Assembly (NCBI GenBank): GCA_025060635.1
Contig: JANXBN010000001.1
Coordinates: forward strand, 629,284-693,283
Length of the DNA: 64,000 bases
DNA from: Candidatus Kryptonium sp.
GTDB taxonomy: Bacteria; Bacteroidota; Ignavibacteria; Kryptoniales; Kryptoniaceae
Direction of reading: 5' to 3'
The notes beneath the pieces are model-generated. The model ran no database searches. It was not told the DNA's origin and saw nothing but the letters and a program-made list of their open reading frames with translations. Positions 1 through 64,000 of the stretch are shown piece after piece; the stretch's first letter is position 1, and each line of letters starts with the position of its first letter. A program made the position numbers and the translations under genes.

Positions 1-1
1 A

Positions 2-358
2 CCTGATGCAATTGCGAAAGTTGTGATAAATGAAAGAACAGGAACGATAGTCGTTGGTGAGAATGTCACAATTTCACCAGTTGCTATCTCACATGGGGCG
101 ATTCATATAGAAATTCAAGCAGTTCCTGTCATCTCACAACCTGCCCCATTTTCTCGTGGTCAAACAGTTGTAACGCAATTAACGACAATAAATGTCTATC
201 AAGATTCAACAATTGTAACAGCAATTGAAGGAGCAGCAACTGTGCAAGACATCGCAAGGGCTTTGAATGCTCTGAAAGTTTTGCCGAGAGATATAATTGC
301 TATATTCCAAGCGCTCAAGGAAGCTGGGGCTTTAAAGGCTGAATTGATAATTATGTAG
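2..358 (+). CDS. flgI: Flagellar P-ring protein FlgI, C-terminal part (5' end outside window)
   Basis: This is the last ~118 codons of FlgI, which forms the P-ring around the flagellar rod in the peptidoglycan layer. The frame is open to the left window edge, so the apparent GTG at 23 is internal. The segment has the FlgI C-terminal pattern: a VVINERTGTIV strand, the VAISHG segment, the VTQLTTINV stretch, and the closing helix pair LNALKVLPRDIIAIFQALKEAGAL that ends the family. FlgI is normally exported by Sec, but the signal peptide is not in view. Ten bases separate it from flgJ, consistent with one operon. The identification rests on motif order and the flagellar neighbours and is secure despite truncation. 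Confidence 0.93.
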   Translation, partial: PDAIAKVVINERTGTIVVGENVTISPVAISHGAIHIEIQAVPVISQPAPFSRGQTVVTQLTTINVYQDSTIVTAIEGAATVQDIARALNALKVLPRDIIAIFQALKEAGALKAELIIM

Positions 359-368
359 GGTTAAGGAT

Positions 369-1214
369 ATGAAAGTTGAAGTGAAAAGCATTCATAAATT
401 ATCAAATATAAATGTAAACCAAAACGACATAAGGAAAGCGAAGTTAAGAGAAGCAGCTGAGAGTTTTGAGGCAGTTTTTTTGAATTTTATGCTTAGGTCA
501 ATGTTAAAAGTTTTTTCGGATAAAGAAAACTCTATTTTTGATGGTGACAATTTTGGGGGAGATGTGCTTGATGGTATTTTCTATCTTGAAATTTCAAAGC
601 ATATCGCAAAGAATGGGAAATTCGGGATAGCGGAGTTAATATATGATCACTTTTCAAAAATGGATTCGGTTGACTTTAAAATAAATCAGCCAGAAGAAAA
701 TAAAAAAATTGAAATTAAGCGGGAAAATAACAAGGTTGAATTTGAAAACAAGCAAAAGAAGAAACTGATCAATAGATATGGGGAATCTTTAATAGATAAG
801 ATAAACAGGTTCAGCGACCTAATTAAGAAAGCATCTAAGGAATTGGATGTCCCAGAAGAGTTGATAAAAGCAGTAATAGCCGTTGAATCAGCTGGAAATG
901 TCTTTGCTGTTTCACCTAAAGGAGCAAAAGGGTTGATGCAGCTTATGGACTCTACTGCTGAGTTTGTTGGTGTGAAGAACATTTGGCATCCTGCCGAAAA
1001 TATATATGGTGGCGTTAAATATCTGCGCCATCTTCTTGAAAAATTCAATGGAGATGTAAAATTAGCTTTAGCTGGATACAACGCCGGACCCGAAAATGTT
1101 GAGAAATACAGAGGAATTCCGCCATTCCCAGAAACAATTGAATATGTTAGCAAAGTGATGAGATATATGAAAATTTTTGAACAAAATAAAAATTTGAGTT
1201 CTAATGAAGAGTGA
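369..1214 (+). CDS. flgJ: FlgJ-like rod-binding protein fused to an SLT-type lytic transglycosylase
   Basis: Residues ~20-100 match the FlgJ rod-binding domain (ESFEAVFLNFMLRSM, then the FGIAELIYDHF helix). After a Lys/Glu-rich linker (~105-145), residues ~150-270 form a GH23 lytic transglycosylase: AVESAG with likely catalytic Glu173, the SPKGAKGLMQLM loop and the ALAGYNAGPENV segment. The protein would assemble the rod and open a hole in peptidoglycan for it. The well-known enteric FlgJ instead carries a glucosaminidase (GH73) domain, so the catalytic half differs. The gene lies directly after flgI and overlaps the next gene by 11 bases. No signal peptide is obvious, as expected for export through the flagellar apparatus. 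Confidence 0.88.
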   Translation: MKVEVKSIHKLSNINVNQNDIRKAKLREAAESFEAVFLNFMLRSMLKVFSDKENSIFDGDNFGGDVLDGIFYLEISKHIAKNGKFGIAELIYDHFSKMDSVDFKINQPEENKKIEIKRENNKVEFENKQKKKLINRYGESLIDKINRFSDLIKKASKELDVPEELIKAVIAVESAGNVFAVSPKGAKGLMQLMDSTAEFVGVKNIWHPAENIYGGVKYLRHLLEKFNGDVKLALAGYNAGPENVEKYRGIPPFPETIEYVSKVMRYMKIFEQNKNLSSNEE

Positions 1215-1584
1215 AGAAATCAAGTCGTTGTTATTTGAGTTTAGAGAAAAGTTAAAACTTCTTAAATCAATCCTAATTCAAAAGCAGACAGCGATACTTG
1301 AATTTGATTACGAAATGCTTGAGGATATCATTGAAAGTGAGGAACTTTTGCTTAAGGAGATCGCATCAATTCGTGGAAAATTTGATTTTAGCGGTGATAC
1401 TTTAAAGGTATTTATTGAAACCGATGTCCAATTAAAATCTTTGAGAGATGAGGTTGATCAAGAAATTGAAATTATCAAAAGATTGAACAACGAGGTGAGA
1501 TATTTAATTACTCATTCTCTTCTCTTCGTGAGAAAGCTGCTTGATTTATATCATGGGCAAAATAAAATAAACACAAGGATCTGA
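1204..1584 (+). CDS. flgN: FlgN-like flagellar export chaperone
   Basis: A 126-residue, almost wholly helical cytoplasmic protein between flgJ and flgK, the usual position of flgN. FlgN binds the C-termini of FlgK and FlgL and delivers them to the export gate. The N-terminal helix with the LIQKQTAILEFDYEMLEDI stretch resembles the FlgN family, in which a Q/R-rich first helix is followed by an acidic helix. The gene overlaps flgJ by 11 bases and stops three bases before flgK, so translation is probably coupled. FlgN sequences diverge strongly, so the name rests on size, helix pattern and location. Confidence 0.72.
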   Translation: MKSEEIKSLLFEFREKLKLLKSILIQKQTAILEFDYEMLEDIIESEELLLKEIASIRGKFDFSGDTLKVFIETDVQLKSLRDEVDQEIEIIKRLNNEVRYLITHSLLFVRKLLDLYHGQNKINTRI

Positions 1585-1587
1585 AAA

Positions 1588-2931
1588 ATGGCTGGTCTAT
1601 TTGGTATAATTGAGACGGCAAAGAAAGCAATACATTCATCAAGAACGGGAATGGAGGTGACAAGCCACAATGTTTCAAATGTCAATACCCCCGGTTATAC
1701 AAGGCAAAGAGTTAATTTGACATCAACGGATGCGCTAAGTTCAAATAGTGGGATGATAAATGCAGGCGTTAAAATTACTGGGATAAAACAAATACGCAAT
1801 GAGTTTATTGAAGGGGAAATAAGAAGAGTTTCAAATTTGCTTAGTAGTTATTCGGCTGAAAAGGAAATTCTTACTCGTATTGAATCGCTATTGAATGAAC
1901 CAAGTGATGTAGGGCTCGGACAGTTATTGGAAAATTTTTTTAATGCGTTTGACGATCTTTCAAAGAACCCAGAAGATAGATCTATAAGGGTTTCAGTTGC
2001 GCAAACCGGAAGGGCACTTGCACAGAGGTTTAATGATATTTTCTATGGCTTGCTCGGAATAAAAAAGGATATAATTGCTGATCTTGAGGCAAAGATTAAA
2101 AATATAAATCAAATAATTGAGGATCTTGGAAAATTGAATCAATCTGCAATAAATCAACATAATTCTGGTTTTGAGACGAATGATGTTAGGGATAAAATAA
2201 ATCAAAAATTAAAGGAACTTTCAAACCTGGCTGACATTGTCGTTTCCTATGATGAATCTGGAAGCGTGAGAGTAAGCATAGGTGGTGTCACGGTTGTGGA
2301 AAGAAATTTTGTGCAAGCTATTGATTTAAAATTTAGCGATGGGGTTGTGAAAATCGTATCTACTCAAACTGAGAGCGAGCTAAGGTTAAATTCGGGTGAA
2401 GTTTTTGTGTTGCAAAACATGTTCAATAGACAGGTTCCAGAGATAATTCAAAGATTTGATGAACTTGCTAAAAACTTGAGCAAGAAAGTAAATGAAATTC
2501 ACAAGGTCGGATATTCAATTGATGGAACGACGGGGCTTGATTTTTTTGTTGGAACAAGCATCGGAAGCATTCAAGTTAATAAGATCATAATAGACAATCC
2601 ATTGAAAATTTCTGCATCAATAAATAAAGATGCTGGAAACAATCAAGTCGCTCTCGCAATTTCTGCATTGAGAAATGATGGGCAAATTTCCGGGGTTTAC
2701 AATTCAATCGTAAGTGACATTGGATTAAAAGCAAAGATAAGTTCAGATAACGAGAATTTACATCGTATGATTTTAAAGCAGCTTGAAACCCAGAGAGACG
2801 CATTTTCTGGAGTGTCAATTGATGAAGAGATGCTTAATATGATAAAGTTTCAGAAGATGTTTGAAGCATCTGCTAAAGTCATACAGACGGTTAATGAAAT
2901 GATTGACACCATTCTTTCAATGGTAAGATAA
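1588..2931 (+). CDS. flgK: Flagellar hook-associated protein 1 (FlgK)
   Basis: A 447-residue hook-filament junction protein. The N-terminus has the rod/hook/HAP signature (SRTGMEVTSHNVSNVNTPGY followed by TRQR). The C-terminal helix KFQKMFEASAKVIQTVNEM is the partner D0 segment that closes the coiled coil. The middle (about 100-400) carries the FlgK-type helical and beta regions. It is shorter than the enteric protein (about 547 residues), mostly in the central surface domain, which varies between lineages. The order flgN-flgK-flgL is classical. Export would use the flagellar type III apparatus, so no signal peptide is expected. Confidence 0.95.
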   Translation: MAGLFGIIETAKKAIHSSRTGMEVTSHNVSNVNTPGYTRQRVNLTSTDALSSNSGMINAGVKITGIKQIRNEFIEGEIRRVSNLLSSYSAEKEILTRIESLLNEPSDVGLGQLLENFFNAFDDLSKNPEDRSIRVSVAQTGRALAQRFNDIFYGLLGIKKDIIADLEAKIKNINQIIEDLGKLNQSAINQHNSGFETNDVRDKINQKLKELSNLADIVVSYDESGSVRVSIGGVTVVERNFVQAIDLKFSDGVVKIVSTQTESELRLNSGEVFVLQNMFNRQVPEIIQRFDELAKNLSKKVNEIHKVGYSIDGTTGLDFFVGTSIGSIQVNKIIIDNPLKISASINKDAGNNQVALAISALRNDGQISGVYNSIVSDIGLKAKISSDNENLHRMILKQLETQRDAFSGVSIDEEMLNMIKFQKMFEASAKVIQTVNEMIDTILSMVR

Positions 2932-2951
2932 AAAATAAAATTTGAGCCACT

Positions 2952-3833
2952 ATGAGAATCACTGAGCTAGCGGTTATAAAAAATTTAATTGAAAACATAA
3001 ATGGAGCAAGGGAAAGGATTATCAGAACTCAGCTAAAAATCGCAACTGGGAAAAATGTAAATGTGGTTTCTGATAATCCGTATATCGCAAACTCAATAAT
3101 GAATTTGCGTAGCATGATAAATAGAAATGAACAATTTCAGAAAAATATAAGTGATGCGATTGATTTTTTAACCGCGACCGCTGATGCGCTTGATAACTTC
3201 ATAGATACATTGATTGATATTAAATCTCTTCTTGTTGAAATTTCAAATTCAGCTCGTCAACCGGATTATAACACATATGCATCCAGATTGAACGAACTTT
3301 TTGGTCAATTACTTGATTCTGTGAACACAAAATTTAGAGAAAAATATATTTTCAACGGGACGAAGACAAATGTCAAGCCCTTTGAGTATTTTGAAAGCAC
3401 GGATTTTTTGAATGTTGATTTATCAGATGAAGCGATAAAGTTTGAGGTTAACTATGGAGTTTATGAAAAGATCAATTTCACTGTTTCAGAACTATTTGGA
3501 GGACGAGAGATCTTTGATTTGGTGCTTCAGATCAAAAATTCACTTAAAAGCCAGAAAAAACCCGATGATTCAGTTTTACAGAGATTCAATGAGCTTTTTG
3601 ACTTCATAGTAAGTCAAGCGTCAAGCGTTGGAGCTGTAATGAATAGATTTAGATTGTTGCAAAAGCAAATTGAAAAGCAAAACATAATTTTGAAAGAACT
3701 CTTATCCATACGTCAGGACGCGGATATGGCACAACAGGCAATAGATTTACAGAGGGATCAATTAATTCTTGAATCAGCTTATGCGATCGCTGGAAAAATA
3801 GTCCCTAAAACAATAATTGATTATCTCCGATGA
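2952..3833 (+). CDS. flgL: Flagellar hook-associated protein 3 (FlgL)
   Basis: A 293-residue flagellin-like junction protein. The N-terminal D0/D1 helices contain LKIATGKNVNVVSDNPYIA, the flagellin/FlgL pattern in which SGKxxxxxSDdP is expected. The mid-region REKYIFNGTKTNVKPFE corresponds to the FlgL (Y/F)xFxGxxtxxxPF motif. The C-terminal helix (DADMAQQAIDLQRDQLILESAYAIAGK) pairs with the first helix. FlgL sits between FlgK and the filament. The gene follows flgK by 20 bases and its stop overlaps the motA start by four bases (ATGA). No flagellin gene is in this window. Confidence 0.93.
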   Translation: MRITELAVIKNLIENINGARERIIRTQLKIATGKNVNVVSDNPYIANSIMNLRSMINRNEQFQKNISDAIDFLTATADALDNFIDTLIDIKSLLVEISNSARQPDYNTYASRLNELFGQLLDSVNTKFREKYIFNGTKTNVKPFEYFESTDFLNVDLSDEAIKFEVNYGVYEKINFTVSELFGGREIFDLVLQIKNSLKSQKKPDDSVLQRFNELFDFIVSQASSVGAVMNRFRLLQKQIEKQNIILKELLSIRQDADMAQQAIDLQRDQLILESAYAIAGKIVPKTIIDYLR

Positions 3834-4615
3834 AAAATAACTCAACATTTGAATTTGGAACTATTGGTGGACTTATACTTGGTGTCTTGTCAATTTTTGG
3901 ATCGTTTTTACTTGAAGGTGGAACTCTTGGGGCTTTGATTTTAATTCCAGCGATGTTAATTGTTTTCGGTGGAACGATAGCGACGGCGATGATTGGAGCT
4001 CCAGCTAAGGTATTTTTCAAGATTCCAAGTTTTATTAAACTTGCCCTTGTTCCCCCCAAATTTAACATAGTTGATACAATTGAAACAATCGTAAATTATG
4101 CTATCATAGCAAGAAAAGATGGCATTCTTGCTCTTGAAAAAGAAGTTAATAATGTATCACATCCATTTTTGAAAAAGATGTTGCGTCTTGCTATTGATGG
4201 AACGGATCCTGAAACAATCCGTGAGATTGCGGATATTGAAATTAATTATATAACAGAGCGACATATGACAAATGCTATGATTTTTCAAAAAATGGGAGGA
4301 TATGCACCTACGATGGGAATAATTGGAACAGTTATGGGTTTAATTTCAACGCTTGCTAATGCAGGTGGTGATCCGAACGAGTTAATTCGGCACATAGCAA
4401 GTGCTTTTATAGCAACGCTTTGGGGGGTATTCACAGCAAATTTAATTTGGCTTCCGATTTCAGACCGACTAAAATCAATACATGCAGAGGAAAAAATTTT
4501 GCTTGAAATTATTGTGGAAGGTGTTCTGGCAATTCAGGCTGGTGAAGTTCCAACGATAATAAAGACAAAACTTTATTCTATGTTTCCAATAAGTGAACAA
4601 GCAATAGAAAGTTAA
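3830..4615 (+). CDS. motA: Flagellar motor stator protein MotA
   Basis: A 261-residue inner-membrane stator subunit. Hydrophobic segments lie near 14-30, 35-57, 160-180 and 188-210. The third begins at the conserved Pro of APTMGIIGTVMGLI (Pro160) and the fourth holds the LWGVFTANLIWLP Pro (Pro209), both typical of MotA. The cytoplasmic loop carries the charged ARKDGILALE motif that contacts the FliG rotor. It overlaps flgL by four bases and is followed three bases later by motB, so the stator pair is co-translated at the end of the hook-filament operon. Confidence 0.95.
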   Translation: MKNNSTFEFGTIGGLILGVLSIFGSFLLEGGTLGALILIPAMLIVFGGTIATAMIGAPAKVFFKIPSFIKLALVPPKFNIVDTIETIVNYAIIARKDGILALEKEVNNVSHPFLKKMLRLAIDGTDPETIREIADIEINYITERHMTNAMIFQKMGGYAPTMGIIGTVMGLISTLANAGGDPNELIRHIASAFIATLWGVFTANLIWLPISDRLKSIHAEEKILLEIIVEGVLAIQAGEVPTIIKTKLYSMFPISEQAIES

Positions 4616-4618
4616 ATT

Positions 4619-5371
4619 ATGGCAAGAAGAAAGAAAACACATCATGAAGAGCATGAAAATCTTGAAAGATGGCTCATAACTTACGCTGATCTTATAACTC
4701 TTCTGCTTGGGCTTTTTGTTGTTTTGTATTCAATGTCGCAAATTGATTTAAATAAATATCAACAGTGGATTTCAGCTTTTAGTCAACTCTTCGGTGGAGG
4801 TGGAGTTTTATCCGGGGGAAAGGGTGTTCTTGTGACACCAATGCCTCCAAGCTCGGCCACAGATGGAAGCACGACGCAAACATCGCAAAAGAAACTTGAA
4901 GTTCAAATAAACGCAATTTTAAGTTCAAACATTCAATCAAAAAAAGTTATAGTAACCACATCTCCAGAGGGTTTAACTATTCATCTTCTTGAAAGGTTAC
5001 TTTTTGAATCTGGGAGCGCAGATTTAAAACCAGAAGCGATGACAGTTCTTGATACGCTTGCTGAAATATTAAAGTTTTTGCCAAATAAAATTAGGATTGA
5101 GGGACATACAGATAATAGGCCAATTCGTAGCGCGAGATTTCCATCAAACTGGCATCTTTCGGTTGAAAGAGCGTTAAATACTGCGTATTATTTGATAAAC
5201 AAGGGCGTCAGCCCCGAGAGAATTTCAATCGCTGGATATTCGGAATACAGACCGATTGCGCCAAATGATACGGAAGAAAACAGAGCAAAGAATAGAAGGG
5301 TTGATATAGTCATAATCTCATCACAAAACGGGGTGTTAGGAAGAATTTCAAATCAAATTTTGGAACAGTGA
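4619..5371 (+). CDS. motB: Flagellar motor stator protein MotB
   Basis: A 250-residue stator subunit with one N-terminal membrane helix (~20-39). The ion-binding Asp24 lies in the TYADLITLLL motif. A Gly/Ser-rich plug/linker follows (~58-95). Residues ~125-235 form an OmpA-like peptidoglycan-binding domain with the EGHTDNRP signature and the RAKNRRVDIVI ending. It anchors MotA to the cell wall and forms the ion channel. The sequence alone does not settle whether the coupling ion is H+ or Na+. The stop codon overlaps the start of fliW (TGATG). Confidence 0.95.
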   Translation: MARRKKTHHEEHENLERWLITYADLITLLLGLFVVLYSMSQIDLNKYQQWISAFSQLFGGGGVLSGGKGVLVTPMPPSSATDGSTTQTSQKKLEVQINAILSSNIQSKKVIVTTSPEGLTIHLLERLLFESGSADLKPEAMTVLDTLAEILKFLPNKIRIEGHTDNRPIRSARFPSNWHLSVERALNTAYYLINKGVSPERISIAGYSEYRPIAPNDTEENRAKNRRVDIVIISSQNGVLGRISNQILEQ

Positions 5372-5766
5372 TGAAGATAAAAAATTCCCAGTTCGGAGAA
5401 ATTGAATTTGATGAACAAATAATAATACCGTTTCCAGAAGGCATAATAGGATTTGAGGATTTGAAAAGATTTATTATAATAGAAGATGAAGACTGCAAAC
5501 CTTTTAGATGGTTAATTTCAGTTGATGAACCAGAGATTGGATTTGCGGTCCTTGAGCCATCTCTTCTGATTGAAGATTATTATCTTCGTTCAGGTTTTGA
5601 TCCTAATGTTTATGTTCTTTTTGTTATAGCGACATTAAGTAAGGATATTTCAAAGATAACTGTTAACTTAAAGGCTCCAGTTGTTATTGACAAAACCAGA
5701 AACCTTGGAAGGCAAGTTATACTTGAAAATTCTGAATTTGAAATATCACATCATTTGTTTATGTGA
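5371..5766 (+). CDS. fliW: Flagellar assembly factor FliW
   Basis: A 131-residue cytoplasmic protein with FliW family features: the opening FGEIEFDEQIIIPFPEGIIGFEDLKRF, the FRWLISVDEP segment, and the ending APVVIDKTRNLGRQVILEN. FliW binds flagellin and also binds and inhibits CsrA, so flagellin translation is matched to filament assembly (established in Bacillus and Campylobacter). The ATG at 5371, overlapping the motB stop, is preferred over the GTG immediately before it (5368). csrA follows 30 bases downstream, the classical partner arrangement. Confidence 0.95.
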   Translation: MKIKNSQFGEIEFDEQIIIPFPEGIIGFEDLKRFIIIEDEDCKPFRWLISVDEPEIGFAVLEPSLLIEDYYLRSGFDPNVYVLFVIATLSKDISKITVNLKAPVVIDKTRNLGRQVILENSEFEISHHLFM

Positions 5767-5796
5767 AAAGATGAAAAATTTACAAAGGAACTTAAA

Positions 5797-6024
5797 ATGC
5801 TTGTGCTTTCAAGGAAAAGCGGTGAATCAATTGTGATACAAAATAATATAAAAATAACTGTGCTTGAAATTTCTGGCAATCAAGTAAAGCTTGGTTTTGA
5901 AGCGCCGGATTATGTGCCAATTTATCGTGAGGAGATTTATCTGAAAGTTGCAAATGAGAACAAGTTAGCTTCTGAAATTGTTCGCGATTCGCTTAAAAGT
6001 TTCGCAAAGAAATTTAAAAAATAA
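5797..6024 (+). CDS. csrA: Carbon storage/translational regulator CsrA
   Basis: A 75-residue RNA-binding protein with the diagnostic start MLVLSRKSGESIVI, the core VLEISGNQVKLGFEAP and the YREEIY strand with the RNA-contacting Arg. It has a slightly extended basic C-terminal helix. CsrA dimers bind GGA motifs in mRNA leaders, typically that of flagellin in bacteria that also carry fliW. An AAAGGAAC ribosome-binding site lies just upstream. The gene ends the flagellar operon and stops one base before the end of the opposing cupin gene. Confidence 0.97.
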   Translation: MLVLSRKSGESIVIQNNIKITVLEISGNQVKLGFEAPDYVPIYREEIYLKVANENKLASEIVRDSLKSFAKKFKK

Positions 6025-6025
6025 A

Positions 6026-6334
6026 CTATTTTGATGCACATAGATAAACGACGGGCTCATCACCTTCAACTTTTGCCCAGTGTACTGTTCCAGCAGGAAG
6101 ATCAAGCCGATCACCGGGACCTAGGACGAATTCCTCATTTCCAACCCCATATCTCATTTTACCACTCACGACCCATCTAATCTCATCAAATGGATGAGAA
6201 TGATTTCCGTAATATGTCCCGGGTTCATCAGTCCAGATATGAGGGCGCGTTCCCTCCGAGATAAGTATTTTTTCAAGTTCTTCAACTGTCGGTTTATTTT
6301 GTTTGTCCCATCTTGTTATCTTCATAGCAAGCAT
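6026..6334 (-). CDS. Small cupin-fold protein
   Basis: A ~102-residue single-domain cupin. The first motif is HSHPFDEIRWVVSG, with His, His and Glu in the HxHxxxE metal-ligand spacing. The second is GPGDRLDLPAGTVHW, with the fourth His. The protein is therefore probably a small metal-binding beta-barrel; the substrate cannot be told. The ATG at 6334 is chosen because it lies just after the stop of the upstream gene, while the longer frame would overlap that gene. ATG at 6325 (MKITRW) is an alternative. It is the last gene of the 9940-6026 minus-strand operon and is tail-to-tail with csrA. Confidence 0.82.
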   Translation of the reverse strand: MLAMKITRWDKQNKPTVEELEKILISEGTRPHIWTDEPGTYYGNHSHPFDEIRWVVSGKMRYGVGNEEFVLGPGDRLDLPAGTVHWAKVEGDEPVVYLCASK

Positions 6335-6341
6335 CGTTATT

Positions 6342-7055
6342 TTATTTCTTTTCTTTAGGGGGTGCAATTTTTAGTTTGAGATCATTGATCTTTCTTTCAA
6401 TTTTATAGTTTAAAGTTTCATCTTTTGATGCTAAAAGTATTTTGTTAAGCTCAGAAATCGCTTCTCCGTAAAGTTGAAGTTTTTCAAGGGATGACGCGAC
6501 TATGATTCTTAGTTCAATGTTATCTTTTAATTCATCAAACTTTGACATCAAATTCTTTGCCCTTATTGCTGCGGTTTCGTAGAACCCATTTTCAAACAAA
6601 GCCCTAACCCCGCTAACCCAAAAATCTATCAGGTTCCATCCAGATTTTAATTTTATTCCACCCTTTTCCATACCTGTTCCATAAACGCCAGTTGATCTTG
6701 CATTTTGTTTTTCTTTTTGTGTGTTTGGGACAGATTTAATTTCTTCAAAGGCGAGCTGAAGCAAAAGTTCCTCTTTAGTTAAGCGTCTTAAATCAATAAT
6801 GTTTATAATTATGCCACCACTTGACTTAAAGTATGTTTTATTATTTCCATCAATTTCAACATAACCATTTTTATCAAGTAATATCGTATCCCCAGGGCGA
6901 AGAGTGTCGCCAAGTGAAAGTTTATCCCATTGTTCTTTTAGCCCATGTCTTACTCGTGCTTCGCCATATAATTTTTTTACTTTGTAGATTTGATTCTCAT
7001 CGGAAGCTGAGATTGAGAAAAATAACAATGTTAAAATTAAAACTTTCAATATCAT
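6342..7055 (-). CDS. Exported FecR-domain protein with TPR-like C-terminus
   Basis: 237 residues. A signal peptide (MILKVLILTLLFFSISA) is followed by a FecR-type beta domain: YGEARVRHGLKEQWDKLSLGDTL and RPGDTILLDKNGYVEI, the pattern of periplasmic FecR domains outside sigma/anti-sigma pairs. Residues ~140-225 are helical with TPR-like spacing (GFYETAAIRAKNLMSKF, LYGEAISELNKILLAS). It probably acts as a periplasmic scaffold or assembly protein. It starts 15 bases after the barrel-transglutaminase gene and ends close to the cupin start, so it is operonic. No anti-sigma role is suggested, since no sigma gene is nearby. Confidence 0.75.
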   Translation of the reverse strand: MILKVLILTLLFFSISASDENQIYKVKKLYGEARVRHGLKEQWDKLSLGDTLRPGDTILLDKNGYVEIDGNNKTYFKSSGGIIINIIDLRRLTKEELLLQLAFEEIKSVPNTQKEKQNARSTGVYGTGMEKGGIKLKSGWNLIDFWVSGVRALFENGFYETAAIRAKNLMSKFDELKDNIELRIIVASSLEKLQLYGEAISELNKILLASKDETLNYKIERKINDLKLKIAPPKEKK

Positions 7056-7070
7056 TTCCAGAACCCGAAT

Positions 7071-9050
7071 TTAATTTTGAATATGGATAATCCTTGCTTT
7101 TCCCCTTGCATGTCCAAGATTAAGCTCAAAATCGTTAAAAAATTGTTCGGCTCCGATTTCCCAAGCTTTATCAAATCCATTGCGAACAAGGGTTGTCTCA
7201 ACAGGTATCCAAATAGTTTCAATTCCGTTTTTATTTTTCATAACGATGTACTTTTTCTCGTTATCTGTTAAATTAACTGCATACTTCTTCTCAATTCCTG
7301 AATCAAATAGAAGATACACATGAGATTCATTCGTTTTCCTCATTGCTTTTACATCAACAAAAGCAACATCAATCCCAGCTGAACCAAGCATTGAAGCATA
7401 AAGAACAACGAGATCATCACAATCGCCCCCGTGGAGTTTCAAAGTTTCACCTGGATACTGAACTCTATCAACACTTACACTTGGATCATTTACATAAGTT
7501 ATAATTTTTGAAAGTTCATCAAATATAAACTTTGCCTGATAAAATTTTCTAAAAATTGGATCTACTTTTTCAAGTGTATCTTTTCGCTCCCAAATTATTC
7601 TTCTCGTCAGTGATAAGATTTCTGGTTCATCAAATCTTAAGAAAAATTTCAAATCTTCAACATTTCCGTTCCAGTCATTTTTACCGCGAAGGGTAATTTT
7701 AACTCTTTTTATCTCATCAGGCATATTTATATGTGATTTAACGCTAAAGGTAATAAAGGACTTGGTTCGCTCCTTTATCTCTGGTTTCCCGAGTCCAATT
7801 GAGGTAAGAATGGGGATCTTTTTTATCTCATGTGGTTTTAGATGAATCTCTTCTGGGTCAGCTTCAACGGTAACGAAATGAGAATTAACCTCAATTTTTG
7901 CGTTCACAGTTTTATCGGAGATATTTTCAATTTCAAGATATCCAATTTTTTTCTTCTCTAACTCATCAAGTAAATGCGGGAAAATTTCGTCCTGAATTGT
8001 TACGCTTTTGATGCGCAGTGTTTTTTCATGCCACTGGCTCATATCTATTGAAACGGAAAATAGCAGTCTATCTCTTATAAATTTATTAAATTCAATATCG
8101 CGAAGAGGCGAAGCAAATATTTCTTCTTGCGTTAATTTACCATCGCTCCATATTGGGGATGTATTTTTAAAGTAGGCAATGTCAAGTTGCAGTGGCCCGA
8201 TTCTAAATCCAACTCCGGATGAAATAGCATTTAAAGTTCCTTTTTCTAAAAAAACTCCAGATCTTAAAAATAAATTTCTAACGGCTTCAATCTCAACTCC
8301 CGATGAAACAGCACCGATAGAGGAAATTTCAAAGCCCACTTTGAAATTTTTTAAATTAATCCCTGCGGAAATTTTAGCCCTATATTTGCTTTGGATTTCA
8401 AGATTTTTAAACTTGTCTGGGAATCCACGATCAAATTTTGAAGATAAATTTTCAATCAAAAAAGCAAATGAAATTTGTGGAGTTGGTTCGTAAAGCATGG
8501 AAACCTTTGAATTTAAAAAAGAAGATTTATAATGCTCTGTTGCAATACCGACAAATGGGAGAGAATCGGTGAATTGAACTTTGTAAACGGTTTCTGATAA
8601 ACTTTGCGATATGAATTGGGTTGATAAACCAACTGAGATTTTATCTAAAGGTTTAAAAGCATACATCAGGGCATAATTTAATGAATAAGTTATCTTTTGC
8701 TGGGATTCGGCTTTTATAATTGAATTTCCTGTGTTTATTGATAGGGTTGATGGAAAAATTAATTCAAGAACAGCACCCGGTGAATAAATGAAACCTATAC
8801 TATGTAAATGGTTCAATCGTTTTGCTATACCAAGCGAGTACATTTTAATTCCTGAATAGTTTGAATAATAACCTGTTAATCCAATGTTCCAATCGTAAAT
8901 CCTTATTAAACCCGCTGGATTTAGCAATGATGATAATACAGAATTTACAAATGGCGAAAATCCAGCGGTCGCAGTTGCTTGCGATGATGTAAAGTTCTGT
9001 GCCACAGCCAGATTGAGCGCTGTGAAAAATAAAATAAGGCGCAGTTTCAT
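7071..9050 (-). CDS. Outer-membrane PorV-like barrel fused to a transglutaminase-like domain
   Basis: 659 residues. The signal peptide ends near MKLRLILFFTALNLAVA. Residues ~25-330 resemble the PorV/UPF0164 type of outer-membrane barrel: an early SSLLNPAGLIRIYDWNIG segment, then alternating amphipathic strands. Residues ~340-470 look like beta-sandwich modules. Residues ~490-659 contain a transglutaminase/papain-like core with LHGGDCDDL (Cys544), NESHVYLLFD (His577) and WIPVETT (Glu618, where the family usually has Asp). A membrane barrel joined to a catalytic thiol domain is unusual. It overlaps the upstream lipoprotein by four bases and precedes the FecR-like gene. Activity and substrate are unknown; protein cross-linking or peptide cleavage at the surface are possibilities. 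Confidence 0.72.
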   Translation of the reverse strand: MKLRLILFFTALNLAVAQNFTSSQATATAGFSPFVNSVLSSLLNPAGLIRIYDWNIGLTGYYSNYSGIKMYSLGIAKRLNHLHSIGFIYSPGAVLELIFPSTLSINTGNSIIKAESQQKITYSLNYALMYAFKPLDKISVGLSTQFISQSLSETVYKVQFTDSLPFVGIATEHYKSSFLNSKVSMLYEPTPQISFAFLIENLSSKFDRGFPDKFKNLEIQSKYRAKISAGINLKNFKVGFEISSIGAVSSGVEIEAVRNLFLRSGVFLEKGTLNAISSGVGFRIGPLQLDIAYFKNTSPIWSDGKLTQEEIFASPLRDIEFNKFIRDRLLFSVSIDMSQWHEKTLRIKSVTIQDEIFPHLLDELEKKKIGYLEIENISDKTVNAKIEVNSHFVTVEADPEEIHLKPHEIKKIPILTSIGLGKPEIKERTKSFITFSVKSHINMPDEIKRVKITLRGKNDWNGNVEDLKFFLRFDEPEILSLTRRIIWERKDTLEKVDPIFRKFYQAKFIFDELSKIITYVNDPSVSVDRVQYPGETLKLHGGDCDDLVVLYASMLGSAGIDVAFVDVKAMRKTNESHVYLLFDSGIEKKYAVNLTDNEKKYIVMKNKNGIETIWIPVETTLVRNGFDKAWEIGAEQFFNDFELNLGHARGKARIIHIQN

Positions 9051-9940
9051 CTGAACTTGACTTTAAAATAAAGTGTTGAGGATGTAAAACTCATTATATT
9101 CTCGGGAAATCCTGGAATGTTTATATTTCTTTTACGCCCTTGAACTATGCTGAATATGAGATAGCTCTGTCTGTATTCGTTTGGTATAAGATTTACGATG
9201 CTTGAATCAATTTTAATTTTTTGAGTGAATAAGTTTTTGAACTTCAAAATCATTATCGGTTTTATAATAGATTCATTTTCCTGATATAATGGCACACTTA
9301 CGATGATATCCAGGGAATCGGCTCTTGATTTAAGCTTAAGTTTCAAACCTTTCCCAGCATGCTCCGGTAAACCTTCAAGTTCCTTTTTATCAGGTGTTTC
9401 AAGTTCAAAGACTCGTTCTGAGCCTGATTTATCAATGATTTTAAATCTGTGTTTTGCGGAATGTTTAAAATTAAAGTTGACCATCTTAAGTTTGTATTCA
9501 ATACCATAACTTGTGTCCATCCAACCATGATAATGTGAAGGTGTTCTTATTTTTCTTATTGATTTTTCAAGTTTTGTGTTTTCAACATAAATGTCTCCAA
9601 TGTCAAGACCTCTTCTTTCACGCCAGCGTCCCATGTTTATGGGTGGTGAGTTTATATCGCGAAAGAGAGCATATGCGAAAGTTGTGTCATATTTATTTCC
9701 AAGGTCATCTATAAATTGGGAGTAGCTTAACATAATTAAACTGGGTGGACGCATAGTCTCAGAAGTTAAAAGACCTGTTTGCGCTGGATTTAAAAACTCA
9801 ACGATTGATTCTGTTTCGTCAAGATATACAACTTCAACTTTAAAGTTTTCTTCCTCGGGCGGTGTTATTATTATAGAATCCTTTCCACATCCGAACAAGA
9901 CAATTAGAGAAACTATGTAATGAAATGGAAATTTTTTCAT
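9047..9940 (-). CDS. Lipoprotein of unknown function
   Basis: 297 residues. A type II signal peptide ends in the lipobox VLFGCG, so the mature protein is a lipid-anchored envelope protein. The remainder is rich in beta strands and polar residues (for example YHGWMDTSYGIEYKLKMVNF). I recognise no family. It is the first gene of the minus-strand operon that continues into the barrel-transglutaminase protein, with which it overlaps by four bases. It may therefore be a partner or substrate of that protein, but this is inferred from position only. Confidence 0.7.
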   Translation of the reverse strand: MKKFPFHYIVSLIVLFGCGKDSIIITPPEEENFKVEVVYLDETESIVEFLNPAQTGLLTSETMRPPSLIMLSYSQFIDDLGNKYDTTFAYALFRDINSPPINMGRWRERRGLDIGDIYVENTKLEKSIRKIRTPSHYHGWMDTSYGIEYKLKMVNFNFKHSAKHRFKIIDKSGSERVFELETPDKKELEGLPEHAGKGLKLKLKSRADSLDIIVSVPLYQENESIIKPIMILKFKNLFTQKIKIDSSIVNLIPNEYRQSYLIFSIVQGRKRNINIPGFPENIMSFTSSTLYFKVKFR

Positions 9941-9989
9941 TGGTTTTAATATTGTTGTTTTTCTTACTTTAAATTAAAAAGTATAAATT

Positions 9990-10022
9990 AAAAAAGTGCA
10001 AAGCCCAGCTTAAGCTGAGCTT
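9990..10022 (-). terminator. Rho-independent terminator after the 10050-10838 lipoprotein gene
   Basis: Read on the minus strand, AAGCTCAGC and GCTGGGCTT form a 9-bp stem (one G-T pair) around a TTAA loop (10001-10022). It is followed after four bases by a run of six T (9990-9995). It lies ~28 bases past the stop codon of the lipoprotein gene and 50 bases before the next minus-strand gene, so it should separate the two transcription units. Confidence 0.85.
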
Positions 10023-10049
10023 CACACCGATAAGCTGCGCCCTCAGCGC

Positions 10050-10838
10050 TCAATCTGGTTTGCCATCTCTATTTCTATCCTTGCCACCTCGCGATTTGCT
10101 TTTTAATGAGTGAACAATGTTTGCTATTATCTTGCCGTGGTTGCCAGGGTCGCTTGGATCAAGGATTCTTCCTGTAAATGGATCAATAAACCATGAAGTT
10201 AAATCAAAAATAAGAACATACGGTATATTTCTGTCGGTTTCCGTAATTGTGAAATTACCTTTAATTTTGAACTCTATATTAACTTTGCCAGTTGTGAAGA
10301 TAAAATCTTTCCAAGCACCACTTTGATAAATTTTCCCTTTAACATAAATACTCTTTCCAAGGAATGAGTCGGGTATTGCAGGATTTACTTGTAAATCATA
10401 TGGAACAATTGCGTGCACTTTAAATTTTATACCATTATAGTTCCCTGGTGGTAAACTATCAATACCAATCGGTGTTGGCTCGTTGTTTCGCAATCTTACA
10501 AAAAATGGTCCTTTAAATCTTATAGTTGGGTCATTATCAATTCGTCTCATTTTCTCGCGAAGTCTATTCATATCTTGATCATCCCAGAGAGAATCTTCCT
10601 TAACAGTATCAATGTTTTGTTTAAATTGTATCCAACGAAGGACAATTATGGCAAAGTCAATCTTGATTGAATCAACCTGCTCAAATCCCTTAGCAAAAGT
10701 TATAGCGCCTGTTGTTTCTCCTTTTAGAGTAAGTTCAACTGGGACGGAACTTGTTGCTGATGGTTCAGTTCCTTTTGTGCAGCCATTGATTGAAATTGCG
10801 AAGATAATCAAGGTAAGGGTAAATAATTTTTTCAACAT
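10050..10838 (-). CDS. Lipoprotein, DUF4382-like
   Basis: 262 residues with a lipoprotein signal peptide (MLKKLFTLTLIIFAISINGC, Cys at the lipobox). The body resembles surface lipoproteins of the DUF4382 type: a GAITFAKGFEQVDSIKID strand region, then LPPGNYNGIKFKV, a phrase typical of that family, and later beta strands. The C-terminal tail ends in a calcium-loop-like DRNRDGKPD. The ATG at 10838 is chosen over an upstream in-frame TTG (10850) because it begins directly at the basic signal-peptide start. It lies downstream of the CHASE2 sigma54 activator on the same strand, with a possible sigma54 promoter between them. Specific function unknown. Confidence 0.72.
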   Translation of the reverse strand: MLKKLFTLTLIIFAISINGCTKGTEPSATSSVPVELTLKGETTGAITFAKGFEQVDSIKIDFAIIVLRWIQFKQNIDTVKEDSLWDDQDMNRLREKMRRIDNDPTIRFKGPFFVRLRNNEPTPIGIDSLPPGNYNGIKFKVHAIVPYDLQVNPAIPDSFLGKSIYVKGKIYQSGAWKDFIFTTGKVNIEFKIKGNFTITETDRNIPYVLIFDLTSWFIDPFTGRILDPSDPGNHGKIIANIVHSLKSKSRGGKDRNRDGKPD

Positions 10839-10883
10839 GGCAATTTGCAAACTTTGTTTTTAAAGTTCTCACAAAATAATTAA

Positions 10884-10899
10884 AACAATTAATATGCCA
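10884..10899 (-). promoter_or_regulatory. Candidate sigma54 promoter (-24/-12) for the 10050-10838 lipoprotein gene
   Basis: On the minus strand the sequence is TGGCATATTAATTGTT. It matches the sigma54 pattern TGGCAC-N5-TTGC at TGGCA and TTG, with correct spacing, but has GT in place of GC at -12. It lies ~46 bases upstream of the lipoprotein start and just downstream of a sigma54 activator gene. Match quality is moderate and chance occurrence in AT-rich DNA is possible. Confidence 0.35.
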
Positions 10900-10981
10900 G
10901 TTGCACAATAGAGCAAACTGATTATTTTTCAATTACTATTTCAGAATCTAAATGCTTGGTTTGATTTTGAATTTGCTGGGT

Positions 10982-13630
10982 TTAAAAATTCCCATCATTT
11001 ATCCCCAATTTCTCAGTGGTGATTTCCCCCTTTTTAAATCTCATAGCGAATTCCTCAAGATAAAAATGGTATCTGGCAGGTAAGTTTTTGTATTTTAACC
11101 TAATTATAGATCTAATTTCCTCTTCTGATTTACAGTTGGCTATGTTTTCAATAAAGTTATGTATATAATCAGCGATTTTCTTTTTAAGTCTTTCTAATGC
11201 CTCGGGGTCATTTCCGGTGATTTTTAATGATGCTTTATTTATGTCAAATTTGGATTCATATAAATTCTTGAAGCAGAGTCCGCGAAGGTATTCTCCAACA
11301 GTTCCTCTGTTTAGTCCAAGTTCATTTGCGGTTTCGGAGATAGAGCTGTGAGAAAATTTTTTCTCGCGAAGCAATGTTAAAATTTCTTCTTCTATATCTA
11401 TTTTACCTTTTGCTGACTTTGCAATTTCCTCTGGTAGATCTTTAAGTTGAATTAATTTTCTTCCTTCAGATTTTGCAAATATAATTGCTCTTTTTACTGC
11501 ATTTTCAAGTTGTCTTACATTTCCTGGCCATTCGTAATTTAAAAACGCAATCATTACAGCTGAGGAAAACTTCATATCATTTGCTTTAAATTTTTTTAAA
11601 AAATGTTCAGCGAGGAATCTTATGTCTTCCTTTCTCTCGCGTAGCGGAGGAATATGAATTCTTACAACATTTAATCTGTAGTAAAGATCTTCTCTGAAGT
11701 TTCCTTCTCTTAGTGCTTTTTCAATATCGCGATTTGTTGCTGCAATAATTCTAACATTAACCTTTAAAGTTTCAACTCCACCGATCCTATTAAATTCCCC
11801 GGATTGAATGATTCTTAGGATCTTTGCTTGAAATGATTCGGTTGTTTCAGCGATTTCGTCTAAAAATATCGTTCCACCGTCAGCTATTTCAAATAAACCT
11901 TTTTTTCTTTGAACTGCCCCTGTAAAAGCTCCCTTTTCGTGCCCGAAAAGTTCACTTTCAAGTAGTGTTTCTGGAATGGCAGAGCAATTTATAGTGATAA
12001 ATTTTTTATCTTTTCGTTCGCTCAACTTATGTATCGCCATTGCTACAAGCTCTTTTCCAACGCCGTTTTCTCCAGTTATCAAAACTGGAACATCTGATGG
12101 AGCAACTTTTTTGATAATTGAAATTATTTCTTCCATTTTTCCACCTTTTGAAAAAACTATCCCCTCAAATTCATCCTTCTCTGTTTCGTCAGTGAGGTTG
12201 AATTCAGATAAATCTTCAAATTTTGATGTTAATTCTTTCATTTCGCTATAAGTTTTTTCAAGATTCTTAATAGCCTCATTGCGTTCAGCAGCGATTTTCA
12301 AATTTTCAATTTGTTCTTGCAGATCAATTATTTTTAACTCCTTCTCTTTGATCATATCCTCAATTTTCCTTTTCTCTTCATTAAATTTGATCATTTTTTG
12401 TCGTTCAATTTCAAAGTTATAAATGACACCTGCGAACAACGAGAATAATCCCGCAAAAATGGGATAAATAGGAACCGAAATGCCAAGTTTAAATAAGAAA
12501 AGCAAAACAAGCAATAAAGCAGAAATTACAGCGGATTGAAATAGCAAAATTCTGAAAACAGTTGAGATATGTTCAAGTGAAAGCAGATGTAATATCAATA
12601 AGGAGAAAAGCAAAGATATGGCAAAATTTAAAATCAGAGTGGTTTCAGTTAAAAATTTTTTCTGAACAATTGTATTAAGCGCCATAATATGAAGTCCGGT
12701 GGTTGGAAATTTATCTTGGAATGGAGTTTTTATAGTTTGTCCAAGTGCTTCGCTGTAAATGCCAATGAATACAATTTTATCTTTAAAATTATCCAAATCA
12801 ATTTCAGGTTCAATTCCAGATTTGATCGCGTCGTAAGATTTTATGAAATCAAGAATTGAATACATTTTTAAAGCATCTGTCCCACCAGTGTAATTTATCA
12901 ACATTGTTCCGTTTTTTAGAGGTATCTTAACATCGCCAAGGATGATTGAACTTTCAAAAACTTTTATTGAATCCCGAGGAATGCCGTAATATGTCCGTGC
13001 GAGCTCGAGAGAGATAGAAGGCAAATATAAATCTTGAGCAACTTGAACAAGCAAGGGGATTTCATAACGAGAATCATTTTGAATATAATTTAAGTGTCCT
13101 AATCCTGCACAGCTCTTAAGAAGCTCATCAAATGGAAGTCGGAAATTTGTACCTTTGTGGAAATTTAAGCTTTGAACATTAGACTTTATCAAAAATTTTT
13201 TAAGTGATTCTGGGAAATGAATCTCATTGTGGTTTGATCTCTCAAGGTTTGTAAAACTCCCACCAAGATAAACTCTATTTGAATTTTTCACAATCAATAC
13301 AAGAAGGTTGTCCCTCTCAGGATAATCTGGGTTTTTATCAGTTAGCAATATATCAAGCATGATCGCCTTGACATTTAATTGAGTAAGTAGGTCGATTAAG
13401 AGTGCATAGTATGTTCTTTTCAGTGGATAGCCGCCAAGCGAATGAATTGCATTATCATCAATGTAGAGAAATACGAGCGAGGTATCAACATGTTGTTGCC
13501 CACGAAATTTAAATTTCAATTCGTTAAAAAATGAATCCAAAGTATCAAATATCGGGATCCTCATAAGCTCAATTGTGAGAGTCATTAAAGAAACCGATAA
13601 TGCGATAATGAGTTTATGTTTGGCTTTCAT
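10982..13630 (-). CDS. Membrane-bound sigma54 activator with extracytoplasmic CHASE2 domain
   Basis: 882 residues. An N-terminal membrane helix (~7-23) leads to a large extracytoplasmic CHASE2 sensor (~30-320; FLYIDDNAIHSLGGYPLKR, later NFKDKIVFIGIYSEALGQ). Three membrane helices follow (~332-352, 360-382, 386-405), then a coiled coil (~408-475). A sigma54 AAA+ domain (~490-720) has Walker A GENGVGKE (520-527), the sigma54-contacting GAFTGA loop (567-572) and Walker B GGTIFLDEI. The C-terminus carries an HTH-like segment (ISETANELGLNRGTVGEY) and ~90 further residues. CHASE2 usually sits on histidine kinases, cyclases or serine/threonine kinases, so this is a one-piece transmembrane sensor-activator. 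The signal is unknown. Confidence 0.88.
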   Translation of the reverse strand: MKAKHKLIIALSVSLMTLTIELMRIPIFDTLDSFFNELKFKFRGQQHVDTSLVFLYIDDNAIHSLGGYPLKRTYYALLIDLLTQLNVKAIMLDILLTDKNPDYPERDNLLVLIVKNSNRVYLGGSFTNLERSNHNEIHFPESLKKFLIKSNVQSLNFHKGTNFRLPFDELLKSCAGLGHLNYIQNDSRYEIPLLVQVAQDLYLPSISLELARTYYGIPRDSIKVFESSIILGDVKIPLKNGTMLINYTGGTDALKMYSILDFIKSYDAIKSGIEPEIDLDNFKDKIVFIGIYSEALGQTIKTPFQDKFPTTGLHIMALNTIVQKKFLTETTLILNFAISLLFSLLILHLLSLEHISTVFRILLFQSAVISALLLVLLFLFKLGISVPIYPIFAGLFSLFAGVIYNFEIERQKMIKFNEEKRKIEDMIKEKELKIIDLQEQIENLKIAAERNEAIKNLEKTYSEMKELTSKFEDLSEFNLTDETEKDEFEGIVFSKGGKMEEIISIIKKVAPSDVPVLITGENGVGKELVAMAIHKLSERKDKKFITINCSAIPETLLESELFGHEKGAFTGAVQRKKGLFEIADGGTIFLDEIAETTESFQAKILRIIQSGEFNRIGGVETLKVNVRIIAATNRDIEKALREGNFREDLYYRLNVVRIHIPPLRERKEDIRFLAEHFLKKFKANDMKFSSAVMIAFLNYEWPGNVRQLENAVKRAIIFAKSEGRKLIQLKDLPEEIAKSAKGKIDIEEEILTLLREKKFSHSSISETANELGLNRGTVGEYLRGLCFKNLYESKFDINKASLKITGNDPEALERLKKKIADYIHNFIENIANCKSEEEIRSIIRLKYKNLPARYHFYLEEFAMRFKKGEITTEKLGINDGNF

Positions 13631-13791
13631 CGTTAGTTTTGAGTATCTTAACGGATCTTGAATTTTAATTTAAAAAGCACTTTTTAGTTTTTCAAGGTAA
13701 GATAGCTTGGAAATATGAACTTTGTTTTTAAATGCTCATTTTGTAAATTTAAATCAAAATCACCATCAAAAATCAATGAATTCTCGCAAGG

Positions 13792-15153
13792 ATGAGTGAA
13801 AACAGGAAAATTTACATAGAAACATATGGATGTCAGATGAATTTCGCAGATTCTGAGATCGTTCTCGGGATCATGAAAAAACATGGCTATACGCTTACAG
13901 ATGACGCTTCAAAAGCGGATGTGATACTTGTAAATACTTGCAGTGTAAGAGAACACGCTGAGCAAAGGGTTATAGGAAGGTTGAGTTCCTTTTTAAGATA
14001 CAAAAGAAAAAATCCTAACCTTGTCATTGGGGTTCTCGGGTGCATGGCGGAAAGATTGAAGAAAAAACTTATAGAAGAAGAAAATCTCGCTGATATAGTT
14101 GTCGGTCCAGACGAATATAGGAAACTACCACAACTTGTGAACGATGCTTTCTTTGGGCATAAGGGGATCGCTGTAAAATTATCAAGAGTTGAAACATATG
14201 ACGATATAACTCCTTTAAGGACAGATGGGATAAGCGCGTGGATTACAGTCATGAGAGGGTGTGATAAATTCTGCACATTTTGCGTTGTTCCGTTTACAAG
14301 GGGGAGGGAAAGAAGCAGACCACTTGAAAGTATAGTCAAGGAAGTTGAGATGCTCTCTGCACAGGGATATAAAGAAGTCACATTGCTTGGTCAAAATGTT
14401 AATTCTTATCGTGATGGAAATTATGATTTTGCGGACTTGCTTTCGGCTGTTGCTCAAGTTGATAGAAATATGAGAATTAGATTTGTAACATCACATCCGA
14501 AAGATATGTCTGATAAATTGATTCAAACAATAGCTGAACATCCAAACATCTGCAATTACATTCATCTTCCTGTGCAATCTGGCTCTGATAGAATTCTTGA
14601 GTTAATGAACAGAACTTATGATAGAAAACATTATTTGAACCTCGTTAAAAAAATAAGGGATATGATCCCCGGAGTTAGTCTGTCAACCGATATAATTGCT
14701 GGATTCCCAACGGAGACGGAAGAAGATCACAAGATGACATTGAGTTTGCTTGAGGAAGTCAGATTTGATGGCGCATTTATGTTCAAGTATTCTCCACGGG
14801 AAGGGACCAAGGCATATGAAATGGGTGACGATGTTCCTGATGAAGTAAAAATAAGAAGGTTAAACGAGATAATAGAACTTCAGCAGAAAATTTCATATGA
14901 AATTAATCAAGGTTTGATAGGAACTGATGTTGAAGTTTTGGTTGAAGGCGAGAGCAAACGTTCTTCTGACCAATGGATGGGGAGAACTGATACTAACAAA
15001 GTTGTTATCTTCCCGAAGATCAAGGAAATAAAACCAGGGGATTATATCATTGTTCGTATAAATAGAGCAACTTCTGCAACTTTATTTGGTGATATAGTTA
15101 AAATCCTTCATGAAAAAAACAATTCTGAAAATATCCCTGCTTCTGTTAATTAA
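13792..15153 (+). CDS. miaB: tRNA-2-methylthio-N6-dimethylallyladenosine synthase MiaB
   Basis: 453 residues, full length for the family. The N-terminal domain binds one iron-sulfur cluster through Cys14 (YGCQMN), Cys50 (NTCSVRE) and Cys84 (GVLGCMAER). The radical-SAM core has RGCDKFCTFCVVP (Cys157, 161, 164). A C-terminal TRAM domain (~380-440) binds tRNA. MiaB adds the 2-methylthio group to modified A37 of tRNAs reading UNN codons. The opening YIETYGCQMNFADSE and the cysteine arrangement favour MiaB over MtaB or RimO. The gene starts the plus-strand run 13792-19873, and its last 44 bases overlap the next gene. Confidence 0.96.
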   Translation: MSENRKIYIETYGCQMNFADSEIVLGIMKKHGYTLTDDASKADVILVNTCSVREHAEQRVIGRLSSFLRYKRKNPNLVIGVLGCMAERLKKKLIEEENLADIVVGPDEYRKLPQLVNDAFFGHKGIAVKLSRVETYDDITPLRTDGISAWITVMRGCDKFCTFCVVPFTRGRERSRPLESIVKEVEMLSAQGYKEVTLLGQNVNSYRDGNYDFADLLSAVAQVDRNMRIRFVTSHPKDMSDKLIQTIAEHPNICNYIHLPVQSGSDRILELMNRTYDRKHYLNLVKKIRDMIPGVSLSTDIIAGFPTETEEDHKMTLSLLEEVRFDGAFMFKYSPREGTKAYEMGDDVPDEVKIRRLNEIIELQQKISYEINQGLIGTDVEVLVEGESKRSSDQWMGRTDTNKVVIFPKIKEIKPGDYIIVRINRATSATLFGDIVKILHEKNNSENIPASVN

Positions 15154-15808
15154 TTACGCTTTTGCGCAAGAGGTTGATATAAGTAGATACCTTTATCTTT
15201 TAAGGCTCGGAGATATTGAAAGCGTTAGAAACGCTGTTGATAGTTTAAAGAAGATTTATCCGAATTCGGTTAATTTGAGATATCTTGAAGCGAACTTAAT
15301 GCAAGATGGGGAACAAGCACTAAAAGTTTACTACGACATCGCTTTAACTCATCCAGATAATGAATATTCTGATGATGCGCTTTTGAGGGTTTTTCAGTTT
15401 TATTATGCCAAGGGTGAATACGAACAGGCAAAGAAGGAACTTGAGAGATTGAAGAAACTTTATCCGTCATCTCCATATGCGGGAATAAAAGTTCGTTTTC
15501 CAGAGGTTTCAGCAACTTCAATAGATGATAAATCAGGTAAGAAGCCTTCTGAATCAAAAGTTGATTGCAATTATTCATTGCAAGTTGGGGCTTTTCTGGA
15601 TAGGAAAAACGCAGAAAGGGAACGGGAATTTTTTGAAAGCAGGGGATATGGGGTGGAAGTTCATACAAAATTTAAAGATGGGAAACAGTTTTTCGTTGTA
15701 TGGGTTGGATGTTTTTATGATAGAGAAGAAGCTGACGCTGTGAAAAGAGATATTAAAAGAAGGTTTGGTAAAGAAAGTTTTATCATTTCAACGCTGGAGT
15801 TGAGATGA
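15110..15808 (+). CDS. Exported SPOR-domain protein with TPR-like helices
   Basis: 232 residues. A signal peptide (MKKTILKISLLLLINYAFA) is followed by helical TPR-like repeats (~22-130; YAKGEYEQAKKELERLKKLYPSSPYA). A SPOR domain (~152-228; YSLQVGAFLDRKNAERE and FVVWVGCFYDREEAD) binds glycan strands lacking stem peptides, typically at the division septum. The start lies 44 bases inside miaB; it is kept because it alone supplies a complete signal peptide. The stop overlaps the next gene by four bases. Confidence 0.85.
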   Translation: MKKTILKISLLLLINYAFAQEVDISRYLYLLRLGDIESVRNAVDSLKKIYPNSVNLRYLEANLMQDGEQALKVYYDIALTHPDNEYSDDALLRVFQFYYAKGEYEQAKKELERLKKLYPSSPYAGIKVRFPEVSATSIDDKSGKKPSESKVDCNYSLQVGAFLDRKNAEREREFFESRGYGVEVHTKFKDGKQFFVVWVGCFYDREEADAVKRDIKRRFGKESFIISTLELR

Positions 15809-16581
15809 AAATTACAATTTTTGGAAGCGCGTCTGGAATACCTGAGAAGGGCAGAGTTCATACTTGTATTGGAGTTGAAGTTAAAGAAAAAATGATTTTG
15901 CTTGATATTGGCGAAGGCGCTGTCTCATCAATCGCTGGTGATGGAATTAATGTTGATAAAATTGAAAAGGTTTTTATTTCACACATGCACGCTGATCATT
16001 TCATAGGATTGCCGATGTTACTTCAGTATTTGAAATTGAAAGAAAGAAAAAAATCACTTGAGATTTATCTTCCGGAAAAACACATTGAAGCGGTTGAAAA
16101 GTTTTTGCCATTTTTATACATTTTCAGAGAAAGGTTTGAGTTTGAATATAAATTTTTACCTTTGCCAGCTAAAGAATTTTTTGTATTTGATAATTTGAAA
16201 ATGAAAATGCTTCCAACGAAACATTTGCAAAAATATGAGAAATATGCGAATCTTTACGGTGTTGAGACGACTTCTTATAGTTATTTAATTGAGGAGATCG
16301 CAAGTGATGGTGTTGATGTTAAAAGGTTTCTTTTTTCCTCTGATTTGAATTCAGCGGATGAAATTAAACCTTATCTTGATGGGCTTGATCTTTTGTTAAT
16401 TGAATGTTCTCACATTGAAATTGAAGAAATAATTGACACGCTGTCTGATTTTTATATTCCAAAGATTGTTTTGACTCATGTTTCCCCTGATAAAGATATA
16501 AGACCGATGGTTGAATATGCGAGGGCAAAGTTTGACATGAACATAGATCTCGCTTACGACGGAATGAAAATTGAAGTATAA
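15805..16581 (+). CDS. MBL-fold metallohydrolase, RNase Z-like
   Basis: 258 residues with the metallo-beta-lactamase core: ISHMHADHFIGLP supplies His60, His62, Asp64 and His65, and later metal ligands lie in FSSDLN and the LTHVSPD segment. The HxHxDHxxGLP wording is that of the RNase Z/ElaC branch, but the clear exosite of tRNase Z is not recognisable. It could be tRNA 3'-processing RNase Z or a related phosphodiesterase. It overlaps the SPOR gene by four bases in the envelope/tRNA-modification run. Confidence 0.75.
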   Translation: MKITIFGSASGIPEKGRVHTCIGVEVKEKMILLDIGEGAVSSIAGDGINVDKIEKVFISHMHADHFIGLPMLLQYLKLKERKKSLEIYLPEKHIEAVEKFLPFLYIFRERFEFEYKFLPLPAKEFFVFDNLKMKMLPTKHLQKYEKYANLYGVETTSYSYLIEEIASDGVDVKRFLFSSDLNSADEIKPYLDGLDLLLIECSHIEIEEIIDTLSDFYIPKIVLTHVSPDKDIRPMVEYARAKFDMNIDLAYDGMKIEV

Positions 16582-16588
16582 TTTGCAA

Positions 16589-17776
16589 ATGGTTTTACTT
16601 ACAGATGACGAAAAAAGGATGGATATTCAGGAAAAATATGGGATTTATGGCGAATCCCAAGCGATAAAGGAAATAGTTGCGGTTATAAAGCAAGTTGCAC
16701 CGACTGATATAACTGTTTTGATCACTGGTGAAAGCGGTGTTGGCAAAGAGCTTGTAGCGCGGGCGATCCATGGGGAAAGCAAAAGAGCCAATGGTCCGTT
16801 TGTTATTGTCAATTCTGGGGCGATACCAGAAGGAATACTTGAATCTGAATTATTTGGGCATGAGAAAGGAGCATTCACGGGGGCTATTGAAACGAGAAAA
16901 GGATATTTTGAAATGGCAGATGGTGGAACGATCTTTCTTGATGAAATTGGGGATATGCCGATTTCAACTCAAGTGAAAATTTTGAGGGTTATTGAAATAG
17001 GCGAATTTATGAGGGTTGGCTCATCTCAATTAAGAAAAGTTGATGTGAGAGTTATAGCAGCAACGAATAAGAATCTTGAGGAGGAAGTGAAGCGCGGAAA
17101 CTTTAGGGAAGACCTTTATTATCGCTTGAGAAGTGTTAACATTTATATTCCGCCACTTCGCGATAGAAGGGAAGATATACCTATTTTGTTTGAGAAGTTC
17201 GTCGCCCAGTTCTGCGAAAAAAATAAAGTTGCTTTTTCAGGGATAACGGACGATGCGATGCAGGTTTTGATTAGTTATCATTGGCCTGGAAATGTTCGTG
17301 AGTTGAAAAATTTTGTTGAAAGCATCCTTGTGCTTGAAAGTGGTAAAATTATTGACGCTGGAATGGTGCGTAAATACCTCAAATATGACTTTGCTCAATT
17401 TGATTACACGCGAAATCTTCCAATAAAGTATGGAAAACCTGGAGAACAAGCCGATAGGGAACTGATTTATAGAGCTTTGATTGATATGAAAAATGATTTA
17501 ATTGAAATAAAAAATTTGCTCGGTAATCTTGCTGATTTCATAGCTAGACAAATTGCTTCGCCACTTGCCTTGCCTGAAGCAAAGGTTGATTTAAAAACTG
17601 GGACTGTCGTTGAGAATTATTCACTTATTGACATGGAGAAAAGGATGATAAAAGCTGCTCTTGATAGATTTAACTGGAATAAACGTCTTGCTGCAAAGGC
17701 TTTGCAGATAAGCGAGAGAACACTCTATAGAAAAATAAAGGAATATGGACTTGAGGAGGAAAGGGAGAAAAAATAA
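16589..17776 (+). CDS. Sigma54-dependent transcriptional activator without sensory domain
   Basis: 395 residues. A ~20-residue N-terminus leads directly into a sigma54 AAA+ domain: Walker A GESGVGKE near 47-54, GHEKGAFTGA with the sigma54-contact loop, Walker B GGTIFLDEI, and the sensor region WPGNVREL. After a linker (~275-345), a Fis-type HTH ends the protein (RLAAKALQISERTLYRKIKEY). There is no receiver, GAF or PAS domain, so activity must be controlled by level or by a partner, as with PspF. The ATG at 16589 is chosen over an upstream TTG at 16571. The 3' end overlaps lptE by 32 bases, linking it to outer-membrane assembly. Confidence 0.9.
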   Translation: MVLLTDDEKRMDIQEKYGIYGESQAIKEIVAVIKQVAPTDITVLITGESGVGKELVARAIHGESKRANGPFVIVNSGAIPEGILESELFGHEKGAFTGAIETRKGYFEMADGGTIFLDEIGDMPISTQVKILRVIEIGEFMRVGSSQLRKVDVRVIAATNKNLEEEVKRGNFREDLYYRLRSVNIYIPPLRDRREDIPILFEKFVAQFCEKNKVAFSGITDDAMQVLISYHWPGNVRELKNFVESILVLESGKIIDAGMVRKYLKYDFAQFDYTRNLPIKYGKPGEQADRELIYRALIDMKNDLIEIKNLLGNLADFIARQIASPLALPEAKVDLKTGTVVENYSLIDMEKRMIKAALDRFNWNKRLAAKALQISERTLYRKIKEYGLEEEREKK

Positions 17777-18281
17777 TTTTCACATCTTAAATGGATTTGT
17801 TATATTTGCAATTGTATTTTTGAGCTATGGATGTAGGTATTCATTTACCGGTGCATCTGTGCCACCGCATTTGAAAACTATAGCTATACCCGTGTTTGAC
17901 GATCAAAGTGGCTATGGCAGGGCGACTTTGAGGGAAGAATTAACAAATAAAATAGTTGAAAGATTTATCCAAGATAACACCTTAAAAATCGCTGATAAAA
18001 GCACAGCAAATTCAATTCTTGAAGGAATTATAATAAGTGTTCAAGATAATCCAGTTGTCGTCGGAACCGGTGAAAGAGTTGTGAAATCAAGGATAACGAT
18101 AACTGTTAAAGTGACTTATTACGATATGGTCAAGCGTGTTAAGGTTTGGGAAAGGACATTTTCAAATTGGGGCGAGTATGAGCTTACAGGAAATATACAG
18201 TTAAATTTACAACAAGGAATTCAGCAAGCGATAGAAAAACTTTCTGAGGATATCTTGCTTGCAACCGTAGCAAATTGGTAA
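17745..18281 (+). CDS. lptE: LPS-assembly lipoprotein LptE
   Basis: 178 residues. An extended basic N-terminus and hydrophobic stretch end in the lipobox LSYGC. The mature protein begins YSFTGASVPPHLKTIAIPVFDDQSGYG, the pattern of the Bacteroidota/Chlorobiota LptE (LptE_2) family. LptE forms the plug of the LptD barrel that inserts lipopolysaccharide into the outer leaflet. The start codon lies 32 bases inside the preceding activator gene; no later Met is available before the lipobox, so the overlap seems genuine. The stop is followed closely by the GT2 gene. Confidence 0.85.
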   Translation: MDLRRKGRKNNFHILNGFVIFAIVFLSYGCRYSFTGASVPPHLKTIAIPVFDDQSGYGRATLREELTNKIVERFIQDNTLKIADKSTANSILEGIIISVQDNPVVVGTGERVVKSRITITVKVTYYDMVKRVKVWERTFSNWGEYELTGNIQLNLQQGIQQAIEKLSEDILLATVANW

Positions 18282-18301
18282 AAATAAAAAAGGAAATTTT
18301 A

Positions 18302-19873
18302 ATGTTGGAAACGCTCGTTCTTGCGGTTTATTTCGTTTCAATTCTCGTTCTTTCAATTTTTGGTTCTCACGGCTTCGTTCTTGTGTATTATTACTTCAAA
18401 AGCAAAAAGGAAGAATTAGAGGGGAAACGAAAAAAATTAAAACTGAAAACTCTTGACGAGCTTTTCGGGGATGAGAAAAATTATCCTAATGTCACAATTC
18501 AATTGCCTATTTACAACGAGCTTTATGTTGCCCCTCGGCTACTTGATGCGGTAAGTAGAATTGACTACCCGAAAGAAAAAATGCAAATTCAGGTGCTTGA
18601 TGATTCTACAGATGAAACCGTTCAAGTCGTTGCTTTGAAAGTAATGGAATTGAAAGCAAATGGATATGATATTGAGCATATACGCAGGGGGACGAGGGAG
18701 GGATTTAAAGCTGGTGCTTTAAAATATGGTTTAAAGTTTGCAAAGGGTGATTTCATAGCGATTTTTGATGCTGATTTTGTTCCGAAACCTGATTTTTTGA
18801 AAAAGACATTGCCATATTTTTATCTTGATGGAAATATAGGGATGGTTCAAACGCGTTGGGAACATTTAAACGAGAACTATTCTCTTTTAACTCAAGCGCA
18901 GGCACTTGCGTTAAATGGACATTTCATAATGGAACAATATGTTAGAAATGAATCAGGGTTTTTCATAACATTCAACGGCACTGGTGGAGTATGGAGGAAA
19001 TCATGCATTATAGATGCGGGAAATTGGGAAGGCGATACGCTTGCTGAGGATATGGATTTAAGCTATAGAGCTCAACTTAAGAAATGGAAATTTGTATTTT
19101 TAAAAGATGTTGTTTCACCTGCTGAGTTACCAGCTGAGATAAATGCTCTAAAATCCCAACAATTTCGCTGGACAAAAGGTGCAATTGAGGTCGGTTTAAA
19201 ATATCTTAAAAGAATTTGGACAGAAAATCTACCTTTGAAGATCAAACTTGAAGCGACATTTCATCTGACGAATAATTTTGTTTTTCCATTTATTTTGTTA
19301 ACTGCGATTCTTAATCCGATAGTTGTTATGATAAAAGAAAGCGGAGATTACGAGTGGTATTATTTCGTGATGGGTATCTTTGTTTTGCCATTTTTCGGGC
19401 CTTTTCTTGCTTATATGCTTGCCCAGAAGGAAATTTACAGCAACTGGCGGGAGAAGATAGTCTTGTTTCCACTGTTCCTTGCTGGAAGTATGGGGCTTGC
19501 GGTTAATAACACAAGAGCTGTAATTCTTGCACTGCTTCGCAAGAGAACTGAATTTGTGCGGACACCAAAGTATGGAATTAAAAGCGAAGGAGAACAATGG
19601 GAGATGAAAAAATATGTCGCATCGCGGGTTGAATGGGTAACATATGTAGAGATTTTGCTTGCCTTATATATGTTTGTCGGTATGATGTTAAGTGCTTATT
19701 ACCTTGAGCTTGCTGCTATACCGTTTCAGGCGATGTTTTTTGCTGGATTTTTATTTATAGGCGTCCTATCGGTAAAGCATTCAAAGGTTTGGAACGAGTA
19801 TGCGAAAAAGCTATATCCAGTGTGGAATTTGATCAAAGGTAAGTTCGCATATAGAACTTTAGATATGAAGTAA
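18302..19873 (+). CDS. Membrane-embedded family 2 glycosyltransferase (cellulose/mannan synthase-like)
   Basis: 523 residues. One N-terminal membrane helix is followed by a cytosolic GT-A domain with the processive D,D,D,QxxRW set: VLDDSTDE, IFDADFVP, LAEDMDLS and KSQQFRW. Several C-terminal membrane helices follow (~310-410 and ~450-500). The arrangement resembles CslA-type mannan/glucan synthases, suggesting synthesis and export of a beta-linked glycan or a lipid-linked sugar transfer. The ATG at 18302 is chosen over an upstream TTG because AGGAA lies at suitable spacing (18291-18295). It is the last gene of the run, and its end overlaps the opposing GT9 gene by 15 bases. Confidence 0.87.
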   Translation: MLETLVLAVYFVSILVLSIFGSHGFVLVYYYFKSKKEELEGKRKKLKLKTLDELFGDEKNYPNVTIQLPIYNELYVAPRLLDAVSRIDYPKEKMQIQVLDDSTDETVQVVALKVMELKANGYDIEHIRRGTREGFKAGALKYGLKFAKGDFIAIFDADFVPKPDFLKKTLPYFYLDGNIGMVQTRWEHLNENYSLLTQAQALALNGHFIMEQYVRNESGFFITFNGTGGVWRKSCIIDAGNWEGDTLAEDMDLSYRAQLKKWKFVFLKDVVSPAELPAEINALKSQQFRWTKGAIEVGLKYLKRIWTENLPLKIKLEATFHLTNNFVFPFILLTAILNPIVVMIKESGDYEWYYFVMGIFVLPFFGPFLAYMLAQKEIYSNWREKIVLFPLFLAGSMGLAVNNTRAVILALLRKRTEFVRTPKYGIKSEGEQWEMKKYVASRVEWVTYVEILLALYMFVGMMLSAYYLELAAIPFQAMFFAGFLFIGVLSVKHSKVWNEYAKKLYPVWNLIKGKFAYRTLDMK

Positions 19874-20875
19874 ATTGGCACAGGCATTAAATACCTCTTC
19901 CACTTGAATATCTTTCATGCATTTGAAGTGTCCTTTGGGACATTCTTTTCTGCCTATGTGTGTGCAAGGTCGGCAAGATATGTTTTTTTCAACGACTATG
20001 CTTTCAGTGCCATAAGGGAAAAATCCAAATTCTTTCACGGTTGAGCCAAAAATTGCGACGATTTTTGTTTTCATTGCTGAACCGATGTGCATTAATCCAG
20101 AATCATTGGTAATTAAAAGTTTGCATAACGATAGAACAGCGGATGATTCAAGAAGCGAAGTTTGACCGCATAGATTTATAGGTTGATTTCGCATCAGTTT
20201 TTTAACAGTTTCACATCTTGGTTTATCTTCTTCGCTACCGAGCAGTATTATTTTTGCGTTGAATTTTTCAATTAATTTATCTCCCAATTGTGCAAATCTT
20301 TCTGGGAGCCATCTTTTCGTCTCGTGTTTCGCCGATGGTGCGATCGCTATGTAAAGATCATTTGCGGAAAAGTTTATTTTGTTTTTCACTGCTTCAATCA
20401 TATATTCAGGAACAAAGACATCAAGACCCTGGTTATCATTTTTGATAGAAAAATTTGACAAAGTTTCAATGTAGCGATCAACGACATGAATTGCATTTTT
20501 GTATAGATTGATTTTAAATTTTACCAAAAGAAATCTTTTGAATATCCTTTTGTTTACTCTGACAACCCGCGCACCTGCAAAAGTTCTTAGAAAGAAGCTT
20601 CTTAAGTTGTTGTGAATATCAACTATTAAATCATATCTTTCTTTTAAAATTTGCCTGCGCAATTTCAATAGTTCTTTAAATCCATTTGCTGTGTTGAACT
20701 CAATAAGATTTGTGATGTTTGGATTATATTTTAAAATTTGGGCAAACTCTTTTTTCACGATGAAGTCAATTTGTGCCGTCGGAAATTTATTCCTTAACAC
20801 TCTGATAAGAGGAGTCGCAAGCACGATGTCTCCGATGGAACTTAAACGAATTATCAAAATTTTCTGAGGAGTCAT
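19859..20875 (-). CDS. Family 9 glycosyltransferase (ADP-heptose:LPS heptosyltransferase-like)
   Basis: 338 residues with the GT9 (GT-B) layout. The N-terminus is KILIIRLSSIGDIVLATPLIR. The C-terminal donor-binding part contains PSAKHETKRWLPERFA and NDSGLMHIGSAMKTKIVAIFGST. The family's Cys cluster ISCRPCTHIGRKECPKGHFKC is present and intact. Such enzymes add heptose to the lipid A-core, although the exact donor is uncertain. The protein fits the surrounding envelope genes but is transcribed in the opposite direction, overlapping GT2 by 15 bases at its 3' end and diverging from the ATPase gene at 20934. Confidence 0.9.
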   Translation of the reverse strand: MTPQKILIIRLSSIGDIVLATPLIRVLRNKFPTAQIDFIVKKEFAQILKYNPNITNLIEFNTANGFKELLKLRRQILKERYDLIVDIHNNLRSFFLRTFAGARVVRVNKRIFKRFLLVKFKINLYKNAIHVVDRYIETLSNFSIKNDNQGLDVFVPEYMIEAVKNKINFSANDLYIAIAPSAKHETKRWLPERFAQLGDKLIEKFNAKIILLGSEEDKPRCETVKKLMRNQPINLCGQTSLLESSAVLSLCKLLITNDSGLMHIGSAMKTKIVAIFGSTVKEFGFFPYGTESIVVEKNISCRPCTHIGRKECPKGHFKCMKDIQVEEVFNACANLLHI

Positions 20876-20891
20876 TCGTCTTTCAAATGTT

Positions 20892-20906
20892 TTTTGTTAA
20901 ACAAAA
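20892..20906. promoter_or_regulatory. 15-bp dyad between divergent GT9 and ATPase genes
   Basis: TTTTGTT-A-AACAAAA is a perfect inverted repeat around one base, in a 58-bp divergent intergenic space. It could be an operator serving both genes, but AT-rich palindromes arise readily here. Confidence 0.25.
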
Positions 20907-20933
20907 TTACGATAACAAAATTTAATTTTAAAA

Positions 20934-22451
20934 ATGAATCTTGCGAAAACAATTGGCGAGCTGAAACGCTCAGGTTATAAAGTCCTTTCGGTGAAAGAAG
21001 AATTGAGAAAAAATGTCATCCAAAAGTTGAAAGACAACGAACCCCTTTTCCCAGGTATCATTGGATACGATAAAACTGTGATCCCTATGATAATAAATGC
21101 GATACTTTCAAAGCACGATATCATCTTGCTTGGGTTAAGAGGGCAAGCGAAAACAAAAATTGCAAGGATGTTTGTAAACCTCCTTGATGAATATATACCA
21201 ATAATTAAAGGATGTGAGATAAACGATAATCCTTATAAACCATTGTGCAAAAGGTGTGTGGACCTTGTTAAAGAATATGGAGACGATGTTGAAATTGAAT
21301 GGCTTCCCCGAGAAAGAAGATATGGCGAAAAACTTGCAACACCAGATGTTACCATCGCTGATCTGATCGGTGATATTGATCCAATAAAAGCAGCAACGCA
21401 GAAACTTTACTATTCCCACGAAGGAGTTATTCATTGGGGAATAATTCCGAGAACGAATCGCGGCATATTTGTTATCAACGAACTCCCAGATCTTCAGCCG
21501 AGAATTCAAGTTGGATTGTTCAACATAATGCAGGAAAGAGATATTCAAATCAGAGGATTTAACATAAGAATTCCGCTTGATATAATGATAATTTTCACTG
21601 CGAATCCAGAGGATTATACTAATCGCGGAAACATAATCACTCCGCTAAAAGATAGAATTGGTTCGCAGATACTAACTCATTATCCAAGGACCATTGAGGA
21701 CGGGATAAAAATCACAGAACAGGAAGCGTGGGTAAATAGAGATTCTGGTAAAAAGGTGATAATTCCATACTATTTCAAGGAAATAATAGAGCAGATAGCA
21801 TTTCAGGCAAGGACAAGTGAATTTATTGATCAAAAATCAGGCGTGAGCGCAAGATTGACAATTTCTTGTATGGAAAATCTTGTGAGCAACGCTGAAAGAA
21901 GAGCTATAAAATTCAACGAAGATATTGTTTATCCGCGGATTTGTGATTTAAATTTTGTCTTGCCAGGGATAACTGGAAAAGTTGAGCTTGTTTTTGAAGG
22001 AGAGCAAGAGGGAAGCGTGAAGGTTAGCAAGGCGTTAATTGGAAAGGCGATAAGAGAAGTATTTAGAAAATACTTTCCAGATCCGTTGCCAAAGACAAGA
22101 TATTATTCAGAAGAAAGGGCAAGAGGGCAGACACAACAACAATCGGGACATCAAGAATATGCTCAAATAATTGCTTGGTTTGAAGGTGGGAATAAAATAG
22201 AGATTTCGGATGAAATGCCGATTGATGAGTTTTACGCTGAGCTTTCAAAAGTGAAAGGTTTGAAGGAAATTGTGAAAAAATATCTTAAAATTAACGATAG
22301 CGATAAATATGCAATGGCAACTGCTATGGAATTTGTTCTTGATGGTCTACATCAATTCTCAAGGATAGCTAAAGATGAAGTTGATAATGTCAGCTCATAC
22401 AAGGATATGGTTGTCAGTATCTTTTCAAGCCGAGCGAAAGAGGAATTTTAA
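20934..22451 (+). CDS. ChlI/MoxR-like AAA+ ATPase
   Basis: 505 residues. The N-terminal AAA+ domain resembles the magnesium-chelatase I subunit family. The Walker A is GLRGQAKTK (67-75), with Ala where the P-loop usually has Gly and with Lys and Thr kept. The Walker B-like strand GIFVINELPDLQP has Asn-Glu rather than Asp-Glu. A Cys triad follows the P-loop (Cys94, Cys105, Cys108). The middle (~180-300) has NPEDYTNRGNIITPLKDRIG, the chelatase sensor region. The C-terminal third is family-specific. Such ATPases work with VWA-domain proteins in remodelling or metal insertion, and one lies three genes downstream (23786). No protoporphyrin-chelatase H subunit is near, so chlorophyll synthesis is not implied. 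Confidence 0.85.
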   Translation: MNLAKTIGELKRSGYKVLSVKEELRKNVIQKLKDNEPLFPGIIGYDKTVIPMIINAILSKHDIILLGLRGQAKTKIARMFVNLLDEYIPIIKGCEINDNPYKPLCKRCVDLVKEYGDDVEIEWLPRERRYGEKLATPDVTIADLIGDIDPIKAATQKLYYSHEGVIHWGIIPRTNRGIFVINELPDLQPRIQVGLFNIMQERDIQIRGFNIRIPLDIMIIFTANPEDYTNRGNIITPLKDRIGSQILTHYPRTIEDGIKITEQEAWVNRDSGKKVIIPYYFKEIIEQIAFQARTSEFIDQKSGVSARLTISCMENLVSNAERRAIKFNEDIVYPRICDLNFVLPGITGKVELVFEGEQEGSVKVSKALIGKAIREVFRKYFPDPLPKTRYYSEERARGQTQQQSGHQEYAQIIAWFEGGNKIEISDEMPIDEFYAELSKVKGLKEIVKKYLKINDSDKYAMATAMEFVLDGLHQFSRIAKDEVDNVSSYKDMVVSIFSSRAKEEF

Positions 22452-22470
22452 AAACAAAAGATGATTTAAA

Positions 22471-23112
22471 ATGCTTATCAAATCTTTTGAATCTGGTCCG
22501 CTTTTGACGGTCGGTTATCTTGTAATTGATGAGAAAAGCAATTACGCCGTTGTAATTGATGCACCAAAGGATTCAGCCGAGGTAATTGTGAACGAAGCAA
22601 AGAAAATAAATTGTGAAATTCTTTGCTTAATTAATACACATGGGCATTGGGATCACATTGCCGATGATTCCGAAATCGTTCGTCTCACAGCTGCGAAGGT
22701 CGCTATTCATCGGAAAGATGCACATCTATTGGAAGATCCAAAGTCAGTGATATATGAACTTCCATTTAGAATTGAAGGAATAAAACCAGATATAATTTTG
22801 AATGATGGCGACATAATTGAAGTTGGTGATATGCGATTAAAAGTAATTCACACACCTGGTCATACGCTTGGAAGCATATGTCTTTACGAGGAGAAGGAGA
22901 AAATTTTATTCAGCGGTGATACATTATTTGCTGGAACGATAGGAAGAACTGATTTGCCAGGAGGTTCTTACGAGGAGATAATAAAATCAATTCAAGAAAA
23001 ACTTTTCGTTCTTGACGACGATGTCGTTGTTTACCCGGGACACGGTCCATCAACAACGATTGGAAAGGAAAAACAATTTAATCCCTTCTTTAATGAAATG
23101 GACATAAAATAA
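22471..23112 (+). CDS. MBL-fold hydrolase, glyoxalase II-like
   Basis: 213 residues. The metal site motif is NTHGHWDHIADD (His57, His59, Asp61, His62), followed by HTPGHTLGSICLY and FSGDTLFAGTIGRTDLPGG, a phrase common in the glyoxalase II/persulfide dioxygenase-like YcbL group. The final ligand is in YPGHGP. The short length, without the glutathione-binding helical domain, fits the YcbL type. It is probably a thioester hydrolase; the substrate is unknown. It sits between the ATPase and the flavin-binding gene, with ~15-20 base gaps suggesting one operon. Confidence 0.87.
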   Translation: MLIKSFESGPLLTVGYLVIDEKSNYAVVIDAPKDSAEVIVNEAKKINCEILCLINTHGHWDHIADDSEIVRLTAAKVAIHRKDAHLLEDPKSVIYELPFRIEGIKPDIILNDGDIIEVGDMRLKVIHTPGHTLGSICLYEEKEKILFSGDTLFAGTIGRTDLPGGSYEEIIKSIQEKLFVLDDDVVVYPGHGPSTTIGKEKQFNPFFNEMDIK

Positions 23113-23126
23113 AAGATAAAGTTAAA

Positions 23127-23762
23127 ATGAAAGTTGATCCATCAGAACTTCAAAAACCTCAATTATACAAACTTTTGATAAGTGCGCTAATACCGAGACC
23201 TATCGCTCTTGTTTCAACGATTAACGAAGCAGGGGTTGTAAATGTTGCTCCTTTTAGCTTTTTCGGCGGTGTGAGCTCAAAACCGCCAGTGATTTATATT
23301 TCAATAGATAGAAAAAGAGACGGCGATAAAAAAGATACATTGAGAAACATTGAACTCAACGGTGATTTCGTGGTCAACATTGTTACTGAAGAAATAGCCG
23401 AGAAAATGAATATATGTGCTGTTGATTTCCCCTATGGCGTAAGCGAAGCAGAGATCGCAGGGCTTACTCCTATTAGAAGCGATTTAATTAAATCTCCAAG
23501 GATACTTGAGTCACCAATTAATTTTGAATGTAAAGTTCTTAGAATTATTGAAATCGGAGATTCACCGAGTTCAGTCGTGTTCGGCGAAATTGTCATGTTC
23601 CATATCAGAGACGAAATTTTTGAAGATGGCTCTATCAATCCGAAAAAATTAAAAGTCATCGGGCGACTTGGTGGGAATTTATATACGCTCGTTGATAATG
23701 TTTTTGAGATGAAAAGAATGAGCTATGATGAATACAAAAAAATTTACGGAATTAACGATTGA
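23127..23762 (+). CDS. Flavin reductase-like FMN-binding protein
   Basis: 211 residues of the FMN-binding split-barrel, flavin-reductase-like class: PRPIALVSTINEAGVVNVAPFSFFGGVSSKPP is the N-terminal core that wraps FMN, followed by DTLRNIELNGDFVVNIVTEE and a C-terminal strand GEIVMFHIRDE. It could reduce flavin for a partner enzyme or act as a flavoprotein in redox defence. The operon neighbours are an MBL hydrolase upstream and a VWA protein downstream. The substrate cannot be inferred. Confidence 0.85.
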   Translation: MKVDPSELQKPQLYKLLISALIPRPIALVSTINEAGVVNVAPFSFFGGVSSKPPVIYISIDRKRDGDKKDTLRNIELNGDFVVNIVTEEIAEKMNICAVDFPYGVSEAEIAGLTPIRSDLIKSPRILESPINFECKVLRIIEIGDSPSSVVFGEIVMFHIRDEIFEDGSINPKKLKVIGRLGGNLYTLVDNVFEMKRMSYDEYKKIYGIND

Positions 23763-23785
23763 AAACTAAAATAGGTTCATAGATT

Positions 23786-24892
23786 ATGTTCATTCGTTAC
23801 TCAAAATGGACTGAACAATCAATGACGGATGAGCAAAAATTGCAACAGCTGATCTCTCTTTTTAGTTATCTTTTGTTGAAAACGAGCGGGGATGTAAAAG
23901 AAGCTCTTGAATGGATGAGGATGATAGGTGAAGAAAACAATTTATTTGATGAAAAATTTACTTTTAACGATTTTGTGCAGAAGCTAAAGGAGATGGGTTA
24001 TATTGAAGAAGCTAAAGATATGTTAATTTTAACGACGAAAGGAGTTCAAAGAATAAGACAAGATGCATTAAATGAGATCTTCAACGGCTTGAAGAAAGGT
24101 CCTTTATCTGGATATCACGAGACTCCTCACTCTGGCGAAGGAATTGATAGATTAAGCGAGACAAAGCCGTATCAGTTTGGAGATCAACCAATGAACATTG
24201 ACCTTACATCAACTATTACAAATGCTTTAATAAGAGATGGAGTTGACGATTTTTCTATAAAAGAAGAGGACTTGCAAGTTTATGAAACTGAATTTATGAC
24301 CTCTTGTGCCACGGTTATTTTGCTTGATATAAGCCATAGCATGATTTTATACGGCGAAGATAGAATAACTCCAGCGAAGCAAGTATCACTTGCGCTTGCA
24401 GAACTTATAAGAACACGCTTTCCAAAAGATAAACTTTATATCGTTGTTTTCGGTGATGATGCAAAGATAATAACTTTGTCTGAACTTCCTTTTGTAAGTG
24501 TTGGACCATATCATACAAATACGAAAGCGGCTCTTCAGCTCGCAAGGCATATCTTGAGAAAAGAGGGGAATGTAAACAAGCAAATCTTTCTTGTCACGGA
24601 TGGAAAACCATCGGCAATTTTTGAACCTGATGGAAGATTGTATAAAAATTCATTTGGGCTTGATCCAAAGATAGTGAATAAAACCCTTGATGAAGCTGTC
24701 GCATGCCGGAGGGAGAAGATAACAATATGCACTTTCATGGTTGCGAGAGATCCGTATTTGATAAATTTCGTGGAGGAATTAACGAAAGCAAATCGCGGAA
24801 GGGCTTATTATTCTGCGCTTGATAAGCTTGGTGAATTCGTATTTGTTGATTATATCAGAAACAGGCGAAAGAGAGTAAGATACAATTTGTAG
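23786..24892 (+). CDS. VWA-domain protein (partner of the ChlI/MoxR-like ATPase)
   Basis: 368 residues. The N-terminal ~165 residues are helical and acidic (EWMRMIGEENN and LTTKGVQRIRQDALN). The C-terminal half is a von Willebrand A domain with a complete MIDAS: DISHSM (181-186), a downstream Thr in the TRFPKDK/TNTKAALQ region, and VTDGKPSA. No signal peptide or membrane segment is seen, so the protein is cytoplasmic. VWA proteins of this type act with MoxR/ChlI ATPases in metal insertion or complex remodelling. The ATPase gene begins the same operon. The stop is three bases from the opposing phosphoesterase gene. Confidence 0.87.
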   Translation: MFIRYSKWTEQSMTDEQKLQQLISLFSYLLLKTSGDVKEALEWMRMIGEENNLFDEKFTFNDFVQKLKEMGYIEEAKDMLILTTKGVQRIRQDALNEIFNGLKKGPLSGYHETPHSGEGIDRLSETKPYQFGDQPMNIDLTSTITNALIRDGVDDFSIKEEDLQVYETEFMTSCATVILLDISHSMILYGEDRITPAKQVSLALAELIRTRFPKDKLYIVVFGDDAKIITLSELPFVSVGPYHTNTKAALQLARHILRKEGNVNKQIFLVTDGKPSAIFEPDGRLYKNSFGLDPKIVNKTLDEAVACRREKITICTFMVARDPYLINFVEELTKANRGRAYYSALDKLGEFVFVDYIRNRRKRVRYNL

Positions 24893-24895
24893 GAT

Positions 24896-25603
24896 TTACC
24901 TTCCGACGAGAATTCTTCTTGCGAGAAATTCAGGCAAGCCGTTTTGAATTATTTTGATTGAAGCCCTCTCAACATCATACTCAGAGCGTATCTCCTCGTA
25001 TGTCCATTTATCTAAATCAAATATCCCAAGGCATAATCTCCAATCCCCATCTCTTGGTTGTCCTATGCTTCCGACATTGATTATGTATCTTGTGTTTCTG
25101 TCAAGTTTTCCATTGTAATAACCATTTTCAGGGAATATCCCTGGAAAGTGAGAATGACCTATAAAGCAAATTTTCTCTTTGAAATAGTGGAATTGAACTT
25201 TGGCTTGTGCTTCTGTAAATATATATTCCCATTCTTTCGGTTGCGCTGGAGATGAGTGAACAAAAAGTAAATTTTTAAAAGACACTGTAAACGGAAGGGA
25301 TTTTAAAAAATCAAGATTTTCTTTCGTTAAAACTTCTCTTGTCCAAATGTCGGATTCCCGAGCATATGAGCTAAAGTAATAAAGTTCGGTTGGATCAACA
25401 GCAACAGCATAGTCATGATTTCCCATTACGACATATTTAGCTCGCTTTCTTACAAGTTCAACGCATTCGTTCGGATTCGCACCATATCCAACTATATCAC
25501 CAAGACAAACGATTTCATCAACATTTTTCGTGTCAATTATTTCCAACGCTTTTGTCAAAGCCTCAAGATTTGAATGTATGTCAGAAATTATTGCTATTCG
25601 CAA
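24896..25603 (-). CDS. Calcineurin-like metallophosphoesterase
   Basis: 235 residues with the full metallophosphoesterase set: SDIHSNLEAL (Asp8, His10), GDIVGYGANP (Asp36), GNHDYAV (Asn62, His63) and a later IGHSHFPG pair. The fold binds two metals and hydrolyses phosphoesters. Size and motifs resemble the YfcE/Mj0936-type single-domain phosphodiesterases. The protein has no signal peptide, so it is cytosolic. The substrate is not predictable from sequence. It is tail-to-tail with the VWA gene. Confidence 0.88.
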   Translation of the reverse strand: MRIAIISDIHSNLEALTKALEIIDTKNVDEIVCLGDIVGYGANPNECVELVRKRAKYVVMGNHDYAVAVDPTELYYFSSYARESDIWTREVLTKENLDFLKSLPFTVSFKNLLFVHSSPAQPKEWEYIFTEAQAKVQFHYFKEKICFIGHSHFPGIFPENGYYNGKLDRNTRYIINVGSIGQPRDGDWRLCLGIFDLDKWTYEEIRSEYDVERASIKIIQNGLPEFLARRILVGR

Positions 25604-25776
25604 GGTTTGTTAAAAAGTTCGCCCGATTTTTTTAGTAATTTACAAATTTTCAAATAAAGAAAAAATTAGGTTTAGTTTTAAACGACCGAAATTTGGCAAT
25701 CTTTTAGTTTAAGGAAGTTAAAAAAGTGAACTTTGGAATGCCTGGCTTCGTTTATGATTTGGCACCGAAGTTTATA

Positions 25777-26529
25777 TCAATCTTTTATTTTTTCATACTT
25801 TGATATCATTCTACCGACAAGTATTCCAGCTTCATATTCTGGGACGATAACTTCATCTGCCCCTGCCCCTTTCATCGCTTCAGCATATCTTAAATTCCCA
25901 GCTCGTGAAATTATTTTTATATTCGGGTTTAACATCTTTGCAGTGATTGTTATATAAAGATTGTCCGCATCGTTATCAATTAGTGTGCAAAGAATTTTTG
26001 CTTTCTTAATTCCAGCGTTGAGTAAGACATTTCTTCTTCTTGCATCACCATGAATTACATTTATACCTTCTTTGAGAAGCTCTTTCGCAAGGCCTTCGTT
26101 CATCTCTATTAAAACGAACGGAAGATTTAATTTTATTAGTTCATCAACAACTGTTCTGCCGACCTGACCGTAGCCACAAATTATGTAGTGATTTTTAAGT
26201 CTTGAAATTGCGACTTCACTCATACGCTTCCTCCACAATGTTTTTATTTCCCCGCTAAATACATTTACGAGAATTCTTTCAATAAACCAAACCTGGAAAA
26301 AGAAAATTCCGATGTAAACAATGAAAGCGAAAATTTTGGTTATATCTTTTCTATGTTCTGAAATTCCATGTGGGTGAGTTATCCAGAAAAAAGCATCAAT
26401 CCAAGATATATCCTTTTCAAGGTTTTTATAAACTATTATTGAGATGGCAAAGAATAGTATCAAAAAAATCAGTGGCGGCGAGATTGATATCAAGACAAAG
26501 CGAAAAATTCTTAAGATGTTTTTAATCAT
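25777..26529 (-). CDS. Two-helix membrane protein with TrkA-N (RCK) domain, no K+ selectivity filter
   Basis: 250 residues arranged like a bacterial K+ channel subunit: TM1 (~12-34), a loop, TM2 (~66-88), then a cytosolic RCK/TrkA-N Rossmann domain (~112-235) with the nucleotide-binding HYIICGYGQVGRTVV and later acidic IEMNE. The pore loop would normally carry TVGYGD. Here the equivalent stretch is WITHPHGISEHRKD, with no GYG. It is thus channel-like in layout but unlikely to conduct K+ in the ordinary way. It may be a divergent channel or a nucleotide-sensing membrane protein. It belongs to no clear operon; 102 bases separate it from the gamma-glutamyltransferase gene upstream. Confidence 0.8.
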   Translation of the reverse strand: MIKNILRIFRFVLISISPPLIFLILFFAISIIVYKNLEKDISWIDAFFWITHPHGISEHRKDITKIFAFIVYIGIFFFQVWFIERILVNVFSGEIKTLWRKRMSEVAISRLKNHYIICGYGQVGRTVVDELIKLNLPFVLIEMNEGLAKELLKEGINVIHGDARRRNVLLNAGIKKAKILCTLIDNDADNLYITITAKMLNPNIKIISRAGNLRYAEAMKGAGADEVIVPEYEAGILVGRMISKYEKIKD

Positions 26530-26631
26530 TTGCGTTTCTGCCTGTATTTTCTAACAAGTTGTTGTGCCCGCTAATTAAATTAATTTGCGTAAAATTTAGT
26601 AAAATTCTAAAAATCTCTCAATTTTAAATTT

Positions 26632-28335
26632 TCAATATCCCATTGCTAAGCCATAACCTCTCGGATCAGCTGCTCCGTATTTAATTCCGTTTTCGTCAAT
26701 TAAAATTGCTTGAACTTCCCCTTGAAAGCCTCTTCTTTCTACAATTTTATGCCCACGCTTTTTTAAGTTTTCAACTACATCAAGTGGCAAACCGCGCCTT
26801 TCGTAGTATATTTCATCTGGATACCATTGGTGGTGGATCCTTGGTGCGTCAACTGCTTCTTGAATGTTCATTCCGAAGTCAATCACATTCAAAATTACTT
26901 GAAGAACAGATGTTATAATCGTTGAACCACCGGGCGAACCTAAAACAAGAAATGGTTTACCATTTTTCAAAACTATGGTTGGAGTCATAGAACTTAACAT
27001 TCTTTTTTCTGGCTGAATTGAATTTGCTTTATTTCCCAATAAGCCGAATTGATTTGGTGTGCCCGGTTTTGCGCTGAAATCATCCATCTCGTTGTTTAGG
27101 AAAAATCCAGCTCCATCAACGACGACCATTGAGCCAAAGGAGCTATTAATTGTTGTTGTCACGCTTACCACATTTCCCCATTTGTCAACAACCGAGTAGT
27201 GAGTCGTTTGATCTCCTTCGGATGGTGGGGAGACAGAACGAATGATTTTGGAACTTGGAGTTGCATAAAATGTATCAATTTCGTTTGCGATTTCCCTTGC
27301 GTATTCTTTTGATAAAAGTTTATCAAGTGGTATATCAATGAAATCGGGATCACCGAGGTATTCAGCTCTATCTGCGTAAACTCTTTTCATTGCCTCAACA
27401 AGGTAGTGAATTGTGTAAGATGAGCCAAAACCATATTTTTTTAAATCAAAGTTTTCAAGAATGTTAAGAAGTTGAATTAGGCAAACACCACCAGAACTTG
27501 GTGGACCCATTGAGATAATCTCATATCCACGATAATTTCCAATTACAGGTTTTCTTATCACTGGTTGATATTTTTCAAGGTCTTCGTAGGTTATTATCCC
27601 ACCACCTCTTTTCATTTCTGCGACGATTAAATCAGCGACTTTACCTTTGTAAAAACCATCACGACCTTTATCTCTTATCAATTTTAAAACTTTTGCGAGA
27701 TCTTTTTGCACAAGGCGATCACCAGCTTTATATGGTTCTCCGTTTTTAGAAAAATACTTCATCGTGCTCGGAAACTTTTTAAAGTGTTCAAACACATTTT
27801 TGAATGCATTTGCAAGCCCTTCGTTTACGATAAAACCTTTTTCAGCAAGTTGAATTGCTGGCTTTAAAACTTCTTTTCTTGACATTGTCCCATACTTTTC
27901 AAGTGCAAGCAATAATCCAGCAACTGAGCCAGGGACGCCAACTGATAAGTGTCCAATTTGACTTTTTTCGGGAATAAAATTTCCATTTTCATCAAGAAAC
28001 ATATTTTCATGAGCTTTTAACGGTGCTTTTTCTCTGTAATCAATTGTAACGGTTTCACCATTTGCCATTCTTATTACCATAAATCCACCTCCTCCGATAT
28101 TTCCAGCTTGAGGGTAGGTTACCGCAAGAGCAAAGCCAACTGCAACGGCTGCGTCAACGGCGTTTCCACCTTTTTTTAGAATTTCAATTCCAACCTTTGT
28201 TGCGATGGAATCAGAAGAAACGACCATGCCGTTATATGCTTTAACTGGTTTTCTTGATGCAGATTCAAGACAGGGGATATTGAAAGCATAAGCGACGAGA
28301 AGTAAAACTACGAAAGCACGAAAATTTCTTCTCAT
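26632..28335 (-). CDS. ggt: Gamma-glutamyltransferase (glutathione hydrolase)
   Basis: 567 residues from the ATG at 28335, which begins the signal peptide MRRNFRAFVVLLLVAYAFN; an upstream TTG (28368) is less likely. The large subunit carries the N-terminal YNGMVVSSDSIATKVG and GGNAVDAAVAVGFAL motifs. The small subunit begins at the autoprocessing Thr377 in GDQTTHYSVVD, followed by SSFGSMVV and MDDFSAKPGTPN. This N-terminal-nucleophile enzyme is cleaved into two subunits in the periplasm and transfers or hydrolyses gamma-glutamyl groups. The minus-strand promoter at 28372-28400 fits its start. Identification is secure. Confidence 0.95.
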   Translation of the reverse strand: MRRNFRAFVVLLLVAYAFNIPCLESASRKPVKAYNGMVVSSDSIATKVGIEILKKGGNAVDAAVAVGFALAVTYPQAGNIGGGGFMVIRMANGETVTIDYREKAPLKAHENMFLDENGNFIPEKSQIGHLSVGVPGSVAGLLLALEKYGTMSRKEVLKPAIQLAEKGFIVNEGLANAFKNVFEHFKKFPSTMKYFSKNGEPYKAGDRLVQKDLAKVLKLIRDKGRDGFYKGKVADLIVAEMKRGGGIITYEDLEKYQPVIRKPVIGNYRGYEIISMGPPSSGGVCLIQLLNILENFDLKKYGFGSSYTIHYLVEAMKRVYADRAEYLGDPDFIDIPLDKLLSKEYAREIANEIDTFYATPSSKIIRSVSPPSEGDQTTHYSVVDKWGNVVSVTTTINSSFGSMVVVDGAGFFLNNEMDDFSAKPGTPNQFGLLGNKANSIQPEKRMLSSMTPTIVLKNGKPFLVLGSPGGSTIITSVLQVILNVIDFGMNIQEAVDAPRIHHQWYPDEIYYERRGLPLDVVENLKKRGHKIVERRGFQGEVQAILIDENGIKYGAADPRGYGLAMGY

Positions 28336-28371
28336 CTTTCGTTTGTGAAATTTGTTTTCAAAGTTCAATAG

Positions 28372-28400
28372 ATTTTACTGATTATTTTAACTTTAATCAA
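28372..28400 (-). promoter_or_regulatory. Sigma70-type promoter of the gamma-glutamyltransferase gene
   Basis: On the minus strand TTGATT and TAAAAT are spaced by 17 bases. The predicted start of transcription is ~29 bases before the ATG at 28335. The -10 hexamer matches consensus at five of six positions and the -35 at four of six. Confidence 0.55.
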
Positions 28401-28568
28401 GAAATCAGCGAGGTAAGATTTTCTCGTTTCAACCCTAAATTTGCGAAAAACATAGGCTTTGTTTTGTTTCTGCACAATTTCAAAACGAAATTACCTTCGC
28501 TAAATACAGGTTTTGTTTTATTTTCACAAATTTTTTAACTTTCAAAAAAATAAATCATTCGTACTTCT

Positions 28569-30026
28569 ATGTTGAATGATAAGTATGAAGCGGTCATTGG
28601 ACTTGAAGTTCATGCTCAGCTATTGACTAATTCAAAAGCATTTTGCAGTTGTTCAACTAAATTTGGGCTTCCGCCGAATTCAAATGTTTGTCCTGTTTGC
28701 CTTGGCATGCCTGGGACATTGCCTGTTTTAAATAAAAAGGTTGTTGAGTTCGCAATTAAACTTGGTCTTGCGACACATTGCAAAATCAGAACATACTCAA
28801 TTTTCGCCCGAAAAAACTATTTCTATCCTGACTTACCTAAGGGATATCAAATATCGCAATATGAGGAACCAATTTGCTACGATGGTTATGTTGAAATTGA
28901 GCTCAAAAACGGCGAAAAGAAGAAAATCAGATTGAAAAGAATTCATATGGAAGAAGACGCTGGCAAATCAATCCACGATCAAGATATTGACACATTGATT
29001 GACATAAATAGATGTGGTGTCCCACTTCTTGAAATAGTGACGGAGCCAGATATAAGAACCCCTCAAGAAGCTGCTCTTTACTTAACAAAGATAAGGCAAC
29101 TCGTTCAATATCTTGACATTTGCGATGGAAATATGGAGGAAGGTTCATTAAGATGCGATGCAAATGTATCCGTTAGATTAAAAGGTGAGACAAAGCTTGG
29201 GACAAAAACAGAGGTTAAAAATATGAATTCAATCAAAAATGTTGAGAAAGCGCTTGAATACGAGATAAATCGTCAAATTCAAATACTTGAAAATGGCGGG
29301 ACAATCGTCCAAGAAACATTGCTTTGGGACGCTGGATCTGGAGTTGTAAGACCAATGCGTTCAAAAGAAGAAGCACACGATTACAGATATTTTCCCGAAC
29401 CAGATCTCGTCCCTGTAATTGTATCAGAAGAATGGATAGAAGAAATTAAAAAATCACTTCCTGAACTTCCAGAGGAAAAAAGAGATAGATTTATGAAACA
29501 ATATGGGCTACCAAAGTATGATGCTGAAGTTTTAACATCTTCAAAATCTCTTGCGGAGTATTACGAGCAATGTGTGAGATTTACCGATGACTATAAATCT
29601 GCGAGCAATTGGATAATGGTTGAGGTTTTGAAAATTTTAAATGACAGGCAAATTGAAATAACCGACTTCAAAGTAAAGCCAGAATTTCTTGCGAAGATAA
29701 TAAACATGGTAAATAACGGCAGGATTAATCAAACGACAGCTAAAAAGGTTCTTGAAGAAATATCAGAAACAGGCGAGGAACCAGAATCGCTTATAGAAAG
29801 GAAAGGGCTTGCCCAGATAAGCGATGAAAAATTTATTGAGGATGCCGTTGTGAAGGTTTTGGAGAACAACAAAGAAAACATTGAGAGATATTTCTCAGGT
29901 AAAGATAAATTGTTTGGTTACTTCGTCGGTGAAGTAATGAAGTTAACAAAAGGTAAAGCGAATCCAAAGATCGTCAATGAGATATTGAGAAAGAAGCTTG
30001 ACGAAATGAAAGAGAAGGTCGGTTAA
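28569..30026 (+). CDS. gatB: Aspartyl/glutamyl-tRNA amidotransferase subunit B
   Basis: 485 residues. The N-terminal synthetase-like half has the GatB start [23 protein letters not shown], a Cys-rich loop ([13 protein letters not shown]), and [12 protein letters not shown]. The C-terminal YqeY-like tail domain (~335-482) ends with [20 protein letters not shown]. Together with GatA and GatC it converts Asp-tRNA(Asn) and Glu-tRNA(Gln) into the amidated forms. gatA and gatC are not in this window. It is followed by the GC-rich double hairpin at 30079-30155. Confidence 0.97.
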
Positions 30027-30078
30027 GTTTAAATTGATGTGAGAATTAATTATATTAAACTTTGAAGGTTTCCCCACA

Positions 30079-30102
30079 CCCTGGGTCAATCCCCGCCCAG
30101 GG
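30079..30102 (+). repeat. GC-rich inverted repeat upstream of the gatB terminator
   Basis: CCCTGGG and CCCAGGG flank a 10-base loop. It lies 10 bases before a second GC-rich hairpin that functions as a terminator. The local composition is very unlike the AT-rich surroundings. Confidence 0.6.
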
Positions 30103-30112
30103 TTAATCCCCT

Positions 30113-30155
30113 GCGGTGAGTGGGTTCCTCCCCCGCCCCTCACCGCTTTTTATTT
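30113..30155 (+). terminator. Rho-independent terminator after gatB
   Basis: GCGGTGAG (30113-30120) pairs with CTCACCGC (30139-30146) around an 18-base loop in which GGG and CCC can add inner pairs. It is followed at once by TTTTTATTTT. It ends the gatB transcript ~87 bases after the stop. Confidence 0.85.
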
Positions 30156-30227
30156 TGAAACATTTGGTTTCTACATAACGACTAAAAGAAAAAGTCGTAT
30201 TCCATAACAAAAATGGAGATATATGAA

Positions 30228-33200
30228 ATGAGGAAAATTTTACTTCTTTTGCTAATTCTTTTCCCGATTCTAATCGCAGCTCAAGAGCAAACTAAACCGA
30301 TTGAAGGACTTAGAGATAACCCTCCGAAGGTTTTCGCACTGACAAATGCCAAAATTGTTCAAGCACCAGGAAAAGTAATTGAAAAAGGAACTCTTATCAT
30401 AAGAAATGGACTAATTGAATCTGTCGGTGCAAATGTGAAGATACCACCTGATGCTCAAATAGTTGATCTTTCTGGAAAGGTGATATATCCGGGATTTATA
30501 GATCTTTACACGAGCTATGGGATGCCGAGGCGAAGAGAATCAGCTCAAATGGAAGGACAACAGCCAGGAGCGCAACAGGTTCAGGAGACCAAAAAAGGGG
30601 CTGACAGCTGGAATCCGAATGTGCTTTCGCATAAACTTGCGGTAGATGAGTTTTCGCCCGATCAAAGAGATGCCGAAAGATTAAGGTCTCAAGGTTTCAC
30701 TGTTGTTCTTTCAGTTCCTAATGATGGAATCTTTAGAGGAAAAAGCGTTCTCGTAACGCTTGCGGATGGAAAAGCACCAAATGATGTCGTTATTAAACCG
30801 GTTGTTGCGCATCATATCGCCTTCATTCGTGGTTTTGGTAGGGATATATATCCGAATTCATTGATGGGAAATATCGCTTTAATTCGCCAAACTTTTCTTG
30901 ATGCGCAGTGGTATGCTTCTGCATGGGATGCGTTTTCAAAGAATCCAGCTCTTCCGAAACCAGAAGTAAATTCGTCGCTTGAAGCTTTGCTCGGTGCATT
31001 AAAAGGTGAAAAAGTTGTGTTTGAAAGTGCTGATGAACTTGATTTCTTAAGGTGCGCAAAAATTGCGAAAGAATTCTCGCTTAACACGTTCATAATTGGA
31101 AGTGGCTACGAATATCGTAGGGTTGAAGCAATAAAAAATACTGGATTTCCAGTTGTAATCCCTGTTAACTTTCCAAAACCGCCAGATGTTGAAAACCCTG
31201 ATGATGCAGATAACATTGATTTAAGAACATTAAAACATTGGTATAATGCACCAGAAAATCCTAAGAGATTGTATGAAAATGGAGTAACATTTGCTTTTAC
31301 GACATATCGTCTTGAAAATCCATCTGAGTTTTTGCAGAGAGTTCGTGAATCTGTTGAAAGAGGATTGCCAGAAGATGTCGCACTTTCAGCTTTAACAATT
31401 ACACCCGCAAGAATCATCGGGCTTGATAAGATCCTTGGAACTGTTGAGCCAGGAAAAATGGCAAACTTTATAATCACTGACAAAAATATATTTGATGAAG
31501 ACGCCAGGATACTTCAGGTTTGGATTTCTGGTGAAAAATATGATGTTGAAGGTCTGCCAGAGTTTGATCCAAGGGGAGAGTGGAAAGCGCAATTAAACAA
31601 CGATACATTGAATTTAAGCATAACTGGGCAACTTAAAAATCTCAGGGGAAGAGTTAAAAAAGGAGATAAATCTGTTAACCTCATTAGGGTTAATTTATTT
31701 GACAATAACTTAACTATTGCTTTCAATGGTGATTCCCTTGGGATAAAGGGGATTGTAAGAATTTCTGCTTTTGTGAAAAAAGATAGAATTGAAGGTTATG
31801 CTGAAATTTCAATTGGTGAAAGAGCTTTGTTCAAAGCAATAAAAATCTCTGAACCTAAAGATGAAGCACCACGAAGGACGAGGAAAGTTAAATTTGAACC
31901 TTTACCTGTTGTCTATCCGGATGGAGCGTTTGGTCTTTCAAAGATTCCCGAACAACCTGAATATGTTTTAATTAAGAATGCAACCATTTGGACAAGTTCA
32001 AATCTTGGTAAACTTGAAAACGCTGATATGCTTATCCGTCGCGGGATAATTGAAAGAATTGGTAAAAATATCCAACCACCCAAAGGTGCGGTTGTGATTG
32101 ACGCAACAGGAAAGCATGTCACACCTGGAATAATTGATGCTCACTCTCATACTGCAATTTCTGGTGGAGTTAATGAATCAACTCAGGCGATAACTGCCGA
32201 AGTTAGAATTCAAGATGTGATTAATAGCGATGATATAAATATATATCGTCAACTCGCCGGTGGTGTCACCACTGTGAATCTATTGCATGGATCAGCTAAT
32301 CCAATCGGAGGTCAAAATGCGGTGATAAAATATAGATGGGGTTCATTGCCAGATGAACTTATTTTCAAAGAAGCGCCCCCTGGAATAAAATTTGCTCTTG
32401 GTGAAAATGTTAAGCAAAGTAATTGGGGCGATAGGTATACGACAAGATATCCGCAAACGAGGATGGGTGTAGAACAAATCATAAGGGACGCGTTCAAAGC
32501 GGCAATTGATTATGAAAAAGCATGGAATACCTACAGGGAGGAAAGCAAGAGAAGAGTTTTAATTCCACCGAGACGAGATCTTCAACTTGAGGCACTTCTT
32601 GAAATACTGAAAGGACAGCGGCTTGTCCATGCTCATTCTTATAGACAGGATGAAATACTTATGCTTTTAAAAGTTGCTGAGGATTTTGGATTTAGAATCG
32701 CAACATTGCAACATGTTCTTGAAGGGTACAAAATAGCGGAAGCAATAGCTAAACACGGTGCAGGGGCTTCATCATTTAGCGATTGGTGGGCTTATAAATT
32801 TGAAGTTTACGATGCAATTCCGCATAACGGTGCTTTAATGGAAAAAGTTGGTGTAGTTACATCATTTAACTCGGATAGCGATGAACTTGCAAGAAGATTA
32901 AATCTTGAAGCTGCAAAAGCCATAAAATATGGCGGACTAACTGAAGAACAAGCTTTAAATCTTGTCACTATAAACCCAGCAAAGCAATTGAAAATTGATA
33001 AATATGTCGGCTCGCTTGAACCTGGAAAGCATGCTGATTTCGTGATTTGGAGCGGAAATCCACTTTCAACTTATACGATCTGTGAGCAAACCTGGATTGA
33101 AGGGAGAAAGTATTTTGATAGAAATGAGGACTTAAAAATGCGCGAGGAAGCAAAGAGATTAAGAAATTTCATAATCCAAAAAATTATTGAAGTAAAAACT

Positions 33201-33242
33201 ACTGCAAGACCACAACCACAAATTGCATCACCAACAAATTAA
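30228..33242 (+). CDS. Two-domain amidohydrolase-family protein, first domain lacking metal ligands
   Basis: 1004 residues with a signal peptide (MRKILLLLLILFPILIAA), so exported. Two consecutive amidohydrolase (imidazolonepropionase-like) units are seen. In the first, the strand that should carry HxH reads PGFIDLYTSYG, and later His/Lys positions are also lost (VVFESADE, FAFTTYR). In the second, PGIIDAHSHTAISGG keeps HxH (His639, His641), and VHAHSYRQDE and SFNSDSDE supply further ligands. Only the second is likely catalytic. Both units end in a beta-sandwich-like segment with EPGKxAxFxI. The ATG at 30228 is chosen over the one at 30213 because it begins the signal peptide and has GGAG at good spacing. 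Substrate unknown; peptides or cyclic amides are typical. Confidence 0.82.
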   Translation: MRKILLLLLILFPILIAAQEQTKPIEGLRDNPPKVFALTNAKIVQAPGKVIEKGTLIIRNGLIESVGANVKIPPDAQIVDLSGKVIYPGFIDLYTSYGMPRRRESAQMEGQQPGAQQVQETKKGADSWNPNVLSHKLAVDEFSPDQRDAERLRSQGFTVVLSVPNDGIFRGKSVLVTLADGKAPNDVVIKPVVAHHIAFIRGFGRDIYPNSLMGNIALIRQTFLDAQWYASAWDAFSKNPALPKPEVNSSLEALLGALKGEKVVFESADELDFLRCAKIAKEFSLNTFIIGSGYEYRRVEAIKNTGFPVVIPVNFPKPPDVENPDDADNIDLRTLKHWYNAPENPKRLYENGVTFAFTTYRLENPSEFLQRVRESVERGLPEDVALSALTITPARIIGLDKILGTVEPGKMANFIITDKNIFDEDARILQVWISGEKYDVEGLPEFDPRGEWKAQLNNDTLNLSITGQLKNLRGRVKKGDKSVNLIRVNLFDNNLTIAFNGDSLGIKGIVRISAFVKKDRIEGYAEISIGERALFKAIKISEPKDEAPRRTRKVKFEPLPVVYPDGAFGLSKIPEQPEYVLIKNATIWTSSNLGKLENADMLIRRGIIERIGKNIQPPKGAVVIDATGKHVTPGIIDAHSHTAISGGVNESTQAITAEVRIQDVINSDDINIYRQLAGGVTTVNLLHGSANPIGGQNAVIKYRWGSLPDELIFKEAPPGIKFALGENVKQSNWGDRYTTRYPQTRMGVEQIIRDAFKAAIDYEKAWNTYREESKRRVLIPPRRDLQLEALLEILKGQRLVHAHSYRQDEILMLLKVAEDFGFRIATLQHVLEGYKIAEAIAKHGAGASSFSDWWAYKFEVYDAIPHNGALMEKVGVVTSFNSDSDELARRLNLEAAKAIKYGGLTEEQALNLVTINPAKQLKIDKYVGSLEPGKHADFVIWSGNPLSTYTICEQTWIEGRKYFDRNEDLKMREEAKRLRNFIIQKIIEVKTTARPQPQIASPTN

Positions 33243-33256
33243 TGAGGAGACTGAAG

Positions 33257-34594
33257 ATGAAGATAAAATCAGTTTTACTTTGGATTTTAACATTTGTGCT
33301 CGTTTCAAATTTAATTGCATCCGACATAATCCCAGGCAAGCCACAAAACAAACCAATTGCCCTCGTTGGAGGGACAATACACACGATCACAAGTGGAACA
33401 ATTGAAAACGGTGTAGTTTTATTTGACAAAGGCAAAATCGTTGCTGTTGGAAAAAATGTTAATATTCCAAGGGATGCTGAAGTGATTGACATAACCGGGA
33501 AACATGTTTATCCTGGATTGATCAATGCTTTTACCACGATTGGATTGGTAGAGATCGGAGCGGTGAGAGCAACCCGTGATGTCACTGAAGTTGGTCTTGT
33601 AAATCCAAATGTGCGTGCAGAAATCGCTTTTAATCCTGATAGTGAACATCCACCCGTGACGCGAGCAAATGGCATAACGCTTGCCCTTGTTGTGCCAACT
33701 GGTGAACTCATCGCTGGTCAATCGGCCCTAATGATGCTTGATGGATGGACTTGGGAAGAAATGACGCTAAAAGCACCTGTTGGACTTCATATTTATTGGC
33801 CAAGGATGACTCAACCCTCTGGGCCTGGATTCGCACCCGCAAGGCGAAGCCCTGAGGAATTAAGAAGAGAAGTGGAAAAACGACTTCAATTAATTCGGGA
33901 AACATTTCAAAAAGCAAGGGCATATAAAAAAGCAAAAGAAGCAGAAAAACAACAAAAAGACATCCCATATCACGATACCGATTTAAAATATGAAGCAATG
34001 ATACCAGTGCTTGAAGGGAAAGTGCCAGTTTTTGTTCATGCAAATTCATCAAAGGAAATTTTATCGGCTATTGAATGGGCTGAAAGCGAAGGTGTAAAAA
34101 TTGTTATCGTTGGTGGAAACGATTCTTGGAAAGTCGCTGATGTTTTAAAAGCAAAAAATGTCCCCGTGATCTTGACAAATATCCATAGATTGCCCTCGGG
34201 AAGAGATGTTGAATATGATGAACCGTTTACAGTCGCATATAAACTTTACAAAGCTGGTGTTAAGTTCTGTATTGGCGGAGAAGGTGGATATTACAATGAA
34301 AGAAACCTCCCTTATCAAGCGGCGACATGTGTGGCGTTTGGACTTCCAAGAGAAGAAGCATTAAAAGCTATAACGATTTACCCTGCCGAAATCCTCGGCG
34401 TAGCTGACAAAGTAGGCTCAATTGAACCTGGAAAAGACGCAACACTTATTGTTACAACAGGTGATCCTCTTGAAATACCAACGCAAGTGGTTTATGAATT
34501 CATCCAAGGTAAAAAAGTTGACCTATCAAACCGACAAACAAAACTTTACGAAAAATATCTTGAAAAATATCGTCGGCTTGGATTATTGAAGTGA
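33257..34594 (+). CDS. Amidohydrolase-fold protein lacking the HxH metal motif
   Basis: 445 residues with an N-terminal signal peptide (MKIKSVLLWILTFVLVSNLIAS). The fold is that of the preceding protein: a composite beta start (IALVGGTIHTITSGTIENG), PGLINAFTTIG where HxH is expected, a central helical linker (RKARAYKKAKEAEKQQK-like), FVHANSSKEI, and the final SIEPGKDATLIVTTGDPLEIP. Loss of both His suggests a non-catalytic partner or a changed metal site. The start ATG at 33257 has GAGGAG seven bases upstream (33244-33249), better than the overlapping ATG at 33242. It probably arose by duplication and acts with its neighbour. Confidence 0.8.
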   Translation: MKIKSVLLWILTFVLVSNLIASDIIPGKPQNKPIALVGGTIHTITSGTIENGVVLFDKGKIVAVGKNVNIPRDAEVIDITGKHVYPGLINAFTTIGLVEIGAVRATRDVTEVGLVNPNVRAEIAFNPDSEHPPVTRANGITLALVVPTGELIAGQSALMMLDGWTWEEMTLKAPVGLHIYWPRMTQPSGPGFAPARRSPEELRREVEKRLQLIRETFQKARAYKKAKEAEKQQKDIPYHDTDLKYEAMIPVLEGKVPVFVHANSSKEILSAIEWAESEGVKIVIVGGNDSWKVADVLKAKNVPVILTNIHRLPSGRDVEYDEPFTVAYKLYKAGVKFCIGGEGGYYNERNLPYQAATCVAFGLPREEALKAITIYPAEILGVADKVGSIEPGKDATLIVTTGDPLEIPTQVVYEFIQGKKVDLSNRQTKLYEKYLEKYRRLGLLK

Positions 34595-34905
34595 AAAACG
34601 AACAGATTCATTTTCCTATTGTTCCTTTACAAACTTTTTGGATGAGTGATTGTGAGTTAATCTTTAAAGACATGAAAAAGCCACGATAAAAACATAATTC
34701 GCTTTATCAGTTATGTTATCTGCAGTGGCAGTGCTGATTGATGGTTTGTGATTTTGCACGGTGTTTTTGCGAAAGTAATCTTTAATAAAAATAGTTTGCT
34801 TTAGGGCTCGTTGCTTATGTTTATTTCAATGCCACAAAGTGATATTTCACTTGAGTATGAGACATTGGGAGAGATAATTTTGACCTATTTTTAGTTAATC
34901 AAAAC
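34595..34905. other. 311-bp gap between convergent genes without recognisable gene
   Basis: No open frame longer than ~26 codons and no family-like sequence is seen. A 26-codon frame at 34817-34894 has no support. The gap holds a weak inverted repeat (34680-34729) and a small one, AAGTGA-N4-TCACTT (34837-34852). It contrasts with the other convergent junctions here, which are three bases or fewer apart. It may be a decayed gene remnant. Confidence 0.6.
34680..34729. repeat. Imperfect inverted repeat
   Basis: GCCAC-GATA-ACATAA pairs with TTATGT-TATC-GTGGC, with bulges of about three and four bases and a 13-base loop. There is no T-run, so it is not a typical terminator. It could be a remnant palindromic element or a structured RNA. 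Confidence 0.4.
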
Positions 34906-35835
34906 TTAATCTTCTTGACTTACATCTGAAATCCAGTTCATTGTTAAAACCGTTGCAGAGATTAAGATACCAGGGAAAATTGGTAGCCACCAAGTTGAAA
35001 CTAAACTTTTTTCCGCTTCGCTTATCATATTTCCCCAAGTTGGAGTTGGAGGTTGAATTCCAAATCCAAGAAAACTTAAAATTGATTCGGTCAATATAAC
35101 ATCGCCAGTTATAAATGGAATGCTTATCAGCGCAGGTGTAATCGCATTCGGCAAGATATGTTTAATTGCTATTTTTAAATTAGGCAATCCAATTGATTCA
35201 ACCGCAAGGATGAATTCCATTTCTTTTAACCTCAAAAATTCCGCTCTCACAAGGCGAGATATTCCCATCCAATTTAAAAGCGAAAGTATAATTATAATTG
35301 AAAAAATTGTTTGCGTTTGAGTGAAGGCTATAATAACTAGAACAAGGAAAAGTTTCGGAAAAGCAAGAAATACATCAGTTATTCTCATTAAAATTTTATC
35401 CACGATGCCACCAAAATAACCAGAGATAACCCCAATAGAGACACCAATTAAAAAAGCGAGCAAGGATGAAAGGATACCGATTATAAGTGAAAATCTTCCG
35501 CCATAAATTGTTCTACTGAAGACATCTCTTCCAAGGTTATCAGTTCCGAATATAAATAAAATCGTCTTGACACTTTGTAGTTTATCAATTTCCACTTTGC
35601 CAGACACAAACTTTTGCTCAAAGTAAATTAAATTGTCCTGAATTTCGTAATCAAGGACAAAAAGTTTTCTTCCGTCTTTGAGTGTTAATTCATAAACTTT
35701 TGAAAGTGGTGGAAGGGATGAAAGATTTTCTCTATCCAGTGATGTAATTGGGTCAAACGGGGTCATCAAATCAGCGAAAATTAGATACAAGATAATCGTG
35801 AGCGCAATAAAAAATATTTTCCCTTGCTTTTTCAT
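34906..35835 (-). CDS. Peptide/nickel-type ABC transporter permease (OppC/DppC-like)
   Basis: 309 residues. The core has FGTDNLGRDVFSRTIYGGRFSL and the permease EAA-type region HILPNAITPALISIPF followed by GFGIQPPTPTWGNMI. An N-terminal membrane helix (~8-25) is followed by an extended soluble loop (~40-95) longer than in typical OppC. The C-terminus ends early (ISDVSQED) without the usual GDxLRDxLDPR. Together with the upstream OppB-like permease it would form the channel for a solute brought by the lipoprotein at 36808-38403. Stop and start codons overlap by four bases. No ATPase gene is in this cluster. Confidence 0.88.
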   Translation of the reverse strand: MKKQGKIFFIALTIILYLIFADLMTPFDPITSLDRENLSSLPPLSKVYELTLKDGRKLFVLDYEIQDNLIYFEQKFVSGKVEIDKLQSVKTILFIFGTDNLGRDVFSRTIYGGRFSLIIGILSSLLAFLIGVSIGVISGYFGGIVDKILMRITDVFLAFPKLFLVLVIIAFTQTQTIFSIIIILSLLNWMGISRLVRAEFLRLKEMEFILAVESIGLPNLKIAIKHILPNAITPALISIPFITGDVILTESILSFLGFGIQPPTPTWGNMISEAEKSLVSTWWLPIFPGILISATVLTMNWISDVSQED

Positions 35836-36797
35836 TTTAACCTTATCCTTGGATCTAAAATTGAGTAAAGAATATCTGAAATCAAGTTTCCGACGATAAC
35901 GATGAATGAAACAAAAAGCGTCACCCCAACTGTAAGTGGATAATCTCGTTGAAAAATTGAATCAACCGTTAATTTACCGATCCCAGGAATTGAAAAAATC
36001 TCTTCAACGACGACAGAACCAGCGAAGAAAATTGGAAGATAAAGTCCCAAAAGAGTTACCACAGGTAAAAGTGCGTTTGGTAAAGCATGTCTGTAAAAAA
36101 TTATTCTTTCGTCAAGCCCTTTTGCTTTCGCTGTTTTAATGTATGTTTGCGAGAGGACTTTTAACATTGTATTTCTCGTAAATCTTGCGATTGCAGCCAT
36201 CGGGGCAGTTCCGAGCGTAATAGCAGGTAGAAATATGTGTAAAATGGTATCAAAAATTTTTTCAATTAAGCTCATCTCATTGAAATTTAAGGAGTGAAGT
36301 CCTGAAGGTGGAAACAATCCGAGCGTGTAACTAAACAGGAGAATTAAAATTATACCGAGCCAAAAAGTGGGAAGCGAATATAGTATGAGAAGAAGCGAGT
36401 GAGCTATTCTCTCGGTCAACTTACCTTGATTCTTTGCAGAGTGAATCCCAATTAAAATTCCGACCCCGAAGCTAAAAATAAAAGCGGGAATCCCTATAAT
36501 TAATGTCGGAGCTAAAGAGTCAATTATACAATCTATTACGGGTTTACGATAGATAAAAGAGAAACCAAAGTTGCCAGTAATGATTTCCTTAAGCCAGTTT
36601 AAGAATTGAATCAATATCGGCTTATCAAGTCCATATGATGCTTTTATTCTTTGGATTACATCTTCAGATAATCTCGGATTTAAGTAGATGTCCGAGAACG
36701 AAACATCCGGTAAAAGCCTTATCAAGAAAAAAACAATCGTTGCGATCCCGACTGACAAGAAAATAGAGTTAATGAGTCGCTTTAAAATGAAACTCAT
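35832..36797 (-). CDS. Peptide/nickel-type ABC transporter permease (OppB/DppB-like)
   Basis: 321 residues. The N-terminus MSFILKRLINSIFLSVGIATIVFFLIRLLP is typical of OppB. The GLDKPILIQFLNWLKEIITGNFG segment precedes six membrane helices. The EAA loop AKAKGLDERIIFYRHALPNALLPVVTLLG contacts the ATPase. It ends with the family-typical YSILDPRIRLK. It pairs with the adjoining OppC-like permease (four-base overlap) and follows the binding protein by 10 bases. The substrate is probably an oligopeptide or similar solute. Confidence 0.92.
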   Translation of the reverse strand: MSFILKRLINSIFLSVGIATIVFFLIRLLPDVSFSDIYLNPRLSEDVIQRIKASYGLDKPILIQFLNWLKEIITGNFGFSFIYRKPVIDCIIDSLAPTLIIGIPAFIFSFGVGILIGIHSAKNQGKLTERIAHSLLLILYSLPTFWLGIILILLFSYTLGLFPPSGLHSLNFNEMSLIEKIFDTILHIFLPAITLGTAPMAAIARFTRNTMLKVLSQTYIKTAKAKGLDERIIFYRHALPNALLPVVTLLGLYLPIFFAGSVVVEEIFSIPGIGKLTVDSIFQRDYPLTVGVTLFVSFIVIVGNLISDILYSILDPRIRLK

Positions 36798-36807
36798 TTT
36801 TAGTGCG

Positions 36808-38403
36808 CTATTTTAATTCCCATTCGTGCAAATTATAAAGAAAACTTATGCTATTCATTCGCACCGTTTCGCTTTTTATTCGTTTACTTATTCCATTTAT
36901 TCGCACTGGTTCGTAAAGGAAAGTGTATGGCTGATCTTCATAAATTATCTCCTGAACCTTATCCCATATAACCTTAGCTTTTGAAAGATCGTTCAAAACT
37001 GCAGCTGAGTCGTTTAATTTGTCAAATATCGGGTTTGAATATGAAACAATGTTATGTCCGGATTTTATTGCCTCTGAATGGAAAATCGTGGTGAGATCTG
37101 GTTTTGTTGCAACTCTCCAACCTGATAAAACCGCATCAAAGTTTCTGTCAAGGATATAACGCATAAATGTGTTGAACTCAAAAACTTGTATTTCCATTTT
37201 TATTCCAAGTTTTGAAAGATCGTTTTGAATTACCGTTGCAATTTCCTTTCGGGTTTGATTTTCTGCATTTGTTATAAGAGTGAATTTGAAATCAATTTTT
37301 TTATTGTTTATCACTTTGTCAAGTATTCCATCGCCATTTGAATCTCTCCAGCCAGCTTCGGTTAGAAGTTTTTTCGCTTTCTCGGGGTCATATGGATACG
37401 GTTTTAATTTATCGTTGTAAGCCCAGAAAATTGATGGAAACGGAGAAGTTGAGCGAACAGCGTTTCCTTTAAGTATAACTTTGATTATATAGTCAACATT
37501 TATTCCATAAGATAATGCTTGGCGAACCCTTTTATCTGCAAAGAGCGGGTTTCTTTGGTTCCAACCGATATATTCATAAGCTAAAAATGGATATTTTATA
37601 AACTTGACATTTGGATTATTTTCATACTTTTCCGCAACAGCTGGTGGGATTGAGGGTAGAACATCTATTTGGCCATTTAGAAATTGAAGGAGAAGGTTTG
37701 ATTCATTTGGCACAATCTTTACGAAAATTCTTTTGATTTTAGGGTAATTTTTGTCAAAGTATTTTTCATTTTTCACAAGCTCTATAAATTGACCTCTTTC
37801 CCAGCGAGCAATTTTATATGGGCCATTTGTGATCGGGTTTTTATCAAAGTATCCATTCCTTCTCCATTCAGAAAAAGGAATTTTTTCATAGACATGTTTT
37901 GGAACTATCCAAATGTCGTTTATATCGGTTAGTTGATATGGATATACATAATTGTATTTAACGACCAGCGTCGTTTCATTTAGTGCTTTAACAGATTTAA
38001 TGTTTCTAATTATGTCTTCTGAATTTAACCAAGCAACTTCTGGTGATGTCGCTGCTTTAAAGCTAAATTCAACATCGTAAGCAGTTGTTTTAACTCCATC
38101 TGTCCAATATACATCATTGCGGAGGTAAAATGTGATTTGTGTTGAATCCTCAGACCACTCCCAGCGTTTTGCAAGAAGTGGGACGAAAGTTTTATAATCT
38201 TCCTGCTCAATAGCAAGCCGTAGATATACTCTATCAAGCAGATCTTGAGAGAAAAGTGAGGTGCTTAAATACGGATTGAAAGAATCAATATCAATTGTGC
38301 TTCCTATGACGATGTAATTTTTATTCGCCTCCTTTCTACAGCCTAAAAAAAACAAAAGAATTAATATGAGCCAAAAGAACGGAAGACGATGATTAATCCG
38401 CAT
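36808..38403 (-). CDS. ABC transporter substrate-binding lipoprotein (family 5)
   Basis: 531 residues. The signal peptide ends at lipobox FFLGC. The body is a family 5 solute-binding protein (OppA/DppA): TIDIDSFNPYLSTSLFS, TFYLRNDVYWTDGVKTTAYDVEFSF and PITNGPYKIARWERG near 30-210, and KRVRQALSYGINVDYIIKVI farther on. It should capture peptides or similar solutes in the periplasm and present them to the permeases that follow. The start lies 16 bases after hprK, so the transporter appears to share a transcript with hpf-hprK, an unusual link. Confidence 0.92.
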   Translation of the reverse strand: MRINHRLPFFWLILILLFFLGCRKEANKNYIVIGSTIDIDSFNPYLSTSLFSQDLLDRVYLRLAIEQEDYKTFVPLLAKRWEWSEDSTQITFYLRNDVYWTDGVKTTAYDVEFSFKAATSPEVAWLNSEDIIRNIKSVKALNETTLVVKYNYVYPYQLTDINDIWIVPKHVYEKIPFSEWRRNGYFDKNPITNGPYKIARWERGQFIELVKNEKYFDKNYPKIKRIFVKIVPNESNLLLQFLNGQIDVLPSIPPAVAEKYENNPNVKFIKYPFLAYEYIGWNQRNPLFADKRVRQALSYGINVDYIIKVILKGNAVRSTSPFPSIFWAYNDKLKPYPYDPEKAKKLLTEAGWRDSNGDGILDKVINNKKIDFKFTLITNAENQTRKEIATVIQNDLSKLGIKMEIQVFEFNTFMRYILDRNFDAVLSGWRVATKPDLTTIFHSEAIKSGHNIVSYSNPIFDKLNDSAAVLNDLSKAKVIWDKVQEIIYEDQPYTFLYEPVRINGISKRIKSETVRMNSISFLYNLHEWELK

Positions 38404-38419
38404 TTAATTTATAATTTTG

Positions 38420-39451
38420 TTATTCAAAGTCGTGCTCAAAGTATTTCGTCATTCTTTCAATTGGAATATCTTCGGTTTTTAGAGTAGACGCTTTTTGCTT
38501 GAGAAGAGTTTCAATATTTTTGTTAAATTCCTTAGCGGAATCATATCCGTAATGTTTTAAAAGATGATTAAGCGCAATGACTTCGGCAATTACTGTGATA
38601 TTTTTTCCTGGAAAAATTGGGAGTTTGATAAGTGGAATTTCAACTCCAAGTATTGAAATATGTTCTTCATCAAGCCCTGTGCGCGTATATTCCTCTTTCG
38701 GATCCCAATCAAGAAGTTCAACAACGACTTCAACTCTCTTTTGATAGCGAATTGCTCTAATTCCAAACATATTTCTTATATCAATTATCCCAAGCCCTCT
38801 TATTTCCATAAAATGCTTCGTCACAGTATTACAAGTTCCAATTAAAATATTCTCACCCTTTTTTGTAATTAACACCACATCATCTGCAACAAGACGATGA
38901 CCTCTTTCAACAAGGTCAAGGGCGATTTCGCTTTTCCCGATCCCAGAACGACCGACGAAAAGAAGCCCTATGCCATAGACATCAACAAGGTCGCCATGGA
39001 CAACCGTTTGAGGAGCAAATTGATCATCAAGGAAATCACTAATGAAGTATACAAGTTTCGTTGTTTCAAGTGGCGTTTGGAAAACTGCTACTTCTTTCTC
39101 TGTGAAAAGATCAAGCAGATTGTCTGGAAGTAAGTTGTTATTAGTTATAACAACACAAGGAATTTCAAATTGAAGAATTGTTTGAATTGATTTTATTCTG
39201 TTCTCTTGTGGCAAACTTTGAAGATACCTTATCTCAGTGTTTCCGAAAACTTGAATTCTATTGTATGTGAAAAGCTCAACATATCCAGCTAGCGCAAGTC
39301 CAGGGCGATGTATGTTCTTGTCCGTAATTTTTCTGTCAAAACCAACTTCACCATTAAGGGAACTAAGCTTGAAAAGTTCCTTGCCAGATTCGTAAAAAAA
39401 ACCAACCGTTATGTGAGTTTTTCGGAATTCTTTAAATTCCCTACTAAACAT
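38420..39451 (-). CDS. hprK: HPr kinase/phosphorylase
   Basis: 343 residues. The N-terminal domain includes the characteristic NIHRPGLALAGYVELF and RIQVFGNTEIRYL. The catalytic domain has a P-loop GRSGIGKS (167-174), LVERGHRLVADDVV, and the MEIRGLGIIDIRNMFG signature. HprK phosphorylates or dephosphorylates Ser of the phosphocarrier HPr. In Proteobacteria and FCB bacteria it is linked to a regulatory rather than a sugar-importing PTS. No ptsH or EI gene lies here. The start codon directly follows the hpf stop. Confidence 0.95.
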   Translation of the reverse strand: MFSREFKEFRKTHITVGFFYESGKELFKLSSLNGEVGFDRKITDKNIHRPGLALAGYVELFTYNRIQVFGNTEIRYLQSLPQENRIKSIQTILQFEIPCVVITNNNLLPDNLLDLFTEKEVAVFQTPLETTKLVYFISDFLDDQFAPQTVVHGDLVDVYGIGLLFVGRSGIGKSEIALDLVERGHRLVADDVVLITKKGENILIGTCNTVTKHFMEIRGLGIIDIRNMFGIRAIRYQKRVEVVVELLDWDPKEEYTRTGLDEEHISILGVEIPLIKLPIFPGKNITVIAEVIALNHLLKHYGYDSAKEFNKNIETLLKQKASTLKTEDIPIERMTKYFEHDFE

Positions 39452-39751
39452 TTATCTGTGTGATTTTAATTTGTCTTTAAATTTTATCAACTGCCTTTCT
39501 ACCTTTGTAAGCGATTTATCAAATGCTTTTAGAATATCGGGATCTGTAGCTTTTGCAGTGAGTTTATGCTCATACACCTTTATAAGTATTTCAGCTTCTT
39601 TTAGGTGATTATGCTTTGTATCTTGTCGGAGTATAACTTCGGTATCAATTATACCATCAAAAAACTTGTCAAGTCGTGCGATTTCCTTCTCAATGTAATT
39701 TTTAATTTGTTCTGTCATTTCAACATGATGCCCTGTAATTCGGACTGCCAT
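39452..39751 (-). CDS. hpf: Short ribosome hibernation-promoting factor (HPF/RaiA family)
   Basis: 99 residues beginning MAVRITGHHVEMTEQIKNYIEKEIARLDKFF, typical of the short HPF/YfiA family. The DTEVILRQDTKHNHLKEAEILIKV strand and basic C-terminal helix fit too. It binds the 30S decoding site in stationary phase. No long C-terminal dimerisation domain is present. The sigma70-type promoter at 39789-39817 drives it. hprK follows with no gap, matching the hpf-hprK neighbourhood seen near rpoN in Proteobacteria. Confidence 0.93.
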   Translation of the reverse strand: MAVRITGHHVEMTEQIKNYIEKEIARLDKFFDGIIDTEVILRQDTKHNHLKEAEILIKVYEHKLTAKATDPDILKAFDKSLTKVERQLIKFKDKLKSHR

Positions 39752-39788
39752 ATGAGGATTCTCTTTTAATTTTCGTTTTCACAATGTA

Positions 39789-39817
39789 AATATAACAATT
39801 AACTCTTGATTTGTCAA
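39789..39817 (-). promoter_or_regulatory. Consensus sigma70-type promoter of hpf-hprK
   Basis: Read on the minus strand: TTGACA, 17 bases, TATATT. The -35 is perfect and the -10 matches five of six positions. It lies 38 bases upstream of the hpf start and would start transcription near 39781. Confidence 0.85.
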
Positions 39818-39843
39818 TTTCGGAATTTTTGAGTTGGAAGTGT

Positions 39844-42312
39844 TTAGTTCCTCCATTCAACCTTTTCAATTTTTATCCCGTCTGATCTGAAGACGCCCGC
39901 TCCCTCCTCATCCGTTCGGTGAATCTTTGTGCCAATTAGATTATATCTTCTTAAAACTATGTCCGATGGATGATTATATTTGTTATATTTCCCAACAGAG
40001 ATAACTGCCCATTGCGGTTTAACTTTTAAAACGAACGCTGGCGAACTGCTCGTTTCGCTACCATGGTGTCCAACCTTTATCCAGTCGCTTTTTAAGAATG
40101 TATCATAAACCCTTATCATTGCTTCTTCTGCTTCCTTTTCAGCGTCCCCTGTTAAAAGAAATGAATTGTTGCCATATTGAATTTTTATCACGACAGATGA
40201 ATTATTAATCTCTTGTCCAGAATTATAATTTTTCTCCGTTTCTTTAGCTTTGACAAAAAATTCGGTTGGATGAAGGATGTAAATTCTGGCTTGCTCGGTT
40301 AGTTCAATTTTGTTTCCGGCTCTTGCGGTTATGTGTTTTATTCCCTTTTTTCTAATTATCTCAATATATTTTTGGTAGATTGAGGAATTGTAACTCAACC
40401 CGTTGTCTATCACCATTCCGACCTCAAAATTTTCAAGTATATATGGAATTCCACCGATGTGATCGTTGTGTGGATGTGTTACGAGAATGGCATCAATTCT
40501 TCTTACGCCTTTTCTCTTCAAAAATGGCTCAATAATTCTCTCACCTGGATCAAAATTAAAGGTTTTGTTTCCGCCGTCGACCAGTAAATTCTTCCCATCA
40601 GGGAATTGAACAAAGATAGCATCACCTTGTCCGACATCAAGAACGGTTATTTCAAAATTTGAACTTGAATAAGGAGTTTCACTGGTCAAGCTTGAAATAA
40701 CGCCGTTGGGAGCAAAGTAAATATAAAGGTTCGCAATGATCAGAATCGCAAAAATTATTCGTTTCATTACACTTTGGAATTTTATTTTTAGAAAAACGAC
40801 GAAAAAGACGATAAGCAGGAAAATGTATATTGAAACTTCTTTGCTTGATTCAATATAAGAAAATGGAACTTGAGCAAAAAATTTAGCTATAGATATCGTT
40901 AGGTTCAAAACAAGCCATAAAGTATTTGCGAAAGTTTGCGCGATAAATTCCGAAATAGGATGAAACAATACAACTGCGAAACCAAGTGGGACAGATAAAC
41001 TTGCGAGCGGAACGATGAAAACATTCGCAATAAGAGAGATCAGCGAGATTTTATTAAAATATGAAATTGTAAAAGGCAGTGTTAAAATTTGTGCACTAAG
41101 TGAAACGATCACAAGAGATGTGATCGGAAGAATATATCCACTCGTTAGAGATGGAGAAAATTTTGAAACAAATTTAAAAGTTTTTGGATAAAAATAAACA
41201 ATTGAAGCGACAGCAGAAAAGGAAAGTTGGAAACCAGGATGAAAAATTTGCTTTGAATTGAACAAGAGAATAAGCAAGGCTGAGAAACCAAGCAAATTGT
41301 AAATGTCAACTCTTCTCTCAAGAGCCATCCCAATTAACACAATAGATGCCATTAGAGTTGCTCTAACGACCGAAGGTGGTAGATCGGTGATCAAGGCGTA
41401 AATTATGATTCCGATAAGTGTTAAAATAACTCTAATTGTCAAGTCAACTCTGAAAAAACTTGTTAGCACAAAAAACATCAAGGTTATTATACCAACATTT
41501 AATCCCGAGACAGCAAGGATATGATATGTTCCCGTATTGATGAAATACTCTTGGACATCTTTTGAAATTTCACCTCTATATCCGAGAACTAATCCTTTTG
41601 CGAAGGCGGATTCTTGAGGCGATAATAACTTGTCAAAAACCTTCAATGCAAAGCTTCTTATTTTGTAAGCGAAGCTTCTTATCGCTTCAATCGGCTCTGA
41701 AATCCGCGGTTCAAATTCTTTGATGATTTTAACATGGCTTTGGATATACGAAAGAAATACTGCTTCAATATCGTTTATTTTTAAATACCTTGCAAAGTTG
41801 AATTCGTCTGGATTTCTTGAATTCAATGGTTCTCTTAGAATTCCTATTATCTGAATTTGATCGCCGTAGTCAAGAGCTGGCAATGTATCAGATGGTGCTT
41901 TACCTTTCCTTATTGAAACAAAAACATTTCCAGAAACATTTATCTCTTCATTCGCTTTAAAAATTTTTTGAGCCGATATGATGAAGTTCGCTCTGTTATT
42001 TCTAAACTCTGGATGTGAAATCAGTTTGCCTTGTATTTTTACAATTGCTGTGTCGTTTGCAAAGTTAACTATTGAATTTTGCGGTTGAAGTTCAGTATCC
42101 GCAAGGTATTTCAAAGCACCGATGGTTATAACAATTAAGTAAATTGAAAAAATTTTAAGCAGGTTCGCTTTCAGAAGTGAAAGAGTAAAGTGAAGGATCG
42201 CAAGTGAGAAAAGTGAAAGAATAAGTGTTTCAATGGAAAATTTTAAAAAATGCTGAGCTAAAATTCCAACGATCAAAGCAAGCGAAAATTTCAGAGCAGG
42301 TCTGCTTCTCAC
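39844..42312 (-). CDS. comEC: ComEC/Rec2 DNA-internalisation protein
   Basis: 822 residues. Several membrane segments surround the ComEC competence core, recognised by KGLVLGYRGEISKDVQEYFINTGTYHILAVSGLNVGII and the PPSVVRATLMASIVLIG region. The N-terminal part (~30-200) holds the OB-fold. A C-terminal MBL-type domain (~560-815) has VLDVGQGDAIFVQFPDG and VTHPHNDHIGGI. It forms the channel by which single-stranded DNA enters the cytoplasm. It is the last gene of the dapF-zincin-ftsH-DUF481-comEC minus-strand run and overlaps the DUF481 gene by four bases. Natural competence is possible, but no other com gene is visible. Confidence 0.93.
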   Translation of the reverse strand: MRSRPALKFSLALIVGILAQHFLKFSIETLILSLFSLAILHFTLSLLKANLLKIFSIYLIVITIGALKYLADTELQPQNSIVNFANDTAIVKIQGKLISHPEFRNNRANFIISAQKIFKANEEINVSGNVFVSIRKGKAPSDTLPALDYGDQIQIIGILREPLNSRNPDEFNFARYLKINDIEAVFLSYIQSHVKIIKEFEPRISEPIEAIRSFAYKIRSFALKVFDKLLSPQESAFAKGLVLGYRGEISKDVQEYFINTGTYHILAVSGLNVGIITLMFFVLTSFFRVDLTIRVILTLIGIIIYALITDLPPSVVRATLMASIVLIGMALERRVDIYNLLGFSALLILLFNSKQIFHPGFQLSFSAVASIVYFYPKTFKFVSKFSPSLTSGYILPITSLVIVSLSAQILTLPFTISYFNKISLISLIANVFIVPLASLSVPLGFAVVLFHPISEFIAQTFANTLWLVLNLTISIAKFFAQVPFSYIESSKEVSIYIFLLIVFFVVFLKIKFQSVMKRIIFAILIIANLYIYFAPNGVISSLTSETPYSSSNFEITVLDVGQGDAIFVQFPDGKNLLVDGGNKTFNFDPGERIIEPFLKRKGVRRIDAILVTHPHNDHIGGIPYILENFEVGMVIDNGLSYNSSIYQKYIEIIRKKGIKHITARAGNKIELTEQARIYILHPTEFFVKAKETEKNYNSGQEINNSSVVIKIQYGNNSFLLTGDAEKEAEEAMIRVYDTFLKSDWIKVGHHGSETSSSPAFVLKVKPQWAVISVGKYNKYNHPSDIVLRRYNLIGTKIHRTDEEGAGVFRSDGIKIEKVEWRN

Positions 42313-43121
42313 ACGGTAACGGAAATTCCTATATTAAAAATTTTATCTGCTGGTTTTGCAAGTATAAATTTACCAGTCGGTTTACCGTTATCCCCAATTT
42401 CAGGGATCATTCTCGGCTTGTTATCGTAGTTAAGGTTAAAGTTTAGGTTTATCGCAAGTCGCGTTGTCACTTTTAAGTTTAGGTATGTTTGCGAATTTAT
42501 CCTGTAGTTTTTGAGCTCTTGAAAATCAACGAAGCAATTAGCGTTGTTTCCGAATTTTATGTTCTTGTTGATTATTATCTCAAATTCGGGTTTTAGAAGA
42601 GCGAAAAAAATCTCGTCGTCGGCACTTCCTTTAATGACGAGGTTATCTTTTGAGTAGTCAACCCCGAGACCAAAATTTAATTTTAGTGTATCAACATCGT
42701 AGAAGAAATTATAGCCTGCGCCAAGTTGTGCATTTCGTCTTGACCAGTATCCGCGAAATTTATTTCCTGACAAGCCGGTTGAAATAAAAAGATAATTTTT
42801 TCTTTTATCCGATGTGAACCAATCAAGTCGGGTTGATATAGTCCAATTGTTTGTTGTCTCTATTCGTGGACCATTTCCGTATTTTGATGTCCCATATGCG
42901 ATGTTAAATCTTGTGTAGTAGATAAATCTTTCAAATGGCTTTTGAATGTTTGAGTCAAATGTTAAAATCCTCGTGTCTGAGTTTCCAGCTGTAAGTGTAA
43001 ATCCGAGAGTTGTTTGGATTTGAAGCGGTCGTGGTTTTGTTTTCACAATTTGGTTAGGTTCGTCCATTGAGAAAAGAGTGGTTGAAAAGATTAAAAAGAA
43101 AAGAACGAGTTTTTTATGCAT
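42309..43121 (-). CDS. DUF481-type outer-membrane barrel
   Basis: 270 residues. A signal peptide (MHKKLVLFFLIFSTTLFS) precedes alternating amphipathic strands through the C-terminus. The opening LGFTLTAGNSDTRILTFDS is the DUF481 (YdiY-like) hallmark in which a GNS/GNT turn begins the barrel. The final strand is FNIGISVTV, with hydrophobic ends expected by BAM-type assembly. The protein is probably an outer-membrane channel of unknown specificity. It sits between ftsH and comEC, with an 11-base gap and a four-base overlap respectively. Confidence 0.85.
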   Translation of the reverse strand: MHKKLVLFFLIFSTTLFSMDEPNQIVKTKPRPLQIQTTLGFTLTAGNSDTRILTFDSNIQKPFERFIYYTRFNIAYGTSKYGNGPRIETTNNWTISTRLDWFTSDKRKNYLFISTGLSGNKFRGYWSRRNAQLGAGYNFFYDVDTLKLNFGLGVDYSKDNLVIKGSADDEIFFALLKPEFEIIINKNIKFGNNANCFVDFQELKNYRINSQTYLNLKVTTRLAINLNFNLNYDNKPRMIPEIGDNGKPTGKFILAKPADKIFNIGISVTV

Positions 43122-43132
43122 TGTTTATAACC

Positions 43133-44941
43133 TTAATTTTGGTTTAAAATTTCCTCAAGTTCTTTTCTATCAATCACTTCTTTTTCAAGCAGGCGGTTTG
43201 CAAGTTTATCAAGTTTGTCTCTGTGTGTGGTTAAAACTTCAAGTGCTTTTTTATAGCTTTGGTCAATGATTTTTTTAACTTCTTCGTCTATAAGTTTTGC
43301 TGTTTCTTCGCTGTATGATCTTGAAAACGGGGTTCTGCTTAGAAAATCCATTTCCTCAATTTCCGCAAGCGACAAATGTCCGATTTTCTCGCTCATTCCG
43401 TAGGTTGTCACCATAAGTCGTGCAAGTTCCGTTGCTTTTTTAAGATCATCGTGTGCGCCGGTAGAGATTTGACCAAATACAATCTCTTCCGCGGCTCTTC
43501 CACCTAAAATTCCAGCAATTTTTCCGAGTAGTTCTTCCTTTGTAAGGAGATACCTTTCTTCAGTTGGGGTTCTCAAAGTATAACCGAGTGCGCCGATGCT
43601 ACGAGGCACGATTGAAACTTTTTGTACGACATCAGCACCAGGTATGTAGTATCCGACTATTGCATGTCCAGATTCGTGATATGCGACAATTTTTTTCTCT
43701 TTTTCACTTATGACTTTGCTTCTTTTCTCAAGCCCGGCGATTACTCGTTCAATTGCTTCTTGAAAATCAGACATTTCAATTTTATCTTTACCTCGTCTTG
43801 CTGCAAGAAGTGCTGCTTCGTTGCAGACATTTGCGATTTCAGCGCCTGCAAAGCCTGGTGTTTGTGCAGCAAGCGTTTCAAAGTCAACATCGTCTGCAAG
43901 TTTAAGATTTCGTGTGTGGACTTTAAAAATTTCTATTCTTCCCTTCAAATCCGGTCTGTTTAAAACTATTTGCCTATCAAATCGTCCGGGTCTTAAAAGA
44001 GCTGGATCAAGTACATCAGGTCTATTAGTTGCTGCCATTATTATAACACCAATTCCGGAGTCAAAGCCGTCCATTTCCACCAACAATTGATTGAGGGTGT
44101 TTTCTCTTTCGTCAACACCTCCATAAACAACTCCTCTTGCTCTCGTTTTTCCGATTGCATCAATCTCGTCAATAAAAATTATGCAAGGTGCTTTTTCTTT
44201 AGCTTGTGCGAAAAGATCACGAACTCTTGCGGCACCTACTCCTACAAACATCTCAACAAAGTCAGAACCACTTAAATAGAAAAACGGGACTCCCGCTTCA
44301 CCAGCAATTGCTCTTGCCAGGAGAGTTTTCCCAGTTCCAGGCGGACCGACGAGAAGTACACCTTTTGGAATTTTCGCTCCGAGGCGCTGATATTTTTTCG
44401 GATTCTTCAAAAAGTCAACAATTTCTCTGACTTCCTCAATGACCTCATCTAAACCAGCTACATCGTTAAATGTGACTTTATTTTTTTCATCAGCAGCATA
44501 TATTTTTGCTTTGCTTTTGCCAAATGTCATTACATTTTGAGAAGGTGAAAATCTGCGAATTAGTATAACCCAAAGAAGGACGAAGAACGCTATCGGCAAT
44601 ATCCAGTTAAGCAGTAGATCCCTACCCCAATTACTTTGAATTACCCCGCGGTAATCAACTCCTCGTTCTTGCAATTCCTTTAACAAATTTTCATCAGGTA
44701 ATTTTACAACTTCAACGACCCTTGGAATTTTTTGAGATTCTGCGATTTCCTTTTTTAATGTCACGACAATTTTTTCATTTCCTATTTGGACTGACTCTAT
44801 CTCGTTCTTTGACAAACGATCTTTGAATTCTTTATACGATATTTCTTTCAAAGGCGGATGAAGAATGAAGTATTGAAGCAATATCAGAATTATCACCGCG
44901 GCAATGTAATATACTATTGAAAATTGTGTCTGCTTTTTCAT
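43133..44941 (-). CDS. ftsH: ATP-dependent zinc metalloprotease FtsH
   Basis: 602 residues. Two membrane helices flank a periplasmic domain (TM ~10-28 and ~111-128). The AAA domain has Walker A GPPGTGKT (199-206), the FIDEIDAIG Walker B, and RPGRFDRQI. The peptidase domain has the HESGH motif (His422-His426). FtsH degrades membrane and short-lived cytosolic proteins as a hexamer. Length and motifs are normal. It follows the small zincin and dapF genes on the same strand. Confidence 0.97.
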
Positions 44942-44988
44942 TTTACCACTGTCAATGTTTTTGTTTTATAAATTTTAAACTCGCTTAA

Positions 44989-45363
44989 TTATTTTTTCTT
45001 CAGGGCTTTTCTAACTTCCGATTCGCTCATTCCAAGGTAATGTCCGATCTCGTGAAGCACAACCTCTCTTATCTTCTTTCTCAACTCATTCTCGTCTTTA
45101 CATATTCTCTCGATATTTGCTTTGAAAATAAAAATTCTATCTGGTGTCACTGGATACATTCCGTAATTTATTCCTCTCTTTGATAGCGGGACTCCTGTGT
45201 AAAGTCCAAGTAGATTATATTTGTTTGATCTTGTCATTTTCAGTTCTTCTTCATCTGGGTAATCTTGGACTATGAATACGACATTGTCAAGTTTTTGTTT
45301 TATTTGTTGGGGCAAGCTTTCAATTGTTTCTTCAATTATTTTTTCAAATTCATCAATCGTCAT
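44989..45363 (-). CDS. Small zincin-like metallopeptidase-family protein
   Basis: 124 residues. The sole clear motif is VVLHEIGHYLGMSESEV near the C-terminus, a zinc HExxH with a following acidic residue. The start DEFEKIIEETIESLPQQIKQKLDNVVFIVQDYP and YPVTPDRIFIFKANIER agree with the short zincin-like family (PF06262 type). The protein may be a minimal metallopeptidase, although activity in this family is poorly established. It overlaps dapF by 11 bases and is followed by ftsH. Confidence 0.83.
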   Translation of the reverse strand: MTIDEFEKIIEETIESLPQQIKQKLDNVVFIVQDYPDEEELKMTRSNKYNLLGLYTGVPLSKRGINYGMYPVTPDRIFIFKANIERICKDENELRKKIREVVLHEIGHYLGMSESEVRKALKKK

Positions 45364-46168
45364 AGTTTATAGTCCCTTCACAAATAATTTTCGCAGTTCC
45401 TTCAAGATAAACAAACTTTTTATCTATATTCCAGCCGACAGTTAGAATTTCACCGCTTGTTGCTTTTACTTTAATTGGTGGCGTCAAATTTTTAATCTCT
45501 GATGATATTAGTGCGCTGGCGACGGAACCAGTTCCACACGCTAAAGTTTCCCCTTCAACTCCGCGTTCATATGTTCTCATCCGTATCGTGTTTTCATCAA
45601 TTATTGAGACGAAATTAACATTCGTTCCATTCTCAAAATATGGATGGAAGCGAAGCTTTCGTCCAAGAGTGTTTATATTGATTTTTTCAATGTTTCTTAT
45701 TTTGTTTTCGTCGGTGAAAACGACAAGATGAGGTGCCCCAGTGTCAATGAAATGGGCTTTGAAAAATTTTTTCCCAAGTTTAAGTTTAAGATTGAGCTTT
45801 CTGGTTTTCGGCGCAGGTAGGTAAAGTTTGACTCTATCGTTTGAAAGTATTTCTGCTTTGTAAAATTTTCCGTTTGCTTCAAAAGTCGTTTCCTTTTTAG
45901 CGATTCCCATTTCATATGCAAGTTTCGCAATACATCTACCGCCATTCCCACACATTCCACCGAAGCTCCCGTCTGAGTTAAAATACACCATTTTAAAATC
46001 GCTTGTTTTGCTTTTTTCAATCAGAATTATACCATCTGCACCGACTCCGAAATGTCTGTCGCAAACCCATTGCGCAAGCTTAGGTGGATTTTTTATCAAG
46101 CCATTGCGATTGTCAAACATAATAAAGTCGTTGCCAGCGCCTGTCATTTTGTAGAATTTAATCTTCAT
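45353..46168 (-). CDS. dapF: Diaminopimelate epimerase
   Basis: 271 residues with both catalytic cysteines: Cys73 in GMCGNGGRC and Cys211 in TLACGTGSVA. The start FYKMTGAGNDFIMFDNRNG is characteristic. DapF turns LL- into meso-diaminopimelate for peptidoglycan cross-linking and lysine synthesis. Length is normal. It opens the minus-strand run that includes ftsH and comEC, and diverges from the tRNA-Leu/tig unit. Confidence 0.97.
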   Translation of the reverse strand: MKIKFYKMTGAGNDFIMFDNRNGLIKNPPKLAQWVCDRHFGVGADGIILIEKSKTSDFKMVYFNSDGSFGGMCGNGGRCIAKLAYEMGIAKKETTFEANGKFYKAEILSNDRVKLYLPAPKTRKLNLKLKLGKKFFKAHFIDTGAPHLVVFTDENKIRNIEKININTLGRKLRFHPYFENGTNVNFVSIIDENTIRMRTYERGVEGETLACGTGSVASALISSEIKNLTPPIKVKATSGEILTVGWNIDKKFVYLEGTAKIICEGTINYDD

Positions 46169-46243
46169 TGAAGCGAATTTTCAGATGTTTTATTTTTTAG
46201 CGTGTTGTTAAAATTTAAGTAAAATTGCGAAATTTATGCAATT

Positions 46244-46272
46244 TTGAACTTTATTAGAAAAAGCATTATATT
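46244..46272 (+). promoter_or_regulatory. Sigma70-type promoter of tRNA-Leu
   Basis: TTGAAC, 17 bases, TATATT. It lies 28 bases before the tRNA 5' end, leaving a ~20-base leader. The context strongly supports function. Confidence 0.82.
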
Positions 46273-46299
46273 TTTTAAGCAAAATTGCGAGCTCTTTTC

Positions 46300-46382
46300 G
46301 GGCACGTGGCGGAACTTGGTAGACGCGCTGGACTTAGGATCCAGTGGGGAAACCCGTGGGGGTTCAAATCCCCCCGTGCCCA
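46300..46382 (+). tRNA. tRNA-Leu(UAG)
   Basis: The acceptor stem GGGCACG (46300-46306) pairs with CGTGCCC (46375-46381), with A46382 as discriminator. The anticodon arm CTGGA-CTTAGGA-TCCAG gives anticodon TAG (46335-46337), reading CUA and other CUN codons. A long variable arm (GTGGGGAAACCCGT region) marks a class II tRNA, as for Leu. The T-loop TTCAAAT is intact. CCA is not encoded. trigger factor starts 47 bases later. Confidence 0.97.
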
Positions 46383-46415
46383 CTGAAAAAAACAAATTCA
46401 AAAATAAAAATCTTC

Positions 46416-46424
46416 GGAGGAAGG
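46416..46424 (+). promoter_or_regulatory. Ribosome-binding site that sets the tig start
   Basis: GGAGGAAGG ends five bases before GTG (46430), the first plausible start after the tRNA. A longer open frame through the tRNA gene is artefactual. This supports GTG as start codon. Confidence 0.7.
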
Positions 46425-46429
46425 CGCTG

Positions 46430-47677
46430 GTGGAACTTAATATCACCAAGCTAAGCGGAACAGAACAAGAAGCTGAAGTAAAATTAGATTGGAACGAACT
46501 TGAACCTTATTTTGAAGAAGCATATAAAAAATTCCGCGCAAAAGCGGAAATCAAAGGATTTAGAAAAGGCAAAGCGCCGATGGAACTTATAAAAAGACAA
46601 TTCGGCGAACAAATTGAATATGAAGCACTTGATGATGTAGTAAACAATGTTTATCAAAACCTCGTCAAAGATAAAAAAATTGAACCAGTTGGAACACCTG
46701 AACTCGTTGATATTGATTATAAGCGAGGTGAATCTTTAACATTCAAAATAAAGTATGAGATAATACCTGATTTCCAAATTTCAAACTACGAAGGTTTAGA
46801 AATTGAAAAGATAGTGCATACAGTTGACGATAAAGAGGTTGAAAACGAAATAAAACGTTTATTGATCGCAAACGCAAGCTATGAGGAAGCAGACGAGGTG
46901 AAAGGTGAACTTTACAGAGTTACAGTTGATCTTCAAGGGGTTGATCAAAATAACTTGCCTGTGCTCGGGAAAAGAAGCGAAGATGTTGTGATTGATCTTG
47001 ACGATGATTCCGTTGTTAAAAATTTGAGAGAAAGGCTCTTGAGAGCTAAAAAAGGTGATGAGTTCACAATTGAGATTACCATTGATAATAAACCAGAAAA
47101 GGTGAGGGTTTTCGTTAAAAAAATTGAGAAGAAGATTTTGCCAGAGCTAAATGATGAATTTGCATCTAAGGTCACTGGTGGAAAAGTAAATAGCGTTAAT
47201 GAACTAAAAGACCATCTTAAAACGGAACTGCAGAAGTGGTGGGACGAATATAGTGATATTAAATTTTACGACAACATAATTATAGAGATCGTTAGGACAA
47301 ATGATTTCCCAGTCCCAGAAAGTTTAGTTGAAGATTTCATCCGAAGCATGCTTGATGAAGAGAAAAGTAAATATCCTGATGGAAAACTACCAGAGAATTT
47401 TGATGAACAACTTTTCAGGCAGAAGAAAAAGGCAGATGCTGTTTTCAGTGCCAAGTGGTATATCATAAAAAACAAGATAGCGCAAATTGAGGGGATAGAA
47501 TTAACAGATGAAGATTTTGAAAAGCTTGCTGAGGAAGATTCCGCCGAGATCGGAATAGAGAAAGAGAAGTTGCTCTCGTTTTATAAAAGTTCTGAACATA
47601 TAAGGGAAAAGATATTGAACAGGAAAGTATTGCGGTTTTTAAAGGACAAAGTTAAAGTTGTTGAAAGGTTTGTTTGA
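46430..47677 (+). CDS. tig: Trigger factor, ribosome-associated chaperone
   Basis: 415 residues from GTG. The N-terminal ribosome-binding domain has the signature IKGFRKGKAPMELI. The middle PPIase region (~145-235) is short and degenerate relative to the FKBP pattern: the usual YGxxxxxGxxVxF core is not recognisable. The C-terminal helical arms (~240-410) are present. It shields nascent chains as they leave the ribosome. The start is chosen for the strong GGAGG and because translation cannot extend across the tRNA. It lies in the conserved order tig-clpP-clpX. Confidence 0.93.
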   Translation: MELNITKLSGTEQEAEVKLDWNELEPYFEEAYKKFRAKAEIKGFRKGKAPMELIKRQFGEQIEYEALDDVVNNVYQNLVKDKKIEPVGTPELVDIDYKRGESLTFKIKYEIIPDFQISNYEGLEIEKIVHTVDDKEVENEIKRLLIANASYEEADEVKGELYRVTVDLQGVDQNNLPVLGKRSEDVVIDLDDDSVVKNLRERLLRAKKGDEFTIEITIDNKPEKVRVFVKKIEKKILPELNDEFASKVTGGKVNSVNELKDHLKTELQKWWDEYSDIKFYDNIIIEIVRTNDFPVPESLVEDFIRSMLDEEKSKYPDGKLPENFDEQLFRQKKKADAVFSAKWYIIKNKIAQIEGIELTDEDFEKLAEEDSAEIGIEKEKLLSFYKSSEHIREKILNRKVLRFLKDKVKVVERFV

Positions 47678-47751
47678 AAAATCAAAACTTTTGAACCATC
47701 AGGCATAGCGGAATTTTAAATGAATGTGAACAAGTTAAACAAGCACATTAT

Positions 47752-47768
47752 TTTCACCGACGGTGAAA
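47752..47768. promoter_or_regulatory. 17-bp dyad upstream of clpP
   Basis: TTTCACCG-A-CGGTGAAA is a perfect inverted repeat around one base, 57 bases before the clpP start. It differs from the CIRCE operator (TTAGCACTC-N9-GAGTGCTAA) and from the CtsR heptanucleotide repeat. It may be an operator for clpP-clpX. Confidence 0.5.
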
Positions 47769-47824
47769 GGACGAGGGAAATTCTTAATTGTTGAAACAAA
47801 AACAAAATTTAAGATACCTGAACT

Positions 47825-48448
47825 ATGCGAACAAGAATTTATGATCAACTTGTCCCGATAGTCGTTGAGCAAACAAGCAGAGGTGAAAGGGCGTATGATA
47901 TTTTTTCACGGCTTTTAAAAGAACGAATCGTTTTCATAGGTACACCAATTGATGACACTGTTGCAAGTTTAGTAATTGCTCAATTACTTTTTCTTGAGTC
48001 GGAAGATCCAGACAAAGATATTTATCTTTACATAAATAGTCCTGGTGGATTGATTTCAGCGGGTCTTGCCATTTACGACACGATGCAATATATCAAACCT
48101 GATGTTGCGACAATTTGTATTGGCATGGCAGCAAGCATGGCTGCTGTAATACTTGCAGGTGGGGCAAAAGGAAAGAGGACAGCTCTTCCGAATTCAAGAA
48201 TTATGATACATCAACCTTGGGGTGGAGTTCAAGGTACAGCTGCAGATATAAGAATTCAAGCGGAAGAAATTTTAAGAATGAAAAGAAAAATAAACGAGAT
48301 ACTTGCAAAACACACTGGAAAACCGATTGAACAGATTGAAAAGGACACAGACCGCGATTACTATATGTCAGCTGAAGAGGCAAAAGAATATGGAATCATT
48401 GATCAAATACTTGTGAAGAGGGAATCTAATTTAACAAAAAAGAGGTAG
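47825..48448 (+). CDS. clpP: ATP-dependent Clp protease proteolytic subunit
   Basis: 207 residues. The triad is Ser104 ([10 protein letters not shown]), His129 (MIHQPWGG) and Asp178 ([11 protein letters not shown]), with the same spacing as in E. coli. [19 protein letters not shown] is the substrate-binding strand. It forms the tetradecameric chamber that degrades proteins unfolded by ClpX or ClpA/C. clpX follows three bases later. A 147-bp leader upstream holds the dyad. Confidence 0.98.
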
Positions 48449-48451
48449 AAA

Positions 48452-49738
48452 ATGTCGGAGAAACTTGATCCGAGGTCAAGACCAGTTTGTTCTTTTTGTG
48501 GAAGAGGCATTGATGAAGTTGGAAATATGATAGCCGGACCAGATGTTTACATCTGCGATATTTGCGTGAGTGAATCTGTTGATATTTTGAAAAATAATAT
48601 GGCTGCTTATTCATCGCACAGAAGATATAGTAAGGTTCCACTTACCCCTGCTGCGATAAAAAAAGCACTTGATGAATATGTCATCGGTCAAGAAAGAGCT
48701 AAGAAAATTTTATCGGTCGCAGTTTATAACCACTACAAAAGGATTGAAAACAATCTTGAATCAAACAATCATGTAAAGAATCTTACCGACAATGTTGAGA
48801 TAGAAAAAAGCAACATTCTTTTGATTGGTCCCACTGGCACAGGGAAAACGCTCCTTGCTCAGACGCTTGCGAAAATTCTTGATGTTCCGTTTGCAATTGC
48901 TGACGCAACAACTCTTACGGAAGCGGGTTATGTTGGTGATGATGTTGAGACAATTCTTCTTTATCTTTTGCAAAATGCTGATTACGATGTCGCAAGAGCA
49001 GAGCGTGGAATAGTTTATATTGACGAAATAGACAAAATCGCAAGAAAGACGAGCAGTCCCTCAATTACGCGCGATGTCTCGGGTGAGGGAGTTCAGCAGG
49101 CGCTTTTGAAAATTCTTGAAGGAACTATTGCTGGAGTCCCACCAAAAGGTGGAAGAAAACATCCTGAACAAAGTTTGATCTATATAAATACGAAGAACAT
49201 ACTTTTCATATGTGGTGGCGCCTTTGAAGGACTTGAGAAGATAATTGCTAAAAGAATAAATAAAAATTCAATTGGCTTCACTGCTGAGATAAGAGGAAAT
49301 AAGGATGAGGTTATTGATGAACTCTTGCCGTTAGTTGAGCCGGAGGATCTTTTAAAATTTGGCTTCATTCCTGAATTTATAGGACGATTGCCTGTAATTG
49401 CAACACTTCATTCCCTATCAAAAGATGCTCTTGTAAGAATTCTTACGGAGCCCAAAAACGCAATTGTTAGACAGTATAAAAAGCTATTTGAATATGACGG
49501 CGTTGAACTTGAATTTGAACCTGAAGCACTTGAAGCAGTGGCTGAACTTGCCTTGAACCGTGGGACAGGGGCAAGGGGTTTAAGGGCAATCATTGAAGAA
49601 ATTATGCTTGATATAATGTTTGAATTACCATCACGACTTGGAGAACAACCTATCTCAAAATGCATAATTACAAAAGAAACAGTTTATGAAAGAGCAGAAC
49701 CTGTTTTCATTTATCGTGAGCAGAAACTTTCAGCATGA
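48452..49738 (+). CDS. clpX: Clp protease ATP-binding subunit ClpX
   Basis: 428 residues. An N-terminal zinc-binding domain (Cys-x2-Cys in CSFCGRG and CDIC) is followed by a AAA+ domain with Walker [26 protein letters not shown] and Walker B IVYIDEID. The pore-2/RKH-type and sensor regions are normal ([14 protein letters not shown]). It selects and unfolds substrates for ClpP. Co-translation with clpP is likely. The terminator at 49864-49890 ends this unit. Confidence 0.98.
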
Positions 49739-49829
49739 TTTGATAAGATCAAAAAGCACTTTGAATTCATTTAGAAACTTTATTAAGCGATGTTCCGTCT
49801 CGTGCTCGGATCTATTCATCGGGTTTGAT

Positions 49830-49859
49830 TTGAAATCTCAACTTTACAAAGTTTATAAA
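49830..49859 (+). promoter_or_regulatory. Possible sigma70-type promoter upstream of fhs
   Basis: TTGAAA, 18 bases, TATAAA. It lies immediately before the terminator hairpin, so a transcript would begin inside or just before the hairpin. The hairpin may then act as a leader structure, or the promoter match may be fortuitous. Confidence 0.35.
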
Positions 49860-49863
49860 ATTT

Positions 49864-49890
49864 AATCCCGACCAAAAGTCGGGATTTTTT
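49864..49890 (+). terminator. Rho-independent terminator after clpX
   Basis: AATCCCGAC and GTCGGGATT form a perfect 9-bp stem with a CAAAA loop (49864-49886), ending in a T-run. It lies ~126 bases after the clpX stop. Confidence 0.9.
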
Positions 49891-49918
49891 ATTTAAAAAT
49901 AAAATCAATGGTGGAAAA

Positions 49919-51586
49919 ATGATGCCCAATTCAGTTTTGACTGAGGAAAAAGTTAAGCCACTTCACATCAAGCACATTATGGAACAGATCGGATTAACTG
50001 ATGACGATTTTGAATATTACGGAAAATTTACGGGTAAAATTCGGCTTGAACTTTTGGAGAAGTTGAAAGACAGACCTAATGGTAAATTAATAATTGTCAC
50101 GGCTGTAACTCCAACTCCATCTGGTGAAGGTAAGACCTTAACATCAATTGGTTTAAGTCAAGCGCTTAACAAAATTGGTAAGAAGGCAATTGTCACTTTA
50201 AGGGAGCCATCTCTTGGACCTGTATTCGGAATCAAGGGCGGTGCTACTGGTGGTGGAAAGTCGCAGGTCATCCCATCCGATCTTATAAACCTTCATTTCA
50301 ACGGAGATATACACGCTGTTGCATCTGCTCATAATCTTCTCGCAGCTTTGATTGATGCACATATTCACCATGGAAATGAATTAAGAATTGACATTAACAA
50401 CATCACTTGGGAAAGAACAATTGATATGAACGATAGGGCATTAAGACATGTTATAGTTGGACTTGGTGGGAAAGCCAACGGTGTGCCCAGAGAATCTGGC
50501 TTCGTGATAACAGCTGCATCTGAAACGATGGCTATTCTTTGTATGGCTGGATCAAGAAGCGACTTGAAACGAAGGTTATGTGAGATCGTGATTGGATATG
50601 ATCTTGATGGAAAACCAGTTAAAGCGAGGGATTTGAAAGCATGCGGAGCGATGATGGTTTTGCTTAATGAAGCGATCATGCCAAACCTCGTTCAAACAAC
50701 TGAGCATACTCCTGCGATAATTCATGGCGGACCATTTGCAAACATAGCTCACGGAACAAATAGCGTTATAGCTGACAAAATCGCCCTTAAACTTGCTGAT
50801 TATGTGGTCGTTGAAACTGGGTTTGGATCTGATCTTGGGGCAGAGAAATTTTTTGATATCGTTGCTCAAATTCATCATCTCAAGCCTGATGTCGCTGTCG
50901 TTGTTGTTTCAGCTAAAGCAATAAGATATCACGGCGGAATAAAAGCACAAGATGATTTCACGATTGAAAAATTTAAGAAAGGACTTGAAAATTTAGAATT
51001 CCATGTGAAAAATGTCCGCAAATTTGGTGTTCCAGTTGTAGTTTCAATAAATAAGTTTGCTACTGATTCAGATCTTGAACTTGATCTTATACAAGAAAAA
51101 TGTGCTGAGCTTGGTGTTGAATGCTCAATTACTGAATTCTTCAGCAAAGGTGGAGAAGGAGGGATTGATCTTGCAGAAAAAATTGTGCGAATAACCGAAA
51201 CAGTTAAATCTGACTTCAAGCCACTTTACCGATTATCAGTCCCACTTATTGAAAAGATAAAAACTATCGCTACTGAGGTTTACGGCGCTGATGATGTTTA
51301 TATTGAGAGAAAAGCGATGAAAAAGATTGAAAAATACATTGAACACGGATATGACCATTATCCTGTTTGTATCGCTAAAACGCCAAATTCAATAAGTGAT
51401 AATCCGAAGCTTATCGGAGTTCCGAAGGGATGGACATTAACTGTAACGGATGCTCGTTTATTTGCCGGTGCTGGATTTGTCGTCGCAATTTGTGGAGATA
51501 TCATGCTTATGCCGGGGCTTTCAAAGAATCCCGCTGCCTTCAATATGGATGTTGATGAACAAGGAAATATAATTGGTCTTTTCTAA
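49919..51586 (+). CDS. fhs: Formate-tetrahydrofolate ligase
   Basis: 555 residues, full length. The nucleotide-binding TPTPSGEGKTLTSIG, the GIKGGATGGGKSQVIP loop, and the region HAVASAHNLLAALIDAHIHHGN fit this family. The closing MPGLSKNPAAFNMDVD is also typical. It makes 10-formyl-tetrahydrofolate from formate and ATP, feeding purine synthesis or one-carbon metabolism. The initiating ATG could also be 49922, one codon later; GGTGGAAAA supports either. It is probably a single-gene unit. There is no visible Wood-Ljungdahl gene nearby. Confidence 0.97.
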   Translation: MMPNSVLTEEKVKPLHIKHIMEQIGLTDDDFEYYGKFTGKIRLELLEKLKDRPNGKLIIVTAVTPTPSGEGKTLTSIGLSQALNKIGKKAIVTLREPSLGPVFGIKGGATGGGKSQVIPSDLINLHFNGDIHAVASAHNLLAALIDAHIHHGNELRIDINNITWERTIDMNDRALRHVIVGLGGKANGVPRESGFVITAASETMAILCMAGSRSDLKRRLCEIVIGYDLDGKPVKARDLKACGAMMVLLNEAIMPNLVQTTEHTPAIIHGGPFANIAHGTNSVIADKIALKLADYVVVETGFGSDLGAEKFFDIVAQIHHLKPDVAVVVVSAKAIRYHGGIKAQDDFTIEKFKKGLENLEFHVKNVRKFGVPVVVSINKFATDSDLELDLIQEKCAELGVECSITEFFSKGGEGGIDLAEKIVRITETVKSDFKPLYRLSVPLIEKIKTIATEVYGADDVYIERKAMKKIEKYIEHGYDHYPVCIAKTPNSISDNPKLIGVPKGWTLTVTDARLFAGAGFVVAICGDIMLMPGLSKNPAAFNMDVDEQGNIIGLF

Positions 51587-51594
51587 AAAAATAA

Positions 51595-51654
51595 GGTAGC
51601 CGCAAGCGTAGGAATTACAAAAACTTGTGATTGTAAGATTAACTTGCGGCTACC
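51595..51654. repeat. 12-bp inverted repeat with inner repeat (cruciform-like)
   Basis: GGTAGCCGCAAG (51595-51606) and CTTGCGGCTACC (51643-51654) are perfectly complementary. The 36-base spacer contains TTACAA (51615-51620) and TTGTAA (51631-51636), which can pair inside. There is no clean T-run. It may act as the fhs terminator or be a palindromic repeat element. Confidence 0.7.
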
Positions 51655-51699
51655 GCTTTATTGTAAAATTTTTAATTTTCGTTTGAAACTTGAAACCAC

Positions 51700-51728
51700 T
51701 TGACAGTTAAGTTTTTCTTCGCTATATT
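51700..51728 (+). promoter_or_regulatory. Consensus sigma70-type promoter of the propeller gene
   Basis: TTGACA, 17 bases, TATATT. The -35 is perfect and the -10 matches five of six. It lies ~140 bases before the start at 51867, giving a long leader with a 14-bp palindrome. Confidence 0.8.
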
Positions 51729-51816
51729 CGCACTTGAATAGAGATACAACTGGGAAAAATTTAGGTTTTAGTTTTTTCATTTTGGCACTTCGGGAGGAAA
51801 TTAAAAATTTAAATTG

Positions 51817-51830
51817 GCAAGTTAACTTGC
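51817..51830. promoter_or_regulatory. 14-bp palindrome in the leader of the propeller gene
   Basis: GCAAGTTAACTTGC is perfectly self-complementary. It lies about 90 bases downstream of the -10 hexamer and 37 bases before the start codon. Confidence 0.45.
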
Positions 51831-51866
51831 GAAAACTGAGAAATAAAGAAAAAGGGGGACTAAAAA

Positions 51867-52517
51867 ATGAAGGTTCTTAAAGGTAAAATTTTGGTTTTGG
51901 CTCTTGTTTTTGGTTTAGTAAGTATCTTGCTCCTTTTGATTTTTTTGTTTTATAGCTCCATACCTTCATCTTCACAAAATCCTGAATGGATTAATTTCAC
52001 TTACGGTAATAATGTTCTTGCAATTGCATTTGAAGGTAATTATGTTTGGGTTGGGACGACGGGAGGGCTTGTTCGGCTTGACAAAACAACTGGAGCGATG
52101 ACATTTTACAACAGGGCGAATTCAGGTTTGCCTGATAATAGTGTTCAGTCAATCGCCATAGATAAACAAGGAAACAAGTGGATTGGGACTTGGGATGGAG
52201 GTCTTGCGAAGTTTGATGGGAAAAATTGGGTAGTTTACAACAGGGCGAATTCAGGTTTGCCAAGTAATAATGTTTATTCAATCGCCATAGATAAACAAGG
52301 AAACAAGTGGATTGGGACAGGCGGTAAAAGAAAGTTTGTAAAGTTTGATGGAACAAATTGGATGATTTTCTATACAGCAGATTCAGGTGTACCTAATGAT
52401 GATATTTTGACAATCTCTATAGACAGATATGGAAACAAGTGGCTCGGGACTTCTGGTGGAGGGCTTGTAGTGTATCGTGAAGGAGGTGTGAAGCTTGATA
52501 TGCAGGTGAGAAAATGA
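51867..52517 (+). CDS. Membrane-anchored short beta-propeller (two-component-regulator-propeller-like)
   Basis: 216 residues. A signal anchor (7-30; strongly hydrophobic) precedes four propeller blades, each with the pattern NSVQSIAIDKQGNKWIGT and WDGGLAKFDGKNW. The motif is that of the regulator-propeller (Reg_prop) family. The second and third blades are almost identical in DNA (129-bp period, 52107-52364). Full propellers in hybrid sensor kinases need about seven or more blades, so this is a short, probably truncated or evolving protein. It ends without a type IX sorting domain. Function unknown. Confidence 0.75.
   Translation: MKVLKGKILVLALVFGLVSILLLLIFLFYSSIPSSSQNPEWINFTYGNNVLAIAFEGNYVWVGTTGGLVRLDKTTGAMTFYNRANSGLPDNSVQSIAIDKQGNKWIGTWDGGLAKFDGKNWVVYNRANSGLPSNNVYSIAIDKQGNKWIGTGGKRKFVKFDGTNWMIFYTADSGVPNDDILTISIDRYGNKWLGTSGGGLVVYREGGVKLDMQVRK
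52107..52364 (+). repeat. Near-identical tandem repeat, 129-bp period
   Basis: Two copies begin at 52107 and 52236. A 26-base segment and a 41-base segment (52149-52189 and 52278-52318) are identical. The period equals 43 codons, so the reading frame is kept. Such identity points to recent duplication or gene conversion. Confidence 0.9.
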
Positions 52518-52627
52518 TTTTGTGGATGAATTTTCATTCAATTGAAATCAAGTTTGGTTAAATAGTTTGTTTGTTGTATCTTTTAACACATCAATGTTTA
52601 ACTTTTTCTAACACATTTTTTTCTGGT

Positions 52628-53668
52628 ATGTCCACTAAACAATACATTGATTTGAGAAGCGACACAGTTACAAAACCGTCTCCCGAGATGAGAAGATTTA
52701 TGATGGAAGCGGAAGTTGGTGATGATGTCTTTGGCGAAGATCCAACTGTTAATAAACTTCAAGAGATGGTTGCGGAAATTCTCGGTAAAGAAGCTTCGCT
52801 TTTTGTTCCGAGTGGAGTGATGGGCAATCAAACTGCGATAAAAGCGCACACTGAACCCGGTGATGAGGTAATTGTTGAAGCTGAATCGCACATAATGAAT
52901 TATGAAACAGCGGCACCATCAATGTTGTCTGGAGTTCAGCTTTATCCAATCCAAGGCAAGCATGGCGTTATTACATTGGAACAGATTAAAAAAGCGGTAA
53001 GACCTAAGGCGTATTATATGCCGAGGACTCGCCTAATTTGTCTTGAAAATACTCATAATCGTGCTGGTGGGACAATTTTTCCAATTGACGAAATAAAGAG
53101 AATTCGCGAGTTTGCTCTTGAAAACGGGATAAAGATGCATCTTGATGGAGCACGACTTTGGAACGCAAGCGTTGCAACAGGAATAAGCCCAAAGGAATAT
53201 GCTCAGTATTTTGACTCTGTCCTTGTTTGTTTGTCAAAAGGTCTTGGTGCTCCGGTTGGATCAGTTGTCGCAGGTGATAGGGAATTTATTGAGAAGGTAA
53301 GAAAATACAGAAAAATTTTCGGTGGTGGGATGAGACAAGTTGGGATTCTTGCAGCTGCTGGAATTTATGCAATTCAAAATAACATTGAACGATTAAAAGA
53401 AGATCACGAGAAAGCAAGGTTCTTCGCTGAAGAAATATCAAAGTTGAAGGTTTTTGACATAGATCTTGAAACTGTGCAGACAAACATCGTAATAATAGGA
53501 GTTGAAAAAACCGGAAAAACACCTGATGAAATTCTCAAACTCTTAAAGGATAACGGAGTTCTCTTGAGCTCCGGTAGCTATATGAAAATCCGTGCCGTTA
53601 CACATCTTGATGTCTCAATGGAAGATATAAAGCAAGCCGTCAATGTTTTTTACAAATTGTTCGGTTGA
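52628..53668 (+). CDS. ltaE: Low-specificity L-threonine aldolase
   Basis: 346 residues from ATG 52628, which begins [21 protein letters not shown]; an earlier ATG at 52571 would add a poorly conserved N-terminus. PLP-binding Lys204 lies in [13 protein letters not shown]. Other family features are [12 protein letters not shown] and [10 protein letters not shown]. It splits threonine or allo-threonine into glycine and acetaldehyde. Length is normal. It is tail-to-tail with the GHL10-like gene, with two bases between. Confidence 0.95.
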
Positions 53669-53670
53669 AT

Positions 53671-55545
53671 TTATTTTGCTAAAACTATTTTTTTAGTAAG
53701 CGTTATCCTTTCGGTTTTGTTTATTGGGTTTATATCAGCTCTGACGAAATAAACGCCGGAGGCAGAAGCCTCCGGGGAAAACATAAATTTATGTTCACCT
53801 GCAGTATAGATCCCACTTATTAAGTTTGTAATCTTCTGACCGAGAATGTTGTAAATGTCAATCTTAAGGAAAGAATCAACTGGGAGAGTAACGCCCAAGT
53901 TGATTGTTAAGTTAAATGGGTTAGGATAAACATTCATTTCAAATTTTTCAGGTAATACCTCGCTTCTTCTGTCTTTGGTTGATGTCACGATTGGCGTTAA
54001 ACGACGATTCAAAATTAACATAACAGCATCTCCCGTCATAAATCCAGGGGTTGTGAAATTCTCGTTCGTTATCCTCAAAACTTTTTGCCTTCCTCTTTTG
54101 AAATAGAAATCGCCAATTTTATACCATCCGTCGTAAACGAATTGATTGTTTTGATCAATTATAAATTTTCTACCTACGCCTGACGAATCATAAACATAGT
54201 AAGCTGCATTTTTTGATGTTGATCGGACCACGAAAGCATAGAGTTCGTAATAACCATCCTCTGGTATATTTGCGTGATATTCAATCCATTGTGGAGATGT
54301 TGATTGCGTCGCAAGGTAATCGCTACCCCAGCGAATGTAAGCTGACTGTCTTACCCATCCACTTGAATATGAAACAAATGCGGTGTCGCTGTTATCAACT
54401 ATAACTGCTGGAATTCTCCATCTATCAGGTCTGTCTGGGACAAGAGCTTTTGTATTTAGAAGTGTCCTCAATGAATCAAAATCATCCGAAAGCGAACCGT
54501 AATGCCAAACGACGAATCCTTTTAAATTTTGTTGCCTTACATACTGAATCATTTTCAAAAATTCAGATGTAGTCGGATTGTAGCTATCAACTCCAAAGAG
54601 AATTTTACGCCTATCGTTTACTCTGCCGAAGATGTTTATACACTCGGCGATAAATTCGTTTGCTGTTCTTCTATAGTTCATTGGCTCAATGAAATCAAGC
54701 CAACCACTGTTGATCCAAGTCACCCAATCTTGAAGTTTTTCCGATTTCGCCCAATCTGGACCAACTCCAACTGCATTTGTAAGACGCATGTCTGGTCTGT
54801 AAAATTTAACTGAGTCATAAACCATTTTTGCAAATTGATTTAGCTTCTGAATCCGCCAGTTTTTCCAATCTGGGTTATTATAGTCATATGGAGGTGTATT
54901 TCCGTTATGCTCTTGCTTGTAAATTTCAATTGTTACACTGTCATAGCCACAGTTTGGATCGGGATATCTTATTCTATCAAGTTCAAAACCATCAATATCA
55001 TATTTTTTGACCATTTCAAGTATAAGTTGAAGTAAGAAGTTTTGCACTTGTGGATTTGCGTGCGCCATCCAATAGAAATTTCTGCTTATTTGATCTTCGG
55101 ATGAGCCCGCATCTGTTCCGTCGTTTCTTTTGGCAAGCCATTCTGGGTGAGTGTCAAAAATTTTCCCTTTACCACTATTTCCTGGAGAATATCCGCCCCA
55201 TCCGCCTATAAATCCGTATTCAAACCAAGCATAAACTTCAAGCCCAGCTCTGTGAGCTTCTGCTATCATTTCTTGAAGTAGATCTCGCTCTCCAAGCTGC
55301 GGGTCTGTGTAAAGTCCAGTTTCCCTATAGAATGTCTCGCTTTTGAAAAGTGGATAGCCCCTTGCCCACACAAGCACATAAACGACATTAAAGTTATTTC
55401 TTGCGATATTATCCATATCTGCAGCTATTTCAGATTTCGTCTTATACGCATTTCCAGTTCTCGGGACATACCAAACACCGCGATGTTCGTAAACTTGAGC
55501 CAAAAGGTTGACGCTGATAAAAAGCAAGAGCAAGATTTTTTTCAT
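53671..55545 (-). CDS. Secreted GHL10-type glycosidase with type IX sorting domain
   Basis: 624 residues. A signal peptide (MKKILLLLFISVNLLA) leads to a GHL10/DUF187-type glycosidase domain (~20-370; HRGVWYVPRTGNAYKT, GLEVYAWFEYGF, DGFELDRIRYP). A golvesin-like beta domain follows (~385-515; ending in DAVMLILNRR). The C-terminal ~85 residues are a type IX sorting domain with YPNPFNLTINL, LKIDIYNILGQK and GVYFVRA before TKKIVLAK. It would be exported and anchored or released at the surface. A perfect 8-bp stem hairpin lies inside this domain (53756-53775). Glycan substrate unknown. Confidence 0.86.
   Translation of the reverse strand: MKKILLLLFISVNLLAQVYEHRGVWYVPRTGNAYKTKSEIAADMDNIARNNFNVVYVLVWARGYPLFKSETFYRETGLYTDPQLGERDLLQEMIAEAHRAGLEVYAWFEYGFIGGWGGYSPGNSGKGKIFDTHPEWLAKRNDGTDAGSSEDQISRNFYWMAHANPQVQNFLLQLILEMVKKYDIDGFELDRIRYPDPNCGYDSVTIEIYKQEHNGNTPPYDYNNPDWKNWRIQKLNQFAKMVYDSVKFYRPDMRLTNAVGVGPDWAKSEKLQDWVTWINSGWLDFIEPMNYRRTANEFIAECINIFGRVNDRRKILFGVDSYNPTTSEFLKMIQYVRQQNLKGFVVWHYGSLSDDFDSLRTLLNTKALVPDRPDRWRIPAVIVDNSDTAFVSYSSGWVRQSAYIRWGSDYLATQSTSPQWIEYHANIPEDGYYELYAFVVRSTSKNAAYYVYDSSGVGRKFIIDQNNQFVYDGWYKIGDFYFKRGRQKVLRITNENFTTPGFMTGDAVMLILNRRLTPIVTSTKDRRSEVLPEKFEMNVYPNPFNLTINLGVTLPVDSFLKIDIYNILGQKITNLISGIYTAGEHKFMFSPEASASGVYFVRADINPINKTERITLTKKIVLAK
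53756..53775. repeat. Perfect GC-rich hairpin inside the sorting-domain coding sequence
   Basis: CCGGAGGC-AGAA-GCCTCCGG has an 8-bp stem. It encodes part of the PEASASG segment and stands out in AT-rich DNA. Confidence 0.7.
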
Positions 55546-55559
55546 GGCGCTTCCAAATT

Positions 55560-57698
55560 TTATTTTAAAAGTCCATATATGCTTCTTCCGAAAATTCTCT
55601 GAATTTTTTTATCTTCCCACTTTTGCTCGCGCAAATTTGAAATCAAAATTTTTGAAGCATCCGGTTTCAAGCTGACAAAAACTTTCTCGGGCTTGATAAA
55701 ATTTACAGACGATAAAAATTTACCAGCGTCAGTGAAAAGGTAAAAAGTAAGCTGATCATTTGCAATTGAGTCTGGATCAACGATTATGTGTGTTTTTGTA
55801 ATTTTAAAGTTTCTTGATGAATTTCCTTTTAAAACCGGGACGACATCAAGATAAAAATCGTTCACAGCGTTGGCAACATTTTTAACATTTCCAGAAGTTG
55901 CTTCATCAAAGTAAACAAATTTTAATCCTGACTTTGAGAGCACAGATAAAATTTGTGGTAAATTTTGAAAAGCATCCGCTCTTGCTGAAAAAATTATATT
56001 TAAAACATCTGGCGATGTATTGAAATCTGATCTGCTTGAAACGACATTGAAATGTCTGTATTCGCGTGTTGCGAGCGAATCTACAAAATAAATGGTTCTG
56101 ACAACATCATCAAACTTATTAGAGTTTATCTCAAATATAATCGCTTCAACTCCGTTATTTTTAACCTCCTTCCAAAAGTTGTAAAGCCATTCTTTTGTTA
56201 TTGAATCTGGGTGAACTTGAATGTAAATTGCAGTCTGAGCGTTTGAGTAGAGATAATCAATAAATCTATTTCCTTTTTTCAAACTTCTTGGGTAATTTGC
56301 AAGTCCGAGGATGACTTGGTAAGCAGTGTTTCCGACTTCACCGAGGACAAACGGTTGAATTTTATCATTTGTGTCATCGGTTCTGTGGTATTCGGGATGT
56401 TGACCTGCGGATATGAAAAAGAATGCTGGAATCCCACGCTCTTGAAATGGATAATGATCGGAGTTTGCACCAGCGCGGAACTTGCCAAGATTTTTAAGCT
56501 TATTTTCGGGGAAAAATCCTTTCATTATGTCCCAGATTTCAGGAAAATTTTCAGTCCCGGCGATGTTTATATTACCATTTCCACGCCCGACCATATCAAA
56601 GTTAAACATTGCAACGATGTTTTCTTCTGGCACCGGAAGATGCGAGGCGAAGTATTTTGAGCCCAGAAGTCCTTGCTCTTCAGCTGCAAATAAGACAAAA
56701 ATTATTGAGCGTTTGGGCTTTTCACCGTTTGCTATCATGCTTCTTGCAAGTTCCATCACTAAACAAGTCCCAGAAGCGTTATCATCAGCTCCTGGGTAAA
56801 TAAAACCTTCTGCGTCAACCCCATTGTGGTCCATATGTGCTCCAACGATTATATATTCATTTTTCAAATTTTCGTCATTTCCGGGCAACAATCCAACGAC
56901 ATTTTTTGTCCATCCATCAAGTTTTTCAACTTTTGCCTCTATTTCAAAAACTTTGTCAATTTCAAAAGATCTCTCTCTGAAGTTAATTTCAGCTCGCAAA
57001 GCATCAAAACTTATCCCGGTATTGTAAAAAATATCATCAACAATTTTTCTGCTGATCCAAAAAGCTGGCAATTGCGGAGTGTAATACTCTTCTGTTATGG
57101 CTCCACCTCTAATGGGTCTATCACCTTGAACATAGAAAACTGCAGACGCTCCTTTTTCAAATGCTTTTTTAATTTTATATCCTCTTGAGCTTTCAGTTTC
57201 AAACTTACCTTCCTCATCTTCAGGTCCACCAGCAAGTAAAAGCACAATTTTACCTTTGACATCAACATTTGCATAATCATCCCTTCCTTTCTCAGGTGCG
57301 GAAATCCCATATCCTACGAAAACAACCTTTGATTTTACTTTCCCACTTCCGCTATTTGTTAAAATTGTGAAGTCGTCCCCAAGTGAGTATTTCGTTTTGC
57401 CTTTTCTTCCATTTATTAAAGTTAACTTTGATGCCTTATCTTGGGTTGCAAGGATTTTGAAATTTTGGAAATATGTCCCTTTGTCTCCAAATGGTATGAG
57501 CCCAAACTCTTTGAATTTTTCCGCAATCCATTCGCTCGCTCTTTCACCACCTGGAGTTCCAGATTTTCGTCCTTGAAATTTTTCAGAGGTCAAAATTTTG
57601 TTAAAATTCCATGCGGACATTGAATCAAACTTAACCTGCGATTTAGCGCAATTCGTTATGAAGATCAAAATTAGAGTGAAGCCAGCGATTTTCTTCAT
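55560..57698 (-). CDS. M28 metallopeptidase lipoprotein with extra C-terminal domain
   Basis: 712 residues from ATG 57698, which starts MKKIAGFTLILIF and ends at lipobox ITNC; the longer open frame upstream lacks support. A PA-type insert (~100-200) precedes an M28 aminopeptidase core with GAHMDHNG, GADDNASGTCLVMELA, AAEEQGLLGS and NFDMVGRG, giving a two-zinc site, and SDHYPFQ. The final ~260 residues are not recognised and are mainly alternating beta/alpha. It probably releases amino acids or short peptides in the periplasm or at the outer membrane. It ends close to the GHL10 gene. Confidence 0.86.
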   Translation of the reverse strand: MKKIAGFTLILIFITNCAKSQVKFDSMSAWNFNKILTSEKFQGRKSGTPGGERASEWIAEKFKEFGLIPFGDKGTYFQNFKILATQDKASKLTLINGRKGKTKYSLGDDFTILTNSGSGKVKSKVVFVGYGISAPEKGRDDYANVDVKGKIVLLLAGGPEDEEGKFETESSRGYKIKKAFEKGASAVFYVQGDRPIRGGAITEEYYTPQLPAFWISRKIVDDIFYNTGISFDALRAEINFRERSFEIDKVFEIEAKVEKLDGWTKNVVGLLPGNDENLKNEYIIVGAHMDHNGVDAEGFIYPGADDNASGTCLVMELARSMIANGEKPKRSIIFVLFAAEEQGLLGSKYFASHLPVPEENIVAMFNFDMVGRGNGNINIAGTENFPEIWDIMKGFFPENKLKNLGKFRAGANSDHYPFQERGIPAFFFISAGQHPEYHRTDDTNDKIQPFVLGEVGNTAYQVILGLANYPRSLKKGNRFIDYLYSNAQTAIYIQVHPDSITKEWLYNFWKEVKNNGVEAIIFEINSNKFDDVVRTIYFVDSLATREYRHFNVVSSRSDFNTSPDVLNIIFSARADAFQNLPQILSVLSKSGLKFVYFDEATSGNVKNVANAVNDFYLDVVPVLKGNSSRNFKITKTHIIVDPDSIANDQLTFYLFTDAGKFLSSVNFIKPEKVFVSLKPDASKILISNLREQKWEDKKIQRIFGRSIYGLLK

Positions 57699-57812
57699 GC
57701 GGTTTGTCGTTTTTTTTAAAAATAACAAAAAAAATTTAGAGGTCAAGATAAAACTTTGGGAAAAATTTGTTATCTTTAAAAAGCAAAAACAGAAATTCAC
57801 GGCGATTTGCCT

Positions 57813-59294
57813 ATGGAAACTCTATTCACATATTTTCTCGGTCCGAAGGGAGAAAACATTGAGCTTTTCAAGAAGCTCATTCACAAGGCAATTGAATGGA
57901 ACAAAAGATGGCGTGAGGATTTTTTTGATGATCCATCGGTTTATCCTGAAAATTTTTTCAGTTCTGAAACTTATAAGATTGAATCGGAGAATTTGGAAAA
58001 AATCTTTGATGAATTTTTGAAACGGCTTGAGGGAAATCTTCCATACTTTCATCCGAGATATTCAGCTCAGATGTTAAAAGATCCGTCAATTCCAGCCTTA
58101 CTTGCTTATTTTGCGGTTATGTTGACAAACCCGAATAATCATGCTTACGAAGGTGGTCCTGTGACTACGGAGATGGAAATGGAAGTTGTTGAAGATCTTT
58201 TGAAACTTGTGGGATTCAAAGAAGGCTGGGGACATTTGACAAGCGGTGGCTCACTTGCTAATCTTGAGGCACTTTGGGCTGTAAGAGATTTAAGAAAAGA
58301 CGGCATCGCTGTTTTCTCAAAAGGTTCTCATTATTCGTGGAAAAGAATTTGTTCAATTTTAAAAGTTGATTTCGTTGAAATTGATGTTGATGAAAATTAT
58401 AGAATTGACCTTGATCAACTTGAGAGCGTCTTAAAGAGAAATAAAGTAATGTTCGTAATGGCAAACTTTGGGACTACAGGGGCTGGCGCAGTTGACCCGT
58501 TGGTTGATATTTTAAATTTGAAAGAAAAATACGATTTCCACTTGCATATTGATGCAGCGTATGGAGGATACTTTCGCACTTTGATAATTGATGGAGAGTA
58601 TAAATTAATTGATTTCTCAATGCTGAATGTGCCGTTGAAAAAATTTGTGTATGACAATTTGCTTGCAATTTCTGAAGCGGATTCTTTAACAATTGATCCG
58701 CATAAACATGGACTTGTTATGTATGGAGCTGGTGGCGTCTTATACAAAGACGAAAATTTAAGACAAGTTATACTTAACACTTCGCCTTACACATATCACA
58801 AAAAAGATAAACCGAATATCGGAATGTTTCAGCTTGAAGGATCAAGACCAGGAGCATCCGCTGGCGCTGTTTGGCTTACGCATAGAGTGATACCGCTTAA
58901 TAGAAATGGGTTTGGGGAAATCCTTGCTCAAACCTTAAAAACTGCAAATTATCTTTATCAAAAGATAAAAAATCTGGATGGCTTTGCACCGCTAACTCAA
59001 CCAGACCTTGACATTTTCTGTTTCTATAGACATGATGGAAATTTTAAACTTAGCGAGATAAATCAAAAAACGCTCAAAATTTATAACCGCCTTTCGGTTG
59101 AGAATCCAAATGCCAAGTTCATTCTTTCTAAATTTATCGTTGATAAATTGACCGCTCAGAAGATAAATCACAATTTTGAGATTGATGACGAATCTTTAAC
59201 GACGCTTCGCTCGGTCTTCATAAAGCACTGGAACACGATAAGCGAGAGAAATAACTATGTTGATATGCTCGTTGACGAGCTATTGAAGGATTAG
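57813..59294 (+). CDS. PLP-dependent group II decarboxylase-like enzyme
   Basis: 493 residues. The PLP-dependent decarboxylase core is clear: HIDAAYGGYF with Asp247 contacting the pyridine nitrogen, and SLTIDPHKHGLVMYGAGG with Lys298 forming the Schiff base. The ANFGTTGAGAVDP and TSGGSLANLEAL segments fit the glutamate/aromatic decarboxylase family. The substrate is uncertain: Tyr, Trp, Glu, Asp and similar are possible. The ATG at 57813 is used; an in-frame TTG precedes it. It diverges from the M28 gene and is tail-to-tail with the dienelactone hydrolase gene. Confidence 0.86.
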   Translation: METLFTYFLGPKGENIELFKKLIHKAIEWNKRWREDFFDDPSVYPENFFSSETYKIESENLEKIFDEFLKRLEGNLPYFHPRYSAQMLKDPSIPALLAYFAVMLTNPNNHAYEGGPVTTEMEMEVVEDLLKLVGFKEGWGHLTSGGSLANLEALWAVRDLRKDGIAVFSKGSHYSWKRICSILKVDFVEIDVDENYRIDLDQLESVLKRNKVMFVMANFGTTGAGAVDPLVDILNLKEKYDFHLHIDAAYGGYFRTLIIDGEYKLIDFSMLNVPLKKFVYDNLLAISEADSLTIDPHKHGLVMYGAGGVLYKDENLRQVILNTSPYTYHKKDKPNIGMFQLEGSRPGASAGAVWLTHRVIPLNRNGFGEILAQTLKTANYLYQKIKNLDGFAPLTQPDLDIFCFYRHDGNFKLSEINQKTLKIYNRLSVENPNAKFILSKFIVDKLTAQKINHNFEIDDESLTTLRSVFIKHWNTISERNNYVDMLVDELLKD

Positions 59295-59296
59295 TT

Positions 59297-60082
59297 TTAT
59301 TTATCGTTTTTTAGATTCTTCTTGAAAAATTTGTCAATTAGATCCCATGCGTTTTTGGTTGAAATTTCATCGTAATTGTTCTTGTTGTTCGGGTTCATAA
59401 AGGCATGATTGACATCGGGGTAAATTTTAACTTCAATTTTCTTGCCGAGTTTTTTCATCTTTTCTTCAAAGTTTTTCACTGCATCTGTTGGTATACCGCG
59501 ATCTTTTTCCGCGAAGATACCAAGGATCGGTGCATTTATTTTCTCAAGTTGCTGTTCGTCTTCAACGAGACGACCGTAGCAAATGACGCCCGCTGCTAAA
59601 TCTGGAATTTCAATCAAACTTCTCAAAGCAAATCCTCCACCCATACACCATCCAATTATTCCAACTTTATCGGGAATTACATCGTTTCTTGATTTAAGGT
59701 ATTCAAGTGTTGATTTTATATCTCTAATGACCGTATTAAGCGAGAGCGATTGCATGTATGATCTTGCTTCTTCTGGTGTTTTTGCAAGCTTGCCACGATA
59801 GAGATCAACGGCAATAGCGACATATCCTTGGCTTGCGAATCTTGTAGCGTTTTCCTTTTCCCAATCGGTAAGACCCCACCATTCGTGGATTAATATGATC
59901 GCTGGGAACTTACCTTTAATTTTTGGAACCGCAAGGAAAGCTGAAACTTCCTCATCGCCGCTTTTGAATTTCACCATTCGTGTTTCAACATTTAGCTTCT
60001 TTTCCTGTGTGAAGGCAAGTATTGTGAAAATAACAGATAAAATCATTGCAATTACAAGCAGAAGAAAAATTTTATCAAACAT
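59297..60082 (-). CDS. Dienelactone hydrolase-family protein, exported
   Basis: 261 residues. A hydrophobic N-terminus (7-25) is a signal or anchor. The catalytic set is Cys146 (GWCMGGG), Asp194 (AEKDRG) and His226 (DVNHAFMNP). HEWWGLTDWEKENATRFASQGYVAIAVDLYRG is characteristic of the family. It is an alpha/beta hydrolase acting outside the cytosol on small esters or lactones; the true substrate is unknown. It follows the histidine kinase gene by 14 bases on the same strand. Confidence 0.88.
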   Translation of the reverse strand: MFDKIFLLLVIAMILSVIFTILAFTQEKKLNVETRMVKFKSGDEEVSAFLAVPKIKGKFPAIILIHEWWGLTDWEKENATRFASQGYVAIAVDLYRGKLAKTPEEARSYMQSLSLNTVIRDIKSTLEYLKSRNDVIPDKVGIIGWCMGGGFALRSLIEIPDLAAGVICYGRLVEDEQQLEKINAPILGIFAEKDRGIPTDAVKNFEEKMKKLGKKIEVKIYPDVNHAFMNPNNKNNYDEISTKNAWDLIDKFFKKNLKNDK

Positions 60083-60096
60083 ATGCGTTTCCCATT

Positions 60097-61722
60097 TTAT
60101 TTTTGTGTTAAAGGAAGTTTAATTGTTATCGTCGTTCCCTTTCCAAGCTCACTTTCAACGAAAATTTCTCCTTTATGTTCGGTTATGATTTTCTTGGTTA
60201 TCGCCATTCCGAGTCCAGTGCCGTGCTTTTTTCCATATGTGACAAATGGTTCAAAAAGTTTTTTCTTAACTTCTTCTGGCATTCCCTTTCCTGTATCGGT
60301 AAATTGCATGTAGAAGAAATTATTTTCAAGCCATGTTTTTACGATGAATTTCCCTCCTTCCGGCATCGCATCCCTTGAGTTATGAGCGATATTGAAAACA
60401 ACGCGAGTCATCTTATCAACATCAATCTCAACCTCATCATCATATTCAATCATTTTTTCAATTTGAATTTTGTTTTTCTCAAAATCCATTGCCAAAAACG
60501 CTATCACGCCATTAAGGAAATCACCGAGTTTTATCTTTGAAAAGCTCAAACTTGAAACACCCCTTGAGAAGTCAAGTATCTCTTGAGCCATATTAACGAG
60601 CCGATCAATTTGCTTTATGACCTCATCAACAAGTTGAATTGCTTCGCTTTCACCAACTTTTTTTCTTAGAACCTGCGCGTATGCTTTTATCGTCGCCATG
60701 GGGTTTTTTATGTCGTGAATAATTGCGCTTGCCATTCTTCCAATCACAGCAAGACGCTCGTTGTTTACAAGTTCCTGTGCCATCTTTGCGTTTTGAATTG
60801 CAATTGAAGCGTGGATTGAAAGTGCGTTTAGCATTTCTTCGTCTTTTTTTGTGAAAACGCCATCCTTTTTGTTTATCAATTGAAATACTCCAACAATTTT
60901 TTCGTTTTTATCTTTTATCGGTTGACATAGCATTGTTTTCGTTCTATATCCTGTCTTGATGTCTATTTCAGGGTTGAATCTTGGGTCTTTATAAGCATCT
61001 TCAAGGTTGATTGTCTCTCCAGTTTTTGCTACATATCCTGCGATGCCTTTTCCTATGGGAAGACGAATTTCTGTGATTTCATTTCCTTGAAGAACCTTTG
61101 ACCATATCTCACCTGTTAATTCATCAACAAGGTAAACAGTCCCTCTATCCGCATTTGTAATTTCAAGGGCGATTTCAAGTATGATTTTCAAAAGCTCATC
61201 AAGATCTATAGTTGAGTTCACACGCTTGGTGATCTCAATTAGGTAATTCAGTTTGTTTACCTGTTCCGTCATTTCCTTTTCATACTCAAGAAAATCTTTC
61301 AAAATTTTCTCGTTTGACTTCCTTAATCTTTCGCTCAATGTCCTTGAGATGTTGATCAAGATTTGAGGGTGTAAATGAATAAGTTTTTCAAATTCGTTTG
61401 CGGGAATTGAGATTATTTTACAGTCGGTCAATGCGACGACGCTTGCGGAACGAGGGCGCAGGTCAATCAATGACATCTCGCCAAAGAAATCACCGTCTTC
61501 AAGTTCCATCAAAATTTTACCTTTTGAATCAGCAAGTTTAACAACCTTCACTTTACCTTCTGCAATCAGGCAGACCTTGTCACCAGATTCACCTTCGCGA
61601 AGTATAATGTCACCAGGTTTGTAATTTTCAATAAATGAATTTTGAGCAATTTCGTTTATCAATTCTTCCCCGACGCTTCCGAATAGTTTATTTTTCTTCA
61701 ACGATTCAATCACCTGTTGCAT
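60097..61722 (-). CDS. Soluble histidine kinase with cNMP-binding and GAF domains
   Basis: 541 residues. An N-terminal cyclic-nucleotide-binding domain (~10-125) has FFGEMSLIDLRPRSASVV, the phosphate-binding cassette. A coiled helix follows, then a GAF domain (~165-315). The HisKA helix carries HDIKNPMATIKAY (His336). The ATPase domain has NIAHNSRDAMPEGG (Asn448), TDTGKGMPEEVKKKLFEPF and GTGLGMAITKKI. No membrane segment is seen. The partner response regulator is not adjacent. It is preceded by larA in the same direction. Confidence 0.92.
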   Translation of the reverse strand: MQQVIESLKKNKLFGSVGEELINEIAQNSFIENYKPGDIILREGESGDKVCLIAEGKVKVVKLADSKGKILMELEDGDFFGEMSLIDLRPRSASVVALTDCKIISIPANEFEKLIHLHPQILINISRTLSERLRKSNEKILKDFLEYEKEMTEQVNKLNYLIEITKRVNSTIDLDELLKIILEIALEITNADRGTVYLVDELTGEIWSKVLQGNEITEIRLPIGKGIAGYVAKTGETINLEDAYKDPRFNPEIDIKTGYRTKTMLCQPIKDKNEKIVGVFQLINKKDGVFTKKDEEMLNALSIHASIAIQNAKMAQELVNNERLAVIGRMASAIIHDIKNPMATIKAYAQVLRKKVGESEAIQLVDEVIKQIDRLVNMAQEILDFSRGVSSLSFSKIKLGDFLNGVIAFLAMDFEKNKIQIEKMIEYDDEVEIDVDKMTRVVFNIAHNSRDAMPEGGKFIVKTWLENNFFYMQFTDTGKGMPEEVKKKLFEPFVTYGKKHGTGLGMAITKKIITEHKGEIFVESELGKGTTITIKLPLTQK

Positions 61723-61724
61723 TA

Positions 61725-62978
61725 TTACTTCCCTCCGGTATAAGTTGGTAAGTAAAGCGAAGCGTTTTTTATAACTGCTATTGAGCCAGTAAGATTTCTT
61801 AAGATGCTTATATCATCAAGCGATTTTAGTCCCATTAGTTCAAGCAAGTTTTTTTCAAGTTCACACTTTAAAACTATATTAGCAATTTTCAATTTATTTT
61901 GCAATGACAGCGCAGTATGACCGTTCATTGAATAATTTTGAAGTAAATGTTTTTTCATTTCGTCTTGGTTTTCAAATTTAAACCAATCAAGAAATGTTCT
62001 TGAGCCGATTCCGTCTCTGCATTCAGTAAATGAGAACAAATATCCACCTTCTTTTAAAATGTAGTGTGAATGATGAAGTGATTTATGTGATTGAATGAAA
62101 TTAACATCCTTCGGGAAACCACCAGCGCTTGATATGATGATATCAAATTTTTTATCCACCGGTATTGTGAAAAACTTTTTAACAAATTCAGCACCAGCTC
62201 TATGTGAAGAAATCACATCGCCTGAAAAAGCTGAAACAATTTTGTCATTTTCGTCAAGAACAACACCAAAATGAAATGTCTTGAGATTGCAAAGTTTCAT
62301 CGCTTCAACTATGTCTTCGTAAATGGGATTCCCATCAAGTTTGAGGTTCGTTGCATTTGGATTTAAATTGCCGTCGGATGTTAAGGTAAGTTTATGGTTT
62401 TGAACGGCGGTTTTATATGACGCTACGCCTGGAATTAGCATTTTTGCTCCGCCACCAAAACCGGCGAAATAATGGTGTGTGATTGAGCCAATCAACAGGA
62501 TTTTATCAACTGATGAAAGTAGAGGATTCAAAAAAATTTCAGTTCCAAACCTCGTCTTTCCGTAATATTCAAAATTATCAGCATAAGCATCGTGTTCAAA
62601 AACTTCAAAGTTGTTGTAAACTTCATCTCCAAGTATCTCTCGTTTCTCTATTTCCGTCTGTTTTGCGTGGGTGCCATTTGCAAATAAAATTTTTACATTT
62701 GTGTTTTTAAGTCGCCGTAAAATGAATTTTAAAACTAAATCAACGCGCGCCTTTCTCGTTTTATCCGGGACGATAATCAAAACTTTATCACTTGGATGAA
62801 TAAAATTCTCAAGTTTCGGAGCATCAATTGGATTATCAAGTGCATCGTTTATGATTTCAATCTCATCTCTTTCTGGGGGTCTCAATGGAGGTTCTAAAAC
62901 AACGGAATGATCCGGAAGTTCAATTTCTATCTCCGTCTTTCCATATTTGATTGAAACTTTTTTCATTTCGCTTTTCAC
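61725..62978 (-). CDS. larA: Nickel-dependent lactate racemase family protein LarA
   Basis: 417 residues. Family motifs: IVPDKTRKARVDLVL, FANGTHAKQTEIEKREILG, and ITHHYFAGFGGGAKMLIPG, which supplies the nickel-pincer Lys and His ligands. The nickel-pincer nucleotide is made by LarB, LarC and LarE. Here only larB adjoins (four-base overlap). The enzyme could be a lactate racemase or one of the many LarA homologues acting on other 2-hydroxy acids. ATG at 62966 is a shorter alternative start. Confidence 0.9.
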   Translation of the reverse strand: MKSEMKKVSIKYGKTEIEIELPDHSVVLEPPLRPPERDEIEIINDALDNPIDAPKLENFIHPSDKVLIIVPDKTRKARVDLVLKFILRRLKNTNVKILFANGTHAKQTEIEKREILGDEVYNNFEVFEHDAYADNFEYYGKTRFGTEIFLNPLLSSVDKILLIGSITHHYFAGFGGGAKMLIPGVASYKTAVQNHKLTLTSDGNLNPNATNLKLDGNPIYEDIVEAMKLCNLKTFHFGVVLDENDKIVSAFSGDVISSHRAGAEFVKKFFTIPVDKKFDIIISSAGGFPKDVNFIQSHKSLHHSHYILKEGGYLFSFTECRDGIGSRTFLDWFKFENQDEMKKHLLQNYSMNGHTALSLQNKLKIANIVLKCELEKNLLELMGLKSLDDISILRNLTGSIAVIKNASLYLPTYTGGK

Positions 62979-63727
62979 TTTCTATTCATAAGAGTTGCGG
63001 CAAATGCTGCACCGAATCCGTTGTCAATGTTTACAACAACAACGCCTGGTGCACAAGTGTTAAGCATAGTCAAAAGAGGTGCAAGCCCATTAAAGTTTGC
63101 ACCATATCCAATTGATGTCGGAACAGCTATAACTGGAACTCCAACAAGTCCCCCTACGACACTTGGCAATGCCCCTTCCATTCCAGCGACAACAATTATA
63201 ACGCTTGCACTTTTCAACTTATCAAAATTTGAAAGCAAGCGATGAAGCCCAGCAACTCCAACATCGTATAAAATTTCAACTTCATTCCCAAGTATCTCTG
63301 CTGTTACTCTTGCTTCTTCGGCAACGGGCAGGTCCGCGGTTCCAGCAGTTATAATTAAAATTTTCCCCTTTTTGTCGTCTTTCTTTATATCTCCACGAAT
63401 TACAGTTATCGTTCTTGCCAGCTCGTTATATTTTGCATCTTTTGCGATTTTTTTGACTTCTTTAAAGTGTTCTAAATTAGCTCGTGTTGCGAGAAGGAAT
63501 TTGGATTTTTCAAGTATTCGTTTTGCTATTTCCCTTACTTGTTTAGGTGTTTTCCACTGGCAAAGTATAACTTCGGGGAAGTTGTGTTTAAGCATTCGGT
63601 GATGATCAACTTTCGCAAATTCAATGTTTTCAAATGGAAACCATTTTAACTCGTTTAAAAATTCATCAACGCTAATTTTTCCATTTTTATAATCGTTCAG
63701 AAGTTTTTCTAACTTTTCGCGCATCAT
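62975..63727 (-). CDS. larB: Nickel-pincer cofactor biosynthesis protein LarB
   Basis: 250 residues. The C-terminal half is a PurE-like (AIR carboxylase-related) domain with ITAGTADLPVAEEARVTAEILGNEVEILYDVGVAG and GYGANFNGLAPLLTMLNTCAPGVVVVNIDNGFGAA. LarB carboxylates and activates the pyridine nucleotide in the first step of cofactor synthesis. It is followed by larA with an overlap. A second Met directly follows the first, so the start may be one codon later. Confidence 0.92.
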   Translation of the reverse strand: MMREKLEKLLNDYKNGKISVDEFLNELKWFPFENIEFAKVDHHRMLKHNFPEVILCQWKTPKQVREIAKRILEKSKFLLATRANLEHFKEVKKIAKDAKYNELARTITVIRGDIKKDDKKGKILIITAGTADLPVAEEARVTAEILGNEVEILYDVGVAGLHRLLSNFDKLKSASVIIVVAGMEGALPSVVGGLVGVPVIAVPTSIGYGANFNGLAPLLTMLNTCAPGVVVVNIDNGFGAAFAATLMNRK

Positions 63728-63736
63728 TTGGCTTTT

Positions 63737-64000
63737 TTAAAATTTAAATTTTGCTGAAATCATAAATTTCCCACCCTTGCTTTCTACTCCGATGAAAGGA
63801 GTGTTTTCGCCGAAAATGTCTCCAGAACCTTTATCTGTTGTAAAGAAAAGTACATCAATTATGTTTACAGCCCAAAGCCCAGCTGTTATACCAAGAAAAA
63901 GGTTCCTTCTTTTGTAATCTCTATCAATGCCCGCTTTAACCTGCAACATCTCCTGCCATATTTGTTCTGCTCTTTCCCAATTCATTGTGCTTTGATACTG
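63737..64000 (-). CDS. C-terminal part of a DUF5683-like membrane-associated protein (5' end outside window)
   Basis: The minus-strand frame is open to the right window edge, so the Met at 63985 need not be the start. The visible 87 residues have a basic segment (DRDYKRRNLFLG), a hydrophobic helix ITAGLWAVNIIDVLFF and a short C-terminal tail. The RRNxxLGxxAxLWxxNxxDxxxF arrangement resembles the end of DUF5683 proteins. It lies 10 bases upstream of larB, possibly co-transcribed. The call is tentative because most of the protein is missing. Confidence 0.5.
   Translation of the reverse strand, partial: QYQSTMNWERAEQIWQEMLQVKAGIDRDYKRRNLFLGITAGLWAVNIIDVLFFTTDKGSGDIFGENTPFIGVESKGGKFMISAKFKF

Follow-up and report, generated by a model that had tools for sequence, protein, structure and literature searches.

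An operon in Candidatus Kryptonia that may signal across the envelope by means of an outer-membrane-tethered LapG-like domain

Background

Why should a bacterium join an outer-membrane barrel to a transglutaminase-like thiol domain, in one operon with a lipoprotein and a FecR-like protein? The question is raised by a locus of Candidatus Kryptonia, a hot-spring bacterium, many relatives of which have a similar operon. The window analysed here is the whole 64,000-nucleotide stretch of DNA that contains it. A sequence-only reading had suggested a surface system that cross-links, anchors or cleaves proteins. The explanation that fits best, and that we hold with moderate confidence, is an operon for trans-envelope signalling in which a LapG-like domain is tethered to the outer membrane.

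Results and discussion

Operon organization and conservation

The three ORFs first noted, encoding a FecR/retention-module-like TPR protein, a barrel-Ig-thiol protein and lipoprotein 2, were placed exactly at 6342-7055, 7071-9050 and 9047-9940, all on the minus strand. They do belong to one operon, as had been claimed, but it is more extensive than the claim: on the same strand it also includes a gene for a CHASE2-sigma-54 activator (10982-13630) and one for lipoprotein 1 (about 10050-10838). From 5' to 3' the order is activator, lipoprotein 1, lipoprotein 2, barrel-Ig-thiol protein and TPR protein. A search of related genomes, proposed with the sequence-only reading, found this order again in Ignavibacteria and partly in KSB1.

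The TPR gene lies after the barrel gene in 77 of the 79 loci with room for it, and a CHASE2 gene is upstream in 38/60 (these and all locus counts below are drawn from related genomes and are not independent samples). In Ignavibacteriaceae the adjacent activator, enhancer and promoter are often absent. Across Bacteroidota 41 of 54 Ig-thiol genes have a CHASE2 gene no more than 8 kb away, where about 0.5 would be expected. This association extends to barrel-less Ig-thiol architectures, which are found with CHASE2-cyclases. KSB1 relatives have a different, small barrel instead of the FadL/PorV type. As the sequence-only reading had supposed, the system is probably undescribed: in the literature searched, no CHASE2 protein is paired with such a transglutaminase-like protein, and no paper was found that combines CHASE2 and RpoN.

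Lipoprotein 1 (lipobox INGC), identified from the ORF list and neighbourhood comparison, more likely starts at ATG 10838 than at TTG 10850 of the ORF list. It is of a Kryptonia type; elsewhere another lipoprotein family occupies its position. Lipoprotein 2 (lipobox LFGC), identified from the ORF list and a profile match, is matched by profile upstream of the barrel gene in 60/76 loci. Its reported overlap with the barrel gene is real, comprising four bases (ATGA), and occurs likewise in about two dozen related loci. An intrinsic terminator-like hairpin (9995-10028, minus strand; 15 pairs and a T tail) lies between the two lipoprotein genes, with a comparable hairpin in 30/55 loci.

The thiol domain

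The C-terminus of the 659-residue barrel-Ig-thiol protein (residues 457-659; 7074-7682, minus strand) is, from its fold and alignment, a transglutaminase-like (LapG-like) thiol domain. Modelled alone (pLDDT 92.3, pTM 0.90), it matches the folds of transglutaminase, PNGase and LapG, as well as transglutaminase-like domains of ciliary proteins. Cys544 (codon 7419-7421) lies at the N-terminal end of a helix, His577 (7320-7322) on a strand and Glu618 (7197-7199) past the next strand. The transglutaminase order that had been read from the sequence thus agrees with the predicted fold and with conservation. Cys544 and His577 are present in 70/70 homologues and Glu618 in 69/70, at identities down to about 22%, which is far from chance. 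The acidic neighbours of Cys544 are equally constant (Asp543 70/70, Asp545 69/70, Asp546 70/70) and are putative Ca2+ ligands, corresponding in sequence to the acidic ones beside the catalytic Cys of LapG-type proteases.

The core fold and ordered Cys-His-Asp/Glu place the domain in the transglutaminase-like superfamily; PF01841 matches 56/56 domains, with that in the window scoring 20.8 bits, just under the gathering score of 23. A PDB sequence search with the single 659-residue sequence found no relative; among solved structures the nearest by sequence are LapG 4u65 (E 2e-4) and 4fgo. Matches to Peptidase_C93 are below cut-off: the window domain gives E 0.15, and 3/56 domains match weakly. 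NCBIfam LapG leaves the window domain unmatched and is weak in 20/56 (best 3.4e-4). The fold comparison does not single out a protease, as the score for LapG (Z 8.5) is no better than that for PNGase or transglutaminase 3. The same signalling operon might therefore use the thiol domain as a binding scaffold or for other thiol chemistry (amidase, transglutaminase), since transglutaminases and PNGase have similar Z scores and ciliary transglutaminase-like domains are also among the fold matches. We regard this as doubtful, though not negligible, given the invariant Cys, His and Glu and the LapG-like flanking acidic residues; a thiol protease is the chemistry that we infer.

The barrel and its orientation

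Residues 16-340 (8031-9005, minus strand) are predicted by AlphaFold2 (mean pLDDT 87.9) to form a FadL/PorV-type barrel, with VIA Z values of 26.6 to FadL and 25.1 to T9SS PorV over 270-277 aligned residues. The N-terminus described earlier as a PorV-like barrel therefore keeps that description in the model, whose best fold matches are FadL, TodX and TbuX. NCBIfam PorV_fam matches the protein at E 1.3e-8, below cut-off. That the barrel is T9SS PorV itself was rejected, as the PorV equivalog NF033710 gives 19.4 bits against a cut-off of 250. An Ig-like domain follows (AlphaFold2; residues 343-456; 7683-8024, minus strand), for which the best match is HAP2 domain III (Z about 11). Both termini of FadL/PorV-type barrels are in the periplasm, so the C-terminal thiol domain should face the periplasm, where the barrel would tether it to the outer membrane.

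This orientation bears on surface maturation, in which the protein would be a single-chain counterpart of T9SS PorU-PorV whose thiol transpeptidase anchors or cross-links secreted proteins or lipoproteins. The PorV-like barrel, the T9SS translocon SprA encoded in the genome and the two lipoproteins of the operon are consistent with it. Nevertheless it is improbable, because a barrel of this kind has its C-terminus in the periplasm, the barrel differs in KSB1, barrel-less paralogues are still CHASE2-associated and the nearest relative by sequence is a protease. For similar reasons the surface cross-linking or anchoring of the sequence-only reading was not borne out: the domain is expected in the periplasm and its nearest solved relative, LapG, is not a cross-linking enzyme. 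Of the three activities offered, cleavage is still the best. It is also unlikely, despite FadL, TodX and TbuX being the top barrel matches, that the protein is a FadL/TodX-like uptake channel for hydrophobic compounds, with its periplasmic domain and the partners signalling the presence of substrate to the activator and the thiol domain as an accessory, since no degradation genes were recognised in the conserved neighbourhood, the channel type differs in KSB1 and the thiol triad is invariant.

A candidate substrate

If the LapG-like domain is a protease, its most likely partner is the secreted TPR protein, characterized by profiles and alignment. This has a beta module (residues 22-90), a conserved helix (92-108), a variable linker and TPR-like helices (145-230), together with a conserved T-x-[VLI]-[HY]-G at 122-126. 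Its first designation, a FecR/TPR protein, stands in so far as it is FecR-like with TPR-like helices. However, a Pfam-type FecR was rejected, as PF04773 matches 0/50 family members at E 0.01, and by hhalign the similarity to true FecR is weak (probability 36%). The NCBIfam LapA retention module (NF033682) weakly matches 37/50 partners at E ≤ 0.1 (best 1.7e-6), although members inspected singly score 14-19 bits against a cut-off of 50 and one ordinary FecR protein gives a weak match as well (E 0.056). No LapA-type adhesin with a retention module was found in the genome at E 0.001. LapG-like TAAG-type sites occur in just 3/50 partners, inside or before the beta module, and so are not conserved.

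The activator, enhancer and promoter

The activator (882 residues; Pfam profiles, motifs and hydropathy) contains CHASE2 (Pfam E 6e-34) and Sigma54_activat (E 2e-70). Hydropathy gives membrane helices at 7-25 and at about 332-350, 361-379 and 388-406. CHASE2 sits between membrane helices, as in CHASE2 receptors, and is predicted to be periplasmic and the AAA+ domain cytoplasmic. The AAA+ domain carries Walker A (GENGVGKE) and the sigma-54 contact loop GAFTGA, the C-terminus is helix-turn-helix-like and the genome encodes rpoN, the sigma-54 factor. These are the features of a sigma-54 enhancer-binding protein, and its putative cognate sites are also present.

A tandem enhancer-like repeat, CCCAGCA-N14-CCAAGCA (10953-10980, minus strand; 21 bp between box starts), lies directly 3' of the activator stop codon and is single-copy in the 2.5 Mb genome. 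It recurs in 36/66 loci against 0.02 expected, with a pattern that was first noticed by eye in the data later counted and was widened from a narrower one matching 6/66. A motif search across loci revealed a sigma-54 -24/-12 type promoter, CTGGCATATTAATTGTT (10884-10900, minus strand). The motif is upstream of lipoprotein 1 in 36/68 loci (about 0.6 expected from shuffles) and on the opposite strand in 0/68. Its -12 element is TTGN, the usual C being present in only 5/36 promoters.

Both elements are tied to the GAFTGA loop. Where the activator has an intact GAFTGA the promoter is present in 28/31 loci, whereas with GAFT[N/D]A it is present in 1/10, yet the enhancer is kept in 7/10. The spacing between enhancer and promoter approximately follows the helical repeat, with a period of about 10.9 bp (P = 0.03 for unique values). 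A dyad search upstream of the promoter found no clearly shared inverted repeat. It is these conserved partners, the membrane-embedded CHASE2-sigma-54 activator, the enhancer and the promoter, that point to signalling.

A possible relay

In the trans-envelope signalling operon the barrel would hold the thiol domain at the outer membrane, on its periplasmic face. An outer-membrane cue would most likely cause this LapG-like thiol protease, which is probably Ca2+-dependent, to cleave or grip the FecR/retention-like partner (or a lipoprotein). CHASE2 would read the product or complex. The inner-membrane CHASE2-sigma-54 protein would be receptor and activator in one component: once its periplasmic CHASE2 is switched on, the cytoplasmic part may bind the tandem enhancer 3' of its own gene and turn on the -24/-12 promoter. 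The transcript would carry lipoprotein 1 and then, because the terminator leaks, the genes for lipoprotein 2, the barrel-Ig-thiol protein and the TPR protein; without read-through the promoter would not reach the protease gene. We tentatively propose, as a possibility, that this is an outer-membrane-to-promoter relay of a class not known before. In it a barrel-tethered LapG-like protease would process a retention-module-like periplasmic partner and a membrane-embedded CHASE2 receptor would directly fire a single dedicated sigma-54 operon, neither a second messenger nor phosphotransfer being involved, and the Ig-protease/CHASE2 core would be re-used with cyclase outputs. The operon consists of defined, widespread parts (candidate enzyme, candidate substrate, receptor, enhancer and promoter), which makes CHASE2 trans-envelope signalling testable.

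Comparison with known systems

The 659-residue protein shares its barrel fold with the T9SS PorV/FadL family, but has fused Ig and thiol domains and a different gene neighbourhood. CHASE2-FecR clusters are known from Campylobacterota (PMC9239204) and from a Burkholderia biofilm operon (PMC5192318). They likewise encode a CHASE2 sensor together with a FecR-domain protein (plus a TPR protein in the case of Campylobacterota), but their output is an adenylate cyclase or histidine kinase and they are without the barrel-thiol protein.

In Sinorhizobium the barrel NsrA is needed for signal perception by the CHASE2 proteins CyaK, CyaD1 and CyaD2 (PMC7529298, PMC13001267). From the accessible text of these sources, the NsrA system combines an outer-membrane barrel with inner-membrane CHASE2 proteins, as here, but its output is a cyclase (cAMP) rather than sigma-54, and that text mentions no thiol protease. 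On the same text, it is the only system found in the literature searched in which an outer-membrane barrel signals to CHASE2.

LapG-LapA-LapD and DvhG-DvhA-DvhD are adhesin-release systems in which the periplasmic protease LapG acts on substrates with a retention module (PMC4359373, PMC13090378). In DvhG, C317 is flanked by D316 and E318, and in LapG/DvhG substrates a beta module is followed by a helix and then by a short motif ending in Gly (PMC13090378). The operon described here has the same kind of transglutaminase-like thiol domain with acidic residues by the Cys, the same order of beta-rich module, helix and Gly-ending motif in the partner, and an inner-membrane regulator. It differs in that the protease-like domain is joined to an outer-membrane barrel, the partner is a small TPR protein rather than a giant adhesin, regulation falls to a CHASE2-sigma-54 protein in which no c-di-GMP domain was seen, and the triad has Glu where Lap/Dvh has Asp. 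The operon hints at a transcriptional relative of Lap-type periplasmic proteolysis in Ignavibacteria, Kryptonia and KSB1.

Gene content and order

The locus, from a 2.5 Mb Candidatus Kryptonia draft genome whose relatives are Kryptonium thompsonii, Chrysopegis and Thermokryptus, is quite probably a signalling operon. Its parts, their order, folds and triad, the enhancer and promoter and the co-variation of these features all come from computation. The three genes picked out by the sequence-only reading were found as minus-strand ORFs where it had placed them: a 237-residue secreted protein (6342-7055), a 659-residue barrel-Ig-thiol protein (7071-9050) and lipoprotein 2 (9047-9940), whose gene overlaps that of the barrel protein, as claimed, by four bases. 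The operon extends further upstream to lipoprotein 1 (about 10050-10838, minus strand) and an 882-residue activator, in which a CHASE2 domain between membrane helices is combined with a sigma-54 AAA+ domain whose GAFTGA motif is intact.

A search of related genomes, proposed beforehand as a check, showed that the order CHASE2-sigma-54 activator, lipoprotein 1, lipoprotein 2, barrel-Ig-thiol protein, FecR-like protein recurs among 80 named loci and relatives. Of 79 loci long enough to show it, 77 have the FecR-like gene after the barrel gene; lipoprotein 2 precedes the barrel gene in 60 of 76. CHASE2 genes lie upstream in 38 of 60 loci, or in 42 of 60 when the whole locus is counted. Lipoprotein 1 of Kryptonia and that of other groups are different families, and in KSB1 the barrel protein is shorter, its small barrel being of another type. 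A small cupin protein (6026-6340), directly downstream of the FecR-like gene, is kept in several Kryptonia and not in more distant relatives.

The barrel-Ig-thiol protein and its partner

Structure prediction, another check named in advance, bore out both the barrel and the transglutaminase-like C-terminal fold. In the AlphaFold2 model (70 homologues, mean pLDDT 87.9) the FadL/PorV-type barrel spans residues 16-340 (Z 26.6 against FadL, 25.1 against PorV), followed by an Ig domain (343-456) and the transglutaminase-like domain (457-659), which modelled alone gave pLDDT 92.3 and pTM 0.90; because whole-protein pTM was 0.57, the placement of the domains relative to each other is unreliable. The proposed triad is conserved, with Cys544 and His577 each in 70/70 homologous sequences and Glu618 in 69/70, the sole exception (L059) having an aberrant C-terminus. 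LapG was top among solved structures in a profile search with the thiol domain (4u65, E 2e-4; 4fgo, E 7e-3); by fold, PNGase, transglutaminase 3 and putative Bacteroidota proteases are equally near. The NCBIfam family 'anti-phage protein ProA' is weakly matched by 33 of 56 thiol domains (best 3.3e-5; window 7074-7682 and homologues). Near-invariant Asp543, Asp545 and Asp546 flank Cys544, resembling the Ca2+-binding acidic residues D316 and E318 beside catalytic C317 of DvhG (PMC13090378); in LapG a calcium site adjoins the active site (PMC4359373).

The 237-residue protein had been read as a FecR-domain/TPR protein. TPR-like helices are present, but none of 50 family members matched Pfam FecR. 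The N-terminal module gave weak, below-cut-off matches to the LapA retention module in 37/50 (best 1.7e-6), a resemblance that is partly shared and general since an ordinary FecR protein matches too (0.056). After this module come a helix and a T-x-[VLI]-[HY]-G motif, both conserved (the Gly in 49/50), then a variable linker and the TPR-like helices, helices being assigned by sequence pattern rather than by structure model. A short conserved Gly-containing strand also ends FecR domains. In LapG-family substrates a retention domain is accompanied by a targeting helix and a [T/A/P]AAG site (PMC13090378); the parallel with the module, helix and Gly motif of this family is suggestive only.

Putative sigma-54 promoter, enhancer and terminator

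Of 68 loci (duplicate genomes removed), 36 have the motif YTGGCAYN5TTGN between the genes for the activator and lipoprotein 1, and none has it on the opposite strand; in a similar locus set it occurred in 34 of 66, against 0.55 in shuffles. In the window this putative -24/-12 promoter is at 10900-10884 (minus strand). Upstream of the motif, 36 of 66 loci carry the enhancer-like element [CT]C[CA][ACG]GCA, repeated in tandem every 21-22 bp (expected 0.02 by shuffling, 0.03 with the remaining sequence of these loci as background); in Kryptonia it begins just past the activator's stop codon (boxes 10980-10974 and 10959-10953, minus strand). Distances from this repeat to the promoter group at intervals of about 10.9 bp (p 0.03, unique distances). 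Since the tandem occurs only once in the source genome, the activator appears dedicated to this one operon. Sigma-54 itself is encoded in this genome.

Where the activator's GAFTGA loop is intact, 28 of 31 loci have the promoter. In a GAFTNA/GAFTDA clade, mostly Melioribacteraceae (for example loci L082, L095 and L108), the promoter is mostly lacking (found in 1/10) and the tandem repeat kept (7/10). It looks as if this clade lost its dependence on sigma-54 and kept the DNA site, possibly a natural switch away from sigma-54; being confined to a single clade, the pattern does not represent many independent events.

A terminator-like hairpin between lipoproteins 1 and 2, in the window and in 30 of 55 loci, suggests excess production of lipoprotein 1. 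A second sigma-54 activator (16571-17776; 401 residues, GAFTGA intact) lacks CHASE2 and adjoins a small lipoprotein-like ORF (17745-18281). A perfect TGGCA-N6-TTGC match at 33670-33684 (plus strand), within a 450-residue ORF (33242-34594), is probably due to chance.

Association of Ig-thiol proteins with CHASE2

Across Bacteroidota, a CHASE2 gene lies within 8 kb of 41 of 54 Ig-thiol genes, versus about 0.5 expected, the binomial p being inexact as the genes are related by descent. The linked proteins are barrel proteins with sigma-54 activators and barrel-less proteins of 800-1700 residues; both CHASE2 partners examined for the latter carry cyclase domains. What stays constant is the pairing of an Ig-thiol domain with a CHASE2 receptor; the barrel and the output domain vary.

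Two of the three CHASE2 genes in the source genome adjoin its two Ig-thiol genes. The second Ig-thiol protein (locus L020, 4440-6992) has 850 residues, a C-terminal TPR and no recognised barrel, and is directly followed by a CHASE2-cyclase (2190-4361). The third CHASE2 gene, also a CHASE2-cyclase, adjoins the genome's one true FecR gene and a 794-residue barrel-like protein, in a row that includes a 358-residue secreted protein (locus L111, 3039-9220; G000:C1 about 372000-378200); it is another candidate outer-membrane-to-CHASE2 relay.

Proposed mechanism and relation to known systems

In the most likely scheme, a cue at the outer membrane would make the thiol domain act, in the manner of LapG, on the FecR/retention-like protein or a lipoprotein, which would activate CHASE2 and lead to transcription of the operon via sigma-54. 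As a whole, this scheme is about evenly balanced between right and wrong. In it we infer the periplasmic location of the thiol domain, its protease chemistry, the substrate, the direction and the stimulus; the FecR/retention-like protein is a tentative, rather doubtful candidate substrate.

In Sinorhizobium, signalling by CHASE2 cyclases needs the outer-membrane barrel NsrA (PMC7529298, PMC13001267), and CHASE2 and FecR genes are clustered in Campylobacterota (PMC9239204) and Burkholderia (PMC5192318). The literature search found no paper with both CHASE2 and RpoN, and no description of two elements seen here, a barrel-tethered LapG-like domain and direct sigma-54 output. Given these precedents, the operon belongs with known CHASE2/FecR trans-envelope signalling, of which it is a variant.
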